A DNA stretch of 64,000 nt from Halorientalis salina (GTDB taxonomy: Archaea > Halobacteriota > Halobacteria > Halobacteriales > Haloarculaceae): the NCBI RefSeq assembly GCF_005049285.1, contig NZ_SOSC01000001.1, positions 124,001 through 188,000 on the forward strand, written 5' to 3'. This document shows positions 1-64,000 of the stretch, piece by piece. Position numbers and translations under genes: made by a program. The notes below the pieces were generated by a model. That model was not told the DNA's origin. It did no database searches and worked only from the letters and a program-made list of their open reading frames with translations. The first letter of the stretch is position 1. Every line of letters begins with the position of its first letter.

Positions 1-1
1 C

Positions 2-349
2 GACCCTGGCCTGATCGTCCTCGTCGCGTTGACCCTGCTCGGACTCCTGATCATCGCCGTCGACTGGCTCGCCGGCGCGATATCGGCGAAAGCGGGGGGA
101 GCGTCGACGGGCACTGCAGCCCTGGCCGGCGTCGTCGGCTTCCTCCTGTTTTTCGTCGCCGGGCCGGTCGGCATCCTCCTGGGCGTCGCCGGGGTCGTCT
201 TCCTCGCGGAGTTCAGCCGGACCGGGAACCCGACAACCAGCGGGCGGACGGCCGTCTACACGACGGTCGGGATGCTCGCCTCGACGGTCGCACAGGTCCT
301 GCTGACCGTTCTCTTCTTCATCGGATTCCTGCTCGCGATCCTCATCTGA
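2..349 (+). CDS. DUF456 family membrane protein (5' end outside window)
   Basis: The reading frame is open from base 2, so the start lies to the left of the window and only the C-terminal part (about 115 residues) is present. It holds a polar stretch (WLAGAISAKAGGAS) followed by three hydrophobic segments. That glycine- and alanine-rich pattern is typical of the DUF456 membrane family, which is common in haloarchaea and has no established function. The stop is TGA at 347-349. The next gene begins 39 bases later on the same strand. Confidence 0.75.
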   Translation, partial: DPGLIVLVALTLLGLLIIAVDWLAGAISAKAGGASTGTAALAGVVGFLLFFVAGPVGILLGVAGVVFLAEFSRTGNPTTSGRTAVYTTVGMLASTVAQVLLTVLFFIGFLLAILI

Positions 350-387
350 GGGAAAAACACCTTGCCAGTGCCCGCGAAGATCGGAGT

Positions 388-552
388 ATGGCCACCTGTA
401 CGGAGGGGGAGTGTGAGAAACGCGCGGCCGTCATGTTACACATCCCGTGGGCCGAGAACCGCCGGGTATGCCTCGGGCACGCCAGAGTCTGGTCGCAAAA
501 AGACGGGGTCGTCGCCGATCCGCTGGACGAGGCCGACGAGGAACTCCCCTAG
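388..552 (+). CDS. Small cysteine-containing protein, 54 aa
   Basis: An ATG at 388 opens 54 codons starting MATCTEGECEKRAAVMLHIP and ending at TAG 550-552. Cysteines at residues 4, 9 and 28 and histidines at 18 and 31 could make a small metal site, as in the many zinc-finger micro-proteins of haloarchaea, though the spacing is not a standard CPxCG pair. Its stop codon overlaps the stop of the convergent acetyltransferase gene through the four bases CTAG. No function is recognised. The support is the acidic haloarchaeal composition of this frame and the tight fit between its neighbours. Confidence 0.55.
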   Translation: MATCTEGECEKRAAVMLHIPWAENRRVCLGHARVWSQKDGVVADPLDEADEELP

Positions 553-1283
553 AGGGTGATCTCCATCATCACCTCGTCGACGTAGTCCCCGTCCATCATG
601 TAGTGGTCCTCGCGACGGGCTTCCTCGTGCCAGTCGTGCGTTTCGAGGAACTCGATAGCGGCCTCGTTCGACGAGGGGATGCTGTTGTAGATCTTCTCGT
701 AGCCGTGTGAGTTGGCCCACTCGAGTCCGCGCTGGAGGAGGTGGCTCCCGATCCCGTACTCGCGGTACTCGGTGAGTACGCCGACTGTCAGTTCGGCCGT
801 GTGGCTCAGTTTCTCGATTTCCGGGTGATTGAGGTGGACCCACCCGACGACCTCTCCCTCGACGCTGGCGACGAAGAACATCCGCGACTCCAGTTCGTTG
901 TGTCGGAGCAGGACCTCCTCGTGGTCGATCATGTCCGCGATACTCTCTGCGACGACGTACGACCCGTCCTCGACGACTGACCGCATCACGCCGACCAGGC
1001 CGGTGATGTCTTCCTGGCGGGCCTGCCTGATCGTGAATTCGATCTCGGCTTCCTCGTACTCCTCCTCTGCGGCCTCGTCGTACGCGATCTGCAACTGGTC
1101 GTCGTCGGTCTGGGCCAGGACGCCGTCACGGCGCAGGATCGCGACGTGGTGGCCGAACTCCCGCGGCTCCATCCCGAGCGCCTCCCGGGTGGCGTCCGGG
1201 TCGACCAGACCGTGCCTCTCGACGTACTCGTAGATGTCTTTGCGACCCCGGTGGCTGAAATCCAGTTGCTCGGTCAGCTCCAT
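549..1283 (-). CDS. HTH-GNAT fusion N-acetyltransferase
   Basis: The 244-residue protein has an N-terminal winged-helix-like part (about residues 10-70, RKDIYEYVERHG...GHHVAILRRDG) joined to a GNAT acetyltransferase domain (about 80-244). The acetyl-CoA loop is visible as YREYGIGSHLLQRG, the usual R/Q-x-x-G-x-G/A motif A. GNAT enzymes move acetyl from acetyl-CoA to an amine; the substrate here is unknown. The ATG at 1283 was preferred over a longer frame because a TATA-like TTAAGTAT lies about 25 bases upstream, giving a leaderless transcript. The helix-turn-helix part suggests DNA binding or protein contact, which is inference. Confidence 0.8.
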   Translation of the reverse strand: MELTEQLDFSHRGRKDIYEYVERHGLVDPDATREALGMEPREFGHHVAILRRDGVLAQTDDDQLQIAYDEAAEEEYEEAEIEFTIRQARQEDITGLVGVMRSVVEDGSYVVAESIADMIDHEEVLLRHNELESRMFFVASVEGEVVGWVHLNHPEIEKLSHTAELTVGVLTEYREYGIGSHLLQRGLEWANSHGYEKIYNSIPSSNEAAIEFLETHDWHEEARREDHYMMDGDYVDEVMMEITL

Positions 1284-1304
1284 GGTATGAGTTACCAGCC
1301 CACG

Positions 1305-1312
1305 ATACTTAA
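1305..1312 (-). promoter_or_regulatory. TATA-like box of the acetyltransferase gene
   Basis: TTAAGTAT on the minus strand is centred about 25 bases before the ATG at 1283. This is the spacing expected for a leaderless haloarchaeal transcript. Confidence 0.5.
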
Positions 1313-1413
1313 CTGTTGATGCAATTATAACACGGATTGTCACTCCCCGATCGGACGGATCGGGGGTTTAATTCCCACGTGTGATAGAATCCGAAATGCG
1401 GACAGCGAGACCT

Positions 1414-1800
1414 TCAGTCGATCTCACTCCGATCAGGGACGCGGGTAAGCATCGCGGCGACGTCTCTGATGTTGTGGGTGTCGAGAAGCAACTCGGCGGC
1501 TTCCCGGACGGTGAAATCTGCGTCGAGTTCGGTCCCGTAACAGCGCGTGTACAGTTCTAGATAGCCGTTCAGGGCCTCGTGGAGTTCCTCGAACTCGGCA
1601 TCGGTGAACTCGACGCCCCGGTCGTTCGCTCGGGCGTCGACGTACACCATGACCGTCGGACCGACACCTTCGCGGAGGTACGCCATCGCACGGTCCGCCG
1701 CTGGTGGGTTCGCCGGCGGCTCGAAGTCGGCACGGTCCCGGCGGTACTGCTCTACGAGCACGTCGATTCGGTTCGCGTAGGCCGAACGGCGGTTCGTCAT
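1414..1800 (-). CDS. Conserved haloarchaeal hypothetical protein, 128 aa
   Basis: Starts MTNRRSAYANRIDVLVEQYR and is predicted to be soluble, mostly helical and acidic, with no membrane segment and a single cysteine. The ATG at 1800 is 26 bases after the stop of the ETF-quinone oxidoreductase gene on the same strand, so it is probably the last gene of that operon. A longer frame to 1908 exists but overlaps the upstream gene heavily and looks unnatural (arginine- and tryptophan-rich). I recognise no domain. The position suggests, without proving, a link to electron-transfer flavoprotein metabolism. Confidence 0.7.
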   Translation of the reverse strand: MTNRRSAYANRIDVLVEQYRRDRADFEPPANPPAADRAMAYLREGVGPTVMVYVDARANDRGVEFTDAEFEELHEALNGYLELYTRCYGTELDADFTVREAAELLLDTHNIRDVAAMLTRVPDRSEID

Positions 1801-1826
1801 GTGGAATCCTTGGGACCAACCGGGTA

Positions 1827-3494
1827 TCAGCCCTGCTTGAACTCGACGCCTTTCCCGCCGGCGGGGTGGTCCCAGTCGGTGTCGGCGACGATCGCACAGG
1901 TGCCACACTCGACGCAGGGCTGGGTGTCGAGGCTGACGAGGTGTTCCTCGCTGCCGTTGGTCTTGACCTTCTCGTCGCGGTAACAGCCACCGCCAAAGTC
2001 CGTCGCGCTCACGGGGCAGGCCGACACGGCGTCGCCGCTGGCCGCGAAGGAGTTGTCGACGAGTTCGATGTGCGGATCGCCCACGTCGTAGGTCAGGTCG
2101 CCGATGCGATCGGCCAGGTCCGGGGGCTGGATCGTGTTCTCGTCGGTGACCCGATCCCCGAGCGCCTCGCCCAGCGCGGTGGGGATCGTCACGTAGGGTA
2201 GTTTCGTGTCGGGCATGATCGACATCACGAACGGTGAATTGAATCCCCGTTCGAGCACCCCCGTCTTTTCAGCGACTTTCAACCCGGCCCGCCCGAGCGG
2301 TGAGTTGACGACCCGCTCGCCCAGTTCCGTCACCCGTTCGTTCTCCCCGACGACGCTCGCGAGTTCGTACTGGGGCGGTCGGAGTTTGTCCATGACGCCC
2401 TCGGTCCGTAGCTTCTGTTCGTACAGTTCGCCGGCCGTCGACTCGTCGCCCCGAGCCTGGGCCTGTGCGAACGCCTCGGCCGCGAGCGCGCCCGCGGTGA
2501 CCGCGTGGTTCATCCCCTTGATGATGGGACCCTGGGCCTGCATCTGCCCGGCGGCGTCGCCCACGAGCATGAGACGGCCCTCGTGTGGCGAGGGATGGGC
2601 GACCTTCTTCGAGTCCGGGACGAGTTTCGCCCCGTACTCGATCTCCTCGTAGTCGTCGCCGAGCCACTGCGCCAACAGCGGATGGGTCAACAGCGCGTCG
2701 AGCAGTTCGTGGGGTTCGGCCTGCTCGGCCACCAGCGAGTCGAGGTGGAAGACGGTCCCGATCGAGAGGGTGTCCTCGTTCGTGTAGAGCAGCCCGCCGC
2801 CGCGTACGCCCTCGAAGAGATCACCCGAGAACAGGTGGGCCTCGCCCTCGTCCTCGCGAATGTCGAATCGCTCCTCGATGGCCCCTTCGGGCATGTCGAC
2901 GATGGCTTTGACCCCCTGGAACCACTCGTCGGGTTCGTCCCAGTCCATCAGCCCCGCATCCCGAGCGAGTTCGGAGTTGACGCCGTCGGCCGCGACGATC
3001 ACGTCCGCTTTGATGGGGTCGAGTTCGTCGCAGGTGACGCCGACGATTTCGCCGCCCTCCCGGAGGAGACCGTTGACCCGGACCTCCGTCAGGAGGCCGC
3101 CGCCGGTCTCCCTGGTCATCTCGTGCACCCGATCTTCGAGCCAGCCGTCCATCCGCCGGCGAAGCACCGAATCACACCACTCGGTGTCCGTGTGGTGGAG
3201 GTCGGTCATGTCCACCGTCTTCACCTTGTTTCCGGCGACGTTGTGCAGGTAGTACTCGTCGGCCGGCCGTTCGGTCGCCTCCTCCCGGAAGTTCGGGAAC
3301 AGGCCGTCGATGGTGTACGGTGCCGATTGCTCGGCGTAGATGAGTCCCCCGGAGACGTTCTTTGACCCGGCTTCGACGCCCCGCTCTAAGACGAGCGTCT
3401 CGACGCCGTTGTTCGCGAGCGTTGCCGCTGCCGCCGCGCCGCCGGGACCCGCCCCGACGACGACCGCTTCGTAGTGTTCGTAGTCGTCAGTCAT
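1827..3494 (-). CDS. fixC: ETF:quinone oxidoreductase (FixC with FixX-like iron-sulphur domain)
   Basis: This 555-residue flavoprotein takes electrons from reduced electron-transfer flavoprotein and passes them to the membrane quinone. The FAD-binding GAGPGG motif is at about residues 14-19 and a second FAD motif (VGDAAGQ) is in the middle. The C-terminus carries a ferredoxin-like domain: a lone Cys-Pro, then CVECGTC, followed by the FixX-type ending GGKGVEFKQG, so FixC and FixX functions sit in one chain as in eukaryotic ETF-QO. The ATG at 3494 overlaps the end of etfA by 8 bases, which indicates translational coupling. It is the fourth gene of the ferredoxin-etfB-etfA-fixC order. Confidence 0.92.
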   Translation of the reverse strand: MTDDYEHYEAVVVGAGPGGAAAAATLANNGVETLVLERGVEAGSKNVSGGLIYAEQSAPYTIDGLFPNFREEATERPADEYYLHNVAGNKVKTVDMTDLHHTDTEWCDSVLRRRMDGWLEDRVHEMTRETGGGLLTEVRVNGLLREGGEIVGVTCDELDPIKADVIVAADGVNSELARDAGLMDWDEPDEWFQGVKAIVDMPEGAIEERFDIREDEGEAHLFSGDLFEGVRGGGLLYTNEDTLSIGTVFHLDSLVAEQAEPHELLDALLTHPLLAQWLGDDYEEIEYGAKLVPDSKKVAHPSPHEGRLMLVGDAAGQMQAQGPIIKGMNHAVTAGALAAEAFAQAQARGDESTAGELYEQKLRTEGVMDKLRPPQYELASVVGENERVTELGERVVNSPLGRAGLKVAEKTGVLERGFNSPFVMSIMPDTKLPYVTIPTALGEALGDRVTDENTIQPPDLADRIGDLTYDVGDPHIELVDNSFAASGDAVSACPVSATDFGGGCYRDEKVKTNGSEEHLVSLDTQPCVECGTCAIVADTDWDHPAGGKGVEFKQG

Positions 3495-5157
3495 CAGTCG
3501 TATTCCCCCCATCAGCCAGCGCTTTCACGTCCAGTTCCCCTTTCTCCAGCGACTCGGTCAACTCCGGTAAGACATCGAACAGATCGCCCTCGATGAAGTA
3601 GTCCGAGAAGTCCACGATGTCCGCCTCGGGGTCGGTGTTGATGGCGATGATGGTGTCTGACTCGTCCATCCCGACCTTGTGCTGGACAGCCCCGGAGATG
3701 CCCGCCGCGATGTATACGTCGGGTTCGACCACCTGCCCGGACTCCCCGATCTGGCGGTCCATGCCGACGTACTGCTCGACGTGGCCGGCGAACTGGTAGG
3801 ACGCCGTGATGACCCCGCGGGAGAGTCCGAGGTCGGCGTCCTCGAACTGATCGACCAGGTCCAGTCCCAGTTCGATGCCTTCCGTCGGGTCGTCGCCGAT
3901 GCCGCGCCCGAGCGCGACGACGACGTCGTTGCCCGAGAGGTCGACGCCGCTGTCCAACTGGTCGAAGTCCGTCACCTCGACGCGGAACCACTCGTCGTCG
4001 AGCGGCATCTCGTGTTCGACGATTTCACCCTCGCGTTCGGGATCGGGGTCGGGCAGGTCGAAACTCCCGGGAATGACCGACGCCCCCTGCGGGTGGAACT
4101 CCCGGAACGGTTTGTCGATACAGAGGATCGTCGAGTACTCGAACCCGGAGAAGTCCGGCCGCTTCATGTGGAGGATGCGGTCGAACTCCTTCTTTTCGCC
4201 CGGCCGGCCGGTCTTGGCCGGGTTCGAGATCATCGCCGACTCGATGAACAGGTCCGAGCAGTCGCTGGCCAGTCCCGAGTCGAGTTCGCCCTGCACGAGC
4301 GCCGAGAGGTCCCGCCCGTTGTTCGTCGCCGGGAAGACCGTGTAGCGCGGCTCGTCGTAGTCGCGCCAGTCCTCCTCGGGACGGTCCGCCCGTCCGTAGG
4401 GATGTCCCGCCCCGCGTGCCATGTCACAGAAGATCTCCGTGTAGGACTTGTGGCGGAACCGCGAGAGCCGGTCGTCTTCGAGGTAGACCACCACATCCGC
4501 CCCGTAGGCGATACACACCTCGGCCAACTCCTCGACCGAGTCCCCGATGAGGACCGCGATAACCTGCTCGTCAGCATCGTATTCCTCGTTGTACTCGTCC
4601 ATCAGCCCGCGGGCTTTCCCGAGCATCTCCTTGGACACGTTGATGAGGTCGCCCTGCTGAGTCTCACAGTACACCCACATGTCCTCGTAGACGCCGTCCT
4701 CGATGGCGTGGACCCACTGCTTGTCGGCGGTCGGGTGGTCGAGGTCCGGGTGTTTCTCTTCGGGCGGAACGTACTCCAGGTCCTCGCTCTCGTCCTCGTC
4801 GCTGCCTTCGACGGAATCGATACGGCTCTCGATCTGCTCTTTGGCGGATTTGCGGTCCTTGCCGTCCTTCTCGCGTTCGAGCATGTCCCGCAACACGTCG
4901 CCGTCGTCGACCTCCCGGACCAGGTTGGCGATGTCCGCGACGGTCTGGTCCGCGAGGTCGACCTCGCTCGGGTCGACGGTCTCCTCCTCGCCGGAGAGTT
5001 TCTCGATGCGGTCCTCGATGAGCGTCTTGACAGGGACGCGGTCCTCGCCGCCCTTTTCGAGGGCGAGCATCTCTTCGAGTTCCTGGACGTCCTCGACGTC
5101 TTTGATCTTCGGCCCCAGGTCCGCGATCTCGTGGTCGGTCGGGTCGATGTCCGGCAT
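3487..5157 (-). CDS. etfA: Electron transfer flavoprotein alpha subunit with N-terminal extension
   Basis: The 556-residue protein is much longer than a usual EtfA (about 310-330). Residues from roughly 155 on are the standard ETF domain, including the FAD-binding signature around PDVYIAAGISGAVQHKVGMD and INTDPEADI. The first 120 residues hold two copies of a helical module (about 11-53 and 74-115) sharing the pattern AD...V-D...L--ML--EK-G-DR---K--IE-RI, followed by an acidic linker. EtfA/EtfB accept electrons from acyl-CoA dehydrogenases. The ATG at 5157 lies two bases past the stop of etfB. The role of the extension is unknown. Confidence 0.93.
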   Translation of the reverse strand: MPDIDPTDHEIADLGPKIKDVEDVQELEEMLALEKGGEDRVPVKTLIEDRIEKLSGEEETVDPSEVDLADQTVADIANLVREVDDGDVLRDMLEREKDGKDRKSAKEQIESRIDSVEGSDEDESEDLEYVPPEEKHPDLDHPTADKQWVHAIEDGVYEDMWVYCETQQGDLINVSKEMLGKARGLMDEYNEEYDADEQVIAVLIGDSVEELAEVCIAYGADVVVYLEDDRLSRFRHKSYTEIFCDMARGAGHPYGRADRPEEDWRDYDEPRYTVFPATNNGRDLSALVQGELDSGLASDCSDLFIESAMISNPAKTGRPGEKKEFDRILHMKRPDFSGFEYSTILCIDKPFREFHPQGASVIPGSFDLPDPDPEREGEIVEHEMPLDDEWFRVEVTDFDQLDSGVDLSGNDVVVALGRGIGDDPTEGIELGLDLVDQFEDADLGLSRGVITASYQFAGHVEQYVGMDRQIGESGQVVEPDVYIAAGISGAVQHKVGMDESDTIIAINTDPEADIVDFSDYFIEGDLFDVLPELTESLEKGELDVKALADGGNTTDD

Positions 5158-5159
5158 GG

Positions 5160-6056
5160 TCAGTCACCCCCTGCGTACGGTTTCACTTCCTCGAACACCG
5201 ATTCCATACCCGCCTCGTCGCTCGGGTCGATCATCGTCGCCTCCCGCTCGGAGGGGGCTTTCGGGATCGGATCGACGCCGGCGACGATCGTCGGCGACCC
5301 GTCGAGCCCGATGTAGTCCGGGTCGAGATTGAGGGCCTCGTGGTTCCACATCTCGAAGTGATCCCAGTCGGTCGGTTCTTTCTCGGTTTCGTCGTCGAGG
5401 TACTCCCCGAACTCCTCGGCACGGGCCTGGGTTTCCTCGCGGAGGTCCTTGTACCGGAGCCGGTGTTCGGCCGTCCGATACGTCGGTTCGAAATCGGGGT
5501 CTGCGACGACGAAACAGGGCAGCGGCGCTTCCACCGTCTCGATCTCCTTGACGTCGCCCTCGACCAGTCGCTTGGCTCGCAACGTTCGCTCCTCCTCGTC
5601 GATATCGAGCGCGATGACGTGGGTGACCAGCGGCCAGTCCATGCACCACTCCGTCTGTGGCCCGGTGTGGCCGGTCTCCCCGTCGGCGGTTTTGAACCCG
5701 GCGAAGACGACGTCGGGTTCCTCGTCGAGGTTCTCCAGTCCCGTCGCGAGCGTCATCGCCGTCGCCCAGGTGTCTGCGGCCCCCATCTCTCGATCCGAGA
5801 GCAGATACAGATCGTCGGCGTACACGTCCGCCATTCCCTCCTGGAGGACCTCCGCATACCCCGGCGGCCCCATGCTCATCAAGCTAACCGATCCCCCGTG
5901 TCGGACCTTCGTCTGGAGCGCGGCCCGGAGCGCGTGCTTGTCGTTTGGATTCATCACCGTCGGTGTCTTCCCCCGTTCGAGGTGCCCGTCCTCGTCGAAC
6001 GATACCTGTCCCTCCCTGAAGTCCGGAACGCCTTTCGTGAGAACTACTGTGTGCAT
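5160..6056 (-). CDS. etfB: Electron transfer flavoprotein beta subunit
   Basis: 298 residues beginning MHTVVLTKGVPDFREGQVSF, the typical EtfB opening, with the adenine-nucleotide-binding region TWATAMTLATGLENL and the substrate-protein recognition area near VFAGFKTADGETGHTGPQ. With EtfA it forms the soluble heterodimer that shuttles electrons from several dehydrogenases to the quinone oxidoreductase encoded two genes on. It is the first gene of the tightly packed etfB-etfA-fixC set. The start is the only sensible ATG, 153 bases downstream of the ferredoxin gene. Confidence 0.93.
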   Translation of the reverse strand: MHTVVLTKGVPDFREGQVSFDEDGHLERGKTPTVMNPNDKHALRAALQTKVRHGGSVSLMSMGPPGYAEVLQEGMADVYADDLYLLSDREMGAADTWATAMTLATGLENLDEEPDVVFAGFKTADGETGHTGPQTEWCMDWPLVTHVIALDIDEEERTLRAKRLVEGDVKEIETVEAPLPCFVVADPDFEPTYRTAEHRLRYKDLREETQARAEEFGEYLDDETEKEPTDWDHFEMWNHEALNLDPDYIGLDGSPTIVAGVDPIPKAPSEREATMIDPSDEAGMESVFEEVKPYAGGD

Positions 6057-6208
6057 AGTTACCGTGTCCTTTGACTGAACATATCTATCAGGGTCCGCCT
6101 TGTATATCGTTATTGTGTTTTATCTACAAATTCTGACGCATTACCAGTCGGACGTATCTGCCGCTACGAGTCGTCGGAGAACCGTTCGGCCCACCCGGTA
6201 TCCCATCG

Positions 6209-6544
<336 letters not shown>

Positions 6545-6631
6545 CTATCCGCTACCTCCGTAGCGACGTACTTAAACCTTTGACTGGCCCGAACTCGTTC
6601 GGCACGGATCGGTCGGGCAGTCGAGTTATCG

Positions 6632-8347
6632 CTAGGGGTGGGCGTAGTACGTCACTGTCTGATCGCCTTCGTGGGCATCGATCCTGGCGAACCCGACGCG
6701 GACGAACTGGACCATCTCGTCGGAGTCGTAGCTTGCGATGCCCGGTTCGGCGTGACCCGACACGTCGCCGTCCATCGTCCGCAACAGGACGGGCTGGCTT
6801 TCGTCGGCCGGCACCCAGTGGACGACGCTCACGTCGCCCTCCCGCACGACCTCGATGTCGTCGTCGGTGTAGGTCAGTCCCTCGTCGGTCCGACGGACGG
6901 GCCCGTATCCTTTCAGCCACACCCGTTCGCCCTCGGCCGGAACGTCGTCGGCTTCCAGTAGCACGGCGTCGCTGACCGGAATCTCCCGGGTGCCGCGGTC
7001 CTCGTGGCTGGGATGGAGCAGGGGTTCGGCCGAGTCGGGACCGCCCTCGATAGCGAACCGCTCCCCGTCCCGGACCAGGAAGCGGCGGTCGGTCTCCTCG
7101 TCGATGGCGTCCCGGTTGTTCGAGTAGATGGCCGACATCGCCAGATCGACGTTCGAGGTCGAGGTTCCGAGTTCGACCATCGCGTCGACGATCGACTGGC
7201 CGCGGATGCCGCGCCGACGCAGGCTGGCGATGGTCGGCGCGCGCGGGTCGTCCCACCCGTCCAGGTCGCCGTCCTCGATGCGTTCGATGATCGAGGACGT
7301 CGAGAGCTGCACGTCGTACTCGTCGATCTGGACGTGGCCCCAGTGGACGACCTCGGGGTACTCCCAGTCGAAGTAGTCGTAGACGAACCCCTGGCGCTTC
7401 GCGGAGTCCTGCAGGTCGATCCCGCGGATGATGTGCGTGATGCCGGTGAGGTGGTCGTCGATGCCGCTCTGGAAGTCGAGCATCGGCCAGCAGCGATAGT
7501 CTTCGGCCGCCTCGCGCGGGTGCGGCGTATCGATCATCCGGAACGCTACCCAGTCCCGGAGCGCGGGGTTCTTGTGTTCGATGTCGGTTTTGACCCGCAG
7601 GACCATCTCGCCGCTGTCGTACTCGCCGTCGACCATCGCCTCGAACTCCTCGCGACTCGTCTCGATGTCCTTCTCCCGGTGCGGGCAGGCCTCGCCGGAG
7701 TTTTTCATGTCGGAGAACTCGCCCTGCGGACAGGAACAGGTGTAGGCACCGCCCATCTCGATCAGTTCGCGGGCGTGGTCGTAGTAGGTCTCGACGCGGT
7801 CGCTGGCCTTGATGACGTCGTCCGGTTCGAAGCCCAGATAATCGATGGCTTCGAGGATCTCGTCGTATGCGTCCAGATCAGGCCGCTTGGTTTCGGGGTC
7901 GGTGTCGTCGAACCGGACGATGAACTCCCCGTCGTACAGGTCCTTGTACGTGCCAATCACGGAGGGCATGCGCGCGTGACCGAGGTGCCACGGCCCGTTC
8001 GGGTTCGGCGCGGCGCGCATTCGAACCGTCTCGTCCTCGTCGACGTTGGGAAGGTCCGGCAGGACCTGATCGTCCGCCTCGTCTTCCGCGTCGAGTTCCT
8101 CGACCAGTTCCGGTGCCAGTTCTTCGAGCCGACTACGGCGCTCCTCGGTCGACATGTCGCCGATACCCTCGACGACCGGCGCGATGACGCCGGCGATCTG
8201 GTCCCCGTGTTCGCGGAACTCGGGGTTCTCGCCCATCAGCGGCCCCATGATCGCGCCGACCTGCGGGTCGCTTCCGTGTTTGAGCGCGTTGAACAGGGCG
8301 TTTTTCTCCGCTTCTTCCCTGACTCGCTCACGAAGTTCGTCGTCCAT
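6632..8347 (-). CDS. gltX: Glutamyl-tRNA synthetase (archaeal type)
   Basis: The 571-residue enzyme attaches glutamate to tRNA. The class I signature is APNPNGPWHLGHARM (HLGH at 121-124) and the KMSKS equivalent is the relaxed VQLSTSS, both typical of archaeal and eukaryotic-type GluRS. The N-terminal about 100 residues form the acidic archaeal extension. The ATG at 8347 (MDDELRERVREEAEKNALFN) fits family members; a longer frame to 8518 is not supported. In many haloarchaea gltX directly follows idsA; here two genes on the other strand lie between them. Archaea with GatDE usually use a non-discriminating GluRS, which cannot be judged from this window. Confidence 0.93.
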   Translation of the reverse strand: MDDELRERVREEAEKNALFNALKHGSDPQVGAIMGPLMGENPEFREHGDQIAGVIAPVVEGIGDMSTEERRSRLEELAPELVEELDAEDEADDQVLPDLPNVDEDETVRMRAAPNPNGPWHLGHARMPSVIGTYKDLYDGEFIVRFDDTDPETKRPDLDAYDEILEAIDYLGFEPDDVIKASDRVETYYDHARELIEMGGAYTCSCPQGEFSDMKNSGEACPHREKDIETSREEFEAMVDGEYDSGEMVLRVKTDIEHKNPALRDWVAFRMIDTPHPREAAEDYRCWPMLDFQSGIDDHLTGITHIIRGIDLQDSAKRQGFVYDYFDWEYPEVVHWGHVQIDEYDVQLSTSSIIERIEDGDLDGWDDPRAPTIASLRRRGIRGQSIVDAMVELGTSTSNVDLAMSAIYSNNRDAIDEETDRRFLVRDGERFAIEGGPDSAEPLLHPSHEDRGTREIPVSDAVLLEADDVPAEGERVWLKGYGPVRRTDEGLTYTDDDIEVVREGDVSVVHWVPADESQPVLLRTMDGDVSGHAEPGIASYDSDEMVQFVRVGFARIDAHEGDQTVTYYAHP

Positions 8348-8519
8348 TGCCAGTCGCTTCCGCGTCGGCCCCCAAAACTCCGCCGTTCCTCGGTCGTATC
8401 TGGGGGACGCGCCGGACACCGCCTCGATCTTCGGTGGTGCTCGCGCGGTCAGGTTCCCGTCACTTCCGTTCGTGGTGACCGACAGGTTCAAAGTATTCTG
8501 TTGCATATAACGCGACACG

Positions 8520-9146
8520 ATGATGTTGCCAACGCACGCGCTTGGGGGGATGGCGCTGGGGCTCGCGGTCGGTGCAGTGGCCCCGGAGTTCGCCGGCGTC
8601 GCGCTGATCGCGGGGCTGTTCGGCGGAATCCTGCCGGATCTCGACCTGTACGCCGGACACCGTCGGACGTTGCATTACCCGGTGTACTACTCCGCGCTCG
8701 CGGCCGTCGCGTTCGTTCCGGCGCTACTCGCGCCGTCGGCGGGGACCGTCGGGCTCGCGGTCTTCTTCCTCGGAGCGGCCACCCACAGCGTCGCCGACGC
8801 GTTCGGCGGCGGGCTCGAACTGCGCCCCTGGGAAGGGACGTCCGACCGAGCGGTGTACGACCACTACCGGAATCGGTGGATCGTCCCGCGACGGTGGGTC
8901 CGCTACGACGGGTCCCCGGGCGATCTCATGCTCTCCCTGACGCTCGCTGCCCCGCTTTCCCTGGTGCTCGACGGCCTCCCGCGGTACGTCGTCGTGGCTA
9001 GTGCGGCCGTGGCAGTGCTATACGCCGCTGTCAGGCGTTTCCTCCCCGACATCGCCGAGGTGCTGATCGCCAGCCTGCTCCCGGTTCTGCCCGGACGTGT
9101 CGTTGCACGGCTGCCCGATCGGTACCTGCAGGCTCACTCGCAGTAG
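8520..9146 (+). CDS. DUF457-type membrane-bound metal-dependent hydrolase
   Basis: 208 residues starting MMLPTHALGGMALGLAVG. Conserved polar groups sit in hydrophobic segments: THALGG near the start, ILPDLD, GHRRTLHYP and ATHSVADAFGGGLELRPWE. This His/Asp pattern marks the YdjM/DUF457 family of membrane proteins, annotated as metal-dependent hydrolases and related to phospholipase C-like folds. About five membrane segments are visible. It is divergent from gltX, and a TATA-like GCATATAA lies just upstream. The substrate is unknown; a lipid phosphate is a fair guess for the family. Confidence 0.75.
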   Translation: MMLPTHALGGMALGLAVGAVAPEFAGVALIAGLFGGILPDLDLYAGHRRTLHYPVYYSALAAVAFVPALLAPSAGTVGLAVFFLGAATHSVADAFGGGLELRPWEGTSDRAVYDHYRNRWIVPRRWVRYDGSPGDLMLSLTLAAPLSLVLDGLPRYVVVASAAVAVLYAAVRRFLPDIAEVLIASLLPVLPGRVVARLPDRYLQAHSQ

Positions 9147-9230
9147 ACACAGCCCCGTCCGGCGGACGACGCGGAGCCAAAGAATCATATCATCACGGTG
9201 TCGATCTTACGACATCGACGTTCCGTAACG

Positions 9231-9938
9231 ATGGATCTGTTACTTTCCGTTCTGTTGGCCGTGCTTCTCGGCGGACTCGCGATCACGCTAGCCGTCGCCG
9301 CTCGCCGCCGTGACGTCGCTGCGCTGGTCAACACGCTGGTCTCGCTCGCCATCGCGCTGGTCTCGCTTCCCCTGGCTGCCGGCCTGCAACTGCCGCCGGG
9401 CGGGACCGTTCTCACCCCGGAGCTCCCGATCTGGGTCGCCATGGCCGGACTCTTACACTCGATCGGAATGCTCGGGCCCTACGATTCGATCTGGTGGTGG
9501 GATCACCTCACCCACACGGTGTCGGCGATGTTCGTCGCAGCGTTGTTGTACGCTGGACTCCTCGTCGCCGTCGACACCGACGCGACTCTGGCGCTCTCAC
9601 CCGCCGGGATCGCAGCCGCGACGGTCGCCTACACGTTCGTCGTTGGCGTCTTCTGGGAACTCGTCGAACTGGTCGCCCGCGCTGTCGGCGACCGCTACGA
9701 TATCGAGCCCGTGCTGGTCCATTACGGGTGGCGGGACACCGGCCTGGACCTCGTGTTCGACCTCGTGGGCGCGGTCGCCGTGGTCGCGCTGGACCTGCGA
9801 GTGTTCGTCGACCTCGCTGCACGGTTTCCAGACGCGACGCACGCCCTGCTCGGCTGGACCAGCGGCCTCGTCACTGTCGGTTCGTTCGTGTTAGCGCTCG
9901 GCCTCGTGGCCACCGAACGGTGGGACGGGTTCAAATAA
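9231..9938 (+). CDS. YjdF/DUF2238-like multi-pass membrane protein
   Basis: 235 residues with about seven hydrophobic segments. The motif YDSIWWWDHLTHTVSAMFVA and the later WELVE...DTGLDLVFDLVGA carry the conserved acidic, Trp and His positions of the YjdF/DUF2238 family, whose function is not established. The ATG at 9231 was chosen because MDLLLSVLLAVLLGG starts a membrane segment, while the longer frame adds a charged run. A TATA-like sequence (AAGAATCATAT) precedes it. It lies between gltX and idsA but on the opposite strand, so it is not part of their operon. Confidence 0.65.
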   Translation: MDLLLSVLLAVLLGGLAITLAVAARRRDVAALVNTLVSLAIALVSLPLAAGLQLPPGGTVLTPELPIWVAMAGLLHSIGMLGPYDSIWWWDHLTHTVSAMFVAALLYAGLLVAVDTDATLALSPAGIAAATVAYTFVVGVFWELVELVARAVGDRYDIEPVLVHYGWRDTGLDLVFDLVGAVAVVALDLRVFVDLAARFPDATHALLGWTSGLVTVGSFVLALGLVATERWDGFK

Positions 9939-9968
9939 AACGGACGGGCGCGGCGGAACCGCGATCGG

Positions 9969-11012
9969 TCAGTACTCGCGCTCGACCAGATAGTCCGCGA
10001 TACCGCCGAGCAGGTCCCGCGACTCGTTGTCTGGGAGGATTTCCAGGTTTGCCTTCCCGCTGGCGATCAACTCGTGAGCGGTCTCGCGAGCGTACTCGAT
10101 GCTGCCCGCGGCACGGAGTTCTTTCAGCGCCGCCTCGACCTCGGTCTCTTCGACTGCGTCGACGTCCTCGGCGTCTACCAGCCCGTCCACGTCGACCCCG
10201 TTCTGGCGGGCGTGGAGCGTCACGAGCGTCTTCTTGCCCTCGACGAGGTCGCTCCCGCGCTGTTTGCCGAGTTTCTCGCTGGGCGTCGTCAGGTCCAGCA
10301 GGTCGTCCTGGATCTGGAACGCCCGGCCGATGTCGAGCCCGTACCCGTAGAGGGCGTCGACGGCGTCGTCGGCACCGAGCAACACGGCCGGCACGCTCGC
10401 GGCCGCCGCGTAGAGCACGGCGGTCTTGAGTTCGACCATGTCGAGGTACTCGTCGGGTTCGACCGCGTTGCGGCCCTCGAAGTCGATGTCGAAGGCCTGT
10501 CCCTCGCAGATCTTTGTACACGTCGTGGCCAGTTCCGAGAGCGCCCGAACCGAGCGTTCGGCGGGCGCGCCGGTTTCGAGCATCGACTCGAAGGCCTTCG
10601 AGTACAGCGTGTCGCCGGCCAGAATGGCGGTTTCTAAGTCGTACTCGTTGTGGACCGACGGCACGCCGCGACGCATGTCGTCGTCGTCCATGATGTCGTC
10701 GTGGATGAGCGTAAAGGACTGGATGATCTCGATGCTCACCGCTGCCGACATCACGTCGACCTCGCCCGACTGGGAGGGGAACGCCCGGTAGTCCGCCGAG
10801 AGCGGCTCGATGTCTTCGATCGCCTCGGCCGCGAGCAACAGGATGGTCGGACGCAGGCGCTTCCCGCCGGCGTCGAGCAGGTACCGCGACGCCTCGTAGA
10901 GCCGTTCGGGCCGAATGATCGGCAACTCGTCGGTGATCGCCTGGTTGACCTGCTCGCGGCGCTCGACGAGTGCCCCCTCGACCGCCCGCTGTGCCGCGCC
11001 TGGTTCGCTCAT
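9969..11012 (-). CDS. idsA: Short-chain isoprenyl diphosphate synthase (geranylgeranyl/farnesyl)
   Basis: The 347-residue trans-prenyltransferase condenses isopentenyl diphosphate onto allylic diphosphates to make the C15/C20 chains of archaeal lipids. It has the first aspartate-rich motif LIHDDIMDDDDMRRG, the second DDLLDLTT and the GGKRLRP segment. The ATG at 11012 shares one base with the RNase J stop (TGATG), so a GTG three bases earlier was not used. It works in the same pathway as the mevalonate kinase and isopentenyl phosphate kinase genes a few kilobases upstream. Confidence 0.93.
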   Translation of the reverse strand: MSEPGAAQRAVEGALVERREQVNQAITDELPIIRPERLYEASRYLLDAGGKRLRPTILLLAAEAIEDIEPLSADYRAFPSQSGEVDVMSAAVSIEIIQSFTLIHDDIMDDDDMRRGVPSVHNEYDLETAILAGDTLYSKAFESMLETGAPAERSVRALSELATTCTKICEGQAFDIDFEGRNAVEPDEYLDMVELKTAVLYAAAASVPAVLLGADDAVDALYGYGLDIGRAFQIQDDLLDLTTPSEKLGKQRGSDLVEGKKTLVTLHARQNGVDVDGLVDAEDVDAVEETEVEAALKELRAAGSIEYARETAHELIASGKANLEILPDNESRDLLGGIADYLVEREY

Positions 11013-12358
11013 CACTCGGTGAGCTGAATCATGTTCCCGTTACGCGTCACGTGGAGGTCTCGCCCGACTTTGTAGCCCTGGTTCTCGGCCAGATCGACGT
11101 ACGGCGCGAACCCTTTGAGCGACTGGTGAGCCGGGATGACGTGCTGTGGCTGGAGCGCGTCGAGCATCTCGTAGTGGCCCTCGCTGCGCAGGTGGCCCGA
11201 GACGTGGATGTCGTCGTAGATGCGTGCGCCCTGCATGCCCAGCAGTTTCTCGGACTGGTAGCGCTGGCCCTCGTTGGTCGGCTCCGGGATGACCCGGGCC
11301 GAGAACAGCACTTTGTCGCCGTTTTCCAGTTCGTACGGCGTCTCGCCCCGACCCATCCGGGTGAGCATCGCGCGCGGCTCGCCCTGGTGGCCCGTCACGA
11401 TGGGCAGGAAGTCCTCCTTGCCCTCCTTCATGATCCGCTTGAACGTCCGGTCGACGGATTTCCGGTGGCCGTACATCCCGAGGTCGTCCGGGAAGTCGAC
11501 GAAGTCCAGGCGCTCGGCGGTCCCGGAGTACTTCTCCATGGACCGTCCCAGCAGCACCGGCTGGCGACCGATGTCGTCGGCGAACTCAACCAGCGACTTC
11601 ACGCGAGCGATGTGCGAGGAGAAGGTGGTGGCGACGATCCCGCCGTCGTAGTCCTCGATGCTCGTCATCACGTCTTTGAGGTGGCGACGCGCGACGGATT
11701 CGGAGGGCGTCCGACCCTTCTTGCCGGCGTTCGTACAGTCCTCGATGTAACAGAGGACGCCGTTGTCCTCGCGGCCGATCTCCCGGAACCGCTTCATGTC
11801 GATGGGGTCGCCGATGACCGGCGTGTGGTCCATACGCTTGTCCAGGCCGTAGACGATCGACCCTTCCGGCGTGTGCAGGACCGGGTTGATGGCGTCGATG
11901 ATCGAGTGCGTGACGTTGACGAACTCGAGTTCGTTGCGCTCGCCGATCTGCATCGTCTCGCCGGGGTCCATTTTGACGAGATCGTTCTCGACCCCGAACT
12001 TCTCCTCGCCCTTGATCTGCTGTTTGACCAGTTCGATCGTAAAGGGCGTCGCGACGACGGGCGCGTCGTACCGGTGGGCCAGTTTCGAGATGGCACCGAT
12101 GTGGTCCAGGTGACCGTGCGTCGGCACGATGGCTTTCACGTCGCCTTCGAGGTCGCTCATGATCCGGTCGTCCGGGATCGCGCCCATGTCGATCAGATCG
12201 AGGCTGTGCATCCGCTCGGTTTCGACGTTGTCGTGGATCAGGACCTTCGAGAGGTTCAGACCCATGTCGAAGATAACGACGTCGTCACCGGCTCGTACTG
12301 CAGTCATCTGGCGGCCGACCGCCTCGTAGCCGCCGATTGTCGCGATTTCGATTTCCAT
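11012..12358 (-). CDS. rnj: Ribonuclease J (beta-CASP metallo-beta-lactamase)
   Basis: The 448-residue enzyme shows the metallo-beta-lactamase signature THGHLDHIG (His81, His83, Asp85, His86) and the downstream beta-CASP domain. Archaeal RNase J is a 5'-3' exoribonuclease involved in RNA decay and maturation. The ATG at 12358 starts [20 protein letters not shown], the conserved N-terminus; the upstream frame is arginine-rich noise. It is translationally coupled to idsA (TGATG). The rnj-idsA pairing in an isoprenoid cluster is a standing feature of euryarchaea, although the functional reason is unclear. Confidence 0.92.
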
Positions 12359-12656
12359 AGTTGTGTCGCCGAGTCGGCCGCGTCGGGGACGGCTGACTGC
12401 GACGACCGGCAAACACGTGCCGTCCAAATGGTCCGAAAGCTAGCGACCGCCACGCCGTCGTCGTACCGTTTCCTCAGTGCTCGCTGGCCGGGAACGGCCA
12501 TCGGCACTGCGACGAGGGCTGGCAGTCAGTCCCGTTCGGACACATCGAACCGCTCGATGTGTTGCCGGCCGCCGCAACCGTCTCCGGGCGGCCGTGCGCT
12601 CGGTTACCTGGCGCTTCGACGGCCGTCTTTAAAAACTGTTGGGTTCGACCGGCCCG
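12359..12656. other. Gene-free spacer between rnj and the SDR gene
   Basis: I see no supportable gene in these 298 bases. A T-rich run with TTTTTAAA on the minus strand near 12630 could end the SDR transcript or serve as a distant promoter element for rnj. In related genomes an isopentenyl diphosphate isomerase (idi2) often sits between ipk and rnj; no trace of it is seen here. Confidence 0.5.
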
Positions 12657-13466
12657 CTATTCCATCGGCGACTGGTGCAGCAGGTGACCCCCGTCGACGG
12701 TGAAGTACCCGCCCGTCACGTAGTTCGCGGCCGGACTCGCGAGAAAGAGCGCCAGCGGGACGCAATCGGCGGCCGTCCCGTAGCGGTCGGCCGCCAGGTC
12801 CTCCAGCAGTTCCTCGGGCAACTCGCCGCCGACCGCGCCGGTGATGCCCTCCGTCTCGATGATGCCCGGTGCGACCGTGTTAGCGCGAATCCCGTGTTTG
12901 GCCCACTCGCTGGCGAGCGACTGCATCAGGTTGTGGACGCCCGCTTTTCCGGCCCCAGAATGGGCGTGGTACGGTGCCCCGAACACGGAGTTTGTCGCGC
13001 CCATCGAGACGATCGACCCGCCGCCGTTCTCGATCATGTGCTCGCCGACCGCGAAACTGCAGTAGGCCGTCCCGTCCAGAATCGTCCCGACGACCGACCG
13101 CCAGCCGTTGGCCGAGAGGTTTTCGGTCGGCGTGACGAAGTTCGCACCCGCGTTGTTCACGAGGATCGTCACGCCGCCGAGTTCCTCGACGACCGTCTCG
13201 GTCATCTCGTCGACCTTCTCGCGGTCGCGCACGTCCACGGTCGTCGCACAGGCGTCCTGGCCCGTCTCCTCGATCGCCTCGGCGACCGGCTCCAGATGGT
13301 CCATGTCCCGGCTGGCGATGGCCACGTCCGCCCCGTGCTCGGCCATCGCGAGGGCGATCTCCGCCCCGATTCCGGTCCCACCGCCCGTAATCAACGCCGT
13401 TTCTCCCGCCAGCAGATCGTCACTGTAGATGTCCGTACTCGGCGGCGTCGGGTCAAAGCCTGTCAT
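12657..13466 (-). CDS. SDR oxidoreductase resembling 2,4-dienoyl-CoA reductase
   Basis: 269-residue Rossmann-fold enzyme with the cofactor motif GGGTGIG (28-34) and NNAG (104-107). The usual catalytic Tyr of YxxxK is Ser170, with Lys174 kept, in the segment AHSGAGKAGVHNLMQSLASE. That Ser-x3-Lys arrangement and the later PGIIETEG are what 2,4-dienoyl-CoA reductases of the SDR class show, rather than classical ketoreductases. It would then remove double bonds in poor positions during oxidation of unsaturated acyl-CoA. It is divergent from an acyl-CoA dehydrogenase at 13617, which fits. A long N-terminal arm (TGFDPTPPSTDIYSDD) precedes the domain. Confidence 0.78.
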   Translation of the reverse strand: MTGFDPTPPSTDIYSDDLLAGETALITGGGTGIGAEIALAMAEHGADVAIASRDMDHLEPVAEAIEETGQDACATTVDVRDREKVDEMTETVVEELGGVTILVNNAGANFVTPTENLSANGWRSVVGTILDGTAYCSFAVGEHMIENGGGSIVSMGATNSVFGAPYHAHSGAGKAGVHNLMQSLASEWAKHGIRANTVAPGIIETEGITGAVGGELPEELLEDLAADRYGTAADCVPLALFLASPAANYVTGGYFTVDGGHLLHQSPME

Positions 13467-13586
13467 GTGTTCTCACGATCTACCTAACATCACGGCGGAC
13501 CAACGATAAATCCGTTTCCCATTCTATGGTACTCGATACCGCGCGTCATGAAATAAACCGAACGCCGGTTCTTGCCCATCGGAAAC

Positions 13587-13594
13587 GATTAACA
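13587..13594 (+). promoter_or_regulatory. TATA-like box of the acyl-CoA dehydrogenase gene
   Basis: GATTAACA is centred about 26 bases before the ATG at 13617, consistent with a leaderless transcript. Confidence 0.45.
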
Positions 13595-13616
13595 CACTAA
13601 CTGTACTCTGGGACGC

Positions 13617-14753
13617 ATGATCGACTTCTCACTGACCGACCAGCAGCAGGCGGTACGCAAGACCTCCCGTGAGTTCGCGGAAACCGAGATCGATCCGGTC
13701 GCGCGGGAGCACGAGGAATCCGGGGAGTGGCCCCGCGAAGTCTGGGAGAAGGCCGTCGACGCCGGTCTCATCGGCGTCTCCATCCCGGAGGCCTACGGCG
13801 GCGCGGGGATGGGACAGGTCGAAGCCTGCATCTTCGCCGAGGAGTTCGCACGCGCCGACGCCGGCATGCTCGCGGCCCTGGGCACGGAGTTCGGGACCCG
13901 GATGATCGCCGAGTACGGAACCGAGGAACAGAAAGAGTGGATCCTCGAAGGGATCACCTCCGGAGACCTCATCGGCGCGCTGGGCAACACCGAACCGGAA
14001 CACGGGAGCGACGCCGCGAGCATCGAGACGACCGCGGAGAAAGATGAAGACGAGTACGTCATCGACGGCGTCAAGACGTTCATCACCCACGGCGCGATCG
14101 CTGACTACGTCCTCACGATGTGCCGGACGGGCGGGGAGGGCCACAGCGGGATCTCGGCGATCATCGTCGAGACCGACCGCGACGGCTTCGAGGTCGAGTC
14201 CGACATCCACAAGATGGGCTGGAACGCCTCCAACACCGCGCAACTTCGGTACGACGGCGTTCGCGTCCCCGAGGAGAACCTCGTCGGCTACGAGGACGCC
14301 GGCTTCTACCAGCTCATGGAGTTCTTCGAGGAGGAACGGGTGGGGATTGCCGCCCAATCGCTGGGCATTGCCCAGCGGTGTCTGGACGAGGCCGTCGAAT
14401 ACGCATCCGAACGCCGGCAGTTCGACCGCGAAATCCGGAAGTTCCAGGCCATTCAGCACAAACTCGCGGACATGGCCGTCAAGGTCGAGAACGCCCGTCG
14501 CCTCACCTACGACGCCGCCGCGCGTATCGACCGCGGGGAGAGCCCAACCAAACTCGCGAGCATGGCGAAGCTGTACGCCTCCGAAATCGCCGAGGAGGTC
14601 GCCAGCGACGCCATGCAGATCCACGGTGGCAACGGCTACACCCGCGACTATCCGGTCGAGCGTCAGTACCGCCACGCGAAACTGTACCAGATCGGCGAAG
14701 GAACGAGCGAGATTCAGCGCAACATCATCGCGAAGGAACTGCTCGACCTCTAG
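13617..14753 (+). CDS. acd: Acyl-CoA dehydrogenase
   Basis: 378 residues of the standard short/medium-chain family (N-terminal helices, beta middle, C-terminal four-helix part). The FAD/substrate segments [14 protein letters not shown] and the C-terminal [12 protein letters not shown] are present. The Glu of the GEGT group is at the usual catalytic base position. It makes a trans-2 double bond in an acyl-CoA and hands electrons to ETF, encoded at 3.5-6.1 kb. It is divergent from the dienoyl-CoA-reductase-like SDR and convergent with the next gene, sharing the four bases CTAG as overlapping stops. Chain-length preference cannot be read from the sequence. Confidence 0.93.
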
Positions 14754-16048
14754 AGGTCGCTCTCGTCTAAGGGCTCCCAGTCCCCTTCCTCGTCGGTCGT
14801 GTCCTCGATGTCGTCGTCGGTGATCGGCTCGTCCGGGAGTTTGTCCGCCGGATCGAGGTCGTCGTCGCTCTCGTCGCTCTCCTCGGACACCGGGTCGTCC
14901 GAGACCGCGTCCGCCGGTTCGGAACTGCCATCGTCCTCGGATTCGGCGTCCGCCGGCGGTTTGGCGACGAACTCGCCCGGGGCCTCGTCGATGGTCCGTG
15001 GCTCGTCGTCCTGTTCCAGCGTCCCTTTCTCGTCGGCCGTGTCGGTGTCCTCGAACGTCCGGGGACCGTCAGTCGTTGCATCCGGCTCCGTCGCTTCGCT
15101 GACGACCTGATCGATGTTCTTCCGCCCCTCGTCGCCCTCCCACAACTCCTCTGTGCTCCCGTCTCCCTGCTCGCCGTCGGAACTCTCGTCGTCGGAGAGC
15201 CCCTCGCGCGGCGGATTCGTCGCGACGCTGTCCGGATACCCGTGATCGACCGTCGACTCCTCGTCGGTTCGCTCCGACGGACGGTCGGCCGGGGACTGCC
15301 CGGCGTTCTCTCGTTCCCACGTCCGCTGATCCGGCGATGACGGACGCTCGCCGGCCGTAGTGTCTCCCGGTTCCGTCGGTTGCCCGTCGGTCGGTTCCGG
15401 TTCACCGTCAGCGTTCCCCGTGGCGGACGGTGTCGTCTCCGGGGGCGTCTCCCGCGTCCGCGGTTCGCTCGGTTCGGCTCGCGCCTGGGACGTGTCGATC
15501 CCGAAAATACCCTCGTCTTCCTGGGATTCTCCCGCCGAACCGTCGCTCTGTCCGCCGGCGTCTCCGTTCTGTTCACCTTCGGCCGGCGTTTCCGAGTCGT
15601 CCTCGTCGGTCGTCGACTGCTCGGATTCGTCCGCGTCGGTACTCGCTGTCGACGTCCCGCTCTCTTCGGTCGACCCCTCGTCCGCCTCGTCGGCGGATTC
15701 GGCGTCGGAATCGCTCGCCCCGCCAACAGCGGCTGCGGTGGCTCCAATCGCGGCACCTGCCTCGGGTTCGGCGGTTTCGATACCCGCGATGACGCTGTCG
15801 GCGATGAACTTATAGAGGAGTCCGACCGTCGCCCCGTACAGTCCGAGGCCACCCACCAGCGCGATGAGCGCCGCCGCCGCGATCCGACCGTAGTATTCGT
15901 TGGTACTCGGATTGACCATTGCCAGTGCGTCCTGATAGATCACGTACCCGCCCGCGATGAACGCGCTACAGACCAGCGAGACGGCGATGAAAACCCCGAG
16001 AAGCTTGAACCCGTATTTCATCCCGTCTACAATTCCGACGGTTGTCAT
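14750..16048 (-). CDS. Two-TM membrane protein with long acidic disordered tail
   Basis: 432 residues. Two membrane segments lie in the first about 90 residues ([20 protein letters not shown] and [20 protein letters not shown]). The remaining about 320 residues are dominated by Asp, Glu, Ser, Thr and Gly and have no visible domain. The ATG at 16048 ([20 protein letters not shown]) is favoured over a GTG/ATG nine codons earlier. Related haloarchaeal proteins keep the N-terminal membrane part while the tail varies. Its role is unknown; the tail probably stays unfolded at high salt. It sits between ipk and the acyl-CoA dehydrogenase. Confidence 0.7.
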
Positions 16049-16165
16049 GTCACGACGTTTGGTAACCGGGGACAAATAGATTACGGCGGTTCCCCCGCTC
16101 GTTATTCGGACGTCCCCCGCGAATTCACCCTGACCGTATCGTGTCAGATATCGTTCTGTTCCGAC

Positions 16166-16924
16166 TCACCGCGAATCGTTCGGTGGCGTCGACCCCGCGA
16201 CCACGGTCCCGGGTGCAGACCCCGCCAGGAACGCGTCGAGGTCGTCCAGACCGAACACGACTGCGGGCACCGGCAGATCCAGCAGCGTCCGTACTTTCGC
16301 GGCCATGCCACCGGTTACGTCGGTCGCGTCGCTCGCACCCAGGACGTCCGCGACTTCCGCGAAATTCTCGATCCGGGGGACGACCTCGTCGGCACTGTCC
16401 AGAACGCCCGGGACCGCTGAACACAGCCCCACGCGGTCGACCGGGAGTGCCCGACCCAGCGCGACCACGAGTTCGTCGCCGCTGAGTACCGTCGCCCCGT
16501 CGCCGCTGTGGACGACCATGTCCCCGTGGAGGACCGGCACGAACCCCTCCCCGAGCATCGCCTCGATGCCGTCGGTCGGGAGCGAGAGCGCCCCGTCCTC
16601 GTCGCGACTGGCCAGGGAGAACGGATGGACCGGAACCGCGCTGACGCCGTGATCCTGTAAGCGTTCGACCACCGCGTCGTTCAGTCGCTTCATCGCGTCG
16701 TGAACGTCGGTCACTGCGACCGCGTCGTCGGTCCCGTCGGTCGTCGACACCCCGTGTCGGTCGGCGTGATGGTGACCGAAACTGCCGCCGCCGTGGACGA
16801 CGACGACATCCTCCTCTGTGCCGGCGACGGCTTCGGCGGCCGCGTCCAGGGCCGACTCGGCGATCGTTTCGGGCTCGGATTTGCGCGTGATGACGCTTCC
16901 GCCGAGTTTCAGGACGACCGTCAT
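16166..16924 (-). CDS. ipk: Isopentenyl phosphate kinase
   Basis: The 252-residue amino-acid-kinase fold protein phosphorylates isopentenyl phosphate to isopentenyl diphosphate in the archaeal mevalonate route. Visible motifs are KLGGSVIT at the start, HGGGSFGH with the active-site histidine of the family, and the nucleotide segment GGMAAK. Its ATG directly abuts the stop of the mevalonate kinase gene, so the two are co-translated. Older annotations call this family FomA-like. Confidence 0.92.
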   Translation of the reverse strand: MTVVLKLGGSVITRKSEPETIAESALDAAAEAVAGTEEDVVVVHGGGSFGHHHADRHGVSTTDGTDDAVAVTDVHDAMKRLNDAVVERLQDHGVSAVPVHPFSLASRDEDGALSLPTDGIEAMLGEGFVPVLHGDMVVHSGDGATVLSGDELVVALGRALPVDRVGLCSAVPGVLDSADEVVPRIENFAEVADVLGASDATDVTGGMAAKVRTLLDLPVPAVVFGLDDLDAFLAGSAPGTVVAGSTPPNDSR

Positions 16925-17917
16925 CTACGCCTCCTCGATCCTGACGCCGTCGGTGTCCAGTTCCGCACGGAAGGTCTGTTCACAGCCTGGCGTGTACTTC
17001 AGCGCCGTCTCGGCTTCCTCCGTCTCGTCGAGCGCGACGATACACCCGCCGCCGCCCGCACCCGTCAGTTTCGCCCCGTGGGCGTTCGACTCCCTGGCGG
17101 CCCACACCATCTCGTCGAGCGACCGCGAGGAGACGCCCAGTGCCTCTAGGAGCCCGTGATTGAAGTCCATCAGCCGGCCGAGTTCCTCGACGTCGCCCGC
17201 CGCGAGCGCTCGTTCGCCCGCGCGGACGATGTCGCCGATCGTCTCGACCGTCTCTGCGGCGAAGTCGTACTCCTCGCGCAGCGACCGGACGCCGGCCACC
17301 AGCTCGCCCGTGTCCCCCTCGCCGCCGTCGTACCCGATGACGAAGGGGAGGGTCGGCACGTCCTCGATGGCGCGGCAGTCCTCGCCTTCGACCCGGACCG
17401 CCCCACCGACGGCACAACAGAACGTGTCCGCCCGCGAGGCCTGGCCGTCCTGCACCTCGTATTCGACCTGATAGGCCCGCTCGGCGATCTCTCTCGGGGT
17501 GAGTTCGACGCCGAGTTCCCGGGTCGCCGCGTCGATGGCCGCGACGACGACGGCCGCCGAGGAACCGAGCCCCGCACCGAGCGGGATCGTGCTCTCGACG
17601 CTGATCTCGAAGCCCGCGTCGGGGCGATCGGCCGCTTCTCGGGCCTGCTCGGCGGCACCGTTCAGATACCCCACGCCGGCCTCGATCAGGCCAGGAGCCA
17701 CGTCGACGTCTGGCTGCACGTCGGCATCGCTGTCGTATTCGACGGTGAACCCGTCGAGCGTGAGGTCCGCCGCGTGGACTCTGAGCGCGTCGTCGTCGCG
17801 TTCCTCGACCTCGACGGTCGCCCGGCGCTCGATCGCACAGGGGACCGCCGGCTCGCCGTACACCACCGCGTGCTCCCCGAACAGGTACACCTTCCCGGGA
17901 GCGCTCGATACGACCAT
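16925..17917 (-). CDS. mvk: Mevalonate kinase
   Basis: The 330-residue GHMP kinase phosphorylates mevalonate at O5. The N-terminus SSAPGKVYLFGEHAVVYGEP, the ATP-binding PLGAGLGSSAAVVVA and the C-terminal KLTGAGGGGC are all typical. The ATG at 17917 was chosen over a frame reaching 18025 because it starts at the family N-terminus and has a TATA-like CCTTAAGC about 26 bases before it. It abuts ipk. It sits after S2 and DUF5518 in the order commonly seen in haloarchaea. Confidence 0.93.
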   Translation of the reverse strand: MVVSSAPGKVYLFGEHAVVYGEPAVPCAIERRATVEVEERDDDALRVHAADLTLDGFTVEYDSDADVQPDVDVAPGLIEAGVGYLNGAAEQAREAADRPDAGFEISVESTIPLGAGLGSSAAVVVAAIDAATRELGVELTPREIAERAYQVEYEVQDGQASRADTFCCAVGGAVRVEGEDCRAIEDVPTLPFVIGYDGGEGDTGELVAGVRSLREEYDFAAETVETIGDIVRAGERALAAGDVEELGRLMDFNHGLLEALGVSSRSLDEMVWAARESNAHGAKLTGAGGGGCIVALDETEEAETALKYTPGCEQTFRAELDTDGVRIEEA

Positions 17918-17938
17918 ACCTCCCGTTCCGACCCCGTG

Positions 17939-17946
17939 CTTAAGGA
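17939..17946 (-). promoter_or_regulatory. TATA-like box of mvk-ipk
   Basis: CCTTAAGC on the minus strand is about 26 bases before the mvk ATG, so mvk-ipk probably has its own leaderless promoter in addition to any read-through from the ribosomal operon. Confidence 0.45.
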
Positions 17947-17969
17947 GATTTCCGACTGCGCCGACCGAT

Positions 17970-18350
17970 TCAGAACACGTCTTCTCGCTTGAGGTACTCG
18001 CCGAGGTACCCGCCCAGCGCCCCAAGGCCGACGGCGTACACCAGCGCGAAGCCGAGTCCGAACACGATGACGGTGATCCCCATCGCGCCCGTGAACCCTG
18101 CGCCGGGACCGGCCCCCATCATTCCGCCCATCACCGGCATGAACGCGAACAGACTCCCGAAGAAAACGGCGATCAACAGGAGCGGAATCGACGCGATCAC
18201 GCCCGACAGCGCGCCGACTTTCATGCCGTCATGCCCGTTCAGATACCCCGCGACTACGCCCCCGATCAGCGGCGCAAAGCCGGTAAACGTCGTCAGGACG
18301 GTCACCACTGCGCCGATGAGTGCGTTCGTCCCGGTATCGCCGTCGTTCAT
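17970..18350 (-). CDS. DUF5518 family membrane protein
   Basis: 126 residues with four hydrophobic segments. The first shows the family phrase NALIGAVVTVLTTFTGFAPL followed by GGVVAGYLNG. The Met/Gly-rich loop PVMGGMMGAGPGAG lies in the middle. Function unknown; the family is widespread in haloarchaea. The ATG at 18350 is preferred to a GTG nine bases earlier. It lies 64 bases after the stop of rps2 and 52 before mvk, on the same strand. Confidence 0.72.
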   Translation of the reverse strand: MNDGDTGTNALIGAVVTVLTTFTGFAPLIGGVVAGYLNGHDGMKVGALSGVIASIPLLLIAVFFGSLFAFMPVMGGMMGAGPGAGFTGAMGITVIVFGLGFALVYAVGLGALGGYLGEYLKREDVF

Positions 18351-18414
18351 AGGTGTCACTCATCGGGCGAGCGGAAATAGATGCCAGATACGCGACCGAA
18401 ACGAAAAACCTGCG

Positions 18415-19221
18415 TTAAAGTTCGCTCTCGAAGTCCTCGAGCGCGTAGGCCGGCTCCGCACCGCGGCGGTCGAGCGTCTCGTTGGCCAGCAGCCAGTAGA
18501 CGACCGACAGCGCTTTTCGACCCTTGTTGTTCGTCGGCACCACGAGGTCGACGTTCCCGATGCCGTTGTTCGAGTCACACATCGCGATGACCGGAATCCC
18601 AACGGTGATGGCCTCCTTGACTGCCTGGGAGTCCCCGATGGGGTCGGTCACGACCACGACGTCCGGCTCGATGTAGCCTTCGTAGTCCGGGTTCGTCAGC
18701 GTACCCGGGATGAACCGACCGGTGCGTGCGCGTGCGCCGACGGCGTCGGCGAACTTCTCGGCCGGGAACCGGCCGTACTGGCGCGAACTCGCCACGAGCA
18801 CCTGCTCGGGGTCGTAGTCGGCCAGGAAGTCCGCCGCCGTGCGGATGCGCTGGTCGGTCATCGACACGTCGAGCACGTACAGCCCGTCGGTCCGGACGCG
18901 GTGGATGAACCGCTCCATGTCCTGGGTCTTCTGCTGGGTCCCGATGTGGACACCTGCCGCCAGGTAGTCCTCGACCGGGATCAGCAGGTCAGCCTCGTCG
19001 TCGGGCATGACGTCCTCGTCCAGTCGCGGCTCTTCGTCTTCTTCCTCCTCGACTGGCTCAGTTTCGGTCTCCTCGGCTACCTCGTCGGTAGCGTCGGGCG
19101 ATTCCTCGTCGGGCTCGTCGGCCTCGGGCTGTTCGGCCACGGTTCCGGCCTCGCCAGCCGGTTCCGGGTCGACGTCCGATTCGCTGGCGTCGAGCCCCTC
19201 CTCCTCGTTGTTACCGCTCAT
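18415..19221 (-). CDS. rps2: 30S ribosomal protein S2
   Basis: 268 residues. The first about 65 are an acidic haloarchaeal extension rich in Glu and Asp. The S2 core follows, with [40 protein letters not shown] and the late [25 protein letters not shown]. It belongs to the small ribosomal subunit. The ATG overlaps the stop of eno by four bases (ATGA), so the two are coupled at the end of the rpoK-eno-rps2 run. Confidence 0.95.
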
Positions 19222-20420
19222 GCGTTGTCCTCTATGCGGATGAGTTCGTTCAGCTTCGCTGTTCGCTCGCCGCCGACCGCGCCCGTCTTGATGAACGGGG
19301 CATCGGTCGCCACGGCGAGGTGTGCAATCGTCGCGTCCTCGGTCTCTCCGCTCCGGTGGGAGACGACCGGCTCGTACCCGTTCTCGACCGCCATCTCGAT
19401 GGCGTCGAACGCGTCCGTCAGCGTCCCGATCTGGTTGGGTTTGATGAGGATGCTGTTTGCCGCTCCGACCTCGATCCCCTCGGCGAGTCGCTCCGTGTTC
19501 GTCACGAACAGGTCGTCGCCACAGATCAGCGTCTGGTTGCCGACCTGGTCCGTGAGGTCAGCGAATGCCTCGTAGTCGTTCTCGTCGAGCGGGTCCTCGA
19601 CGTAGACGAGGTCGTACTCGGAGACCAGGTCCGCGACGTACTCGATCTGCTCGTCAGTGTCGCGTTCCACGTCGCCGTAGCGGTAGACCTCGTCGTCGCC
19701 GTCGTACAACTCGGCGCCGGCCATGTCGAGGCCGAAGCCGATCTCGAACCCGACCTCGTCCTCGACCGTCTCGACGGCCTCGGCCACGATCTCGAACGCC
19801 TCGGCGTCGTCGATGGAGGGCGCCCACGCACCCTCGTCACCCTTGCCCGCGGGCAGGTCCCGCTCGGACAGGATGTCGTGAACCGCGCCGTGGACGGCGG
19901 CGTTCGCAAACACCGCGTCGGAGACGCTCGGTGCGCCCACCGGTGCGGCGAGGAACTCCTGGATGTGCGTCGCGTCGGCGGCGTGTTCGCCACCACCGAT
20001 GACGTTTCCGAGTGGGGTCGGGAAGTTCCGACCTCGGAACGCGCCGCCGAGGTGCTGGTACAGGGGAATCCCCTGGACGTCGGCACCGGCCTTGGCCGCG
20101 GCCATGCTGATGGCGACGGCGCTGTTCGCGCCGATTTCCGAGAAGTCGTCCGTGCCGTCCGCGCCGTGGAGTATCTCGTCGACGCCGCGCTGGTCGCCTG
20201 CGTACGCTTCCCCGACGAGCCGTGGCACTGCCTTCTCTCGCGCCCTCGCGATGGCCTCGTTGGCTGGCAGTTCGATCGCCTCGTACTCGCCGGTCGAGGC
20301 ACCGCTCGGTGCCGCGCCGCGACCGAAGCCGCCACTCTCGGTGGCGACCTCCGCCTCGACCGTCGGGTTCCCCCGGGAGTCGAGAACGCGACGCAGGCGC
20401 ACGTCGGAGACGAGCGTCAT
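19218..20420 (-). CDS. eno: Enolase
   Basis: The 400-residue enzyme interconverts 2-phosphoglycerate and phosphoenolpyruvate. Family landmarks are [33 protein letters not shown], the metal ligand segment [12 protein letters not shown] and the C-terminal [18 protein letters not shown]. Enolase in an archaeal ribosomal/RNA polymerase operon is a well-known arrangement. The start overlaps the rpoK stop and the stop overlaps the rps2 start, both by ATGA. Confidence 0.95.
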
Positions 20421-20593
20421 TGCTCACCACGCCTGACCGTGAAGGGCAGGACGCCAGCGTCGTACTCCTCGGCGGCGATGAGGATCGGCTGGGTCTGCTC
20501 GGTATCGATGAGCACCGGCGCGCCGTATGCCACCTGCAGGGCTCGCGCCCCGATGATGCGTGCCTTCTCGTATCGGTTGTCCTGTTGTACCAT
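20417..20593 (-). CDS. rpoK: RNA polymerase subunit K (Rpo6)
   Basis: 58 residues beginning [20 protein letters not shown] and ending in [12 protein letters not shown], the compact archaeal equivalent of RPB6/omega, which helps assemble the polymerase clamp. The ATG at 20593 fits the known size; a longer in-frame reading to 20746 overlaps rpoN and is spurious. It overlaps the eno start by four bases. Confidence 0.93.
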
Positions 20594-20601
20594 GCGTTGG
20601 G

Positions 20602-20796
20602 TCACTGGTATGGTGCCACGATGTCGACGAGGTCCTTGTGCGAAACGAGCATTCGACGACAGCAGTGACGCTCGACGCCGAGTTCGTCGAGGACCGCTTC
20701 GGGGTCCTCGTCGCCCTCCTTCGCCCGGGCTTTGAACTCTTCCCAATGCTCGCCGACCACGTTACCACAGGTGAAACACCGAACCGGTACCATCAT
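20602..20796 (-). CDS. rpoN: RNA polymerase subunit N (Rpo10)
   Basis: 64 residues with the zinc site of RPB10 proteins: CFTCGN near the N-terminus and HCCRRM near residue 44-49. It bridges the D/L platform of the polymerase. It starts [15 protein letters not shown] 11 bases after the rps9 stop; the second Met is an equally possible start. It lies in the rps9-rpoN-rpoK-eno run. Confidence 0.95.
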
Positions 20797-20806
20797 ACTT
20801 GATCAC

Positions 20807-21205
20807 CTAGCGGTAGGACTTCTGATAGCGCGCGCGTGCACCAGGTCCGCCCCATTTCTTGGGTTCGGACTGGCGGACGTCGTTGACCAGTAGCGACCGG
20901 TCGAACTCCATGAACGCGTCGCGCAGTTCCGCATCGTTTGTGTGCTGGACCAGCCCGCGAGCGATGGCGGTTCGCACCGCGTCCGCCTGCCCGCTCGTCC
21001 CGCCGCCTTCGACCTGCACGTCGACGTCGATGTCGTCGCGCATCTCGTCGTCGGCGATGCGGAACGGCTCCAGCATCTTCAGTCGCGACAGCTCCGGTTC
21101 GACGAGTTCGACCGGCCGGGAGTTGACCCGAACCAGGCCCTCGCCGTCGTGGATCGTCGCACGAGCGATAGCCGTCTTCTTCTTGCCTGATGTGTTCGTT
21201 ACCAT
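20807..21205 (-). CDS. rps9: 30S ribosomal protein S9
   Basis: 132 residues. The conserved [20 protein letters not shown] opening and the C-terminal tail [17 protein letters not shown], which reaches towards the decoding site, identify S9. The ATG overlaps the end of rpl13 by about seven bases. It is part of the long ribosomal-protein/RNA polymerase operon. Confidence 0.96.
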
Positions 21206-21636
21206 GTAACCGTAGCTCCGAGTTTTTCGCTGATTTCGCCCATCTGGACGAACTTGATGTTCGAGAGCCGATCCAGCGACGTCCCCTCGATGACCTCGCC
21301 GTCGTCGTCGTGGGGGTTGCCGATGTAGACCCGGATGTCCTCGAACGCCTCGCGACCGCGCGGCTTCTTGTAGGGCAGCATGCCCCGAATGGAGCGCTTG
21401 AAGATGCGGTCGGGCTGTTTCGGGTAGTACGGACCGCGGTCCGAGCCGACGTCACGGCGCTTCTGGAACGTCTCCATGACGTTCTCCTTGCGACCGGTGA
21501 TGACCGCCTGCTCAGCGTTGATGACCTTGACGCGGTTACCGTCGAGGGCGCGTTCGGCGACCTCGCTGGCGACGCGACCGAGGATGCAGTCGCGCGCATC
21601 GATGACGACATCCGCATCGAATTCCGCGACGCTCAT
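21199..21636 (-). CDS. rpl13: 50S ribosomal protein L13
   Basis: 145 residues with [40 protein letters not shown] and [12 protein letters not shown], the archaeal L13 pattern. The ATG overlaps the rpl18e stop (ATGA) and the end overlaps rps9. Confidence 0.96.
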
Positions 21637-21983
21637 CGGACCACCCGTACGTTCGATCCGTCCGGATTCTGTTCGAGTGCCTGTTCGAGATTCATGGTTT
21701 CGCCGACCTGGTCGATCTTCGTCTGGGCCGTTCCGGAGAAGTCCACGGCTGCAACGGTGACGTCCTTCTGCAGGACGCCGCTGCCGAGGACCTTTCCGGG
21801 CACGACGACGGTCTCGTCTTCCCGGGCGTACCGCTCGATGCGGCCCAGGTTGACTTCCGCGTGCGTGCTGCGTGGCTTCTCCAATCGCTCTGCCACGTCA
21901 CTCCAGACGTCTCCGCCCGAGTCGCGGGCGGTAGACTTCAGGTCAGCGATGAGACTACGGAGTCTCGGATTCGTCTTGCTCAT
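21633..21983 (-). CDS. rpl18e: 50S ribosomal protein L18e
   Basis: 116 residues starting [20 protein letters not shown]. The central [24 protein letters not shown] is the L18e/L15 core. It starts 22 bases downstream of the tRNA-Leu gene, so the mature mRNA is probably released by tRNA processing. Confidence 0.95.
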
Positions 21984-22004
21984 GACCTACCTCCTGTAAG
22001 AAAG

Positions 22005-22089
22005 TGCAGGGAGCAGGATTTGAACCTGCGGACCCCTACGGGACAGCGCCCTGAACGCTGCGCCGTTGGCCTGACTTGGCTATCCCTGC
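22005..22089 (-). tRNA. tRNA-Leu (anticodon CAG)
   Basis: An 85-base cloverleaf: acceptor GCAGGGA pairs with TCCCTGC, the discriminator is A, the D arm is GCC/GGC, the anticodon stem CAGCG/CGCTG encloses loop TTCAGGG, the long class II variable arm is around CCCGTAGGGG, and the T arm is GCAGG-TTCAAAT-CCTGC. Anticodon CAG reads leucine CUG. There is no encoded CCA and no intron. A TATA-like GGTTTGAA lies about 25-30 bases before the 5' end. It sits inside the ribosomal operon between rpoD and rpl18e, a conserved haloarchaeal position. Confidence 0.95.
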
Positions 22090-22214
22090 GCGCAGTAGTC
22101 AGTTCCAACTGCCCCTTCAAACCGCTTTCGGTTGATCCCGAATCGGCCCGGCCGCTCTCCAGGGGCGCGGGGGCGTCATGTCGGGGTCGGTCAGGGGCAG
22201 TAGTATTCATTGTT

Positions 22215-22976
22215 CTATAGCTGTACAGCGTCTTTCAGATCGCTCGCTCGATCGTGGAGCGTGTCGACTGCCTGCGTGACGAGCTCCTCGACCGTGAACG
22301 ACCCGTCCGTCTCGACGTGGAACACGAACGCGTTCGGCACGTCTTCGACGACGAGTTCCTTGCCGGGGAACCGGTTCGTCAGGTCGTTGTCGAACTCCTC
22401 GGTCGGCACGAGTTCGCCGTCGTCCTCGATGACCCCACGAAGGATGTGGGGCTCGTCCTCGCCGAACTCGTCGGTGTCGCCGACGACCTCGACGGTCTGC
22501 AGGTGGCGATAGCCGACCGCGACGCCACCCTGGTGTTTGGCGTGTTCCCGACCGCGGTCGTACACCGCGTCCGCCTCGACTTCGAGGCGCTGGGGGGTTT
22601 CCGACCCCTCCGGGTCCTTCAGATCGATGATCGGGACGTTCTTGTCCGCCGGCTCGACCTGTGCGTCCTGACTGACCATGTCGCCCGAGTAGGCCGTCCC
22701 CGGACCTTCGACGTCCAGGGCCAGCGTCGTCGTCTCGCCGATCTCGTAATCGTCGGGCGTCGTCAGCGGCACCAGGCCCAGTCGGTGTGCGATCTGCTCG
22801 TCGAACATCACCGACGAGTTCTCGATGACCCGCACTTCGTCGATCGAGAGCGTCGGCACGTCGGCGATCATCGCCCGACGGATGCCGTTGGCAAAGGCCG
22901 GCGTGATGTCGCGCACGAGGAACCGTGCTTCCCGGTCGCCCCGTTCGATGAACGTTACGTCGTAATCCGGTACCAT
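22215..22976 (-). CDS. rpoD: RNA polymerase subunit D (Rpo3)
   Basis: 253 residues, the archaeal alpha/RPB3 homologue that starts polymerase assembly. Recognisable parts are [20 protein letters not shown] and [15 protein letters not shown]. The protein contains no cysteine at all, so the ferredoxin-like iron-sulphur domain found in some archaeal D subunits has lost its ligands, as is known for haloarchaea. It follows rps11 by one base gap and ends 126 bases before tRNA-Leu. Confidence 0.95.
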
Positions 22977-22977
22977 C

Positions 22978-23370
22978 TTAGAATCCGCTGTTTTTGGGGG
23001 CGCGGGTCCCGTCGTGCGGGGTCGGTGTCACGTCCTCGATACGACCGATCTCTAGGCCGGCTCGCGCCAGCGCCCGGATGGTCGCCTGCGCACCCGGTCC
23101 GGGGTTGGTCTGCTGGTTGCCACCGGGACCGCGAACGCGCACGTGGACGCCTTCGACGCCCTGTGCCCTGACCTCTTCCGCGACGGTTTCGGCCATCTGC
23201 ATCGCCGCGTACGGCGACGCCTCGTCGCGGTTCTGCTTGACGACCGTCCCACCGGAGGACTTCGCGAGCGTCTCCGCGCCGGTCTGGTCCGTGATGGTGA
23301 TGATCGTGTTGTTGAACGATGCGTGTACGTGGGCGATGCCCCAGATGTCGTCTGGTCCTTCCTCTGGCAT
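22978..23370 (-). CDS. rps11: 30S ribosomal protein S11
   Basis: 130 residues with [39 protein letters not shown] and the C-terminal [17 protein letters not shown], all S11 signatures. It begins one base after rps4 ends and is followed at once by rpoD. Confidence 0.96.
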
Positions 23371-23371
23371 G

Positions 23372-23896
23372 TTACTGTTCCTCCGCTCGCTCCGGGTGGA
23401 GTTCGTCCGTCAGCGCACTCGCGCTGTCGAACTCGACGGTGTCTTCCTCCGCGACGGTCACCTTCGCCGACGGCTCGGTGACGCGCCGACCCTCCATGCG
23501 AATGTGGCCGTGGGAGATGAACTGGCGGGCCTGGCTCGCCGTGTTGGCGAGGCCTTTCCGGTAGACGACCGTCTGGAGACGACGCTCCAGAACGTCCGTC
23601 ACGTCCAGCGACAGGATGTCGTCCAGCCCGTCTTCCTCGCCCAGAATCCCGAGTTTCTGCAGTCGGGCCAGGAACTCCTCGGACTCCTTGGCCGCGGCCT
23701 CGGCCTCGCCGGCGGCCGCGCCGAGCAGCTGGCGGGCCTCACGCCGGAAGGATCGAAGCTCGGACTGTGCGCGCCAGAGCTCCTCTTTGTTCTTCAGGCC
23801 GTAGCGGCCGACGAGGTCGTGCTCGCCGGCGATGCGTTCGCCCTGGAAGGGGTGGTTCGGCGTCTCGTAGAGCTTCGTGTTGGAACCGAGCGCCAT
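23372..23896 (-). CDS. rps4: 30S ribosomal protein S4
   Basis: 174 residues. The S4 RNA-binding domain is visible as [20 protein letters not shown] followed by [17 protein letters not shown]. The start [20 protein letters not shown] is the usual archaeal form. It overlaps the last base of rps13. S4 nucleates assembly of the small subunit. Confidence 0.96.
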
Positions 23897-24432
23897 TATT
23901 CCTCACCACCCTCCTCTTCGGCGGCGGCCTCCTCGGCCTGTTCTTCCTTGATCGCTTCGACGTTGACACCGATGGTGCCCTCGGTACGACCGGTGGACTT
24001 CGTTCGCTGTCCCCGTACCTTCTGGCCGCGCTTGTGGCGGACGCCGCGGTAGGAATCGATCATCTTCATGCGGTTGATGTCCTGTCGGCGAGTCATCCCG
24101 AGATCGTTGCCGATCTCGTGGGTCGTCTCGCCGCTGAAGTAGTCCGACTGGTGGTTCGTCATCCAGTCAGGCACCTCGTCGGCGAAGCTCTCGACGTGTT
24201 CGACGATCTCGTCGATCTCGTCGTCCTCGAGCTTTCCGAAGATGGCCCGGCGATCGATGCCGGATTTCTCGCTGATAATGCGGGCAGCTCGGTGCCCGAT
24301 CCCGTTCATGTCTGTCAGTGCTCGCTCGACGGACTTCGTGCCGTCGAGGTCTGTCTGTCCGATTCGAACGAAGTAGCGGATGTCCTCTTCGTCTTCCGCG
24401 TCCTCGTCCGGTTGTGGGTCTTCTGCACTCAT
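23896..24432 (-). CDS. rps13: 30S ribosomal protein S13
   Basis: 178 residues with an acidic N-terminal extension, then [20 protein letters not shown], the helix-hairpin-helix region [20 protein letters not shown] and the basic [21 protein letters not shown] Glu/Ala-rich tail ends it. The ATG at 24432 is the family start; the frame reaching 24504 runs into tRNA-Ser and is spurious. It is the first protein gene of the operon, 21 bases after tRNA-Ser. Confidence 0.95.
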
Positions 24433-24453
24433 GTGTAACCGTTTTTGGGTGAG

Positions 24454-24538
24454 CGTCGTGGCGGGGATTCGAACCCCGGAGGCTTGACGCCACAGAGTTA
24501 GCAACCCTGCGCCTTGGGCCAGACTTGGCTACCACGAC
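24454..24538 (-). tRNA. tRNA-Ser (anticodon GCT)
   Basis: An 85-base cloverleaf: acceptor GTCGTGG/CCACGAC with discriminator G, D arm GCC/GGC, anticodon stem CAGGG/CTCTG around loop TTGCTAA, a class II variable arm, and T arm GGGG-TTCGAAT-CCCC. Anticodon GCT reads serine AGC/AGU codons. No CCA and no intron are encoded. It heads the rps13 operon. Confidence 0.94.
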
Positions 24539-24637
24539 CCGCTTGGCTTCATACTTGTCGCCCACGAGGTCTCCGACCTCGGTGACTCGGGACCCGGCGC
24601 CCCTGCACGATCTGTGTCTGTTCTTCTCCTCGGTCCC

Positions 24638-24645
24638 TACTTAAA
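24638..24645 (-). promoter_or_regulatory. Promoter of the tRNA-Ser/rps13 operon
   Basis: TTTAAGTA on the minus strand is a strong archaeal TATA box. It would start transcription near 24612, giving a short leader before tRNA-Ser and then the long ribosomal operon. Confidence 0.55.
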
Positions 24646-24685
24646 CATCACGAAAGCGTTTCCCCGGTTCCGACTCGGCAGCCGG

Positions 24686-25075
24686 TTACTCCGCGTGCTG
24701 ACGCACGACGAGAACGGAGAGGTTCAGCAGCCAGGTCCCGAGGAACGCGACGATACCGCCGAGAAACGCCGACAGCTCCAGACTCTCGGTGGCGACGACG
24801 AAGAACCCGACGAACTCGACGGCGGCGATCCCACAGGCCACGAGTACCCATCCCACGGTTTTCGGGGTGCGGTCGTAAGCCGGCCCGTAGTCGTCGTAGG
24901 CCGTCGGCACGCCGACTGCAAGCGTCATCAGCAGGAGGAAACTCCCCTCGTAGGTGAACGCGACGTTGAACGCGTACGCGGTCGGGGCGGCGACGGCGAT
25001 GGCCGTGTAGATACTGACGTTGCGCTGGCTCGTCGCTCGGTCGAGAAATCCTGTTGTCGTCTGACTGGAGGGCAT
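24686..25075 (-). CDS. Four-TM hypothetical membrane protein
   Basis: 129 residues starting MPSSQTTTGFLDRATSQRNV, with four hydrophobic segments (about 20-40, 46-62, 73-95, 101-124) and a conserved-looking loop YDDYGPAYDRTP between the second and third. No family is recognised. It lies between moaA and tRNA-Ser on the same strand but has 64 bases of spacer, so it may be a separate unit. Confidence 0.6.
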   Translation of the reverse strand: MPSSQTTTGFLDRATSQRNVSIYTAIAVAAPTAYAFNVAFTYEGSFLLLMTLAVGVPTAYDDYGPAYDRTPKTVGWVLVACGIAAVEFVGFFVVATESLELSAFLGGIVAFLGTWLLNLSVLVVRQHAE

Positions 25076-25139
25076 TGTCGGTGATTCGTTCCGAGCCGGT
25101 GAAAAGGATACGACGAATTTCCGGGTCGGAGAACCCGTA

Positions 25140-26114
25140 TCAGGCTCCGATGTACTCCTCGTTGATGACCCACTCGCCGTCGTCGTCTTGGATCATGTAC
25201 TCGCCGTAGTAGGGAACCCGGTTTGCCACGACTTCGCGGAACGTCTCCCGGATCTCGGGTTTCGACATCTCGCCCATCGACCGGAGGTCGTCGTTGCGGT
25301 TGAGACACCCCTTGAGGTATCCTTCGTGCGTGACGCGCACGCGGTGGCAGTTCTGGCAGAACTCAGCGTTCTCGACGGGGTCGACGACCTCCACCATCCC
25401 GCCTTCGTCGGAATCGCCACCGATCCAGTACCGTCGGCGGTCGTGCATCTCCCGGTGTTCGATCTCCTCGGCCTGCTCTTCGAGCCAGCCGTGCACCCGT
25501 TCGATCTCGATGGCCCACTCCGGACGACCGGCCAGTTCTGGCATGTACTCGATAAGTTGCAACTGGAGGCCGTCGTTGTCGGCGACGTACTCGACCATCT
25601 CCGGGACGTACCCGGCCGTGTGCTCGAAGACGACCATGTTCAGTTTCACCGGGTCCAGGCCGGCATCGACGGCGGCTTTGACGCCCTCGATGACGGCGTC
25701 GTACTCGCCGCTCTTGGTAACCTCCTTGAACGCGTCGGCGTCGAGCGCGTCCTGGGAGACGTTCACTCGGTCGAGACCGGCGTCGACCAGTTCGTCGGCC
25801 CGCTCGGGGAGGAACGTCCCGTTGGTGGTCAGCGAGGTCTCCATGCTGTCAGGTGTCCGTCGGACGATCTCGGCGAGGTCGTCCCGGAGCATCGGTTCAC
25901 CACCGGTGAACTTCGCCGCGTCGACGTCGAACTCCTCGGCGACCTCGAGGAATCGAACGACGTCGTCGGTCGACATCTCGTCGTCCTGGGGGTCCATGGG
26001 GCCCCGTGTGTCGCCGAGCCCCTCGTTGTGGCAGTAGACGCAGTCGAAGTTACAGCGGTCGGTCAGCGAGATGCGCACCCCTGTCACCTCGCGACCGAAC
26101 CCGTCGACTAACAT
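25140..26114 (-). CDS. moaA: GTP 3',8-cyclase (molybdenum cofactor synthesis)
   Basis: This 324-residue radical SAM enzyme turns GTP into the cyclic precursor of the molybdenum cofactor. The SAM cluster is Cys21, 25, 28 (CNFDCVYC). The C-terminal cluster is CQNCHRVR...[13 protein letters not shown] is the GGEP motif. The ATG at 26114 has a TATA-like TTAAATGC-type region about 25-30 bases upstream. It is divergent from the Mrp gene, another iron-sulphur-related function. Confidence 0.93.
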
Positions 26115-26309
26115 ACCTTCCCGTCAGAACTGCGAGTGCTTAAATGCGGTGTCGACTTGCGGTCGTATGTAACTGGTAATGGTTAACTCGGTAGGTGGAG
26201 GACATGTCGAATACGTCCGCCGTACGGACGGTTGCGCGGCTGACAGACTCGAAATCGGATCTGAGACGAGTTCACAACCCTTTTCGACGCCGGCCGGGTT
26301 ACGTTCGGT

Positions 26310-27374
26310 ATGGACGAAATCGACGTGTTCGACCGACTGGAGTCGGTCGAAGACCCCGACCTCGGCGGCGACATCGTCTCGCTGGGGCTGGTCAACGACG
26401 TAACCATCGAGGGGGACACCATCCACGTCTCGCTCGTGCTCGGCGCGCCGTACTCGCCGACAGAGACAGCCATCGCCGAGTCGGTACGCGAGGCCCTCTC
26501 GGACGTCGACTACGAGATCGACCTCTCGGCCGAGGTCGACAGCGGCCTCACCGCCGACGAGCAGGTGCTCCCGAACGTCGAGAACATCATCGCCGTCGCC
26601 TCCGGGAAGGGCGGCGTGGGCAAATCGACCGTCGCCGTCAACCTCGCGGCCGGGCTCTCACAGATGGGCGCACGCGTGGGCCTGTTCGACGCGGACATCT
26701 ACGGGCCGAACGTCCCCCGGATGGTCGACACGGACGAACGCCCCAAAGCCACGCAAGACGAGCAACTCGTGCCAGTCGAGAAGTTCGGCATGAAGCTGAT
26801 GAGCATGGACTTCCTCGTCGGCGAGGACGACCCCGTCATCTGGCGCGGCCCGATGGTCCACAAGGTCCTGACCCAGCTCTGGGAGGACGTCGAGTGGGGC
26901 GCGCTCGACTACATGATCGTCGACCTCCCGCCGGGGACCGGCGACACCCAGCTGACCCTGCTCCAGAGCGTGCCCGTCTCGGGCGCGGTCATCGTCACGA
27001 CGCCCCAGGAAGTCGCGATCGACGACGCGCGCAAGGGCCTGGAGATGTTCGGCAAACACGAGACGCCGGTGCTTGGCATCGTCGAGAACATGAGCACCTT
27101 CCACTGTCCGGACTGTGGCTCGGAACACCACATCTTCGGCGAGGGCGGCGGCGAGGCGTTCGCCGACGAGTCCGACATGCCCTTCCTGGGTTCGATCCCG
27201 CTCGATCCCAGCGTTCGGGAGGGCGGCGACGATGGTCGACCGGTCGTCCTGGACGCCGAGTCCGAGACCGGTGGGGCGTTCCGGGAGTTCGCCGAGTCGG
27301 CGGCCGACATGCAGGGAATCGTTCACCGCCGCGGCATCTCGGTCCAGCGGTCAGAGCCGGAACACTCTCACTGA
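26310..27374 (+). CDS. mrp: Mrp/NBP35-type iron-sulphur carrier ATPase
   Basis: 354 residues in the order DUF59-like domain (about 1-80), then a P-loop ATPase with the deviant Walker A SGKGGVGKS (98-106), DADIYGPNVPRM, and a CPDC pair near residue 266 that in this family bridges a 4Fe-4S cluster between two subunits. The protein is thought to carry clusters to apo-enzymes. The last about 20 residues are His/Ser/Glu-rich. It is followed closely by a small gene on the same strand. Confidence 0.9.
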   Translation: MDEIDVFDRLESVEDPDLGGDIVSLGLVNDVTIEGDTIHVSLVLGAPYSPTETAIAESVREALSDVDYEIDLSAEVDSGLTADEQVLPNVENIIAVASGKGGVGKSTVAVNLAAGLSQMGARVGLFDADIYGPNVPRMVDTDERPKATQDEQLVPVEKFGMKLMSMDFLVGEDDPVIWRGPMVHKVLTQLWEDVEWGALDYMIVDLPPGTGDTQLTLLQSVPVSGAVIVTTPQEVAIDDARKGLEMFGKHETPVLGIVENMSTFHCPDCGSEHHIFGEGGGEAFADESDMPFLGSIPLDPSVREGGDDGRPVVLDAESETGGAFREFAESAADMQGIVHRRGISVQRSEPEHSH

Positions 27375-27427
27375 ACTGCCGCCGGTCTCGGGGCCAGCGG
27401 TTTACCGCCGGAGCCCCAACCGTCAGT

Positions 27428-27658
27428 ATGCCGCGACACGAAGCGACCCTCGATATCGACTCGGAGACGGATTCACACGCGGTCAGACATCTCATGGAAG
27501 TGATGTACGACACGCTCCGAGAGGAATTACGCGCGAGCGACGGCGCTTCGAAGGAGACGCTCGCGGACTTCAAAGAGATCCGAAAGGCGACCGAAGCGTC
27601 CACGCCCGGAACCCTGAAACTCGTCTACGAGACGCGCGAGGAGTCGTTCGAGGACTGA
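27428..27658 (+). CDS. Small conserved haloarchaeal protein, 76 aa
   Basis: Starts MPRHEATLDIDSETDSHAVR. The protein is helical and charged, with no cysteine or membrane segment, and ends ETREESFED. The ATG at 27428 is 53 bases after the Mrp stop. I do not recognise the family. The haloarchaeal codon use, acidic composition and position support a real gene. Confidence 0.6.
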   Translation: MPRHEATLDIDSETDSHAVRHLMEVMYDTLREELRASDGASKETLADFKEIRKATEASTPGTLKLVYETREESFED

Positions 27659-27705
27659 GGGCCGAAGAACAACTCCTTTAGAGCGTGGGCTCTCAATCGG
27701 AGTAG

Positions 27706-29037
27706 ATGGCCAGTACCGACGATCGCGTCTACTACGTGATCAGCGATCTCCACATCGGTGGGGACGAGCAACTGGAGGACGTGGAGTTCCTCCCGGAGTT
27801 GCTCGACTTTCTGGACCGCTTGGCGACGACCGACGAGGACGCGGCACTGGTGATCAACGGCGACGCCTTCGGACTCTGGGAGTTCACCACGGTCGACGGG
27901 ATGGCCAAGTTCGACGTACTGGAAGAGACGTACCCGGAACTGTTCGAGCAGTTGCGAGCGACCGGCGAGAACGTCCCGATCACGCTGATCCCGGGCAATC
28001 ACGACCACGAACTGGCGGCCTTCGACGAGTACGTCGAGCGCTTCGCCGAGTACAACGTCGACCTCGTGCAGGACGAGTCGATCACGCGCTCGATCGGCGA
28101 CCGGACGATCTACTTCGAACACGGCCACCAGCAGGACCCCAACAACCGCATTGAGGACTGGGGCAACCCCCACGCGACGCCGCTGGGGTACTACTACAAC
28201 ACGCTCGTCACCAGTCGCGCCGGCAAACTCTCCGATCGGGGCCGGTACAACTGGCTGAAGGACGTCCAGGCGGTCACGCCGACCGAACGGATGCCGGTCT
28301 GGATGCTCTCGAAGTACTTCTATCGCGAGATGAACCCCCTCTTGCGGTACGCGCTGGTCCCGTTCCTGCTGTTGTTCAACGTCAGTGCCCTTCTGGCGGT
28401 GCTCGCCGGCCTCGACCTGCTCGGCGTCTGGTCGGCCCCCGTCGAGTGGGCGAACACGTTCCTGGGCCAGTTCGGCACCGCAGGCACCGCGGTCTGGTTC
28501 CTGTTGGTGGTGAACGTGGCGATCGTCGGACTCCTCTTGCTCGTCGGGATTCCGCTGTATTTCCTCAGACGGGACATCAGACAGACCATCGACCGCTTCG
28601 GCATCTTCGAGACGGAACTCACGGTCGACGCCGAGGAACCCTACGTCGAGGCCGCAGGGGAGCGATTCGACGAGCACCCGGAGACGCTGCTCTACTGTTA
28701 CGGTCACACCCACCGCCCGAACACACGACGGGTCGGCGACGGACTGGTCGCCAACAGCGGAACGTGGCTCAAACGGCTCCACCGCCGCGACGGCGTCATC
28801 GGTATCCTCCCGCCGGTGTTCTATCCGTCCTACCAGCTGTGTGCCGTCCGCATCGCCGCCGAGGACCGGGACGTGACCGTCGAGTACGAGGCCATCGAGA
28901 AACCGAGCCCCGGCGTCGAGGAACTCACGCTCACCGAGCGACTCCTCACAGTCGGTCGGAAACCGGATTCCGACCTCCCCGAGCGGGAGGTTCTCGAAGA
29001 CGTGCTGAGTGCTCCGACGCAGGCCACCGTCGAGTAG
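27706..29037 (+). CDS. Metallophosphoesterase with an inserted membrane region
   Basis: 443 residues. Calcineurin-like motifs are spread over the chain: SDLHIGG (13-19), NGDAFG, PGNHDHE, FEHGHQQ and, late, YGHTHRP. Between the last two lies an insertion of about 150 residues with two membrane segments (RYALVPFLLLFNVSALLAVL and TAVWFLLVVNVAIVGLLLLV). The metal-binding halves would therefore sit on the same side of the membrane, joined by a hairpin. Substrate unknown; nucleotide or lipid phosphates are typical. A TATA-like CTCCTTTAGAGC is about 26 bases upstream. Confidence 0.8.
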   Translation: MASTDDRVYYVISDLHIGGDEQLEDVEFLPELLDFLDRLATTDEDAALVINGDAFGLWEFTTVDGMAKFDVLEETYPELFEQLRATGENVPITLIPGNHDHELAAFDEYVERFAEYNVDLVQDESITRSIGDRTIYFEHGHQQDPNNRIEDWGNPHATPLGYYYNTLVTSRAGKLSDRGRYNWLKDVQAVTPTERMPVWMLSKYFYREMNPLLRYALVPFLLLFNVSALLAVLAGLDLLGVWSAPVEWANTFLGQFGTAGTAVWFLLVVNVAIVGLLLLVGIPLYFLRRDIRQTIDRFGIFETELTVDAEEPYVEAAGERFDEHPETLLYCYGHTHRPNTRRVGDGLVANSGTWLKRLHRRDGVIGILPPVFYPSYQLCAVRIAAEDRDVTVEYEAIEKPSPGVEELTLTERLLTVGRKPDSDLPEREVLEDVLSAPTQATVE

Positions 29038-29102
29038 TCCGCGGTCGGCTCGAAGTGAATGAACCGGACTGCCAGTGGAATTTCAGATTCGAGAACGACG
29101 CG

Positions 29103-29129
29103 GAATAGTTAATATGAATTGCACTATTC
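29103..29129 (+). promoter_or_regulatory. Inverted repeat around the archaellin promoter
   Basis: GAATAGT and ACTATTC form 7-base arms flanking the TATA-like TTAATATGAATT. A second palindrome, GAGAGT-TGT-ACTCTC at 29143-29157, lies 15 bases before the archaellin ATG. Both could be operator or leader structures; this is inference. Confidence 0.4.
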
Positions 29130-29172
29130 AGTCACGTGTTAGGAGAGTTGTACTCTCGGATGGGATTTCGAT

Positions 29173-29901
29173 ATGTTCGACATCGATTCTGAACTCACGG
29201 AACGTCTTCGCGCACAGGTCGGTATCGGGACGCTCATCGTGTTCATCGCAATGGTGCTGGTCGCGGCGATAGCGGCCGGCGTGCTGATCAATACGGCAGG
29301 GTTCTTACAGAGCAAGTCCGAGGCGACCGGGCAACAGAGCGGCGATCAGGTGACCAATCGGATCCAGGTGCTGGATACGACTGGTCTGAAAACGGACATG
29401 GACGGTGACACTCTCGGTGGGGTCCAGTTACTCGTCGCGAAAGCGCCCGGAGCGGGGGACATCGACCTGACAGGGGTGACGATTCAGTGGATCGACAGCA
29501 CCGGTTCGTACGGTGCGGTCCACGAGAAGGTGTTCGTCCAGAATGTCGAGGGCGAATTCGCCCATATCCCGATCAAAGACGATGACGGGTCCCTCGAGAC
29601 AGACTCCGACAACACTCCGGTCATCAACAGCCCGGACGACAGAGCGTTGCTCGTGATCGATCTCGGTGGAAACGATGCCGGAGGGGACGATCTGATCGGC
29701 GAGGCGTACAACGCCACGGACCCAAATAGCGACGACGACGACTTCCGGTCGGACTCCGGATCTGACGGTACGATTCGAAACACGGGCCTCGCGGAAGGAG
29801 AGACGGCGACACTTCGAATCACGACCCGGTCCGGAACCGCGACCACGGTTCAGTTGGTTGTGCCGGAGTCGCTCAGCGGCAAGACCGCCGTTCGACTGTA
29901 G
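29173..29901 (+). CDS. Archaellin (archaeal flagellin), lone copy
   Basis: 242 residues with the textbook archaellin N-terminus: a short leader, a processing site after Gln15 in RAQ-VGIG, then the hydrophobic assembly helix [20 protein letters not shown] followed by INTAGFLQ. The rest is a beta-rich acidic domain with one N-glycosylation sequon (NAT). Archaellins are usually in arl clusters, but no other motility gene lies nearby, so this may be a minor or phase-specific filament protein. The ATG follows a promoter region with two palindromes. Closing residues [12 protein letters not shown] look complete. Confidence 0.88.
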
Positions 29902-29926
29902 GCTCTCGTTTTCGACTCGGTGCAGA

Positions 29927-30367
29927 TCACTGCTCGGCCCGCAGGTCCTCCATCGCCCACGTCACGACCCGCGCCTCGACCAGCGCACGGACCTCGCTGT
30001 TGTCGGCGTCTTCGTACTCCTCGATGACGCGCTCGCTTTCTTCGAGCATCTCTCGTTCGAGCGGTTTCTGGTCGGGCTCCTCGCGGACGGCGTTGAGCAT
30101 CGCCTCGAAGTCCTCCCGGAGGTCGAAGTCCGCGCGGGCGGCGTTACATCGGGATAGCGGGCTCATCCCGGCGTCGAGTACCAGGTCGACGACGGTCTCC
30201 CAGTCGCTCTCACAGAAGTAGATGGAGACCTCGCCGACGATGTCCTGCCAGGCGATGGGGCCGCTGTTGTCCAGCAACTGGACGGCACGCGGCGGGATGT
30301 CGAGGCGCGTCGCGGTCTCGGGGTTCCCGCACAGGCAACACGGCTTCTGTCGCTTCCCCGTGTACAT
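29927..30367 (-). CDS. Hypothetical protein with N-terminal cysteine cluster
   Basis: 146 residues. The N-terminus MYTGKRQKPCCLCGNPETAT and a later FCESDW supply a CCxxC...C set that could bind zinc. The C-terminal half is helical and highly acidic. The ATG at 30367 was chosen over a GTG/ATG nine codons upstream because MYTGKR directly precedes the cysteine motif. It is divergent from tyrS. No family recognised. Confidence 0.62.
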   Translation of the reverse strand: MYTGKRQKPCCLCGNPETATRLDIPPRAVQLLDNSGPIAWQDIVGEVSIYFCESDWETVVDLVLDAGMSPLSRCNAARADFDLREDFEAMLNAVREEPDQKPLEREMLEESERVIEEYEDADNSEVRALVEARVVTWAMEDLRAEQ

Positions 30368-30425
30368 GCCCGCTGGTTGGGACCCAGCGAACAAATCCCC
30401 TTCCGTTCACCGACTCGACTGAGAA

Positions 30426-30435
30426 GCTTTTAATC
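30426..30435 (+). promoter_or_regulatory. TATA-like box of tyrS
   Basis: GCTTTTAATC is about 26 bases before the tyrS ATG at 30458, consistent with a leaderless transcript. Confidence 0.45.
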
Positions 30436-30457
30436 GGGTGCCGAGGGAATCGGGGGT

Positions 30458-31492
30458 ATGGACACGGCCGAACGGGTCGACCTCGTCACGCGCTACGCCG
30501 AGGAGGTCGTCACGGAGGACGAACTTGAGGAACTGCTGGCCGAGGAGTCGCCGTCGGCCTACATCGGCTACGCGCCGACCGGGGAGATGCACATCGGTCA
30601 CTTCACGACCATTCGGAAACTCGCCGACCTCCTGCGGGCCGACATCGACGTGACGGTCCTCATCGCCGACCTGCACGCCCACCTGGACAGCGAGAAGAGC
30701 CCGTGGGACTTACTCGACGCTCGGAGCGAGTACTACGAGGAAGCCATCCGCGGGATGCTCGACGCCGCCGGTGCGGACGGCGACGCTATCGAGTTCGTTC
30801 GCGGACGGGACTTCCAGCTCGACGAGGAGTACACCCTGGAGATGTACCGGATGGCCGCCGAGACGACGGTCTCGCGCGCCCAGCGCGCCGGCAGCGAGGT
30901 CGTCCGCGAGAGCGACAGCCCGAATCTGGGCGGACTCATCTACTCGCTGATGCAGAGCCTCGACGTGAAGGCACTGGACGCGGACATCGCCTACGGCGGG
31001 ATCGACCAGCGCGGCATCTACATGCTCGGCCGCGAACTGCTGCCCGACCACGGCGGCGACGCGCCCATCTGTCTGTTCGCCCCGCTCCTGTCGGGGCTCT
31101 CCGGCGGGAAGATGAGCGCCTCCGAAGCGTCCTCGAAGGTGAACCTCAACGACTCGCCCGAGGAAGTCGAAGAGAAGATCAACGGCGCGTACTGCCCGCA
31201 GGGGGAACTCGAGGACAACGGCGTCCTCGAATACATGCGCTACCTCGTGTTCCCGGTGCTCGCCGAGGACGACGAGCCGTTCGTCATCGAGCGCCCCGAA
31301 GAGTACGGCGGCGACATCAGCTTCGACAGCTACGAGGAACTGGAGACGGCGTTCGTCGAGGACGGGCTCCACCCGCAGGACCTGAAAAACGCGGCCGGCG
31401 AATACATCTCCGATATCATCGATCCGATCCGGCAGCGACTCGACGACCAGCCCGAACTCCTCGAAGAGGCCTATCCCGAAAAGTACGCGTAG
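30458..31492 (+). CDS. tyrS: Tyrosyl-tRNA synthetase
   Basis: 344 residues of the archaeal/eukaryotic TyrRS form, which lacks the bacterial C-terminal tRNA-binding domain. HIGH is at residues 45-48 (MHIGHF) and KMSAS at 218-222 (GGKMSAS). The tyrosine pocket segment YGGIDQRGIYML is present. It charges tRNA-Tyr. The start is set by the leaderless promoter spacing. It is convergent with a small glycine-zipper gene three bases away. Confidence 0.93.
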   Translation: MDTAERVDLVTRYAEEVVTEDELEELLAEESPSAYIGYAPTGEMHIGHFTTIRKLADLLRADIDVTVLIADLHAHLDSEKSPWDLLDARSEYYEEAIRGMLDAAGADGDAIEFVRGRDFQLDEEYTLEMYRMAAETTVSRAQRAGSEVVRESDSPNLGGLIYSLMQSLDVKALDADIAYGGIDQRGIYMLGRELLPDHGGDAPICLFAPLLSGLSGGKMSASEASSKVNLNDSPEEVEEKINGAYCPQGELEDNGVLEYMRYLVFPVLAEDDEPFVIERPEEYGGDISFDSYEELETAFVEDGLHPQDLKNAAGEYISDIIDPIRQRLDDQPELLEEAYPEKYA

Positions 31493-31495
31493 CGT

Positions 31496-31720
31496 TCAAC
31501 ACTCCGCTCGACACCGCTTCTCGAACTTGTCTCGGGCGTCCCCGGCGATGAAGCCGAAGGCACCGCCGAACCCGGCTCCGATGCCCGCCCCGACCGGCCC
31601 GAGCGGGCTTCCTGCGATCGCGCCGACCGTCGCGCCAGTCGCCGCGCCCTTCCTGGCATGGTTGCGCTTTCGTGGGAGCATCGCATCCTCACTAGGGAAT
31701 TCCGTGGCATAAATTCGCAT
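31496..31720 (-). CDS. Small glycine-zipper protein
   Basis: 74 residues. The middle carries repeated G-x3-G spacing (GAATGATVGAIAGSPLGPVG and GAGIGAGFGGAFGFIAG), the glycine-zipper pattern of small membrane-associating proteins. The ends are basic and cysteine-containing. The ATG at 31720 (MRIYATEFPS) is favoured over a GTG three codons upstream. Function unknown; membrane insertion is inferred from composition only. Confidence 0.6.
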   Translation of the reverse strand: MRIYATEFPSEDAMLPRKRNHARKGAATGATVGAIAGSPLGPVGAGIGAGFGGAFGFIAGDARDKFEKRCRAEC

Positions 31721-31855
31721 GGTCTCCACACTGAAATATCAGCGCTCTACCGTGTGGTCGGAGTCGGGGCTCGCGTCATGGCCCCACTCGGTGCAGATTA
31801 CAGCGCTACTCGATCGCTCCACGCTGGGCTATCGCTTCGAGAGAAGGAAGACGGT

Positions 31856-32212
31856 TCAGTCCGCGGTCGCCGGTTCCGGCTCGGCTTCGATGTCCTCGCC
31901 GAGCCATTCGTCGGCCCAGCGCTCGATCTCGTCGAACACCGGACACAGCGACTCGCCTTTCTCGGTCAAGCGGTAGTAGGTCGCGACGGGTGCGTCCTCC
32001 TCCATGCGACGGGTGACAAAGCCCATCTCCTGGAGGTCGTCGAGCACCCGCGAGAGCGTGCGGGAACTCGCGTCCGTCGACCGCTTGAGTTCGTTGAACC
32101 GTTTTTCCTCGCCGTGGAGGTCGTGGAGGATCACCAGCCGCCACTGCGAACCGATCTGTTCGAGCGACTCGATGACTGGACACGCCCCCTCGTTTTTGGA
32201 TTCGACTGACAT
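31856..32212 (-). CDS. HxlR family winged-helix regulator
   Basis: 118 residues with the HxlR layout: Cys11 in ACPVIESLEQIGSQWRLVIL, helix-turn-helix KRFNELKRSTDASSRTLSRV and wing FVTRRMEEDAPVATYYRLTE. HxlR proteins sense electrophiles, oxidants or redox state through the N-terminal cysteine and control a neighbouring gene. The divergent flavin reductase gene is the obvious target. The ATG at 32212 begins the domain; a frame reaching 32470 lies across the shared promoter and is spurious. Confidence 0.85.
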   Translation of the reverse strand: MSVESKNEGACPVIESLEQIGSQWRLVILHDLHGEEKRFNELKRSTDASSRTLSRVLDDLQEMGFVTRRMEEDAPVATYYRLTEKGESLCPVFDEIERWADEWLGEDIEAEPEPATAD

Positions 32213-32251
32213 CGGTTGCTGGTCACAACTATATCCGGAAACAGATAAATA

Positions 32252-32267
32252 GGTTCGGGTCCGAACC
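32252..32267. promoter_or_regulatory. Candidate HxlR operator between hxlR and the flavin reductase gene
   Basis: GGTTCGG-GT-CCGAACC is a perfect 7-base inverted repeat next to the TATA-like AGATAAATAG. Two direct copies of GGTAAC follow at 32269-32274 and 32286-32291. The position in the divergent promoter makes it the best candidate site for the regulator. Confidence 0.5.
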
Positions 32268-32357
32268 AGGTAACAGAATGAAACTGGTAACGAAACCGTC
32301 GAGGACAGGGCTGCCGACCGAATCGGAACTCCCGACGGGAACGGACCCGGCAGACCG

Positions 32358-32951
32358 ATGAAGATCGACCCGGACACCTTCGAGCGGTCCCTGTATCGGA
32401 CGATGACCGGCGCGGTCGTGCCCCGGCCCATCGGCTGGATATCGACGACGAGCGAGGACGGGGTCGACAACCTCGCGCCGTACAGCTACTTCAACGTCGT
32501 CAGCGTCGACCCGTCGGTCGTGATGTTCGCCCCCGTCGACGAGGGGCCGGACGCGCTGAAGGACTCTGCGCGAAACGTCCTCGATACCGGGGAGTTCGTG
32601 CACAACGTCGTGACGCGGGACCTCGCCGAGGCGATGAACGCGACGAGCGCGACGCTTCCAGCCGAGGAAAGCGAGTTCGACCACGCCGACATCGAGCGGG
32701 CCGAAAGCGAGACGGTCGCGCCGCCCCGGGTCGCCGCGGCCGACATCGCTTTCGAGTGTGAACTGTACGACGCCATCGACATCGGCATCTCGACGCTGAT
32801 CTTGGGCGAGATCACGATGGTTCACGTCGACGACTCGGTGACGACCTCGGAAGGGAAAGTCGACGTCGAGAAGGTCGATGCGGTCGGCAGATTGGCCGGG
32901 AACTGGTATGCGACGACCCGGGATCGGTTCCGACAGGAACGGCCGGACTGA
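32358..32951 (+). CDS. Flavin reductase-like split-barrel protein
   Basis: 197 residues with the FMN-binding split-barrel pattern: YRTMTGAVVPRPIGWISTTS, DNLAPYSYFNVVSVDPSVVM and EFVHNVV. Members reduce flavin with NAD(P)H or act as flavin-binding oxidoreductases. It is divergent from the HxlR regulator, which suggests redox- or aldehyde-responsive expression (inference). The frame starts MKIDPDTFERSLYR. Confidence 0.83.
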   Translation: MKIDPDTFERSLYRTMTGAVVPRPIGWISTTSEDGVDNLAPYSYFNVVSVDPSVVMFAPVDEGPDALKDSARNVLDTGEFVHNVVTRDLAEAMNATSATLPAEESEFDHADIERAESETVAPPRVAAADIAFECELYDAIDIGISTLILGEITMVHVDDSVTTSEGKVDVEKVDAVGRLAGNWYATTRDRFRQERPD

Positions 32952-32986
32952 GGGTTGGCTGAGGCATCTGGCTGTTGATCCGGTAC

Positions 32987-32992
32987 AAAAAA
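32987..32992 (-). terminator. Oligo-T terminator of the phosphotransferase gene
   Basis: Six A on the plus strand, 35 bases beyond the stop at 33027, give a T6 tract in the minus-strand transcript, the usual archaeal intrinsic termination signal. Confidence 0.4.
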
Positions 32993-33026
32993 GTTCGGGG
33001 AAGCGCGCCGGACTGCCTGACGGCGT

Positions 33027-34103
33027 CTATAGCGGTTCCTCGCCGTCGATGATGCGCATCGCGCGGTCGGCCAACTCCGGCACGCCGTCGCGCATCTTCG
33101 GGTACATCGGGTCGTCGCTGTTGCCTTCCAAGTACCGTCGGAAGAACATCTCTCCGAGACCGGCCAGTTTGTAGACGGCCAGCGCCCGGTAAAACCGGTC
33201 GTTCTCGAACTCGTAGCCGGTGTGGTCCTCGTAGCGTTCGACCAGTTGCTCCCGGGTGAGGTAATCCTCCTGGGCCATGAACGTCGAGGAAAGCGAGGAT
33301 GTCGAGGCCGGCGGGTCGGGGTCTTTCCCGTCCCACCAGTACGACAGCATCCAACCGAGGTCCGTGAAGGGGTCGCCCAGCGTCGCCATCTCCCAGTCGA
33401 AGATGCTGGCGATCTCGGGCGGCGTTCCCGGCGCGAACATCACGTTGTCGAGTTTGTAGTCCCCGTGGACCAGCGTGTGCGGGTGGTCTTCGGGCGCGTT
33501 CTCCTGGAGCCACTCCATCACGTCGTACAGCACCGGGACCTCACGCTCCTCGGCGGTGACGGAGAACGCCCACGTCAACTGTTCGCTCCACCGCTTGACC
33601 TGGCGCTGGGTGAACCCCTCGGGGTAGCCGAACTCGCCCAGTCCCACGGACTCGGGGTCGACCTCGTGAATCTCGGCGAGGCCGTCGACGAGTTCCGCGC
33701 CGATGGCCCGCCGGTGGTCGGGCGTGGCGAACCGGTCGGGTTCGTCCGTCCGGATCACGTCGCCCTCCTGGCGTTCCATGACGTAGAAGTCCGATCCGAT
33801 CACGTCGTGGTCGTCACAGGCCGCGACGGTCGTCGGGACGCGGACGGTCGTGTCCTGAAGCGCGTGGATGACCTTGTACTCCCGAAGCACGTCGTGTGCG
33901 TTCTCGGCGGTCTCGCCCGGCGGCGGCCGACGGATGACCAGTTCCTGCCCGCCCCAGGTCACGAACAGCGTCTCGTTGGAATGGCCCTCCTGGTGGTGTT
34001 CGACCTCGTAGTCGTCGACGGGACCCAGCTGGTCTTCGAGGTACGCAGCGAGCGCGTCCTGGTCGACGATGCGCTCGAAGTACTCCTCGCTCGCGTCCGT
34101 CAC
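33027..34103 (-). CDS. ACAD10/11-type phosphotransferase
   Basis: The 358-residue protein-kinase-like phosphotransferase has the catalytic loop LVHGDYKLDNVMFAP and the metal-binding FDWEMATLGDPF. This is the subfamily found with acyl-CoA dehydrogenases (in ACAD10/11 fused to one), thought to phosphorylate hydroxyacyl-CoAs. The divergent neighbour is an acyl-CoA dehydrogenase, matching that link. The only start giving the family N-terminus is a GTG at 34103. A TATA-like box near 34176-34182 points to a transcript start near 34150, where a 16-codon leader frame begins. Confidence 0.85.
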   Translation of the reverse strand: MTDASEEYFERIVDQDALAAYLEDQLGPVDDYEVEHHQEGHSNETLFVTWGGQELVIRRPPPGETAENAHDVLREYKVIHALQDTTVRVPTTVAACDDHDVIGSDFYVMERQEGDVIRTDEPDRFATPDHRRAIGAELVDGLAEIHEVDPESVGLGEFGYPEGFTQRQVKRWSEQLTWAFSVTAEEREVPVLYDVMEWLQENAPEDHPHTLVHGDYKLDNVMFAPGTPPEIASIFDWEMATLGDPFTDLGWMLSYWWDGKDPDPPASTSSLSSTFMAQEDYLTREQLVERYEDHTGYEFENDRFYRALAVYKLAGLGEMFFRRYLEGNSDDPMYPKMRDGVPELADRAMRIIDGEEPL

Positions 34104-34256
34104 GCCCGATCACTCCGTTCCGACCGGTCACTGCCCTCTGGTGCTAACATTGTAAGAGCCATTGGATCTACTCCTATGAATAAGTGGGGGTTCACCGGAG
34201 CGGGCGGAAAAATACCAGGGCATTGTTTTACATTGTTGCGTTCTCAAGGGAGGGGT

Positions 34257-35471
34257 ATGGTCGTCGAATACGAAGATTCCCCCACAGCACAGGAACTGCA
34301 GGAGAGCGCCAGGGAGTTCATGGAAACGGAGGTGCTCCCGGTCGAACGGGAGTATCTCGGCGAGGCGGAGGTCCCGATGGACGTCATCGAGGATCTGTTC
34401 GAGACCGCCAAGGAGTACGGCGTGTTCTGCCCGCAGATCGAGGAGGAGTACGGCGGTGGTGGCTACGACTTCCGCGACGTACTGCCGCTGTTCGAGGAGG
34501 CCGGTCGCTCGGTCCTGGGCCAGATGGCGATGCGAGTCGACGCCCCCGACGAGGGGAACATGCACACCCTCGAACTCGTCGGCACCGAGGAACAGAAAGA
34601 GAAGTGGCTGAAACCGCTCGTTCAGGGCGAGATCCGGTCGGGCTTCTCCATGACCGAGCCGCGAGACGGTGCCGGCTCGGACCCGAAGATGATGCGGACC
34701 ACAGCAGAAAAGGACGGCGACGAGTGGGTCATCAACGGCCACAAGTGGTGGACGACCCAGGGCGTCGAGGCCGACGTGTTGCTGGTGATGGCTCGGACAG
34801 ACATGGACGCTCACCCCTACGAGGGGACCTCGATCATCCTGGTCCCGGCCGACGCCGACGGCGTCGAGATCGTCAACTCCACGCCCCACATCGGCCAGAG
34901 CCTCGTCCCCGAGAGCCACGCCGAGATCCGCTATGACAACGTCCGCGTGCCCGAGGAGAACCTCCTCGGTGCCGAGAACGCCGGCTTCATGATCGCCCAG
35001 CAGCGTCTCGGCCCCGCTCGACTGACCCACTGCATGCGCTTTTCCGGGATGGCAGACCGCGCGCTCGGCATCGCGAAAGCGTACATGAGCGAACGCGAGG
35101 CCTTCGACGAGAACCTCTCGGAGAAACAGGCCCAGCGCTTCGAGCTGGCCGAACGCGAGACCCAGCTCCACGCGGCGCGGACGATGGTTCGCCACGCGGC
35201 CGAGAAGATCGCCCAGGGCGAGGAAGCCCGCATCGAGGTGGCGATGTCGAAGTACTTCACCGCCAACGTCGTCCAGGACACCATCGACTTCGCGGTCCAG
35301 GCCTGCGGCGGGGCGGGCATCTCCCGACACCTCCCGCTGGCGGACTTCTACGAGGCCAACCGCGCCTTCCGGATCGTCGACGGGGCCGACGAGGTCCACA
35401 AACGGTCGATCGCCCGCGCGGCCTTCGAGGACGTGCCCGAGGGCGAACTGACCAACCTCCCGCAGTTCTAG
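34257..35471 (+). CDS. Acyl-CoA dehydrogenase (ACAD10/11-like)
   Basis: 404 residues. Flavin and substrate segments FSMTEPRDGAGSDPKMMRTT and WVINGHKWWTTQGVEADVLL are present, and HKRSIARAAFE is near the end. The C-terminus AFRIVDGADEVHKRSIAR matches ACAD10/11-type dehydrogenases, where the usual catalytic Glu is replaced by an Asp in the DGADEVH stretch. With the divergent phosphotransferase it probably handles hydroxylated acyl-CoAs and passes electrons to ETF. The ATG at 34257 is the family start. Confidence 0.9.
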   Translation: MVVEYEDSPTAQELQESAREFMETEVLPVEREYLGEAEVPMDVIEDLFETAKEYGVFCPQIEEEYGGGGYDFRDVLPLFEEAGRSVLGQMAMRVDAPDEGNMHTLELVGTEEQKEKWLKPLVQGEIRSGFSMTEPRDGAGSDPKMMRTTAEKDGDEWVINGHKWWTTQGVEADVLLVMARTDMDAHPYEGTSIILVPADADGVEIVNSTPHIGQSLVPESHAEIRYDNVRVPEENLLGAENAGFMIAQQRLGPARLTHCMRFSGMADRALGIAKAYMSEREAFDENLSEKQAQRFELAERETQLHAARTMVRHAAEKIAQGEEARIEVAMSKYFTANVVQDTIDFAVQACGGAGISRHLPLADFYEANRAFRIVDGADEVHKRSIARAAFEDVPEGELTNLPQF

Positions 35472-35478
35472 CGTCCCG

Positions 35479-35484
35479 TTTTTT
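35479..35484 (+). terminator. Oligo-T terminator of the acyl-CoA dehydrogenase gene
   Basis: TTTTTT begins eight bases after the stop at 35471, a typical archaeal termination tract. Confidence 0.4.
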
Positions 35485-35622
35485 CGCTTCGGGTCACCTC
35501 ACTCGCGTTGCTCGCTGCGGACACCGCTCGCGGAAAAACTTACGCGAAAAAAGCGGAATTTGCGCAGGCACCAGTTCAGTGCATCGACTCCCTGTGGTTG
35601 ACGGATGCGTGACTGGGATCGT

Positions 35623-35865
35623 TCAAGCGCGGTTCGCTTCTCGTGAAACCAAACCCCAGTTTGAAACGAGAAACGGTGTCAGGTAGTTCAGAACGATCTT
35701 GGCAGAGAGAGCGGTAGATAGCCCCGCCGAAAGTAACATGTCGCCTTGGTTGTAGAGCGTCAACCACGTTCCGACGACGATCGTAATGGCAAGTGTCCGT
35801 CTCAAGTGTGGCGGGTGAAAACAGACCTCTGCCGAGCGTCGGACAGGATCTTTCATCCAGTACAT
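35623..35865 (-). CDS. nrtS: NrtS-like small membrane protein
   Basis: 80 residues with two membrane segments: TLAITIVVGTWLTLYNQGDM and KIVLNYLTPFLVSNWGLVS. The pattern VGT...L.NQGD.LL.....A...K...NYL.PF.VSN.G is that of the NrtS family, described as nitrate/nitrite transporters in cyanobacteria and widely annotated in haloarchaea. A second ATG three codons in is also possible. No nitrate genes are nearby, so the substrate is uncertain. Confidence 0.68.
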   Translation of the reverse strand: MYWMKDPVRRSAEVCFHPPHLRRTLAITIVVGTWLTLYNQGDMLLSAGLSTALSAKIVLNYLTPFLVSNWGLVSREANRA

Positions 35866-35988
35866 CGACTTCTATGCGATAATCCAGTGTTCTTCGATGC
35901 GGTCGCACACAGCCTGTACTGGGCAAGGTCGTTGCGGCCCGTTCGTCAGAACCGCCCACGGAGCAACGAGTCAGTAAGCAGTGAACTA

Positions 35989-36462
35989 CCCCGCCCTACC
36001 GCGCTTGGGGCTACTCGCCCCTCGTTTGTTGAGGGCGGGGTCGTCCGAAAATCGGAGATTTTCGTGATCACGAAAGACTTCGTCTTTCGAACGACTTCCT
36101 GGTTCTGCGTCGGCACTTGCACCCGACGTGGGCACAGCGTTAACGAGAGCGAAGCTCTCGTTCGCCCACCAGAAATCGGAGATTTCTGGGGACGGTCCCA
36201 GACTCCGCAGGCGACTTCCCTTGATAGGTGGTTCGGAGTGTCCCACTCCTACCGGCTCAACACTCGGCCACAACCGACGACGCACGCTTCTTATCGCGTT
36301 TGAACGTCGTCGGGAGCGTGGTGAGCATCTTACTACTTCTGTTCAACCGCGAAGGTAGTAAGGGTCTGCCGTCCAGTGAAAGTGAAACGATGGCGGGCGC
36401 TGTATCCTCTTCCTACTCACTCGCTAACGATCGCTCGTTGAGGAAGAGGGGGTTTAGCGCCC
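35989..36462. repeat. Hairpin-dense non-coding block, possible IS200/IS605-derived (PATE/MITE-like) element
   Basis: About 470 bases consist almost entirely of perfect inverted repeats. They are: 35989-36040 (9-base arms CCCCGCCCT, with an inner GGGGC hairpin), 36046-36064, 36071-36089, 36108-36128, 36142-36162, 36169-36189, 36189-36199, 36235-36249, 36274-36313, 36329-36362 and 36395-36462 (7- and 9-base stems, GGGCGCT and CCTCTTCCT, around an inner AACGA hairpin). Several have three-base GGA, GAA or TTC loops. No convincing protein gene fits. Large palindromes at both ends suggest a transposase-less relative of haloarchaeal IS200/IS605 elements, or a structured RNA. Confidence 0.55.
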
Positions 36463-36508
36463 TGCACCACAGAAGCTAAACCGACGCGCCCCACCGATGT
36501 GGGTATAG

Positions 36509-38155
36509 ATGGGGGTGTTGCAATTCACGGTCGGGCCGTCGTGGCTGCCGGTCTGGCCGATGCTCGTTCTCGCCGGCGTCCTCCTGTCGCTGGGGATCGC
36601 CCTTCGAATCGCCCGGCCACAGGGCGCGTGGGGCCGACGCCTCCGCGCACGGTTTTTCCTCGGCATCCCGTGGGGAACGCTGCTGACTGTCGTCGGCGTC
36701 GCGGCCGTCTACCTGTTCCTTCAGGGCGGCCTCGCACACCCTCGCAACCCGCTGGTAGTTCCGTTCCGCGCGTGGTCGTACTTCTACCCGCTCGGGGTCC
36801 TGACCGCACCGTTCACCCACGCCGGTCTCGGACACGTCACGGGCAACCTGCTCGGCACGCTTGCCTTCGCGCCCATCGCGGAGTACGCCTGGAGCCACTT
36901 CCCGACGACGCGCGGGAGCCAGTCGTTCAGCACGTGGCGAGCGAACCCCTTCGTTCGCATCCTGCTGTTCCCCATCGGTGTCTTCGCGGTCGGCGTGCTC
37001 ACCGGCGTCTTCGCTCTGGGACCGGTCATCGGCTTCTCCGGCGTCGTGTTCGCCTTCGCCGGCTTCGCGCTGGTTTCTTACCCCATCGCGACCGTCGTCG
37101 CGCTCTCCGGGATGGAAGTGCTGAACCTGCTCTACCAGGCGGCCCTGAACCCGGTCCAGATCGCACAGTCTGGGCCGCAATTTATCACGCCCTGGTGGGC
37201 GCAGGTCGCCGTCCAGGGACATGCGCTCGGACTGTTGCTCGGTGTCCTGCTCGGCGGGTACGTCGCCTATCGCCACGACCGCCGGCCACCGGCCGGACGG
37301 CTCTGGCTCGCCTCGGTCGTCTTCGTCGTGGCCCAGTCGCTGTGGGCCGTCTACTGGTTCCGCGGGGGCGGCCGCTACGTCCTGTTCCGCGCGGCCGGCG
37401 TGTTCCTCGTCTTCCTCCTGGCCGCACTGATAACGGCCGCCGTCAGCGGGTCGAGCAAACGGATTCTCGGTCGCTTCAGGCTCGGATCCAGCGTGGTCGC
37501 CGCCGGCTTGCTGCTGTCCGTGACGGTCGCGCTGGCCGGCGCTGCGGTGCTTCCGAACCTCGTGTTCGTCTCCGCGGATCCCTTCGACAATAGCGTCCAG
37601 GTCGAGGACTACACTGTCACCTACGCCGAGGACGTCGAGGACCAGTACGTCTCCGCAGTCGACGTCTCGCTGTTCGGTGAGACGACCGAAATCAACACCA
37701 GCGGCGTCATCGTCGTCAGCGAACGCCGGAGCGTCTTCCAGACGATGGTCTCGAAGAACCGGCTGGCGTTTCAGGGTCGCGCGACCGTCGTCGTCGGTGG
37801 CCCCGGCTGGCGTGAGACGGTCGTGGTCAACCGCAGTGGATGGCAGGCAGCGGGTAACAGCAGCGTCTACAAGGTGTTCCTGAACCCGCCGGACGGCGAC
37901 CGCCGGCTGGCCTTCCAATCGGATGCGACGACCGTCGAACCGCGCATCGCCGGCCGCCGAGTGCTCATCGGACCCACGGAGTCGTCGTTCCGGTTCACGG
38001 TCATCGACGAGAACCAGTCCATCGGATCGGTCGGGGTTCCGGCGACTGGTGAGAACGTCAGCGCCGGCGGGCTCCGCTTCAACAGGACCGAGGAGGGCGT
38101 CTTCGTCGAACGGAACGGGACGAGGGTGCGGATCGCACAGCGGGAAAACGCCTAA
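36509..38155 (+). CDS. Rhomboid family intramembrane serine protease with C-terminal outer domain
   Basis: 548 residues. The rhomboid catalytic features are in order: His104-x4-His109-x3-Asn113 (HAGLGHVTGN), the serine in GFSG (Ser177) and His238 in GHALG. About eight membrane segments end near residue 355. The last about 190 residues form a soluble domain with many N-x-S/T sequons (NTS, NRS, NSS, NQS, NVS, NRT, NGT), so it probably lies outside the cell and is glycosylated. Rhomboids cut membrane proteins within the bilayer. The stop overlaps the stop of the convergent methyltransferase gene by CTAA. Confidence 0.85.
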   Translation: MGVLQFTVGPSWLPVWPMLVLAGVLLSLGIALRIARPQGAWGRRLRARFFLGIPWGTLLTVVGVAAVYLFLQGGLAHPRNPLVVPFRAWSYFYPLGVLTAPFTHAGLGHVTGNLLGTLAFAPIAEYAWSHFPTTRGSQSFSTWRANPFVRILLFPIGVFAVGVLTGVFALGPVIGFSGVVFAFAGFALVSYPIATVVALSGMEVLNLLYQAALNPVQIAQSGPQFITPWWAQVAVQGHALGLLLGVLLGGYVAYRHDRRPPAGRLWLASVVFVVAQSLWAVYWFRGGGRYVLFRAAGVFLVFLLAALITAAVSGSSKRILGRFRLGSSVVAAGLLLSVTVALAGAAVLPNLVFVSADPFDNSVQVEDYTVTYAEDVEDQYVSAVDVSLFGETTEINTSGVIVVSERRSVFQTMVSKNRLAFQGRATVVVGGPGWRETVVVNRSGWQAAGNSSVYKVFLNPPDGDRRLAFQSDATTVEPRIAGRRVLIGPTESSFRFTVIDENQSIGSVGVPATGENVSAGGLRFNRTEEGVFVERNGTRVRIAQRENA

Positions 38156-38778
38156 CCGCTCCACTCGATCCGGAACACTTCCGCGTCGACCGTCCGCTGT
38201 TCTTCGGTGTGGTGGTCGTACTGGTGTGGGAGCTCGAACTCCGCCCGGAAGGCGTGTGTCACCTCGCCACCGTTGTCGGCGGCGAAGGACTCGACGAACG
38301 CGTCGCTGCCCGCATTGTGGATCGAGTAGGACACGTCCGCGATCTCGGAAGCGGTCTCCAGGAACGCCCGGTCCGCGTGTTCGTTGCCCGACTGAGCACC
38401 GAACGGCGGGTTCATGATGACCGTCGTCGGTCCGTCCGGACCGAGCGGGACCTGCGTCGCGTCGCCCCGGACCCACTCCACCTCCGTGGCTGAGGCGACC
38501 TTCCGCTCGTTATCCCGGGCGGTCGCCAGCGGTGCCGGGTCGATGTCCAGACCGACCACCTGCGTCGGGCCCCGCAGCGCCGCCCCCAGTGCGAGCATTC
38601 CGGTGCCACAGCCGAGGTCGACGATGGTCCGGTCCTCGATATCGCCCTGCAGGTCTGCGGTATGCACCAGGTGTGCCGCCAGTTCCGGCGGCGTCCGGTA
38701 CTGTTCCAAAGAGACGTTCGGGTCCTCGAACCCCGCGACGATGGCCAACCGCTGGGCCAGCGCACTCTTCGAACTCAT
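38152..38778 (-). CDS. METTL5-like N6-adenine methyltransferase
   Basis: 208 residues with SAM motif DLGCGTGML (54-62) and the adenine-methylating NPPFG motif (123-127). The N-terminal phrase LEQYRTPPELAAHLVHTADL is typical of the METTL5/archaeal group, whose members modify rRNA, although the target here is not shown. The ATG at 38778 was preferred over an upstream frame that adds 25 unrelated residues. It is convergent with the rhomboid gene, with overlapping stops. Confidence 0.82.
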   Translation of the reverse strand: MSSKSALAQRLAIVAGFEDPNVSLEQYRTPPELAAHLVHTADLQGDIEDRTIVDLGCGTGMLALGAALRGPTQVVGLDIDPAPLATARDNERKVASATEVEWVRGDATQVPLGPDGPTTVIMNPPFGAQSGNEHADRAFLETASEIADVSYSIHNAGSDAFVESFAADNGGEVTHAFRAEFELPHQYDHHTEEQRTVDAEVFRIEWSG

Positions 38779-38931
38779 CGCCACCCCGCCTGGGGCCGCC
38801 CCGTCCGTCGATCGGTGCTCCCGTTCATCTCCATAGAGATACACACCAATCATTCAAAAATCTTTGTACATGTCCTGCGGTAATCCCGTTGGCCCCTGGA
38901 CGTTTTCAGGCAGCGACTCGTGTGCGAATCC

Positions 38932-39867
38932 ATGTCGGACCAACCGCATCCACAGGTACAGGCCATTCTACAACTGCTCGAAGACCAGTCGGTCCCGCCG
39001 ATCTACTCGCTGTCGGTCGAAAACGCTCGCCAGCAGATGGAGAATTTCGCGGCCATGCGCGAGGGCGAACCGGTCGAGGAGGTACAGAACTTCGAGATAC
39101 AGGGGCCGGCCGAGGCGCTCCCGGTCAGGTTGTACCTCCCCGACGCGTCGGGTCCACATCCGGTGCTGGTGTTCTACCACGGCGGTGGCTTCGTCGTCGG
39201 GAGTCTGGACACCCACGACGCGCTCGCGCGTGGGTTGACCAACGCCGCAGAGTGTGCCGTGCTCTCGGTGGACTACCGCCTCGCGCCTGAACACCCCTTC
39301 CCCGCCGCGGTCGAGGACGCCTACGCGGCCGTCGAATGGGTCCGTGAATACGGCGATACGGTCGGGTTGGATCCAGAACGCATCGCGGTCGGTGGCGATT
39401 CGGCGGGCGGAAACCTCGCTGCGGCGACGACGCTTGCGGTCCGGGACCGCGGCGGGCCGGCGCTGGCCCACCAGACGCTGATCTATCCGGCGGTCTCCTC
39501 ACCCGTGCTCGGGGAGTTCGACTCCTACGAGGAAAACGCCGAAGGCTATTTCCTCGAACGGCGGAGCATGGAGTGGTTCGTCGAGCAGTACATCACGACG
39601 GAGTCCGACGTGCGCAACGAGTACTTCGCGCCGCTCCTCGCCCGCGACCTCTCGAGCGTCCCGCCCGCGACGGTCGTCACCGCCGGCTTCGACCCGCTCA
39701 GGGACGAGGGCCGGGCGTACGCCGACCGCCTCCGCGAGGACGGTATCGACGTCGAACACCACAGTTACGAGGACATGATCCACGGCTTCGCCAGCATGCT
39801 CGGTGCCGTCGACGCCGCCGAGGACGCCGTCGAACGGATGGGGCACGAGTTGCAGGCGTCGTTCTGA
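38932..39867 (+). CDS. Alpha/beta hydrolase (HSL-type esterase)
   Basis: 311 residues with the hormone-sensitive-lipase oxyanion motif HGGG (83-86), nucleophile elbow GDSAGG (Ser157), and the Asp and His of the triad in FDPLRDE and DMIHGFASM. It would hydrolyse short- to medium-chain esters. No signal peptide is visible, so it is cytoplasmic. The ATG at 38932 is four codons into the open frame and fits the family. A short DUF4112 gene follows 37 bases later. Confidence 0.88.
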   Translation: MSDQPHPQVQAILQLLEDQSVPPIYSLSVENARQQMENFAAMREGEPVEEVQNFEIQGPAEALPVRLYLPDASGPHPVLVFYHGGGFVVGSLDTHDALARGLTNAAECAVLSVDYRLAPEHPFPAAVEDAYAAVEWVREYGDTVGLDPERIAVGGDSAGGNLAAATTLAVRDRGGPALAHQTLIYPAVSSPVLGEFDSYEENAEGYFLERRSMEWFVEQYITTESDVRNEYFAPLLARDLSSVPPATVVTAGFDPLRDEGRAYADRLREDGIDVEHHSYEDMIHGFASMLGAVDAAEDAVERMGHELQASF

Positions 39868-39903
39868 GGACACCTCTTTTGCCCTGGGCGTGGACAGGTA
39901 CCC

Positions 39904-40269
39904 ATGGTATCCGCGACTAGCGCACAGGCTGGAGCTGATCCCCACCCGTCGCTCCGGCGCGCCCGAACAGTCAGCCAGTTACTCGACTCCGCGATCGAGA
40001 TCCCCGTCATCAACTACCGCGTCGGACTCGACCCCATCCTCGGCATCCTGCCGGTCGCCGGCGACACCGTCTCGTACGCGTGTTCGCTGTACGTCGTCTT
40101 CGAGGCCATCCGCGCCGGCGCGTCCGCGAAATTGGTGGCAGTGATGCTCTCTCTCATTACCGTCGATTACGTCGTCGGTTCGATCCCGGCGCTCGGGACG
40201 CTGTTCGACGCCGTCTGGAAGGCCAACGTCTGGAACGTCAGACTGCTCGAACGACATCTCGACGCGTAA
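39904..40269 (+). CDS. DUF4112 family protein
   Basis: 121 residues. The family phrase LLDSAIEIPVINYRVGLDPI-LGILPVAGD is clear, followed by two hydrophobic segments (SYACSLYVVFEAIRAG and VAVMLSLITVDYVVGSIPAL) and the conserved LFDAVWKANVWNVRLLERHL. The family is found in bacteria and haloarchaea and has no known role. It probably shares a transcript with the esterase. Confidence 0.8.
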   Translation: MVSATSAQAGADPHPSLRRARTVSQLLDSAIEIPVINYRVGLDPILGILPVAGDTVSYACSLYVVFEAIRAGASAKLVAVMLSLITVDYVVGSIPALGTLFDAVWKANVWNVRLLERHLDA

Positions 40270-40280
40270 CCGACGCACAC

Positions 40281-40287
40281 AAAAAAA
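40281..40287 (-). terminator. Oligo-T terminator of the repeat-containing surface protein gene
   Basis: Seven A on the plus strand lie 20 bases beyond the stop at 40308, giving a T7 tract in the minus transcript. Confidence 0.35.
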
Positions 40288-40307
40288 GAGGCGGCCGTTG
40301 AAGTCGC

Positions 40308-41426
40308 TCAGGGCGGTCCGTTGCCCGCGCCGTCTCCGCCGTCGTATCCGCCGTTCCCCGGCCGCTCATCGGGCGGTCCGGGCATCGTGGCGTTCTCGGG
40401 CACCTCGTCGAGCCAGTCGGGTTCCTCGACGGTGTCGACGCCGCGTTCGTCGAGCGAGAAGCCGTACTCGGTGACGCTGTCGTACTCGTCCGACGCGACG
40501 GTCACGTCGGCCGAGTGGACGACGCCGTCCTCGTCGACCACGAGCGAGACGTTCCCGGTGAAGTTACCCTCGACGTCCTCGTCGACCTCGACCGGTGCGG
40601 TCAGCGTGTAGGCGGTCCGGTCGTCGACGGTCGTCTCGTTCTCGACGGTGAAGTTCTCAGTGATCGCATCGAGGAGCAACACCGCGTGTCCGGGCACTGC
40701 CATCTCACCAGCACCCATGCCGTGGTGCATACCCATGCCCTGCTGCATGCCCATGCCCATCCCCGGACCAGCGTTCATGCCGGGGCCGTTCCTGTGTGGT
40801 CCGTCACGGGGACCGTCGTGGTATGGTCCGTCACGGGGGCCGTCACGGGGACCATCCCGAGGACCGTCACGGGGGCCATCCCGGGGACCGTCACGGTGTG
40901 GGCCCTCGCCCATCCCTGGGCGGTCGTCCATCGGCGGCCCGTTTCCATCGTCGTACTCACTGTCGTTCGGTGGGCCAGCGAACCCCGGCGGACCGCGCTC
41001 GTAGACCCGGTAGGTCACGTTGTCGTCTTTCTCGATTCGAACCACTGTCTGGGACTCGTTCGACCACTTCGCGATGTCGTACTCCATGCCCAGGATGGAG
41101 AGACTCGTCATCGCCGAGGCGTTCTCACCGTCCGCAGCCCCTTCACTCTCCGTTTCGGCCGTCAGGAACTCCGAGTCGTTGAGTTCGACGGTGAGACTTT
41201 CGCTCGCTCGATACCCCTCCTCGCGGAGCCCCTCGCTGTGTGCTCGATATAGCGTCGTCGTGTTTATCGTCCCGTTCTCGTAGACCCCTGGTGCGAGTTC
41301 ACCACTGTCTTGCATTCCGTTCTCCGCTGCCTGTGTTCCCGTCGCAGCCGCTGCAGTCGCCGTGGCCGGTGCCAGCACGACGAACAACACTACTGCTGCT
41401 GTGAGAACTGTGCGCTTTCGTGCCAC
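40308..41426 (-). CDS. Secreted DUF7537-like protein with collagen-like and Met/His-rich inserts
   Basis: About 372 residues. A signal peptide (ARKRTVLTAAVVLFVVLAPA, cut near TATA-AAA) leads to LAPGVYENGTINTTTLYRAH, a pattern of haloarchaeal surface lipoproteins of the DUF7537 type, although no lipobox cysteine is seen. The middle holds about eight GP-RD/HRD repeats and then a Met/His/Gly run (MGMGM-QQ-GMGM-HH-GMG) that could bind copper or another soft metal. Five or more N-glycosylation sequons are present. The GTG at 41426 is favoured by signal-peptide position and a TATA-like box 25 bases upstream. It is paralogous to the next gene. Confidence 0.68.
   Translation of the reverse strand: MARKRTVLTAAVVLFVVLAPATATAAAATGTQAAENGMQDSGELAPGVYENGTINTTTLYRAHSEGLREEGYRASESLTVELNDSEFLTAETESEGAADGENASAMTSLSILGMEYDIAKWSNESQTVVRIEKDDNVTYRVYERGPPGFAGPPNDSEYDDGNGPPMDDRPGMGEGPHRDGPRDGPRDGPRDGPRDGPRDGPYHDGPRDGPHRNGPGMNAGPGMGMGMQQGMGMHHGMGAGEMAVPGHAVLLLDAITENFTVENETTVDDRTAYTLTAPVEVDEDVEGNFTGNVSLVVDEDGVVHSADVTVASDEYDSVTEYGFSLDERGVDTVEEPDWLDEVPENATMPGPPDERPGNGGYDGGDGAGNGPP
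40702..40898. repeat. In-frame tandem repeats coding DGPR units and a Met/His-rich run
   Basis: From 40799 to 40898 a 12-base unit close to GGGACCGTCACG recurs with small changes and encodes repeated Arg-Asp-Gly-Pro. From 40702 to 40785 the minus strand encodes the Met/His/Gly-rich run. Both stay in frame, so the expansion is at protein level and can vary by slippage. Confidence 0.75.
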
Positions 41427-41567
41427 GACAGGTCGTACCACTCCCACGGAAGTATGAGCTATTGCGACGTTGCTACTCGTTGTAGCATCGTTCGATACGG
41501 TTCCCTCTCGATGGACGGGGACACTCGGCAACTGGTCCGGAACCACCGGACGGTGTCGGTGAACCGG

Positions 41568-42389
41568 TCATCGACCGACGGGTTGCTGCCCGTCGATCGG
41601 GGTTCTCCGCGTGGCGTTCGCCGGGAGTTCGCTGACCCAGGCCGGTCGATCGACCGATTCCACGCCGAGTTCTCGGAGTCGATAGGCGCTCTCGATGGTC
41701 TGTGCCCCACCTTCTCGTCCGGACTGGACGGTGAGCGTGTGGATCACGCCCTGGCTGTCGACGACCATGCTGACCTGCGTCCGAGCGTCGGAGGGACTGC
41801 TACCGGACGGCAGGTCCGCTGTGAGCGTGATGCGCCGCTCCCCGTCAGTCTCCGTCACGTTCGCGACGGTGAAGTTCCCGGAAGCCTGGCCGAGGACGGT
41901 GAGCGTCGCTCTGGATATCGGCGGCACGGTTCGTCCGCGCGTTCGCTCGCGAACCTGATACGATTCGTTCCCGTCGACGACCTGCCGGACGAGCGTCGTC
42001 GTCTCGTTGGAATACACCTGCGCAGTCACGTTCTCCCCGTCGGCGGTCGACCGGTTCTGTCGGACGCGCACCTGCGTGAGATTCGGTGACGCCCTGACCC
42101 GCTGGCCGCTGGAGACGGTGACGGACCCGTTCGTTCGGGACGTAACCGCGGTCACGGCACTGAAGCCACTGGTACGCAACTGGGTCTGGTGTGCCTCCAG
42201 CAATCGCGTGACGTTCACCGTCTCGTTCTCGTAGACCCCGGGCGCGAGTCGTTCGCCGTCCCCATCCGGGCCGAACGGGAGACCCGGGACGCCAATCGTC
42301 GCGAGCACTGCCGCGGCCCCGACGACGGCGAGCAGTATGAGGACAGCGACGGCGAAGACACGTCTGGAGCGATTGGGCGATCGGACCAC
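41568..42389 (-). CDS. Membrane-anchored DUF7537-like protein, paralogue
   Basis: 273 residues with an N-terminal membrane anchor (VFAVAVLILLAVVGAAAVL) after a basic start. The mature part begins LAPGVYENETVNVTRLLEAH, almost the same motif as in the previous gene, and continues with the same beta-rich outline and a matching ending (ELGVESVDRPAWVSELPANA against ERGVDTVEEPDWLDEVPENA). It lacks the repeat inserts. Many sequons suggest a glycosylated outer domain. The start is a GTG at 42389. The pair reads as a tandem duplication. Confidence 0.72.
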   Translation of the reverse strand: MVRSPNRSRRVFAVAVLILLAVVGAAAVLATIGVPGLPFGPDGDGERLAPGVYENETVNVTRLLEAHQTQLRTSGFSAVTAVTSRTNGSVTVSSGQRVRASPNLTQVRVRQNRSTADGENVTAQVYSNETTTLVRQVVDGNESYQVRERTRGRTVPPISRATLTVLGQASGNFTVANVTETDGERRITLTADLPSGSSPSDARTQVSMVVDSQGVIHTLTVQSGREGGAQTIESAYRLRELGVESVDRPAWVSELPANATRRTPIDGQQPVGR

Positions 42390-42455
42390 GGAAACGTCTC
42401 AACGGGCGTGAACGTAGGCGATTTTCCCGAGTGGTTGCCCGGTGGCTCCTGGTCG

Positions 42456-43508
42456 CTACCAGGTTCCGTGGAAGGTGTCGAAGGAGAGTTCGTCGAGCGG
42501 TTTCTCGCCGATGGCGATCTCGTACTCGCCAGGCGTGAGCATCGGCTGTTTGAACTGCGGGCCGTCGTCGGTCGTGATGCGCGGACAGCCCGTGTTGACG
42601 TAGGCGTCGAACCCGAAGTTCGTCAGTCGGTCCGGCGTCACCTCGTCCATCGTCACGAGGTAGGCGTTGTCGTTGTTCTCGATGATCTCCTCGGCCTGGT
42701 CCCAGCGACCCTGGCCGATCTTGGTACAGAAGATGACGCCCCAGTCCTCGGCATCCATCGCCCGGTGAACCGCGCCGTAGCGCTGTTTCAGGAACTTCTC
42801 GGGGTCGGCGATCGTGACGACGTTGTTGACCGGGTCGGCGATGACGACGTGTTTGTCCGGATGTTCCATCGCCAGCCCGAGGGGGTGGAACTTCCCGCCG
42901 CCAACGTAGAGGATCTGGTCGGCGTCCACGTCCGCACTCGCGTAGTTACAGCCCAGGACCTGCCCCTCGTGGGTCAGTCTGTCGTCGCCGCGGCGGGTGT
43001 GGACCTCGTAGCCGCGGTCCTCGAGCCACTCGCGCATATCGTCGAACTGGTTCATGTGCTGGGCCGTCGTCACCAGCCCGACGTTCGGATCGTCCTCGGG
43101 ATCGGCGAGGTCGTCGAGTGACTCCTCCATGATGGGCGTGACCTCGACGTTCGAGAACAGCGGGACGTAGATGATCTTCTCCGATTCCTTCATCGGGCTG
43201 TGGCCGAAGTGGACGAAGACGTCCGTCCGGCGCATCATGTACGTGTCCAGATCACAGGCCCCGTAGCAGGGTTGCCCGGAGGTCATGACGGTCACGTTCT
43301 CGGGGAGGTGTTCCCGGAGGTCGTCGGTGACCGCCTTCGAGCGGCGTTTCAACCCCTCGGGGAACTGCAGGCCGACCGTTTCGGCGTCGCGTTCCTCGAC
43401 TGCTTCGACGATGCGGTCGAGTTCGTAATCCCACTCGCGGTCGTGTTTGAGCGACATCCCAGTGTTGCGGAGGTCCCCCTCGGAGTACTCCGACCGGTCC
43501 TGACTCAT
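42456..43508 (-). CDS. dph2: Diphthamide synthase Dph2
   Basis: The 350-residue non-classical radical SAM enzyme starts diphthamide formation on elongation factor 2. The three cluster cysteines are Cys81 (QPCYGAC), Cys187 (LGCNYAS) and Cys308 (TGCPRI). FGHSPM and LYVGGGKFHPLG are also family landmarks. The ATG at 43508 starts MSQDRSEYSEGDLRNTG; the Met at residue 18 is another option. Confidence 0.93.
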   Translation of the reverse strand: MSQDRSEYSEGDLRNTGMSLKHDREWDYELDRIVEAVEERDAETVGLQFPEGLKRRSKAVTDDLREHLPENVTVMTSGQPCYGACDLDTYMMRRTDVFVHFGHSPMKESEKIIYVPLFSNVEVTPIMEESLDDLADPEDDPNVGLVTTAQHMNQFDDMREWLEDRGYEVHTRRGDDRLTHEGQVLGCNYASADVDADQILYVGGGKFHPLGLAMEHPDKHVVIADPVNNVVTIADPEKFLKQRYGAVHRAMDAEDWGVIFCTKIGQGRWDQAEEIIENNDNAYLVTMDEVTPDRLTNFGFDAYVNTGCPRITTDDGPQFKQPMLTPGEYEIAIGEKPLDELSFDTFHGTW

Positions 43509-43633
43509 TAGCCACCTGTACCCGCTCGGTGCGTAAAACGCCGACGTTTCGACGCGTGCAGCGCGACCGCGCTCCAGGCCGGGGCGTGTATCGTTCGGCA
43601 GGTTAAAACGGATGAAACCCCTATCGGCTGGTG

Positions 43634-44029
43634 ATGAGTATCGAAACGGAGTCCCCGGAATCCCCCGAATCGACGGTCGACGAACTCAGTCGCGAACTCG
43701 GCGCGGCGATCGCCGAGATGCCGGAGTACGAGGCGTTCGCGGAGGCGAAAGCGGCAGTCGAGGCAAGCGAGGAGGCCCAGGAGAAGATCCAGGAGTTCGA
43801 GCAGTTCCGCGAGGAGTTCATGCTCGCACGCCAGACCGGAGAGGCGAGCCAGGAAGACCTCCGGGAGCTCCAGTCCAAACAGGAGTCGCTCCACGACGTG
43901 CCGGTGATGTCGGAGTTCCTCCAGGCCCAGAACGAACTCGAACTGCGCCTTCAGGAGGTAAACGAGGAGATCTCCGATCCGCTCTCGATCGACTTCGGTC
44001 AGAAGGCCGGCGGCTGCTGCGAAGACTGA
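43634..44029 (+). CDS. YlbF/YmcA-like helical protein
   Basis: 131 residues, nearly all helix: LGAAIAEMPEYEAFAEAKAA, EAQEKIQEFEQFREEFMLAR and EFLQAQNELELRLQEVNEEI match the YlbF (DUF964) family. Bacterial members form a complex affecting RNase Y; whether this holds in archaea is unknown. The C-terminus ends GGCCED, a cysteine pair also found in bacterial complexes that bind an iron-sulphur cluster. The ATG at 43634 follows a GTG directly. It is divergent from dph2. Confidence 0.78.
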   Translation: MSIETESPESPESTVDELSRELGAAIAEMPEYEAFAEAKAAVEASEEAQEKIQEFEQFREEFMLARQTGEASQEDLRELQSKQESLHDVPVMSEFLQAQNELELRLQEVNEEISDPLSIDFGQKAGGCCED

Positions 44030-44195
44030 TACTGCCGCTCCGCGTTTTCAACCCCGCGAGTCCGTATTTTCACGTCGTTTCTGCCCGCACAACAGGCCAC
44101 AGTTCACGCCTTTCTGCCCGGCAGTACGATCGCCCGGGCGAGGGTGTTAAAACCCCCCACGTTGTATGCAGGTGACACGGTTAGTGATTCGATAG

Positions 44196-44885
44196 ATGGC
44201 TCTGGCGTTCAATATCTACACTGTGCCGCTGTTCGCCGCGGCGGCGATCTCTACGGTCCTGCTGTTGTTGACGCTCCCCCAGCACCGTCGCCCGGGAGCG
44301 AAACCGATGATCGGCTTCCTCACTGCGATCGTCGTCTGGACGGTGTCCTACGGGATGATGCTCGGTGCGGGCTCGCCGGTTCGACGACTGTTCTGGCACA
44401 ACCTGCGGTTCGTCGGCCCCACGCTCGCGACGCTCTCGATCTTCGTGTTCGCCGTGGAGTACACCGGTCGGGCGGACCTGATGACTACCCGGAACGTCCT
44501 CCTGTTAGCACTCGTTCCCGTGCTGACGAACCTGCTGGTCTGGACGAACGGCCTCCATCACCTCGTGCGTGCGTCGACGACTGTCGTCGAGCCACCGGGC
44601 AGCATCGTCAGACTCCAGTTCGACTGGGGGCCGTGGTACTACCTGCATGCGGCGTACTCGTACCTCCTGGCTATCGGGTCGATGGTGCTGTTCGTCGAGA
44701 AATATCTGCGCCTCGGGGAGTCGCCGACCGCGGTCAAGCAGACCCGAACGATGTTCCTGGCGACCATCGCACCGCTGTTGGGCAACGCGGTGTATCTCGT
44801 CGGCCTCACCGAGATCGATTTCGCCCCGTTCGGCTTCGCGCTGAGCGCCGTTCTCATGATCACGGCCATCGCCGTTTACTCCTGA
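44196..44885 (+). CDS. Stand-alone 7TM histidine-kinase sensor domain
   Basis: 229 residues with seven hydrophobic segments. The pattern RRLFWHNLRFVGPTLATLSI, FVFAVEYTGRADL, WTNGLHHLVRA and ATIAPLLGNAVYLVGLTEID is that of the N-terminal 7TM sensor of haloarchaeal histidine kinases. The protein ends right after the seventh segment (AVLMITAIAVYS), where a linker and kinase domain would normally follow. No kinase fragment is seen downstream, where an MBL gene begins 38 bases later. Either it is a free sensor that acts through a partner or a trimmed kinase. Confidence 0.75.
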   Translation: MALAFNIYTVPLFAAAAISTVLLLLTLPQHRRPGAKPMIGFLTAIVVWTVSYGMMLGAGSPVRRLFWHNLRFVGPTLATLSIFVFAVEYTGRADLMTTRNVLLLALVPVLTNLLVWTNGLHHLVRASTTVVEPPGSIVRLQFDWGPWYYLHAAYSYLLAIGSMVLFVEKYLRLGESPTAVKQTRTMFLATIAPLLGNAVYLVGLTEIDFAPFGFALSAVLMITAIAVYS

Positions 44886-44923
44886 CCGGTAGGCTCTTTT
44901 CGCTGCCACCGTCACCTCCGTCC

Positions 44924-45757
44924 ATGACCGTACACAGCGACTGGGGCGACTGGCTCCCCGCAGCCGTCGAAGACGCGAGTCCAGACGGCGTCGCGATCTG
45001 GTATCTCGGCTGCAACGGCTTCGTCCTGAAGGCCGACGACGACACCACCGTCTTCATCGACCCGTATCTGGGTACTGGTGACCCGCCCCGAACCGTCCGG
45101 ATGGTTCCCGTTCCCTTCGACCCGACTGACGTTCGAGAGGCGGATGCCGTGCTGGCCACGCACGAACACTCGGACCACGTCGACGGCCCGAGCCAGGCCC
45201 CGATTCTGGCCGGAACCGGAGCCGACTACGTCGGTCCCGACGACTCGCTCGCGGTCGCCGAGGAAACCGGCTGGACCGACGAGTGGGACGTGGACGAGGG
45301 CCAATTCCACGAGGTCAGCGAGGGAGACACGTTCGAAATCGGCTCCTTTACCGTCCACGTCGAACCGGCCAACGACCCCGACGCGACCCACCCCGTGTCG
45401 TACGTCTTCGAACACGACGCCGGCACGTTCTTCCACGGTGGGGATGCTCGCCCGGGTGCTCCCTTCGAGTCCATCGGTGCGGAGTACGACATCGATCTGG
45501 GCGTCCTGGCCTACGGGACCGACGGAATGTTGCTCGACAAGGAGACGCGCGAGCCGAAATACACCAAGTGGTACAGCGACGAAACGCAGATCTGTGAAGC
45601 CGCGCGTCAACTGGAACTCGATCGACTGCTCCCCTCCCACTGGGACATGTGGAAGGGACTCACCGCAGATCCGACGGCGCTCCACGACCACGTTCGGAGC
45701 TTCGAACATCCAAGCAGACTGGAACTCGTCGAGATCGGTGACCGAGTCGACCTGTAA
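44924..45757 (+). CDS. MBL-fold metallo-hydrolase (UlaG-like)
   Basis: 277 residues with the metal motif THEHSDH (His80, His82, Asp84, His85) and later VEPANDPDATHPVSYVFEHD, FFHGGDAR and LLPSHWDMWK supplying the further His and Asp ligands. The layout is closest to UlaG-type lactonases and related phosphodiesterases. Substrate unknown. The ATG at 44924 gives MTVHSDWGDWLPAAVED, a typical start; the long upstream frame overlaps the sensor gene and is not coding. Confidence 0.82.
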   Translation: MTVHSDWGDWLPAAVEDASPDGVAIWYLGCNGFVLKADDDTTVFIDPYLGTGDPPRTVRMVPVPFDPTDVREADAVLATHEHSDHVDGPSQAPILAGTGADYVGPDDSLAVAEETGWTDEWDVDEGQFHEVSEGDTFEIGSFTVHVEPANDPDATHPVSYVFEHDAGTFFHGGDARPGAPFESIGAEYDIDLGVLAYGTDGMLLDKETREPKYTKWYSDETQICEAARQLELDRLLPSHWDMWKGLTADPTALHDHVRSFEHPSRLELVEIGDRVDL

Positions 45758-45915
45758 CGGTATCGGACCCGAATTCCTCCCTTCTGATCGGTGAAAACCG
45801 GCACTCGACGGGCTCGAAAGCGGCTCTGGGGGAGATATATTTCTCTGATTTATTGTCTGGAAGCATAGGGGAACGGTACGTAGCTTTAATATCGTTGGTA
45901 AACGGACGTGTAAGC

Positions 45916-47166
45916 ATGAGTGAATCGGAGAGTTACGAGGAGGTGACAGTCGCTTCGAACGGGATAACCGTCATCAAGACGTTCGAGGCGGACGCCTTTC
46001 CGGTCCCGGCCATCGCGTTCCGCATCAAGTCCGACCGGACGGAGGCGGTGACAGTTCGGATCGTCGACGAGGTACCGGAGAACGTCGCCGTCGAGGACCT
46101 GGGCTTTCATCCCGAGTACGGGAGCGAGTTCTGGACGATCGAGGACGACGAGATCACGTTCGAGCGCGAAATCGAGTCCGAGGAACAGTACACGACGGTG
46201 TACGGCATCCGGGCGACCGGGACGGACAACGTCGAGCAGTTCCTCACGGAACCGGACATCGCGGACGTGGACCCGCCCCTCGAAGACGAGGACGGCGTCG
46301 TCGGCGGCAGCGGGAGCGACGTGGTCCGCGACGTGATCTCGGGCAACACCGATTCCGTACCGGGCCTGGACGACGAGGAACCGGACGAGGACATTGGGAC
46401 CCTCGATCTGACCGATCCCAACGAGGAAGGTGGCTCGGAAGACGCCCAGGACGACGCCGACGAATCGGCGGCCGACGACGGCGACGAGGCGGACGATGCC
46501 GGAGACGAGACGGAGGCCGAGGCGGACACGGACGAGGCAGACGAATCCGAGGCTGACGCGGACGACGACGGCGCACAGAACGCGGCGACGAACGGGGCCA
46601 CGGGGAACGTCGAGAGCGTGGCCGCGGCCCTGGCGACGGAGATCCGCAACGACGAGGTCGACGACGACGACCTCGACGTGCTCCGCGAAGAACTCGAACT
46701 GGAGGGGGTCGGTAGCGACTCCTCGGACGGCGGCGCTGCCGACGCACGGATCCAGAAACTCCAGACCGACGTGGCCGATCTGGAGGCCTACATCGACGCA
46801 CTGGAGGAGTTCTTAGAGGAGAACGGAACCGGCGTGGACCTCATCGAGGACGTCCAGTCGGGACTCGACGACGTCCAGTCGAAAGTCGACGGCCTCGAAT
46901 CGGACATCGGTGACAACACGGACCAGGTCGAGTCGCTCGACGACAGCGTCGGCGAAGTCAAAAACGACCTGCAGTCGCTGAAAGGCGACATCAAGGACCT
47001 CGACGACGACCTCGAAGACGTCCAGTCGACGGTCGACGACGTCGAGGGCGATCTCGACGAAATCGACGACGTCGAGTCCCGCGTCGACGAGATCGACGGG
47101 GAGATCGAGGAACTCAAGGAGTGGCGCGAGCAGCTCAGTAACGTTCTGGGCGCGACCGACGGGTAA
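45916..47166 (+). CDS. Acidic protein with beta N-domain and long C-terminal coiled coil
   Basis: 416 residues in three parts: an N-terminal beta-rich domain of about 100 residues (VTVASNGITVIKTFEADAFP), an Asp/Glu-rich linker of about 130, and a C-terminal coiled coil built of repeated V/L-DD-V-S/D heptads ending in LKEWREQLSNVLG. The ATG at 45916 follows a TATA-like CTTTAATATC by about 25 bases, whereas the upstream frame is unsupported. It precedes the HisG-like gene by 59 bases. The outline resembles haloarchaeal structural or scaffold proteins; function unknown. Confidence 0.72.
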   Translation: MSESESYEEVTVASNGITVIKTFEADAFPVPAIAFRIKSDRTEAVTVRIVDEVPENVAVEDLGFHPEYGSEFWTIEDDEITFEREIESEEQYTTVYGIRATGTDNVEQFLTEPDIADVDPPLEDEDGVVGGSGSDVVRDVISGNTDSVPGLDDEEPDEDIGTLDLTDPNEEGGSEDAQDDADESAADDGDEADDAGDETEAEADTDEADESEADADDDGAQNAATNGATGNVESVAAALATEIRNDEVDDDDLDVLREELELEGVGSDSSDGGAADARIQKLQTDVADLEAYIDALEEFLEENGTGVDLIEDVQSGLDDVQSKVDGLESDIGDNTDQVESLDDSVGEVKNDLQSLKGDIKDLDDDLEDVQSTVDDVEGDLDEIDDVESRVDEIDGEIEELKEWREQLSNVLGATDG

Positions 47167-47225
47167 CGCGTCGAATCGGTCGGAAACCGGACTCGTTTTA
47201 CTTCCGGCTCGTCTGCGTTTTGATA

Positions 47226-48125
47226 ATGACGACTGTGCGCGTCGCCGTGCCCAGGAAAGGGCGACCGCTCGAAGCCGTCCTCGAACGGATCGCCAGTCGC
47301 ACCGGCACGACCGACCTCGCCGACGAAATCATCTCGACGCTTCAGTACGAAAAAGCCGTCACGAAAGGCAAACAGACCGCCGACTCTGACGTGTACGAAC
47401 GCCTCGCGACCTACAGCGACCTCTACGAGGACAGTACACCTGAGTTCACGCTCATGCGCGACGACCGCGAGGGGATGCCCCGTCGCATCGTCTTCGATAG
47501 CGTGACCGTCTCCGCCGACGACATCGACATCCAACTGGTCGGCCGGGAGGAACCGTTCCGTGCACTCCGGAAACACGAGTTCGCGCTCGGCTTCGACAGC
47601 GCCGATCTCGTCCTGGAGGAAGTCGTCGAACTGACGGCCGACCCGCTCAGATCCCTCGCGGAAGTCAACGACCGGATCGACCCGCGGGACACGGACGTTC
47701 GGATCGTGTCTGGTCTCGGTGATACGGTCTGGCACTCCCTGTTAGCGACGCCCGAAATCAGACGCGAACTCGATGGGGAGCTAAACCGATCGTTCGTCGA
47801 CGCCTACGAGGGCGAGTTCTGTATCTCGCCCCGATACGAGCGACTGGTCGAGGCGGTGCTGGGGACCGACGCTATCGAGAACCTCTCCTTTACCTATCCC
47901 GAACCGGGGACGGTCGAGGAAGCAGCCATCGCCGAGACGGGGATCGGCGTCTACCTCACGGTCACAGGGTCGACGGCCCACGACCACGGCCTCGAACTCG
48001 GCGAAAAGCTGTTCCCCAGTGAGACCGTGCTGTTGGAAAACACGGCGGAAAAAACCGAGGCCGTCGAGCAGGCGACCGACGTCATCGTCGACTCCGATCT
48101 GGAGACCGAACTGGCGACGTCTTGA
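47226..48125 (+). CDS. HisG-like (ATP phosphoribosyltransferase-fold) protein
   Basis: 299 residues starting MTTVRVAVPRKGRPLEAVLE, very like the HisG opening (xxIAxPxKGR). A middle segment FRALRKHEFALGFDSADLVL recalls the HisG region around IPELV..G..D.GI.G.D. The late ETGIGVYLTVTGSTAHDHGL recalls the PRPP-binding ETGxTLxxNGL stretch. Divergence is strong, and the PRPP-binding residues are not clearly conserved, so enzyme activity is doubtful. It follows the coiled-coil gene and is the last gene before the 2.6 kb desert. A plain hypothetical is the alternative. Confidence 0.6.
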   Translation: MTTVRVAVPRKGRPLEAVLERIASRTGTTDLADEIISTLQYEKAVTKGKQTADSDVYERLATYSDLYEDSTPEFTLMRDDREGMPRRIVFDSVTVSADDIDIQLVGREEPFRALRKHEFALGFDSADLVLEEVVELTADPLRSLAEVNDRIDPRDTDVRIVSGLGDTVWHSLLATPEIRRELDGELNRSFVDAYEGEFCISPRYERLVEAVLGTDAIENLSFTYPEPGTVEEAAIAETGIGVYLTVTGSTAHDHGLELGEKLFPSETVLLENTAEKTEAVEQATDVIVDSDLETELATS

Positions 48126-50737
48126 TTCTGCAATCCAATATTGGCGAGCGGGTTCTAACAGACGATCCGATCAGAATCACGACCGGTCGCTGATCGAGCG
48201 ATTCGAATACGGCCCTTTGCGCCGCGGGAACGATTCGGTCACCATACCGCAGACGACTCTGATCGCCTCTACGAGCTGTAATCGCAGTTTTTCGATACTC
48301 GTCACCGCACAGATCTCGATTCGAATTTCGGCCACTTTCCGTATAGCGACATACGGTATATGAGTTCGGTAGCGAACACGCCACTATGTCGAGTATCTGC
48401 AAAAAGTACTGGAATCACGGCCAGATCGTCGCCGATGAGTGTTCTGCGGATACAGCGGCGTGCTGACTTCTGATTTATCCCGATAGATGTGTTACGGATG
48501 CCTTACTGGCACACAACTTGGATACAGCACACCTGGTCCAGCAACACGAACCGATTTGCCGTCTCTCGGCTGGATCTCCCTGGGATTCACGGCGGACAAA
48601 TGGGACGTGATCTTGATGATGCTGTCTGCTCGATACACAGAGGTTCCAACGACTCGGAGACGTCCGACCGTGGGCTTAGAGACTGAGATTTTCGGTAGAA
48701 TTGGCGAGCCACACCTGGCGGACCCACATAGACATTGACATGATCCGTGTTGTCGAATTGGGACTCTGTATCTGACCAGGGTTACCGGTGAAATGAACTC
48801 CACCGGGTTCGATAACCGCGTAACGTCAGTGCTCCGGCACGACATGCGACGAGGTGCTGTAAATCGAATGGAATGTTTGCCCACTGGGCGACCTGCGACC
48901 TACCAGAGCGTTACGTTGGCCAGCTGTTTCCGCGAAGACAGCCACTCCAGGGGATCGACCAGATTCGAGTAACTCGATCATGGAGAACCCAGTGTTAACT
49001 CCGAATCGGTTTGAAGACGGTATCGTCGGCTGTGCGTTCCACGGTAGGTTACGTCTCAGAACAGGATATACTCCATCGGCTTTGCTGTCTTCGTAGTGCT
49101 CTGAGTAACGGCGCAACGACAGTAGAACGGTTCAGCATCGGAAAACAAATCCGGTCTTTGCAGGCACTCACAGCGACGGAGCAATCGTGAACACGAGGGA
49201 CAACTCGTTTCACTGGCAGCCGTTGCGATGAAAAAACCGCCGGCGAGGCACATCCCGGATATCGATCTGTCTCAGAAGCCGTGCTTTTGGAGTCCGAGTC
49301 CGCCACTGTTCTCGACGTGTACAACAAATTCCCCAAGGCGTATCACTGAAAGTACTGATTTTCTGGCCGAGATACGAGGCGTCCGGTCACAGCGATAGAC
49401 GCCGATTCGATCGGACAGAGGTTCGGTTCCGTCCGACTGTACGATCAGTCTCGGTCGGTCTGGATTCCCGTCCCTGGAAGCACCGATGTTCGGCCTCTAC
49501 CCTGGGGGTCAGCGTCTGATTCCCCCCTTCCAGAGGAGTCCGCTGATGAAGTGATTGGAAACTAGTTCCGTTGGAGGCCCCAGTTTAATATTCGTCTTAC
49601 CATCACCAGTCACTGATTTTCTAACACCAGTTACCCAAATATTGTACTTTGTAGGCGAGTTATTTGATGCTGATAACTCAAATAAGATAGTTTATTTGGG
49701 TAACTGTGTCGTTTCGATCCGTGTGTTAATCCATTCAATTCGAATCGGTGGGTCGACATTCGGATCGCGTTTTTCTCCTGACTAACGCTATCGGTTTGAC
49801 TTCATTGGCGCTCAATCGAACCAGTACCCCTGCTGGACTGTGGCCTTCGCTGGAGGAAGACCCCGGTACTGGTGGTTCCGGAACACGAGTCTTTGATCTC
49901 GTCAGTTGGCAACGACGAACCGATCAAAAAATTCTGGCTATACGTACTTTACGTCGAAGAGTATCGGCGTCGTCTAAAACAAGCAAAAACCAGGGATACT
50001 GCTAAATCCGAAACTCTTCCACACGATCAATGCTTTGCACGGGACCTATAAACGGCATTACGCTATATCGATTGGCTTTGTTAGTTCGGATATCCGCCGA
50101 AGATTCACAGTGCCGATAGAATGGTTCTGTGCCCGATGTGGGCACATTCTCAGTGATTGAGGTTACTTTGAAACCCGTACTGTATGACTGTTTCGGAGTC
50201 GCAGGTTCGAGGTGTCGGCTGGGACAGATACCGAATTGTTACTGTCCGGCATCGCTGCCGACCTGCCTGCGTCGCATAATCGATTAACCACCTTCGATAC
50301 CCGACTTAGCTGGACGCGTCTTTCAGATTTTTCTCAGCGAACTCCTGCGTGAACACCTCCCACGCGACGCTTTGCTGTTAACGTCCCGATCCCGGGTGAC
50401 GAGGTGTAGGGTCCCCATCGACTTTCACTGCCGACCGGGAGAACCAGGGCGGGATGGCACCGTGTTCTTCAATTACACTCCGGAAACGGCGAATTTGTGG
50501 TGTGAGCTCCTCGCTGTCTCATCGCCTACTCGGTATTACCCCGATCCAGCCGGAACGTGGGGGTTCGTCGCAGGCCCGAAAGGACTGACTCTCAGAAACG
50601 GTGAATACCCGGTCAAAGAGGGGTTCGCTGGCATTTCAGTCGGGATTTTGCGGAGCCATGCGAAGCTCCATCGACCTGATTTGCTTATTCGGATTACTGA
50701 GGACAGATTAAAGACGGCATCGCGAGAAAGGGCAGAC
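48126..50737. other. AT-richer gene desert of 2.6 kb
   Basis: No supportable gene is seen. Open frames of 60-130 codons exist on both strands, but their composition is unlike haloarchaeal proteins (many Cys, Arg, Ser and Trp, few Asp/Glu) and they overlap one another. Base composition is clearly less GC-rich than on either side. Contents worth noting are a nested inverted repeat at 49628-49706 and a possible broken PIN-domain remnant on the minus strand at 50306-50418. A decayed accessory patch next to the integrase gene is the likeliest reading. Confidence 0.55.
49628..49706. repeat. Nested inverted repeat, possible miniature element
   Basis: A perfect 14-base inverted repeat (CAGTTACCCAAATA at 49628-49641 and its complement at 49693-49706) encloses 51 bases that include a second perfect 7-base hairpin (GAGTTAT at 49657-49663, ATAACTC at 49673-49679). 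The whole 79-base unit could fold into one cruciform. No clear target duplication is visible at its edges. Confidence 0.6.
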
Positions 50738-51139
50738 ATGGCAACCGAGCGGGACGCTGACACGACTCGGACAGCGGTCCGGACCTACGTGCCGTCCTAC
50801 CAGAAAGACGAGTGGGAACGTCACGCCGATGAGATGGACATGAGCCTCAGCGAGTTCGTTCGGACGATGGTTCAGGCCGGTCGGCGCGGGTTCTCGGGCG
50901 GCGACGTCCCGGATACTGACACCGATTCGGGGTCAGACTCTGGAGGCGGGACTGAGGAATTGGAAGAACGGATTCTGGCAATCCTGACGGAATCAGAGCC
51001 GCTATCCTGGGACGAGCTGTTGACTGCGGTCACCGGTGATATCGAATCGAGTCTCGACGAGACGTTACAGGAGCTCCAAGCCGCGAATCGGATCCAGTAC
51101 AGCGGCCGGGAAGGCGGGTACGTGCTCGGTGAGCAATGA
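50738..51139 (+). CDS. DUF5805 family protein paired with an integrase
   Basis: 133 residues. The first half, TRTAVRTYVPSYQKDEWERH followed by ADEMDMSLSEFVRTMVQAGR, is a ribbon-helix-helix-like segment typical of DUF5805. An acidic linker and a winged-helix-like C-terminal part (LTESEPLSWDELLTAVTGDI) follow. It overlaps the integrase start by ATGA, so the two are co-translated, and this pairing recurs in haloarchaea. It probably binds DNA and assists or controls the recombinase (inference). Confidence 0.75.
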   Translation: MATERDADTTRTAVRTYVPSYQKDEWERHADEMDMSLSEFVRTMVQAGRRGFSGGDVPDTDTDSGSDSGGGTEELEERILAILTESEPLSWDELLTAVTGDIESSLDETLQELQAANRIQYSGREGGYVLGEQ

Positions 51140-52176
51140 GCCAGCAACGTGGGGCGGCTGACCCCGACGATCCGATCGGGTATTTCCTCGAAGACATCGA
51201 GTACCAAGGGAAATCATCGCGAACTCGCAACTCCTACGAGCGGGTCCTCCGGGAGTTCGAGTCGTCCCTCGGAGACCGCGGCGTCGACGGTGGACTCGAT
51301 GACATCTCCTACCGTGAGTGCATGTCCTGGGTCCACTCGTTGCGAGGGGCTCACGCCGAGAGTTCGATCGCCACGTACGCCTCCTACCTCCATCGATTTT
51401 ACTCGTATATGGTCCAGGTCGGCGTGTTCGAATCGAATCCCATGACGGTCGTCATGGAGGAGATGGACGAGTCGATCCACACCGATCCGACACGCCGAGA
51501 CATTCCGGTCGAGGAAATGCGCGGGTTCGTGGGGGCGATGCGGCACCCCCTCGACCGTGCGGTGATCGTCACACTGTTGAAAACAGGGATGCGGTCCGGT
51601 GAACTGTGTAATCTCGACGTTCGAGACGTGAACATCGCCGGGCTCGACCTGTCCGATGCGAGATTCGACGAGGTGCGTCCCCAACTGCAGGGGAAGCCAG
51701 ATTCGATATACGTAAGCCAGGAACCGGCCCAGGGAAGTCGGGTAAACGGTGAGGAACGTTCCGCCTCGAACAAGCGCAAGCGCGCAACTATCGTTCCCGT
51801 GGACGACGAGCTCAGAGCGACACTCGAACGGTGGCTGGCTGTCCGGCCCGATCCGTCGTCCTCCGCGAACCCCTTGTTCGTGACGACATCCCGGAACTGG
51901 GGCCAACGAGTGACTATCGACGCGGTCCATCACCTCGTCACGACCAACGCGGAACGCATGGGCTGGTATCGAACGGGTGGCGGCCCACAAGAGAACGTCA
52001 CACCCCACTACTTCCGGCACTTCTTCACGACACACCTCAGAGACAGGACCGGGGATCGTGGAATCGTGAAGTACCTCCGGGGCGACGTCGCCTCGGACAT
52101 CATCGATACCTACACACACAACTGGGGGTCACGCGTTCGAGACACGTACGAAGAATCGATCTACGAACTGCTCTGA
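51136..52176 (+). CDS. Tyrosine recombinase (XerC/D-like integrase)
   Basis: 346 residues. The N-terminal SAM-like core-binding domain (about 10-115) is followed by the catalytic domain. Arg153 (TGMRSGE), His291-x2-Arg294 (HYFRH) and Tyr326 (DTYTHNW) form most of the active site; the usual His/Trp between them looks like Asp317. A lysine-rich loop NKRKRATIV probably gives the beta-turn Lys. It could serve chromosome dimer resolution or integration of an element. Its partner DUF5805 gene is conserved, while the flanks on both sides are decayed DNA. Confidence 0.87.
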   Translation: MSQQRGAADPDDPIGYFLEDIEYQGKSSRTRNSYERVLREFESSLGDRGVDGGLDDISYRECMSWVHSLRGAHAESSIATYASYLHRFYSYMVQVGVFESNPMTVVMEEMDESIHTDPTRRDIPVEEMRGFVGAMRHPLDRAVIVTLLKTGMRSGELCNLDVRDVNIAGLDLSDARFDEVRPQLQGKPDSIYVSQEPAQGSRVNGEERSASNKRKRATIVPVDDELRATLERWLAVRPDPSSSANPLFVTTSRNWGQRVTIDAVHHLVTTNAERMGWYRTGGGPQENVTPHYFRHFFTTHLRDRTGDRGIVKYLRGDVASDIIDTYTHNWGSRVRDTYEESIYELL

Positions 52177-52474
52177 GCTTCGCGCTGGTCCCTTTGCAAT
52201 ATCACGAAGTAGATGTCTAATTCTTAATTAATTCAGTATTACATTCGAGTGTATCGCCTCAAATGTATAAATCATATATCGCTATACAGAACTGAGGGGT
52301 AGTGGCTGCTATTGAGAGAAGGCATTCCACGATTCGTCCTCGAGCAAAACGAAGGGTAGCAGCGTCGTTTGGTGGATGCAGTGACTCAGAATCTAGACAA
52401 GTAAGATCGATGTGACCTCGAAATAGTGTTATATCAGGATCGCCGTACGGTGGTCCCTGTTTCACCCCCAGCAA

Positions 52475-52748
52475 AGCGATCGGGAACTGAGACGACATGA
52501 GCCAAGAAAAACCGTCCCGCGAACGCTCAAGCCCGACGCCGAAGTGTACCGGGCCGTCGAGAACGCGAAGGGTGAATTCGGCGTCTAGATCCGCTCTGAC
52601 GAAATGTCCTATCCCGCACGGTTCAATATACGAAGTCCGTTTTCCCGAACCGCCAGGCGCTCCTGGAGATAGCCGAAGGCGAGTAGGCCCGAATCGGATC
52701 GGTTCGCACAGCAGTCCCGACATCGTCCTCGGGTAAGTCGACCGCTGA
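52475..52748 (+). pseudogene. nuoD: Broken 3' fragment of nuoD (NADH dehydrogenase-like subunit D)
   Basis: Translating across breaks gives VPRTLKPDAEVYRAVENAKG then EFGV-stop-IRSDEMSYPARFNIRSP, a one-base frameshift near 52640, NRQALLEIAEGE-stop, a second shift, and DIVLG-stop-VDR-stop. This follows the highly conserved C-terminus of NuoD/NuoCD (…KGEFGxYIxSDGxxxPxRxxIRxPxFxxLQAL…DIVxGExDR). The first in-frame stop is at 52586-52588, with further stops near 52682 and 52734. No other nuo gene is in the window, so this is a displaced copy of the gene's end. It lies 300 bases past the integrase. Confidence 0.72.
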
Positions 52749-52807
52749 AAGGGCCTGTTTTTGGCGAACCTAAAAGTTCAAGAGGCTCCCGTGATTCCTC
52801 ACCAGTA

Positions 52808-53530
52808 ATGAGCTCAGGACTCGCAGCGGAGACAGAGACGGAGACTGACGAGACGTTCACGTTCGACGATCTCAGCGTCGTGATGGGGACCTACAACGAG
52901 GAGGAAGCCATTGGCACAGTACTGTCGGACATCGAGTCCGTGACCGACGGCAAGGCCGAAGTCGTCTGTGTCGACGGGTCCGACGACCGAACTCCCGAGA
53001 TTGCACGGGATCACGGGGCCCGGGTCATCGAGCAGGAACCCCAGGGATACGGCGTCGCCGTCCGGGAGGCCGTCCTTTCGGCTGACCGGCCCATCGTCGT
53101 GACCACAGACTGCGACGACACGTATCCGATGGATCGACTTCCGGACTTCCTGGCGCGGATCAACGAGGGCTACGACGTGGTCAGCGGCGACCGGTTGTAC
53201 TACGGGGCCAAGACGATGCCGTCGTTCAACCGGTTCGGTAATCACGCCTTCGCGGTCCTCGCCAGTGCCCTCGCCGGCGAGCAAGTCCACGACACGACCA
53301 CCGGAATGCGCGCGTATCGGCGCGAACTCATCCAGCAGATCCAATGGACCGAGAACACCGGACTGTCGGCGGAGCTGTTGCTTCGTCCGCTGATTCGGAA
53401 CTACGAGGTCTGTGAGATCCCCATCGAGTACGGCGAACGCAAGGGCGAGACCAAACTCGATCCCCTTAGCGGTGGGGCCGCGATCGCCAAATCCATCTGC
53501 AAGGTCTGTCTGGAGGAACGGTTCCGGTAA
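52808..53530 (+). CDS. Family 2 glycosyltransferase (dolichyl-phosphate sugar synthase-like)
   Basis: 240 residues, GT-A fold without membrane segments: SVVMGTYNEEEAIGTVLSDI, VVCVDGSDDRTPEIARDHGA and TTDCDDTYP (metal-binding Asp) are typical of DPM1/AglD-like enzymes. It would move a sugar from a nucleotide donor to dolichyl phosphate or another lipid. A TATA-like CCTAAAAGTT lies about 30 bases upstream. It is convergent, end to end, with a GT-C type membrane glycosyltransferase, its plausible functional partner. Confidence 0.85.
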   Translation: MSSGLAAETETETDETFTFDDLSVVMGTYNEEEAIGTVLSDIESVTDGKAEVVCVDGSDDRTPEIARDHGARVIEQEPQGYGVAVREAVLSADRPIVVTTDCDDTYPMDRLPDFLARINEGYDVVSGDRLYYGAKTMPSFNRFGNHAFAVLASALAGEQVHDTTTGMRAYRRELIQQIQWTENTGLSAELLLRPLIRNYEVCEIPIEYGERKGETKLDPLSGGAAIAKSICKVCLEERFR

Positions 53531-55693
53531 TCAGTCGGCCAACGCGCTGTCCCTGCCGACCGTCTCGATGTCCTGCGATAGGGATACCCCTGCCACGTAG
53601 TCGTCCGCTCCCGGGAGGTAGGTCCCTTCGTTCCCGCAGTCGGCGACCAGCCGACAGACCCGGTTTTCCGGTGGCCAGATAACTGCGACCCCGTCGTCGG
53701 TCTCCGCCGCGGCGACTTCCTGGCGGTAGGTCACGGTCGACCCGCCGGCCTGGGTGAACGTGACGGTCAGCGTCAGGTCGGCGGCGTTCTCGAACCCGAC
53801 TGCGCGCTGGTCGCTGTACCTGTTGAGTCCGTCGTCGACCACTTCGGCTCTCCCCTTTCCGACCGTCCATTTGACTGTCAGGTTATCACCGGCCAGTCGT
53901 TCGACGCCGTACTGGACCGCTCCGTGTGGCCCGTCCAGTCTGACGGTGGCTGTCTCCGATCCGGCGACACGGCCGACGCGGTAGGTGATCCGCTGTCGGT
54001 CGCCTCGTTCGACGGCCAGCGGCGTGAGCGTGGCGTCGATCGGATCACTGAACTCGTCGAAGACCGGTCGCCACTCGCCCCGGTAGGTGTACCGGTACAG
54101 CGTGCGGTTCGGGTACGCTTCGAGGGTGCGGAAATCGCTCTCGGCGTCTCGGTCCATGGCGTAGACGACATTGCCACCGGGAGCGGGGTCGTTGCGGAGC
54201 GACTGGAAGGGGTGGTTGAGCCAGTCGCCGTAGGGCGTCGGGACGAACACGAGCGCGCGGTCGAACGATCGGTCCTCGAAGGGTTCGTAGGCCTGCTCGT
54301 AGCGCTCGGTGTAGGGTTCGCTCTTCTCCAGCGGCGCGCTCACCGCGGACTGTTCGGCGATGCCGCCGACGGCCAACGTGAGCACGACGGCGAGGGCCAG
54401 CACGACGTTCGCAATGCGGGCCGTCGAGCGACGCTCGACGAACGCTCGCAGGGAGTCACCGACCCACAGGAGCCCCGCAGCTCCGAACATCGAGAGCGGC
54501 AAGAGGAGATCGAAGTGATAAAACGGCCCCACGAGCGCGATCAGCCCGTCCGACGGATCGTCGAGAGCGGCCAGGATGTTGAGGTTCCCCCAGAAAAAGA
54601 GGTTCCCGACAGGAACCGTCACCAGCAGACCGGCAACGATCGACCGGATCTGGATGTCGGTGAGCGCGCCAGGTTCGGGCAGCGAAACTCCATTTCGCGC
54701 ACGTTCGAGGAGGCCGGCGAGTCCGAGCCCTGCCGCAATTGTCCCCAGCGGAGCGGCCGCGGTCCAGTGGCCGAGCAGTCGCTGGAGGACGAGGCGGTTC
54801 GCTCGGAGTGCGAGTTCGGGCGTGTAATTGCGCTCGTACCCGAGGATGCGACGAACGCCGAACCCTGGGCCGTCCATCGGTGCGAACCGCTGGTACGGGA
54901 ACACCAGCGGGGACCCGGTCACGACGGCGTTGTACAGCAGTGCCACGCCGACGAAGACGAGCCCCAGCGTCCCGATTAGTGTGTAGCGCTCGACGACGCT
55001 CCTGTCGACACCAAACCACTGGGGGTCAGTCGAATCACGCCGCCACGCAACGCCGATGGTCACCAGTGCGTGAGCCATGAACGGGAGTGCGAACAGGACC
55101 GCGGTGTACGGCCTCGCGAAGAAGGCGATCCCGATGGCAGCCCCCGCGAGCGCGCTGTATCGTCGCCGACTCCGTCGGGTCTCCCCTCGGCAGGCCCTGA
55201 GATAGGCGAGCGCGAACGCGAGGTTGAACATCGTCGTCGGGGCGTAGGGGAGAAAGAGCGCGGACTGGACGAGAAAGAGCGGCGACGCCACGAACAGGCC
55301 GGCGGCGAGCAGGCCGGTCCGCTCGTCGAACGCCTCGGTGGTCACGAGGCCGACGAGCGCTGTGTTCGCGGCGGCGACGAGCGCGAGAGAGAGCCGTGGC
55401 ACGTCGACCAGGACGCCGAGCGCGAAGACCGCTGCGGGAACGGGCGAGTACTTCGGATACAGCCGTGATCCGTCCTGGACGAAAAACCACGGACGAACCG
55501 CGTCCGGAACCGGACTGTGGAACCAGAGTTGGCCGTCGAGCAGGAGCGCGGCCTGCTGGAGGTAGACCCCTTCGTCGTGATTCGAGGAGTGATGCGGGAA
55601 GAACTCGGTCGCAAAGAGGAAGACGACGACGCCGGTCAACACGGAGAGGACCCCGAGCCCGACGAGCGCGGGTCGTCGCTGACGGCGGGACAT
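53531..55693 (-). CDS. GT-C fold membrane glycosyltransferase (ArnT/PMT-like)
   Basis: 720 residues. About eleven membrane segments occupy the first 430 residues, with the catalytic-type acidic motif NHDEGVYLQQA in the first outer loop, as in lipid-linked sugar transferases. The last about 270 residues form an outer beta-rich domain with NRT and NLT sequons. Such enzymes transfer sugars from dolichyl-phosphate donors outside the membrane. The start shares one base with the ATPase stop (TGATG), so it is coupled to the iron transporter operon, which is odd for function. Confidence 0.75.
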   Translation of the reverse strand: MSRRQRRPALVGLGVLSVLTGVVVFLFATEFFPHHSSNHDEGVYLQQAALLLDGQLWFHSPVPDAVRPWFFVQDGSRLYPKYSPVPAAVFALGVLVDVPRLSLALVAAANTALVGLVTTEAFDERTGLLAAGLFVASPLFLVQSALFLPYAPTTMFNLAFALAYLRACRGETRRSRRRYSALAGAAIGIAFFARPYTAVLFALPFMAHALVTIGVAWRRDSTDPQWFGVDRSVVERYTLIGTLGLVFVGVALLYNAVVTGSPLVFPYQRFAPMDGPGFGVRRILGYERNYTPELALRANRLVLQRLLGHWTAAAPLGTIAAGLGLAGLLERARNGVSLPEPGALTDIQIRSIVAGLLVTVPVGNLFFWGNLNILAALDDPSDGLIALVGPFYHFDLLLPLSMFGAAGLLWVGDSLRAFVERRSTARIANVVLALAVVLTLAVGGIAEQSAVSAPLEKSEPYTERYEQAYEPFEDRSFDRALVFVPTPYGDWLNHPFQSLRNDPAPGGNVVYAMDRDAESDFRTLEAYPNRTLYRYTYRGEWRPVFDEFSDPIDATLTPLAVERGDRQRITYRVGRVAGSETATVRLDGPHGAVQYGVERLAGDNLTVKWTVGKGRAEVVDDGLNRYSDQRAVGFENAADLTLTVTFTQAGGSTVTYRQEVAAAETDDGVAVIWPPENRVCRLVADCGNEGTYLPGADDYVAGVSLSQDIETVGRDSALAD

Positions 55694-56877
55694 CAGCGGG
55701 TCGACGACGGGTCGGTGTCAGCGACGCGAGTTCCGCCGTCGGCGACGCGAGTCGCCCCGCGCGGGAACCAGGCCAGGTCGTGGTCGGCGTCGAGTTCGAC
55801 CCTGACGGGTTCGTCGAGCGGCACTGTATCGGCGTGGTTGTGCATGCAGCCGACGACGTCGCCGCTGTCCAGTTCGACCCGGTACAGGACCGTCGGTCCG
55901 AGGAACCGACGATGGACGACCGTGCCGTTGGCCCCCTCGTCGCCGGGCGCGAGGGCCTGCACGTCGTCGGGGCGGACCAACACGTCGATCTCCGAGCCGT
56001 CGTAGGCCTCGGCGAGGCCGTTGACCCTGTCGCGGGGGATCGATCCCAGGCCGGTCGTGACGGTGTCGCCCTCGACCGAGCCCGAGAGGAAGCTCGCGTG
56101 GCCGAGGAAACTCGCGACGAACCGCGATTCGGGCTGCTGGAACACCTCTTCCGGGCGACCGATCTGCTCGATCCCACCCGAGCGCATGACTGCGACGCGG
56201 TCGCTGATCGACATCGCCTCCTCCTGGTCGTGGGTGACCGAGACGGCCGTGACCCCGGCGTCCTTGATAATGCGGCGGACTTCCTGGCGCATCTCGACGC
56301 GGAGGTCGACGTCCAGGTTCGAGAACGGCTCGTCGAGCAACAGGATCGAGGGCTCGGGCGCGAGCGAGCGGGCCAGCGCAACCCGCTGTTGTTGCCCGCC
56401 GGAGAGTTCCTCGGGGTACTGGTCGCGGTGTTCGTTCAGTCCGACCAGTTCGAGCAGTTCGTCGACCCGAGCCTGGCGCTCCTCGTCCGTGTGGTCCGTG
56501 AGACCGAAGGCGACGTTCTCCTCGGCGGTCTTGTGCGGGAACAGCGCGAACTCCTGGAAGACGACGCCCACGTCGCGTTCCTCGGGGGGCACGAACGTCC
56601 CGTCGCCCGCGACCGAGACGCCGCGAAGCCGGACTTCGCCACCGTCCAGCTGGTCGAGGCCGGCGATGAGCCGGAGCGTCGTGGTCTTCCCACAGCCCGA
56701 GGGACCCAACAACGTCAGGAGCTCGCCGTCCCTGACCGAGAGGTCGAGCGACTCGATGACGCGGGTCGATCCGAACCGCTTTTCGACCCCCGAGAGGTCC
56801 AAAAGCGACTCGCCGTCTTCGGTCTGTCTTTCGGTGTCGATTCCGCCCGTCGGTGTCGAATGTGCACTATTCGCCAT
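55693..56877 (-). CDS. fbpC: Iron ABC transporter ATP-binding protein
   Basis: 394 residues: Walker A GPSGCGKTT (58-66), signature ELSGGQQQR, Walker B LLLDEPFSNLD and switch VTHDQEEAMS. A C-terminal TOBE-type regulatory region of about 130 residues follows. The family (FbpC/PotA type) powers uptake of ferric iron. The start overlaps the permease gene end by 11 bases. It completes the lipoprotein-permease-ATPase set, controlled by the operator at 59707. Confidence 0.9.
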   Translation of the reverse strand: MANSAHSTPTGGIDTERQTEDGESLLDLSGVEKRFGSTRVIESLDLSVRDGELLTLLGPSGCGKTTTLRLIAGLDQLDGGEVRLRGVSVAGDGTFVPPEERDVGVVFQEFALFPHKTAEENVAFGLTDHTDEERQARVDELLELVGLNEHRDQYPEELSGGQQQRVALARSLAPEPSILLLDEPFSNLDVDLRVEMRQEVRRIIKDAGVTAVSVTHDQEEAMSISDRVAVMRSGGIEQIGRPEEVFQQPESRFVASFLGHASFLSGSVEGDTVTTGLGSIPRDRVNGLAEAYDGSEIDVLVRPDDVQALAPGDEGANGTVVHRRFLGPTVLYRVELDSGDVVGCMHNHADTVPLDEPVRVELDADHDLAWFPRGATRVADGGTRVADTDPSSTR

Positions 56878-58510
56878 TGTATCCCTCCATCGCGAGGATC
56901 ACGACCATCGAAACGCCCGAAACCAGCAACAGCACCAGCGCGGGCACCGCCGCCTTGCCGAACTCGGCGGAGGCCTGTGCCCGCCAGATTCCCGTGACGA
57001 GCGTCACGAACCCCGGCGGGCGCAAGAGCAGCGTGGCCGGGAGTTCCTTCATCGTCGTCAGGAAGACCAGCGCCGCACCGCCGATCAACCCCGGGGCCGC
57101 CAGCCGCAGGGTCACTGCACGGAACGCGCCGAACGGCGTCCGGCCGAGCGTCCGTGCCGCCTCCGCGAGCGTCGGACTCACCTGGAGGAACGCGGCCCGA
57201 GTCGAGCCGACGGCCTGCGGTAAAAAGCGGACGACGTAGGCGAAGATCAACAGCGGGTACGCGATGACCCCGGTCTGGTAGAGCGAGCCCCCGTACTGGG
57301 AGCCGAGGAAGACCAGCGCCAGTCCGATGATGACGCCCGGGACCGCGTAGCCGACGTAGGTCGCCCGTTCGAGGACCGCCGTCAGCCGGGACTGCCGGTT
57401 GGCAGCCAGGTAGGCGATCGGGAGGCCGGCGAGCGCGGCGACGAGGGCCGCCAGCGCCGAGACCCACACCGAGTTGAGGCTCATTCCCACGATGTCGACG
57501 GAGTAGTTGACCGCCGACGACGAGCCGCGGACCACCCAGAGTCCGAGGATGCCGAGCGGCACCAGCAGTGCGATCGCGGCCAGCGCCAGACAGCCGAGTG
57601 CGGCGACCCAGCGCCACGGCCCGAGTCGGACGGCGGGTTCGTCGCCGCCGGCGTAGCCGCCCTCGGTGCCGATGTTCCCGCCCTTGCGGAGTCGCGACTC
57701 GATGGCGAGGATGAAGAACGTCACGGCGACCAGTTGCAGGGACAACAGGGCGGCCACGTCCCGACCGCTGCCAAAGGAGTAGAACTCCACGTAGATGACC
57801 CGCGTGAACACGTCGTATCGCATGATCTGCGGTGTTCCGAAATCCGACAGCGCGTACAGCGCGACCAGCAGCGTCCCGGCACCGATGGCCGGGCGAATCT
57901 GTGGCAGGGTGACCCGTCGGAACGCCTGCCAGCGGGTGTGGTCGAGCGTGCGAGCGGCGTCGACGAGTTGCGTGTCCATCGATTTGAGCGCCGCACGGGT
58001 CGTGATGAAGACGTACGGGTACGTGTACAGCGTGATGACCAGCACGGCCCCCTGGAGGCCGTAGATACTTGGGATCTGTTCGATGCCGAGCGGGGCCAGC
58101 AACCGCTGGAACTCCCCGCGGGGGCTAAACGCCGACACGAATGCGAAGGCACCGATGTAACTCGGGACGACGAGCGGCAGGGCGAGGAGCACGGTGAACG
58201 CCCGTCGGAAGGGGAGATCGGTCCTGACGGTCAGAAAGGCCAGCGGGACGCCGAGGAGAATCGAGATCGCGGTGATTGCGCCGACCATCAGGAAACTGTT
58301 GATCGTGACCTGGAGCGTCGCGGGCCGGGACAGCAACTCGATGGCCGTGTCGAGGCCCACGCGGTTCGCGGCGAGGACGAGCCAGGAAAGTGGGAGGAGG
58401 ACCACGGCGGCGATCGCGCCAGCCAGAAGGGTTAGCCCGACCGACCTGGCGTCGCGGCTATCCGACCCCTGCGTGTCCTGGTCGTGCGCGGTTTCTGTGT
58501 TGCCTGCCAT
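56867..58510 (-). CDS. fbpB: Iron ABC transporter permease (fused double permease)
   Basis: 547 residues with about twelve membrane segments. Two copies of the permease core carry the EAA-type loops (LVDAARTLDHTRWQAFRRVT and LAEAARTLGRTPFGAFRAVT), so one chain supplies both halves of the channel, as in FbpB. The ATG at 58510 (MAGNTETAHDQD) is the sensible start; the much longer frame runs antisense-like through the lipoprotein gene. It begins 30 bases after the binding protein stop. Confidence 0.9.
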   Translation of the reverse strand: MAGNTETAHDQDTQGSDSRDARSVGLTLLAGAIAAVVLLPLSWLVLAANRVGLDTAIELLSRPATLQVTINSFLMVGAITAISILLGVPLAFLTVRTDLPFRRAFTVLLALPLVVPSYIGAFAFVSAFSPRGEFQRLLAPLGIEQIPSIYGLQGAVLVITLYTYPYVFITTRAALKSMDTQLVDAARTLDHTRWQAFRRVTLPQIRPAIGAGTLLVALYALSDFGTPQIMRYDVFTRVIYVEFYSFGSGRDVAALLSLQLVAVTFFILAIESRLRKGGNIGTEGGYAGGDEPAVRLGPWRWVAALGCLALAAIALLVPLGILGLWVVRGSSSAVNYSVDIVGMSLNSVWVSALAALVAALAGLPIAYLAANRQSRLTAVLERATYVGYAVPGVIIGLALVFLGSQYGGSLYQTGVIAYPLLIFAYVVRFLPQAVGSTRAAFLQVSPTLAEAARTLGRTPFGAFRAVTLRLAAPGLIGGAALVFLTTMKELPATLLLRPPGFVTLVTGIWRAQASAEFGKAAVPALVLLLVSGVSMVVILAMEGYNGE

Positions 58511-58539
58511 GATGGGGCGAGGGCCCCCGGTGGGGTGAG

Positions 58540-59700
58540 TTAGAGGACGCCCGTGTCGCGCATGAGTTCGACCGTCGCGTCCTGTTCGGAGAGCTTCGAG
58601 AGGTCGATCTCGGGGACCGAGAGGTCCGAGATGGACGGGAGTCGCCCGACCGGATCGACGCCGTCGACGAGCGGGTACTCGAAGGTCTTGATCGCGAAGT
58701 ACTCCTGTGCCTCCGACGACAGCAGATGGCGGACGAACAGGTCCGCCAGTTCCTGGTTCTGTGACGCCTTGACCCGTGCTGCGCCTGCCACGTTGAAGAC
58801 GGTTCCGGCATCGTTCTGCGTAAAGGCCGTGTCGATGGGCGCGCTGGAGCGACCGGCGAGGACGCGCTGGATGTAGTAGTGGTTCGCGAGCCCAAGCGCG
58901 AGCTCGCCGTCGGCGACCGCCTGCGAGACGGCGTACTCGTCGTTGTACTCCTGAATGTTCAGATCCTGCATCCCGTTGAGCCACTCCCGGGTCGCGCTTT
59001 CGCCTTCGAGGAGCCGCATCGCAGTGACGAAGGCCTTGGCCGACCCGTACGTCGGTGCCCAGCCGATGTCGCCGGAGTACTGGCTCAGGTCCGGGAAGTC
59101 CATGATGCTGTCGGGCACGTCCGACTCGCTGACCGCGTTGGTGTTGAACGGCACCGTCCGCGCGCGACCGGAGGTCCCGACCCAACTGTTGTCGCCCGCG
59201 CGGAACTCAGACCCGATCAGGGAGTAGGTGTCCTCCGTGAGCGGCTCGGCCGACCCCTGGTTCGCGACGAACCCGAGTGCGCCCGCGTTGACCGAGTAGA
59301 AGACGTCTGCCGGCGTGTTCCCGCCTTCCGTGACGAGCCTGTTGGCCAGCCGGCTCGCGTTGTCGTAGGTCGGGTTGATGGTCAGGTTCGAGTACCGCGT
59401 TTCGAGGTATTCGAGCAGTTCGCCGACCAGTCCCTGGCCGCGCCCGGAGTAGACGTTGAGCGTCCCGCTCATGTCCGGCATGTCGGCCATCGAGGTCCCC
59501 CCCGGAACCGCTCGGTCCTCGAACGATCCCGGTCCGGAGCCGTACCACGGCGGCTGGTCCTCGTTCTCGACGGGCGTCGCCGTCTCCTGGCCACCCGTGA
59601 AGTTACACCCTGCTAGCGATACCATTCCAACGCCGGCCCCTGCCTGGAGCAGGCGGCGACGCGAGACGATCCCGTCACGTGCAGATTCCCTGTCTCTCAT
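58540..59700 (-). CDS. fbpA: Iron ABC transporter substrate-binding lipoprotein
   Basis: 386 residues. A Tat signal with lipobox (SRRRLLQAGAG…SLAGC, Cys32) anchors it on the outer face. The fold begins GTLNVYSGRGQGLVGELLEY, the FbpA/Fut-type iron-binding class. The tyrosine pair in NHYYIQRV is the usual iron ligand site. The operator TTTAGG-CTAA-CCTAAA lies seven bases before the ATG, so expression is probably shut off by an iron-loaded repressor. Confidence 0.9.
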   Translation of the reverse strand: MRDRESARDGIVSRRRLLQAGAGVGMVSLAGCNFTGGQETATPVENEDQPPWYGSGPGSFEDRAVPGGTSMADMPDMSGTLNVYSGRGQGLVGELLEYLETRYSNLTINPTYDNASRLANRLVTEGGNTPADVFYSVNAGALGFVANQGSAEPLTEDTYSLIGSEFRAGDNSWVGTSGRARTVPFNTNAVSESDVPDSIMDFPDLSQYSGDIGWAPTYGSAKAFVTAMRLLEGESATREWLNGMQDLNIQEYNDEYAVSQAVADGELALGLANHYYIQRVLAGRSSAPIDTAFTQNDAGTVFNVAGAARVKASQNQELADLFVRHLLSSEAQEYFAIKTFEYPLVDGVDPVGRLPSISDLSVPEIDLSKLSEQDATVELMRDTGVL

Positions 59701-59706
59701 TGTTGA

Positions 59707-59722
59707 TTTAGGCTAACCTAAA
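59707..59722. promoter_or_regulatory. Iron-type (DtxR/SirR-like) operator before the iron transporter operon
   Basis: TTTAGG-CTAA-CCTAAA is a perfect palindrome with 6-base arms, 7 bases before the lipoprotein ATG. It matches the half-site TTAGG known for DtxR-family iron regulators and shares the core TAGG-N4-CCTA with the sites at 60924 and 63838. Confidence 0.75.
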
Positions 59723-59740
59723 ACACTTAACGTTGCCGGT

Positions 59741-60910
59741 TCAGTCGTCCGCCGTCACGGAGACGCGGTCCTCGGTGGCCAGCGTTCCGGGCCGGAGTTC
59801 AGCGAGACATTCGAGCCAGTCCCGCATGAACTCCCCGCAGTAGTTGATGAACTCGGCGTTCTCGTAGTCGAACTCGCCGGTGGCCATCGCGTCGGCCATC
59901 GCGGCGAACACCTCGGCGTAGCTGTCGGCGTCTTCGCCGACCTCGTCGATGATCTCCCAGACGTGCTCGTTGAGTTCCAGCCCCGGGACCTCGTTGTTCA
60001 GGTCGCCGAACGTCGAGCGCGGGGCTTTGTTGTGTTCACACAGCGGGTAGCCGTTGACGATGTCCTTATCGAGGACGTCACAGGCCCGCTTGAGGAACAG
60101 GCCGCTCCAGATGTCGTCGAACCGGCCCACGTCCCAGCGGTTGTCGTCCATCGGCAACTGGTAGAACGCGGGGATGACCTCCCGATGGAAGGCGAGGTTC
60201 ATCGAGCAGACGGTGAGGTACTGCCCCGACTCGGCGACGAAGTTGCCGTCGTAGTCCTCGGTCGTGGTCCGGGTCTGGGCCTGGCCCTGGAGGTCCCCGT
60301 CCATGAGGATTCGGACCGCGTCGAGGTCCGGAACGTTCGTCCACAGTCCCTGCGATGCCACCACGTCGTCGACCTCGGTGGTGCCGGTCTCTACGTCCTC
60401 GTCCATCGCGCTGTAGGGATACCCACGCGGATACAGCCCGTGTTCGTCGACGTTCTGGTAGAGGACGTTCACCCACTGCTCGTCGGACCGGACCGACTCA
60501 ATTTCGCCTTCGTAGGCGAGATTATCGAAGTGGCTGCCGAAGAAGTCGAAGTCCGGATGCGGGAGGGTGTCGTCGTCGATGAAGAGGCCGTACTCGAAGT
60601 CTCTCTCCCACATGTAGAGCAGGCCGAAACTGGTCTGAGCGTGACTCGCTTCCGGGATGAGGTGGTTGTACTCGTCGATACCGCGCTCGGCGAACCAGTC
60701 TTCCCTGGCAGACCCGTCGAAGACAGTTCCCTCGACGCCTTCGTCGTCGAGCATCGCCTGCATCGCCTCGGTGTCACAGAAGTCCTCGGTGACGAGCACG
60801 ACGTGTAGCCGGTCGAGATCGAACCCGTGTTCGCGTGCGTTCTCGAAGTACGTTTCCAGACACTCGTACTCGCGTATCGTCGGGACCACGAGGCAGACGT
60901 CCGTTACCAT
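59741..60910 (-). CDS. Reversibly glycosylated polypeptide (RGP) family protein
   Basis: 389 residues. VCLVVPTIREYECLETYFEN opens a GT-A-like fold, the DDD motif is at 112-114 (LFIDDDTLPHPDF) and FDDIWSGLFLKRACD matches the RGP family. Plant relatives are UDP-arabinopyranose mutases; archaeal ones are often labelled alpha-1,4-glucan-protein synthase. The reaction here is unproven. Its promoter carries its own iron operator at 60924, 14 bases before the ATG, so it belongs to the same regulon as the iron importer downstream on the same strand. Confidence 0.8.
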   Translation of the reverse strand: MVTDVCLVVPTIREYECLETYFENAREHGFDLDRLHVVLVTEDFCDTEAMQAMLDDEGVEGTVFDGSAREDWFAERGIDEYNHLIPEASHAQTSFGLLYMWERDFEYGLFIDDDTLPHPDFDFFGSHFDNLAYEGEIESVRSDEQWVNVLYQNVDEHGLYPRGYPYSAMDEDVETGTTEVDDVVASQGLWTNVPDLDAVRILMDGDLQGQAQTRTTTEDYDGNFVAESGQYLTVCSMNLAFHREVIPAFYQLPMDDNRWDVGRFDDIWSGLFLKRACDVLDKDIVNGYPLCEHNKAPRSTFGDLNNEVPGLELNEHVWEIIDEVGEDADSYAEVFAAMADAMATGEFDYENAEFINYCGEFMRDWLECLAELRPGTLATEDRVSVTADD

Positions 60911-60923
60911 GTACTCGAATTTG

Positions 60924-60939
60924 TTTAGGCTTGCCTAAA
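60924..60939. promoter_or_regulatory. Iron-type operator before the RGP-family gene
   Basis: TTTAGGC-TT-GCCTAAA is a perfect palindrome with 7-base arms and the same TAGG-N4-CCTA core as the site at 59707. Confidence 0.75.
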
Positions 60940-61139
60940 ATACCTGTCGCTCTTCGGTAACCCAGCGTGAGATCTCCAATGACCATAATACACTTCGGAT
61001 TTTGTTTAACCCAGTATAAGGGGAACTATTATTTGGCCGTATGTGGCCAGCAATATATGAGGGATTCGGGGAGCACGGCACGGCGCGTGGCGATTGACAG
61101 GGTCACGTCGTCGGGCTCGACACCCCCTCTACTGCAACA

Positions 61140-61883
61140 ATGATGCTCGAAAATCAGACCTGTGTGGTAACCGGTGCATCGCGCGGCATCGGCCGTGGTA
61201 TCGCGGAAGAGTTCGGTCGGAATGGGGCGAACGTGGTCGTCAACTACCGGTCCTCGGAGGCGGAGGCCCACGACGTGGCCGACGCGATCGAGGACGCGGG
61301 GGGCGAGGCGGTGCCGCTCCAGGCCGACGTCTCGAACCAGGACGAAGTCGATGCGATGGCGGACCGCGTCGGGGAACTCTACGGGGGCGCGGACGTGCTG
61401 GTCAACAACGCCGGCATTACCATCGACAAGAAGTTCGAGAAGATGACGCGCGAGGACTGGGAGCGCGTCGTGAGCGTCAACCTCGGCGGCGTGTTCAACG
61501 CGACCAACGCCTTCTTCGACGATATCAAAACGGCCAACGAGGGCCGGCTCATCAACATCTCTTCGGTCGTCGGCCAGCAGGGCAACTACGGCCAGGCCAA
61601 CTACGCCGCGACGAAAAGCGGCCTGTTCGGTTTCACCCGGACGCTGGCGCTCGAACTGGCGAGCACGGGCTCGACGGCCAACTGCGTCGCGCCTGGGTTC
61701 GTCGAGACGGACATGTTAGAAGAGGTGCCCGAGCGCGTCAAGCAGAAGATTCTCGATCGGATTCCGCTGAACCGCTTTGCGACCGTCGAGGACGTCGCAG
61801 GCATCGTTCGGTTCCTCGCCACTGCGGATTCCAGTTACATGACCGGCCAGATTCTCGCAGTCAACGGCGGCATGGAATGGTAA
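61140..61883 (+). CDS. phaB: Acetoacetyl-CoA reductase / 3-oxoacyl reductase (SDR)
   Basis: 247-residue classical SDR: TGASRGIG (11-18), NNAG (89-92), Ser142, Tyr155 and Lys159 as catalytic set. The stretch GITIDKKFEKMTREDWERVV and GNYGQANYAATKSGLFGFTR closely follow PhaB-type reductases, and the NYRSS turn favours NADPH. It would reduce acetoacetyl-CoA for polyester or acyl synthesis. It is followed after 7 bases by the acyl-CoA carboxylase beta gene, so they form an operon. FabG-like use is the alternative. Confidence 0.85.
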   Translation: MMLENQTCVVTGASRGIGRGIAEEFGRNGANVVVNYRSSEAEAHDVADAIEDAGGEAVPLQADVSNQDEVDAMADRVGELYGGADVLVNNAGITIDKKFEKMTREDWERVVSVNLGGVFNATNAFFDDIKTANEGRLINISSVVGQQGNYGQANYAATKSGLFGFTRTLALELASTGSTANCVAPGFVETDMLEEVPERVKQKILDRIPLNRFATVEDVAGIVRFLATADSSYMTGQILAVNGGMEW

Positions 61884-61890
61884 CCGACCC

Positions 61891-63471
61891 ATGAGCCAGC
61901 AGGAAGAGCCCGACGCGGACACCGGGGAGGACGCCCCCATCGAAGAGCTCCGCGAGCGCAAACGGGAGGCTCAACTCGGCGGCGGCAAGGAGCGCATCCA
62001 GCGCCAGCACGACAAAGGCAAGCTGACCGCCCGTGAGCGCATCGACTACCTCGTCGACGACGGGACCTTCCAGGAGGTCGATCCGTTCGTCGAACACCGG
62101 GCACAGGCGTTCGGCATGGACGAGAAGACGTTCGCAGGCGACGCCGTCGTCACGGGCTACGGCGAGGTCAACGGGCGGAAGCTGTTCCTCTTCGCCCACG
62201 ATTTTACGGTGCTGGGCGGCTCCGTCGGCGAGGTCGTCGCCGACAAGATCTGCAAGGTCATGGACAAGGCCATCGAGACCGGCGTGCCGGTGGTCGGCCT
62301 CAACGATTCGGGCGGGGCGCGCATCCAGGAGGGCGTCGATTCCCTCGTGGGTTTCGCCAAGATCTTCCAGCGCAACACGGAAGCCTCGGGACTCATCCCC
62401 CAGATCTCGGCGATCATGGGCCCCTGTGCCGGCGGCGCGACCTACTCGCCGGCGCTGACGGACTTCACCTTCATGGTCGAGGACACCAGCCACATGTTCA
62501 TCACGGGGCCGGACGTCATCCAGACGGTCACCGGCGAGCAGGTGTCCAAGGAGGAACTCGGCGGCGCGAAGACACACGCGACGAAGTCAGGCGTCGCGCA
62601 CTTCACCGCTCGCTCGGAAGAAGAGGCCCTAGACGACATCCGGCGGCTCCTCTCGTATCTCCCGCAGAACAACATGGAGGACCCGCCGCGGGTCCAGCCC
62701 TGGGACGACCCCGACCGGCGGTGTGACGAGCTCGGCGACATCGTCCCCGACGAGCCGCGCAAGCCCTACGACATGTGCGCGGTCATCGACCGGATCGTCG
62801 ACGAGGACTCCTTTTTCGAGGTCCACGACGGCTGGGCGCGCAACGTCGTCACCGGGTACAGCCGCCTCGACGGGCGCGTCGTCGGCGTCGTCGCCAACCA
62901 GCCCCGGGTTTCGGCCGGGACGCTGGACATCGACGCCGCCGAGAAGGCGGCCCGGTTCGTCCGCTTCTGTGACTCCTTTAACATCCCCATTTTGACGCTG
63001 GTGGACGTGCCCGGGTTCATGCCCGGGACCGACCAGGAGCACAACGGGATCATCCGCCGCGGCGCGAAGCTCATCTACGCCTACGCCGAGGCGACGGTGC
63101 CACTCATGTCGGTCATCGTCCGGAAGGCCTACGGGGGCGCGTACATCGTCATGTCATCGAAGTTCCTTGGGTCCGACGTCAACTACGCGTGGCCAGGCTC
63201 GGAGATGGCCGTGCTCGGGCCGCGGGGTGCGGTCAACATCCTCTATCGGAAGGAACTGGCCAAAGCTGACGACCCCGACGCCAGACGCCAGGAGCTGATG
63301 GACGAGTTCCGCGAGGAGTTCGCCCATCCCTACGGCCCGGCCAAACGGGGATACCTCGACGACGTCATCGAGCCCCAGGACACTCGCAAACGGCTCATCG
63401 ACGACCTGGACCTGCTCGAACGAAAGCGCGAGGACACGCCCCCCAAGGACCACGGGAACATTCCGCTATGA
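61891..63471 (+). CDS. pccB: Acyl-CoA (propionyl/acetyl-CoA) carboxylase beta subunit
   Basis: 526 residues of the carboxyltransferase family: RERIDYLVDDGTFQEVDPFV, GLNDSGGARIQEGVDSLVGF, the second-half AYAEATVPLMSVIVRKAYGG and the C-terminal DVIEPQDTRKRLI are all conserved. It transfers carboxyl from biotin to propionyl-CoA or acetyl-CoA. The partner biotin carboxylase gene is not in the window. It overlaps the next small gene by four bases, and follows phaB closely. Confidence 0.93.
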   Translation: MSQQEEPDADTGEDAPIEELRERKREAQLGGGKERIQRQHDKGKLTARERIDYLVDDGTFQEVDPFVEHRAQAFGMDEKTFAGDAVVTGYGEVNGRKLFLFAHDFTVLGGSVGEVVADKICKVMDKAIETGVPVVGLNDSGGARIQEGVDSLVGFAKIFQRNTEASGLIPQISAIMGPCAGGATYSPALTDFTFMVEDTSHMFITGPDVIQTVTGEQVSKEELGGAKTHATKSGVAHFTARSEEEALDDIRRLLSYLPQNNMEDPPRVQPWDDPDRRCDELGDIVPDEPRKPYDMCAVIDRIVDEDSFFEVHDGWARNVVTGYSRLDGRVVGVVANQPRVSAGTLDIDAAEKAARFVRFCDSFNIPILTLVDVPGFMPGTDQEHNGIIRRGAKLIYAYAEATVPLMSVIVRKAYGGAYIVMSSKFLGSDVNYAWPGSEMAVLGPRGAVNILYRKELAKADDPDARRQELMDEFREEFAHPYGPAKRGYLDDVIEPQDTRKRLIDDLDLLERKREDTPPKDHGNIPL

Positions 63472-63782
63472 GGGGTCCCGAGGACCGTACGAACGGACAC
63501 GACGACGTGATCGAGATTCACCTCGACACGTTGCTCGACAGCCTCGAATTCGAGGGTACCGAGGTCCCAGATGAGGCCGAGGCCGCGGCCATCGCGTCGG
63601 CCGTCGGGACCTACCTCGCCGACAGGCAGCGAGCTGTGGCGGGGCAATCGGTGGAGACGACCGAAACGGTTCCAGAGTGGAAACTCGCCGGTCGGTTCGA
63701 ATCGGTCGGTTGGCCGTCGCGACGCCGTCCGCGAAACGTCGAGCGCGGCCGAGAGTGGCAGGCCGCTGCGCACTCGCTGTAA
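63468..63782 (+). CDS. Small acyl-CoA carboxylase subunit (PccX/epsilon-like)
   Basis: 104 residues, ATGA-coupled to pccB. The acidic N-terminal half (DDVIEIHLDTLLDSLEFEGT) and the tail WKLAGRFESVGWPSRRRPRN, ending REWQAAAHSL, recall the short, poorly conserved third subunits of actinobacterial and haloarchaeal acyl-CoA carboxylases. PccX of Haloferax mediterranei has such a role. The identity rests mainly on position and on the W..AGR.E pattern, so it is provisional. Confidence 0.6.
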   Translation: MRGPEDRTNGHDDVIEIHLDTLLDSLEFEGTEVPDEAEAAAIASAVGTYLADRQRAVAGQSVETTETVPEWKLAGRFESVGWPSRRRPRNVERGREWQAAAHSL

Positions 63783-63833
63783 CCGCCGACAGCGGGCGGT
63801 CGACGCGGCCCCCGCTTCGTGTTGTAAAGTCTC

Positions 63834-63852
63834 TTAGTAGGCCGACCTAAAA
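63834..63852. promoter_or_regulatory. Third, imperfect iron-type operator near the right edge
   Basis: TTAGTAGG-CCGA-CCTAAAA keeps the TAGG-N4-CCTA core (63838-63849) and a full right half, while the left half has a two-base insertion-like change. It precedes the start region of a gene running out of the window. Confidence 0.5.
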
Positions 63853-63913
63853 ATGGCGGCAATGAACGAGCACGATGTGCGCGGATGGCGAGAGAGCGGA
63901 CGGGTGATCGGTC

Positions 63914-64000
63914 GTGGGAACTAACGCCGGTACCGGCCAGATGGACCGGGAACGTTCGGCGCGGTCGTCGGATCATGGAACGGACGAACGGGAGCGGGAA
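63914..64000 (+). CDS. Possible start of a gene cut by the right edge
   Basis: A GTG at 63914 opens a frame (GTNAGTGQMDRERSARSSDH) that stays open to the window end; an in-frame ATG is at 63941. It lies about 60 bases after the iron-type operator. A 20-codon frame from the ATG at 63862 (TAA at 63922-63924) overlaps it. The product cannot be recognised from 29 residues. An iron-uptake gene is suggested only by the operator. Confidence 0.3.
   Translation, partial: MGTNAGTGQMDRERSARSSDHGTDERERE

Follow-up and report, generated by a model that had tools for sequence, protein, structure and literature searches.

The hairpin-rich block at positions 35989-36462 of the Halorientalis salina window (the whole 64,000-nucleotide stretch analyzed) is most probably, at roughly 0.87 on the sequence comparisons presented here, a palindrome-associated transposable element (PATE) holding two nested and distinct double-hairpin units, A and B. 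PATEs have been described in Haloquadratum walsbyi (PMC3119063), and the present element is a new member of this already known kind. The four perfect hairpins with 3-nt loops are foreign to the PATE and belong to inserts A and B, which appear to be palindromic units, dispersed in haloarchaea and capable of insertion, with a preference for IS200/IS605 elements. The features are given below as they are met on the minus strand.

35981-36475, minus strand: whole PATE, non-autonomous, of IS200/IS605 type; 495 bp including two inserts; ends sharp in 30 or more copies
36476-36479, minus strand: presumed target TTAG (CTAA on the plus strand), outside the element; the window flank reads CTAA
36475 (left end) and 35981 (right end), minus-strand reading: PATE ends, their position fixed by the empty sites of two other copies
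36395-36462, minus strand: left-end near-terminal palindrome; arms 36395-36410/36447-36462, inner arms 36406-36414/36441-36449
36329-36362, no strand assigned: inner hairpin of the PATE core (CTTACTAC/GTAGTAAG), conserved among aligned PATE copies
35981-36260, minus strand: tnpB-3'/omegaRNA-like part, from the GGAGTGGGACACTCC hairpin to the right end; aligns with the tnpB 3' ends of L005 and L169; interrupted by A and B
36138-36192, plus strand: insert B, a 55-nt double hairpin; CGTT, hairpin 36142-36162, spacer, hairpin 36169-36189, GGGA; inserted between G and C
36041-36094, no strand assigned: insert A, a 54-nt double hairpin; TCGT, hairpin 36046-36064, TGATCA, hairpin 36071-36089, ACGA; inserted between G and C
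35985-36044, minus strand: right-end near-terminal palindrome; arms 35985-35997/36032-36044, then the terminal oligonucleotide GTAGTTCAC

The first-pass annotation had described one run of hairpins that takes in nearly every base at a density beyond chance. The four 3-nt-loop hairpins and the larger end stems are present at the positions above, and the density does exceed chance. Perfect hairpins with loops of 3-8 nt and arms of at least 7 cover 16.9% of 35989-36462 compared with 0.8% in shuffles, the highest value among 1271 window tiles, and none of 500 dinucleotide shuffles reaches the cover of the block. At arms of at least 5 the cover is 34% compared with 9% in shuffles; "nearly every base" is too strong, since perfect hairpins with short loops account for about one third of the bases. 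Single strands of the block are much more stable than shuffles when folded, with z-scores of −6.5 as RNA (minus strand) and −8.0 as DNA (plus strand). The hairpins do not form one unit, because excision of A and B leaves 0% cover at arms of at least 7; the run exists, but its four 3-nt-loop members are two separate inserts.

Identification of the block as a PATE relies on its copies, its empty sites, and its parents. With 35490-36520 as the query, PATE matches are found at 176 places in 72 plasmid records, and all genera among the matches listed are haloarchaeal. The aligned copies have a common start, GTGAACTAC (window 35981), a common end, CAG..-CTAA, and unrelated flanks; the dispersed copies with identical ends that the first-pass annotation had proposed to look for are therefore numerous and sharply bounded. 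A point against this identification is that the matches listed for its own genome contain the complete window element once.

Empty sites are known for two other copies. When the two flanks of the QDMS2 copy are joined, the site in Haladaptatus sp. DYSN1 equals them with 100% identity across the junction (L012/L254); sites in Natrinema caseinilyticum and Natribaculum breve (L255/L256) are ∼90% identical to the flanks, joined likewise, of their filled partner, the copy of Natronorubrum bangense (L013). The pairs L012/L254 and L013/L255 place the insertion exactly and directly 3' of TTAG on the minus strand, with no target duplication. The limits of the window copy (35981-36475) and its target (36476-36479) follow from this rule, which predicts an empty-site junction on the minus strand of ..GGTTTAG joined to TGCTTACTGACT... 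For the window copy, no exact empty site is found in the genus relatives, in which the whole 1-kb intergenic region is missing. The stretch of ∼500 bp between an acyl-CoA dehydrogenase-like gene and the PATE (35472-35980) is, like the PATE, absent from these relatives.

The element has near-terminal palindromes and lacks terminal inverted repeats; it is non-coding and too short for a transposase, its ends are akin to those of IS605-type transposons (TnpB-coding elements of the same genome), and insertion is exact without target duplication as judged from the empty and filled pairs of the two other copies. The PATEs of Haloquadratum walsbyi (PMC3119063) are alike in their near-terminal palindromes, the lack of terminal inverted repeats and of target duplication, their IS605-type ends, and a length below transposase size. 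In contrast with these, the present sequence family spans many genera, and the window copy carries two nested double-hairpin inserts.

Both ends of the block are matched by TnpB-coding elements of IS1341 type in the same genome (L005, L165/L176, L169). The matching right end reads ..GTAGTTCAC and the matching left end GCTGTATCCCC..CTTAGCGCC.., and the sequence of the left-end palindrome is also found at the left end of the TnpB-coding L005, L165, and L169. The Pfam domains in these TnpB-coding elements are OrfB_IS605 and Cas12f1-like_TNB; a TnpA gene adjoins the TnpB gene at one locus of this genome. On the minus strand, the block consists of the left-end palindrome, a remnant, the tnpB-3'/omegaRNA-like part, and the right-end palindrome, and the alignment with tnpB 3' ends extends over the GGAGTGGGACACTCC hairpin as well as the right-end palindrome. 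Copies, empty sites, and parents with the same ends thus support the annotation's option of a transposase-less IS200/IS605-related element of the PATE kind. IS200/IS605 and IS1341-type elements that carry tnpB with an omegaRNA (sotRNA RF02656/RF02657, PMC12558985) share with the block its ends, the TTAG by the left end, and the tnpB 3' end with its right-end hairpin; they differ in that tnpA and the body of tnpB are absent from the block, and that RF02656/RF02657 leave it unmatched.

A second option of the annotation, a guide-RNA-like remnant of a TnpB element, holds for the tnpB-3'/omegaRNA-like region, but not for the 3-nt-loop hairpins, which are inserts. The compensatory changes that were to be looked for are present in 18 of the 49 predicted pairs of this part (23 sequences) and in the stem of the right-end palindrome. 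Conservation of these pairs despite the loss of tnpB could be taken to indicate a functional stand-alone guide RNA locus, in which a minus-strand RNA from the tnpB-3'/omegaRNA-like part loads TnpB made elsewhere and the flank 35980-35961 serves as the guide. The genome has 27 TnpB domains above the cut-off that could supply the protein, and expression and processing of omegaRNAs have been described in haloarchaea (PMC12558985). The conserved pairs are equally expected if the palindromes act as DNA in transposition, however, and the scaffold of the window copy is broken by two inserts. A covariance search of the block against Rfam, sot families included, returned only a match at chance level, and a known RNA family was rejected as the identity of the block. 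We regard such a locus as unlikely, and a free-standing structured RNA, though conceivable, is not needed to explain the block. Among the other copies, RF02656 and RF02657 match only a different locus in L018 (Natronorubrum aibiense), where a sot2652 omegaRNA match under the gathering score lies at 3704-3948, near the PATE copy.

The block had also been described as being without a gene, and the substitution pattern bears this out. Many PATE copies, such as L013, have an uninterrupted open reading frame (ORF) of 77 codons on their minus strand, and in L027 it remains open despite a 54-nt insert, as it might if the PATE carried a small peptide as cargo. The ORF has a pN/pS of ∼1 and no third-position excess, a Pfam search of it yields no family above the cut-off, and in the window copy the frame stops after 23 codons. 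A conserved protein across the hairpins was rejected on this pattern, and peptide cargo is very improbable.

Both inserts lie in the tnpB-3'/omegaRNA-like part of the window PATE, each consisting of two perfect hairpins with 3-nt loops, and each is missing from most PATE copies at the corresponding position. A covariance model of insert A, built from 25 copies, detects it in 247 of 292 haloarchaeal genomes and in 69 of 77 genera. A search of 84,980 species genomes for the exact pattern of A gives 36 stretches, all haloarchaeal by title, and the pattern is not found in viral contigs. In 36 copies of A, the unit is preceded by G every time and followed by C in 35. Pairing is kept at 98.3%, both partners having changed in 9 of 21 pairs, and none of 500 shuffles reaches the percentage paired. 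Other locations of insert A are a second position within PATEs (L015, L040, L042), the TnpB tail (L060, L286), and a site directly adjoining a sot2652-like omegaRNA (L151). In this genome, four of the seven copies of A among the matches listed are within 300 bp of a TnpB domain, compared with 0.04 expected.

Empty and filled alleles of A are known both in PATEs and in tnpA. The empty allele of tnpA (Y1_Tnp) reads ..CTGTCG^CTCCACATC.., and in the filled allele this G and C are separated by 54 nt (TCGT..ACGA); copies of ∼99% identity differ by exactly A, with no duplication (L208 compared with L244/L245). In several genomes A sits inside, not beside, an IS200-type tnpA. Of the 13 filled alleles seen, 11 contain exactly 54 nt; the middle of A provides an in-frame TGA in eight and GGA in five. 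The A-filled IS200-type tnpA loci (L204-L213, L219, L221, and L222) come from several haloarchaeal families and have the insert at one codon boundary, with purifying selection on both sides. The filled alleles are not monophyletic: the tree requires 10 changes, of which six or more are forced by well-supported branches (p 6e-59). The site was therefore filled or emptied repeatedly or mixed by recombination, and recombination between IS copies could account for part of the mosaic. Purifying selection is alike in the two kinds of allele, with a pN/pS of 0.11-0.13 in filled and 0.12 in empty ones. Recoding of the in-frame TGA was considered and is not needed, as the filled alleles are scattered and the insertions may be recent.

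The covariance model of insert B, built from 30 copies, detects it in 271 of 292 haloarchaeal genomes and in 73 of 77 genera; in a phylum-wide sample the matches are 52 haloarchaea and three weak outsiders. Pairing is kept at 98.4%, 10 of 22 pairs are changed on both sides, and 0 of 500 shuffles reach the percentage paired. Empty and filled alleles are known in PATEs and in a TnpB tail, where B sits in frame in L004 and L005 is the empty counterpart. Six of the 16 copies of B among the matches listed in this genome lie within 1.5 kb of a TnpB domain, compared with 0.39 expected. Units of B type are also intergenic, by T-rich runs and larger palindromes of GAACGGAGTGAGC type with no TnpB near (L160, L161, L163, L164, L166, and L167), and these are possibly used as terminators or in a REP-like manner.

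Stand-alone matches with nearly the limits of A or B are found in many genomes and in unrelated contexts, and both inserts are able to sit in frame within transposon genes. The arms remain perfect while the loops vary freely. Such compensatory changes are no proof of RNA or DNA function, since template switching from arm to arm gives perfect palindromes too. The same outcome is what would be seen if A and B were convergent regulatory or terminator-like hairpins, formed locally by palindrome-forming replication errors and not mobile, and the location of some B copies in intergenic regions beside T-rich stretches is in keeping with such an origin. A local origin is nevertheless quite improbable, because the same sequences of 54-56 nt occur in unrelated contexts across genera, insertion into near-identical tnpA alleles is exact, and the copies have in common a two-hairpin sequence beyond mere shape. 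Further double-hairpin inserts are in frame in tnpA: a 51-nt insert (CPK^YRH; L211, L213, L225, L227, and L229), whose last three bases are CAG or TAG depending on the allele, and a 42-nt insert (L217 and L226).

Rickettsia palindromic elements are placed in frame within genes. These elements and REP-type repeats (PMC3733652) resemble A and B as short palindromic units, some of which are inside genes, and together with the SMR-A small mobile repeats of Haloquadratum (PMC3119063), the Rickettsia elements are the closest to A and B, which stand apart from both by their length, design, site, and targets. With SMR-A, the inserts share the lack of target duplication, a preference for PATE and IS605-type elements, and a location at near-terminal palindromes in some cases. 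They are 42-60 nt long (54 and 55 in the window) compared with ∼110 bp, which places them outside the SMR-A length, and their two-hairpin design, strict G^C site, and position inside tnpA and tnpB frames set them apart from HqIRS42/43/55 by description. That A is a piece of the 110-bp SMR-A was rejected; its copies in J07HQW1 (Haloquadratum) share TnpB-tail-like sequence beyond A and reveal no 110-bp unit. Relative to the Rickettsia elements and REP repeats, A and B are set apart by description as two-hairpin units almost confined to Halobacteria. They also lack the GTAG tag of RAYT-associated REP sequences, as A ends in TCGT/ACGA and B in CGTT/GGGA. No dedicated transposase is known for the CGTC class of REP-type repeats (PMC3733652).

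Searches of the open-access literature found neither A nor B described. The two inserts are apparently undescribed and would be among the smallest known elements capable of insertion. Most sampled haloarchaeal genomes contain them, and they have repeatedly invaded genes and guide-RNA regions of the TnpB transposon family, from which Cas12 arose. We tentatively suggest, at less than even confidence, that A, B, and the 51- and 42-nt units represent a class of tiny mobile DNA of haloarchaea that spreads mainly through invasion of IS200/IS605 elements, their tnpA, tnpB, and guide-RNA regions included, and can toggle tnpA via the TGA or GGA in the middle of A; equally tentative are the features proposed for this class, namely two hairpins, a strict G^C site for A, lack of duplication, and a position that is often in frame. 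The exact empty and filled tnpA alleles, some of them within single genomes, render the origin of the units, their enzyme, and their effect on the transposase directly testable.

Under the favored reading of a PATE with two nested inserts, the element would be a copy of an IS1341/IS200-IS605-type transposon minus its coding body, retaining both ends and the tnpB 3' end with the omegaRNA-like region. By analogy with IS200/IS605, it would move as single-stranded DNA, with a Y1 (HUH) TnpA acting in trans to cut and join it, and would insert 3' of TTAG without duplication, as on the two other copies. A and B would then have entered the PATE between G and C, again without duplication; the most likely guess for their mover is a single-strand transposase that recognizes hairpins.

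Elsewhere in the window, the stretch 48001-53000 has a lower GC content (51-61%) and a tyrosine-recombinase-like ORF at 51136-52176 on the plus strand, and is perhaps an integrated element.
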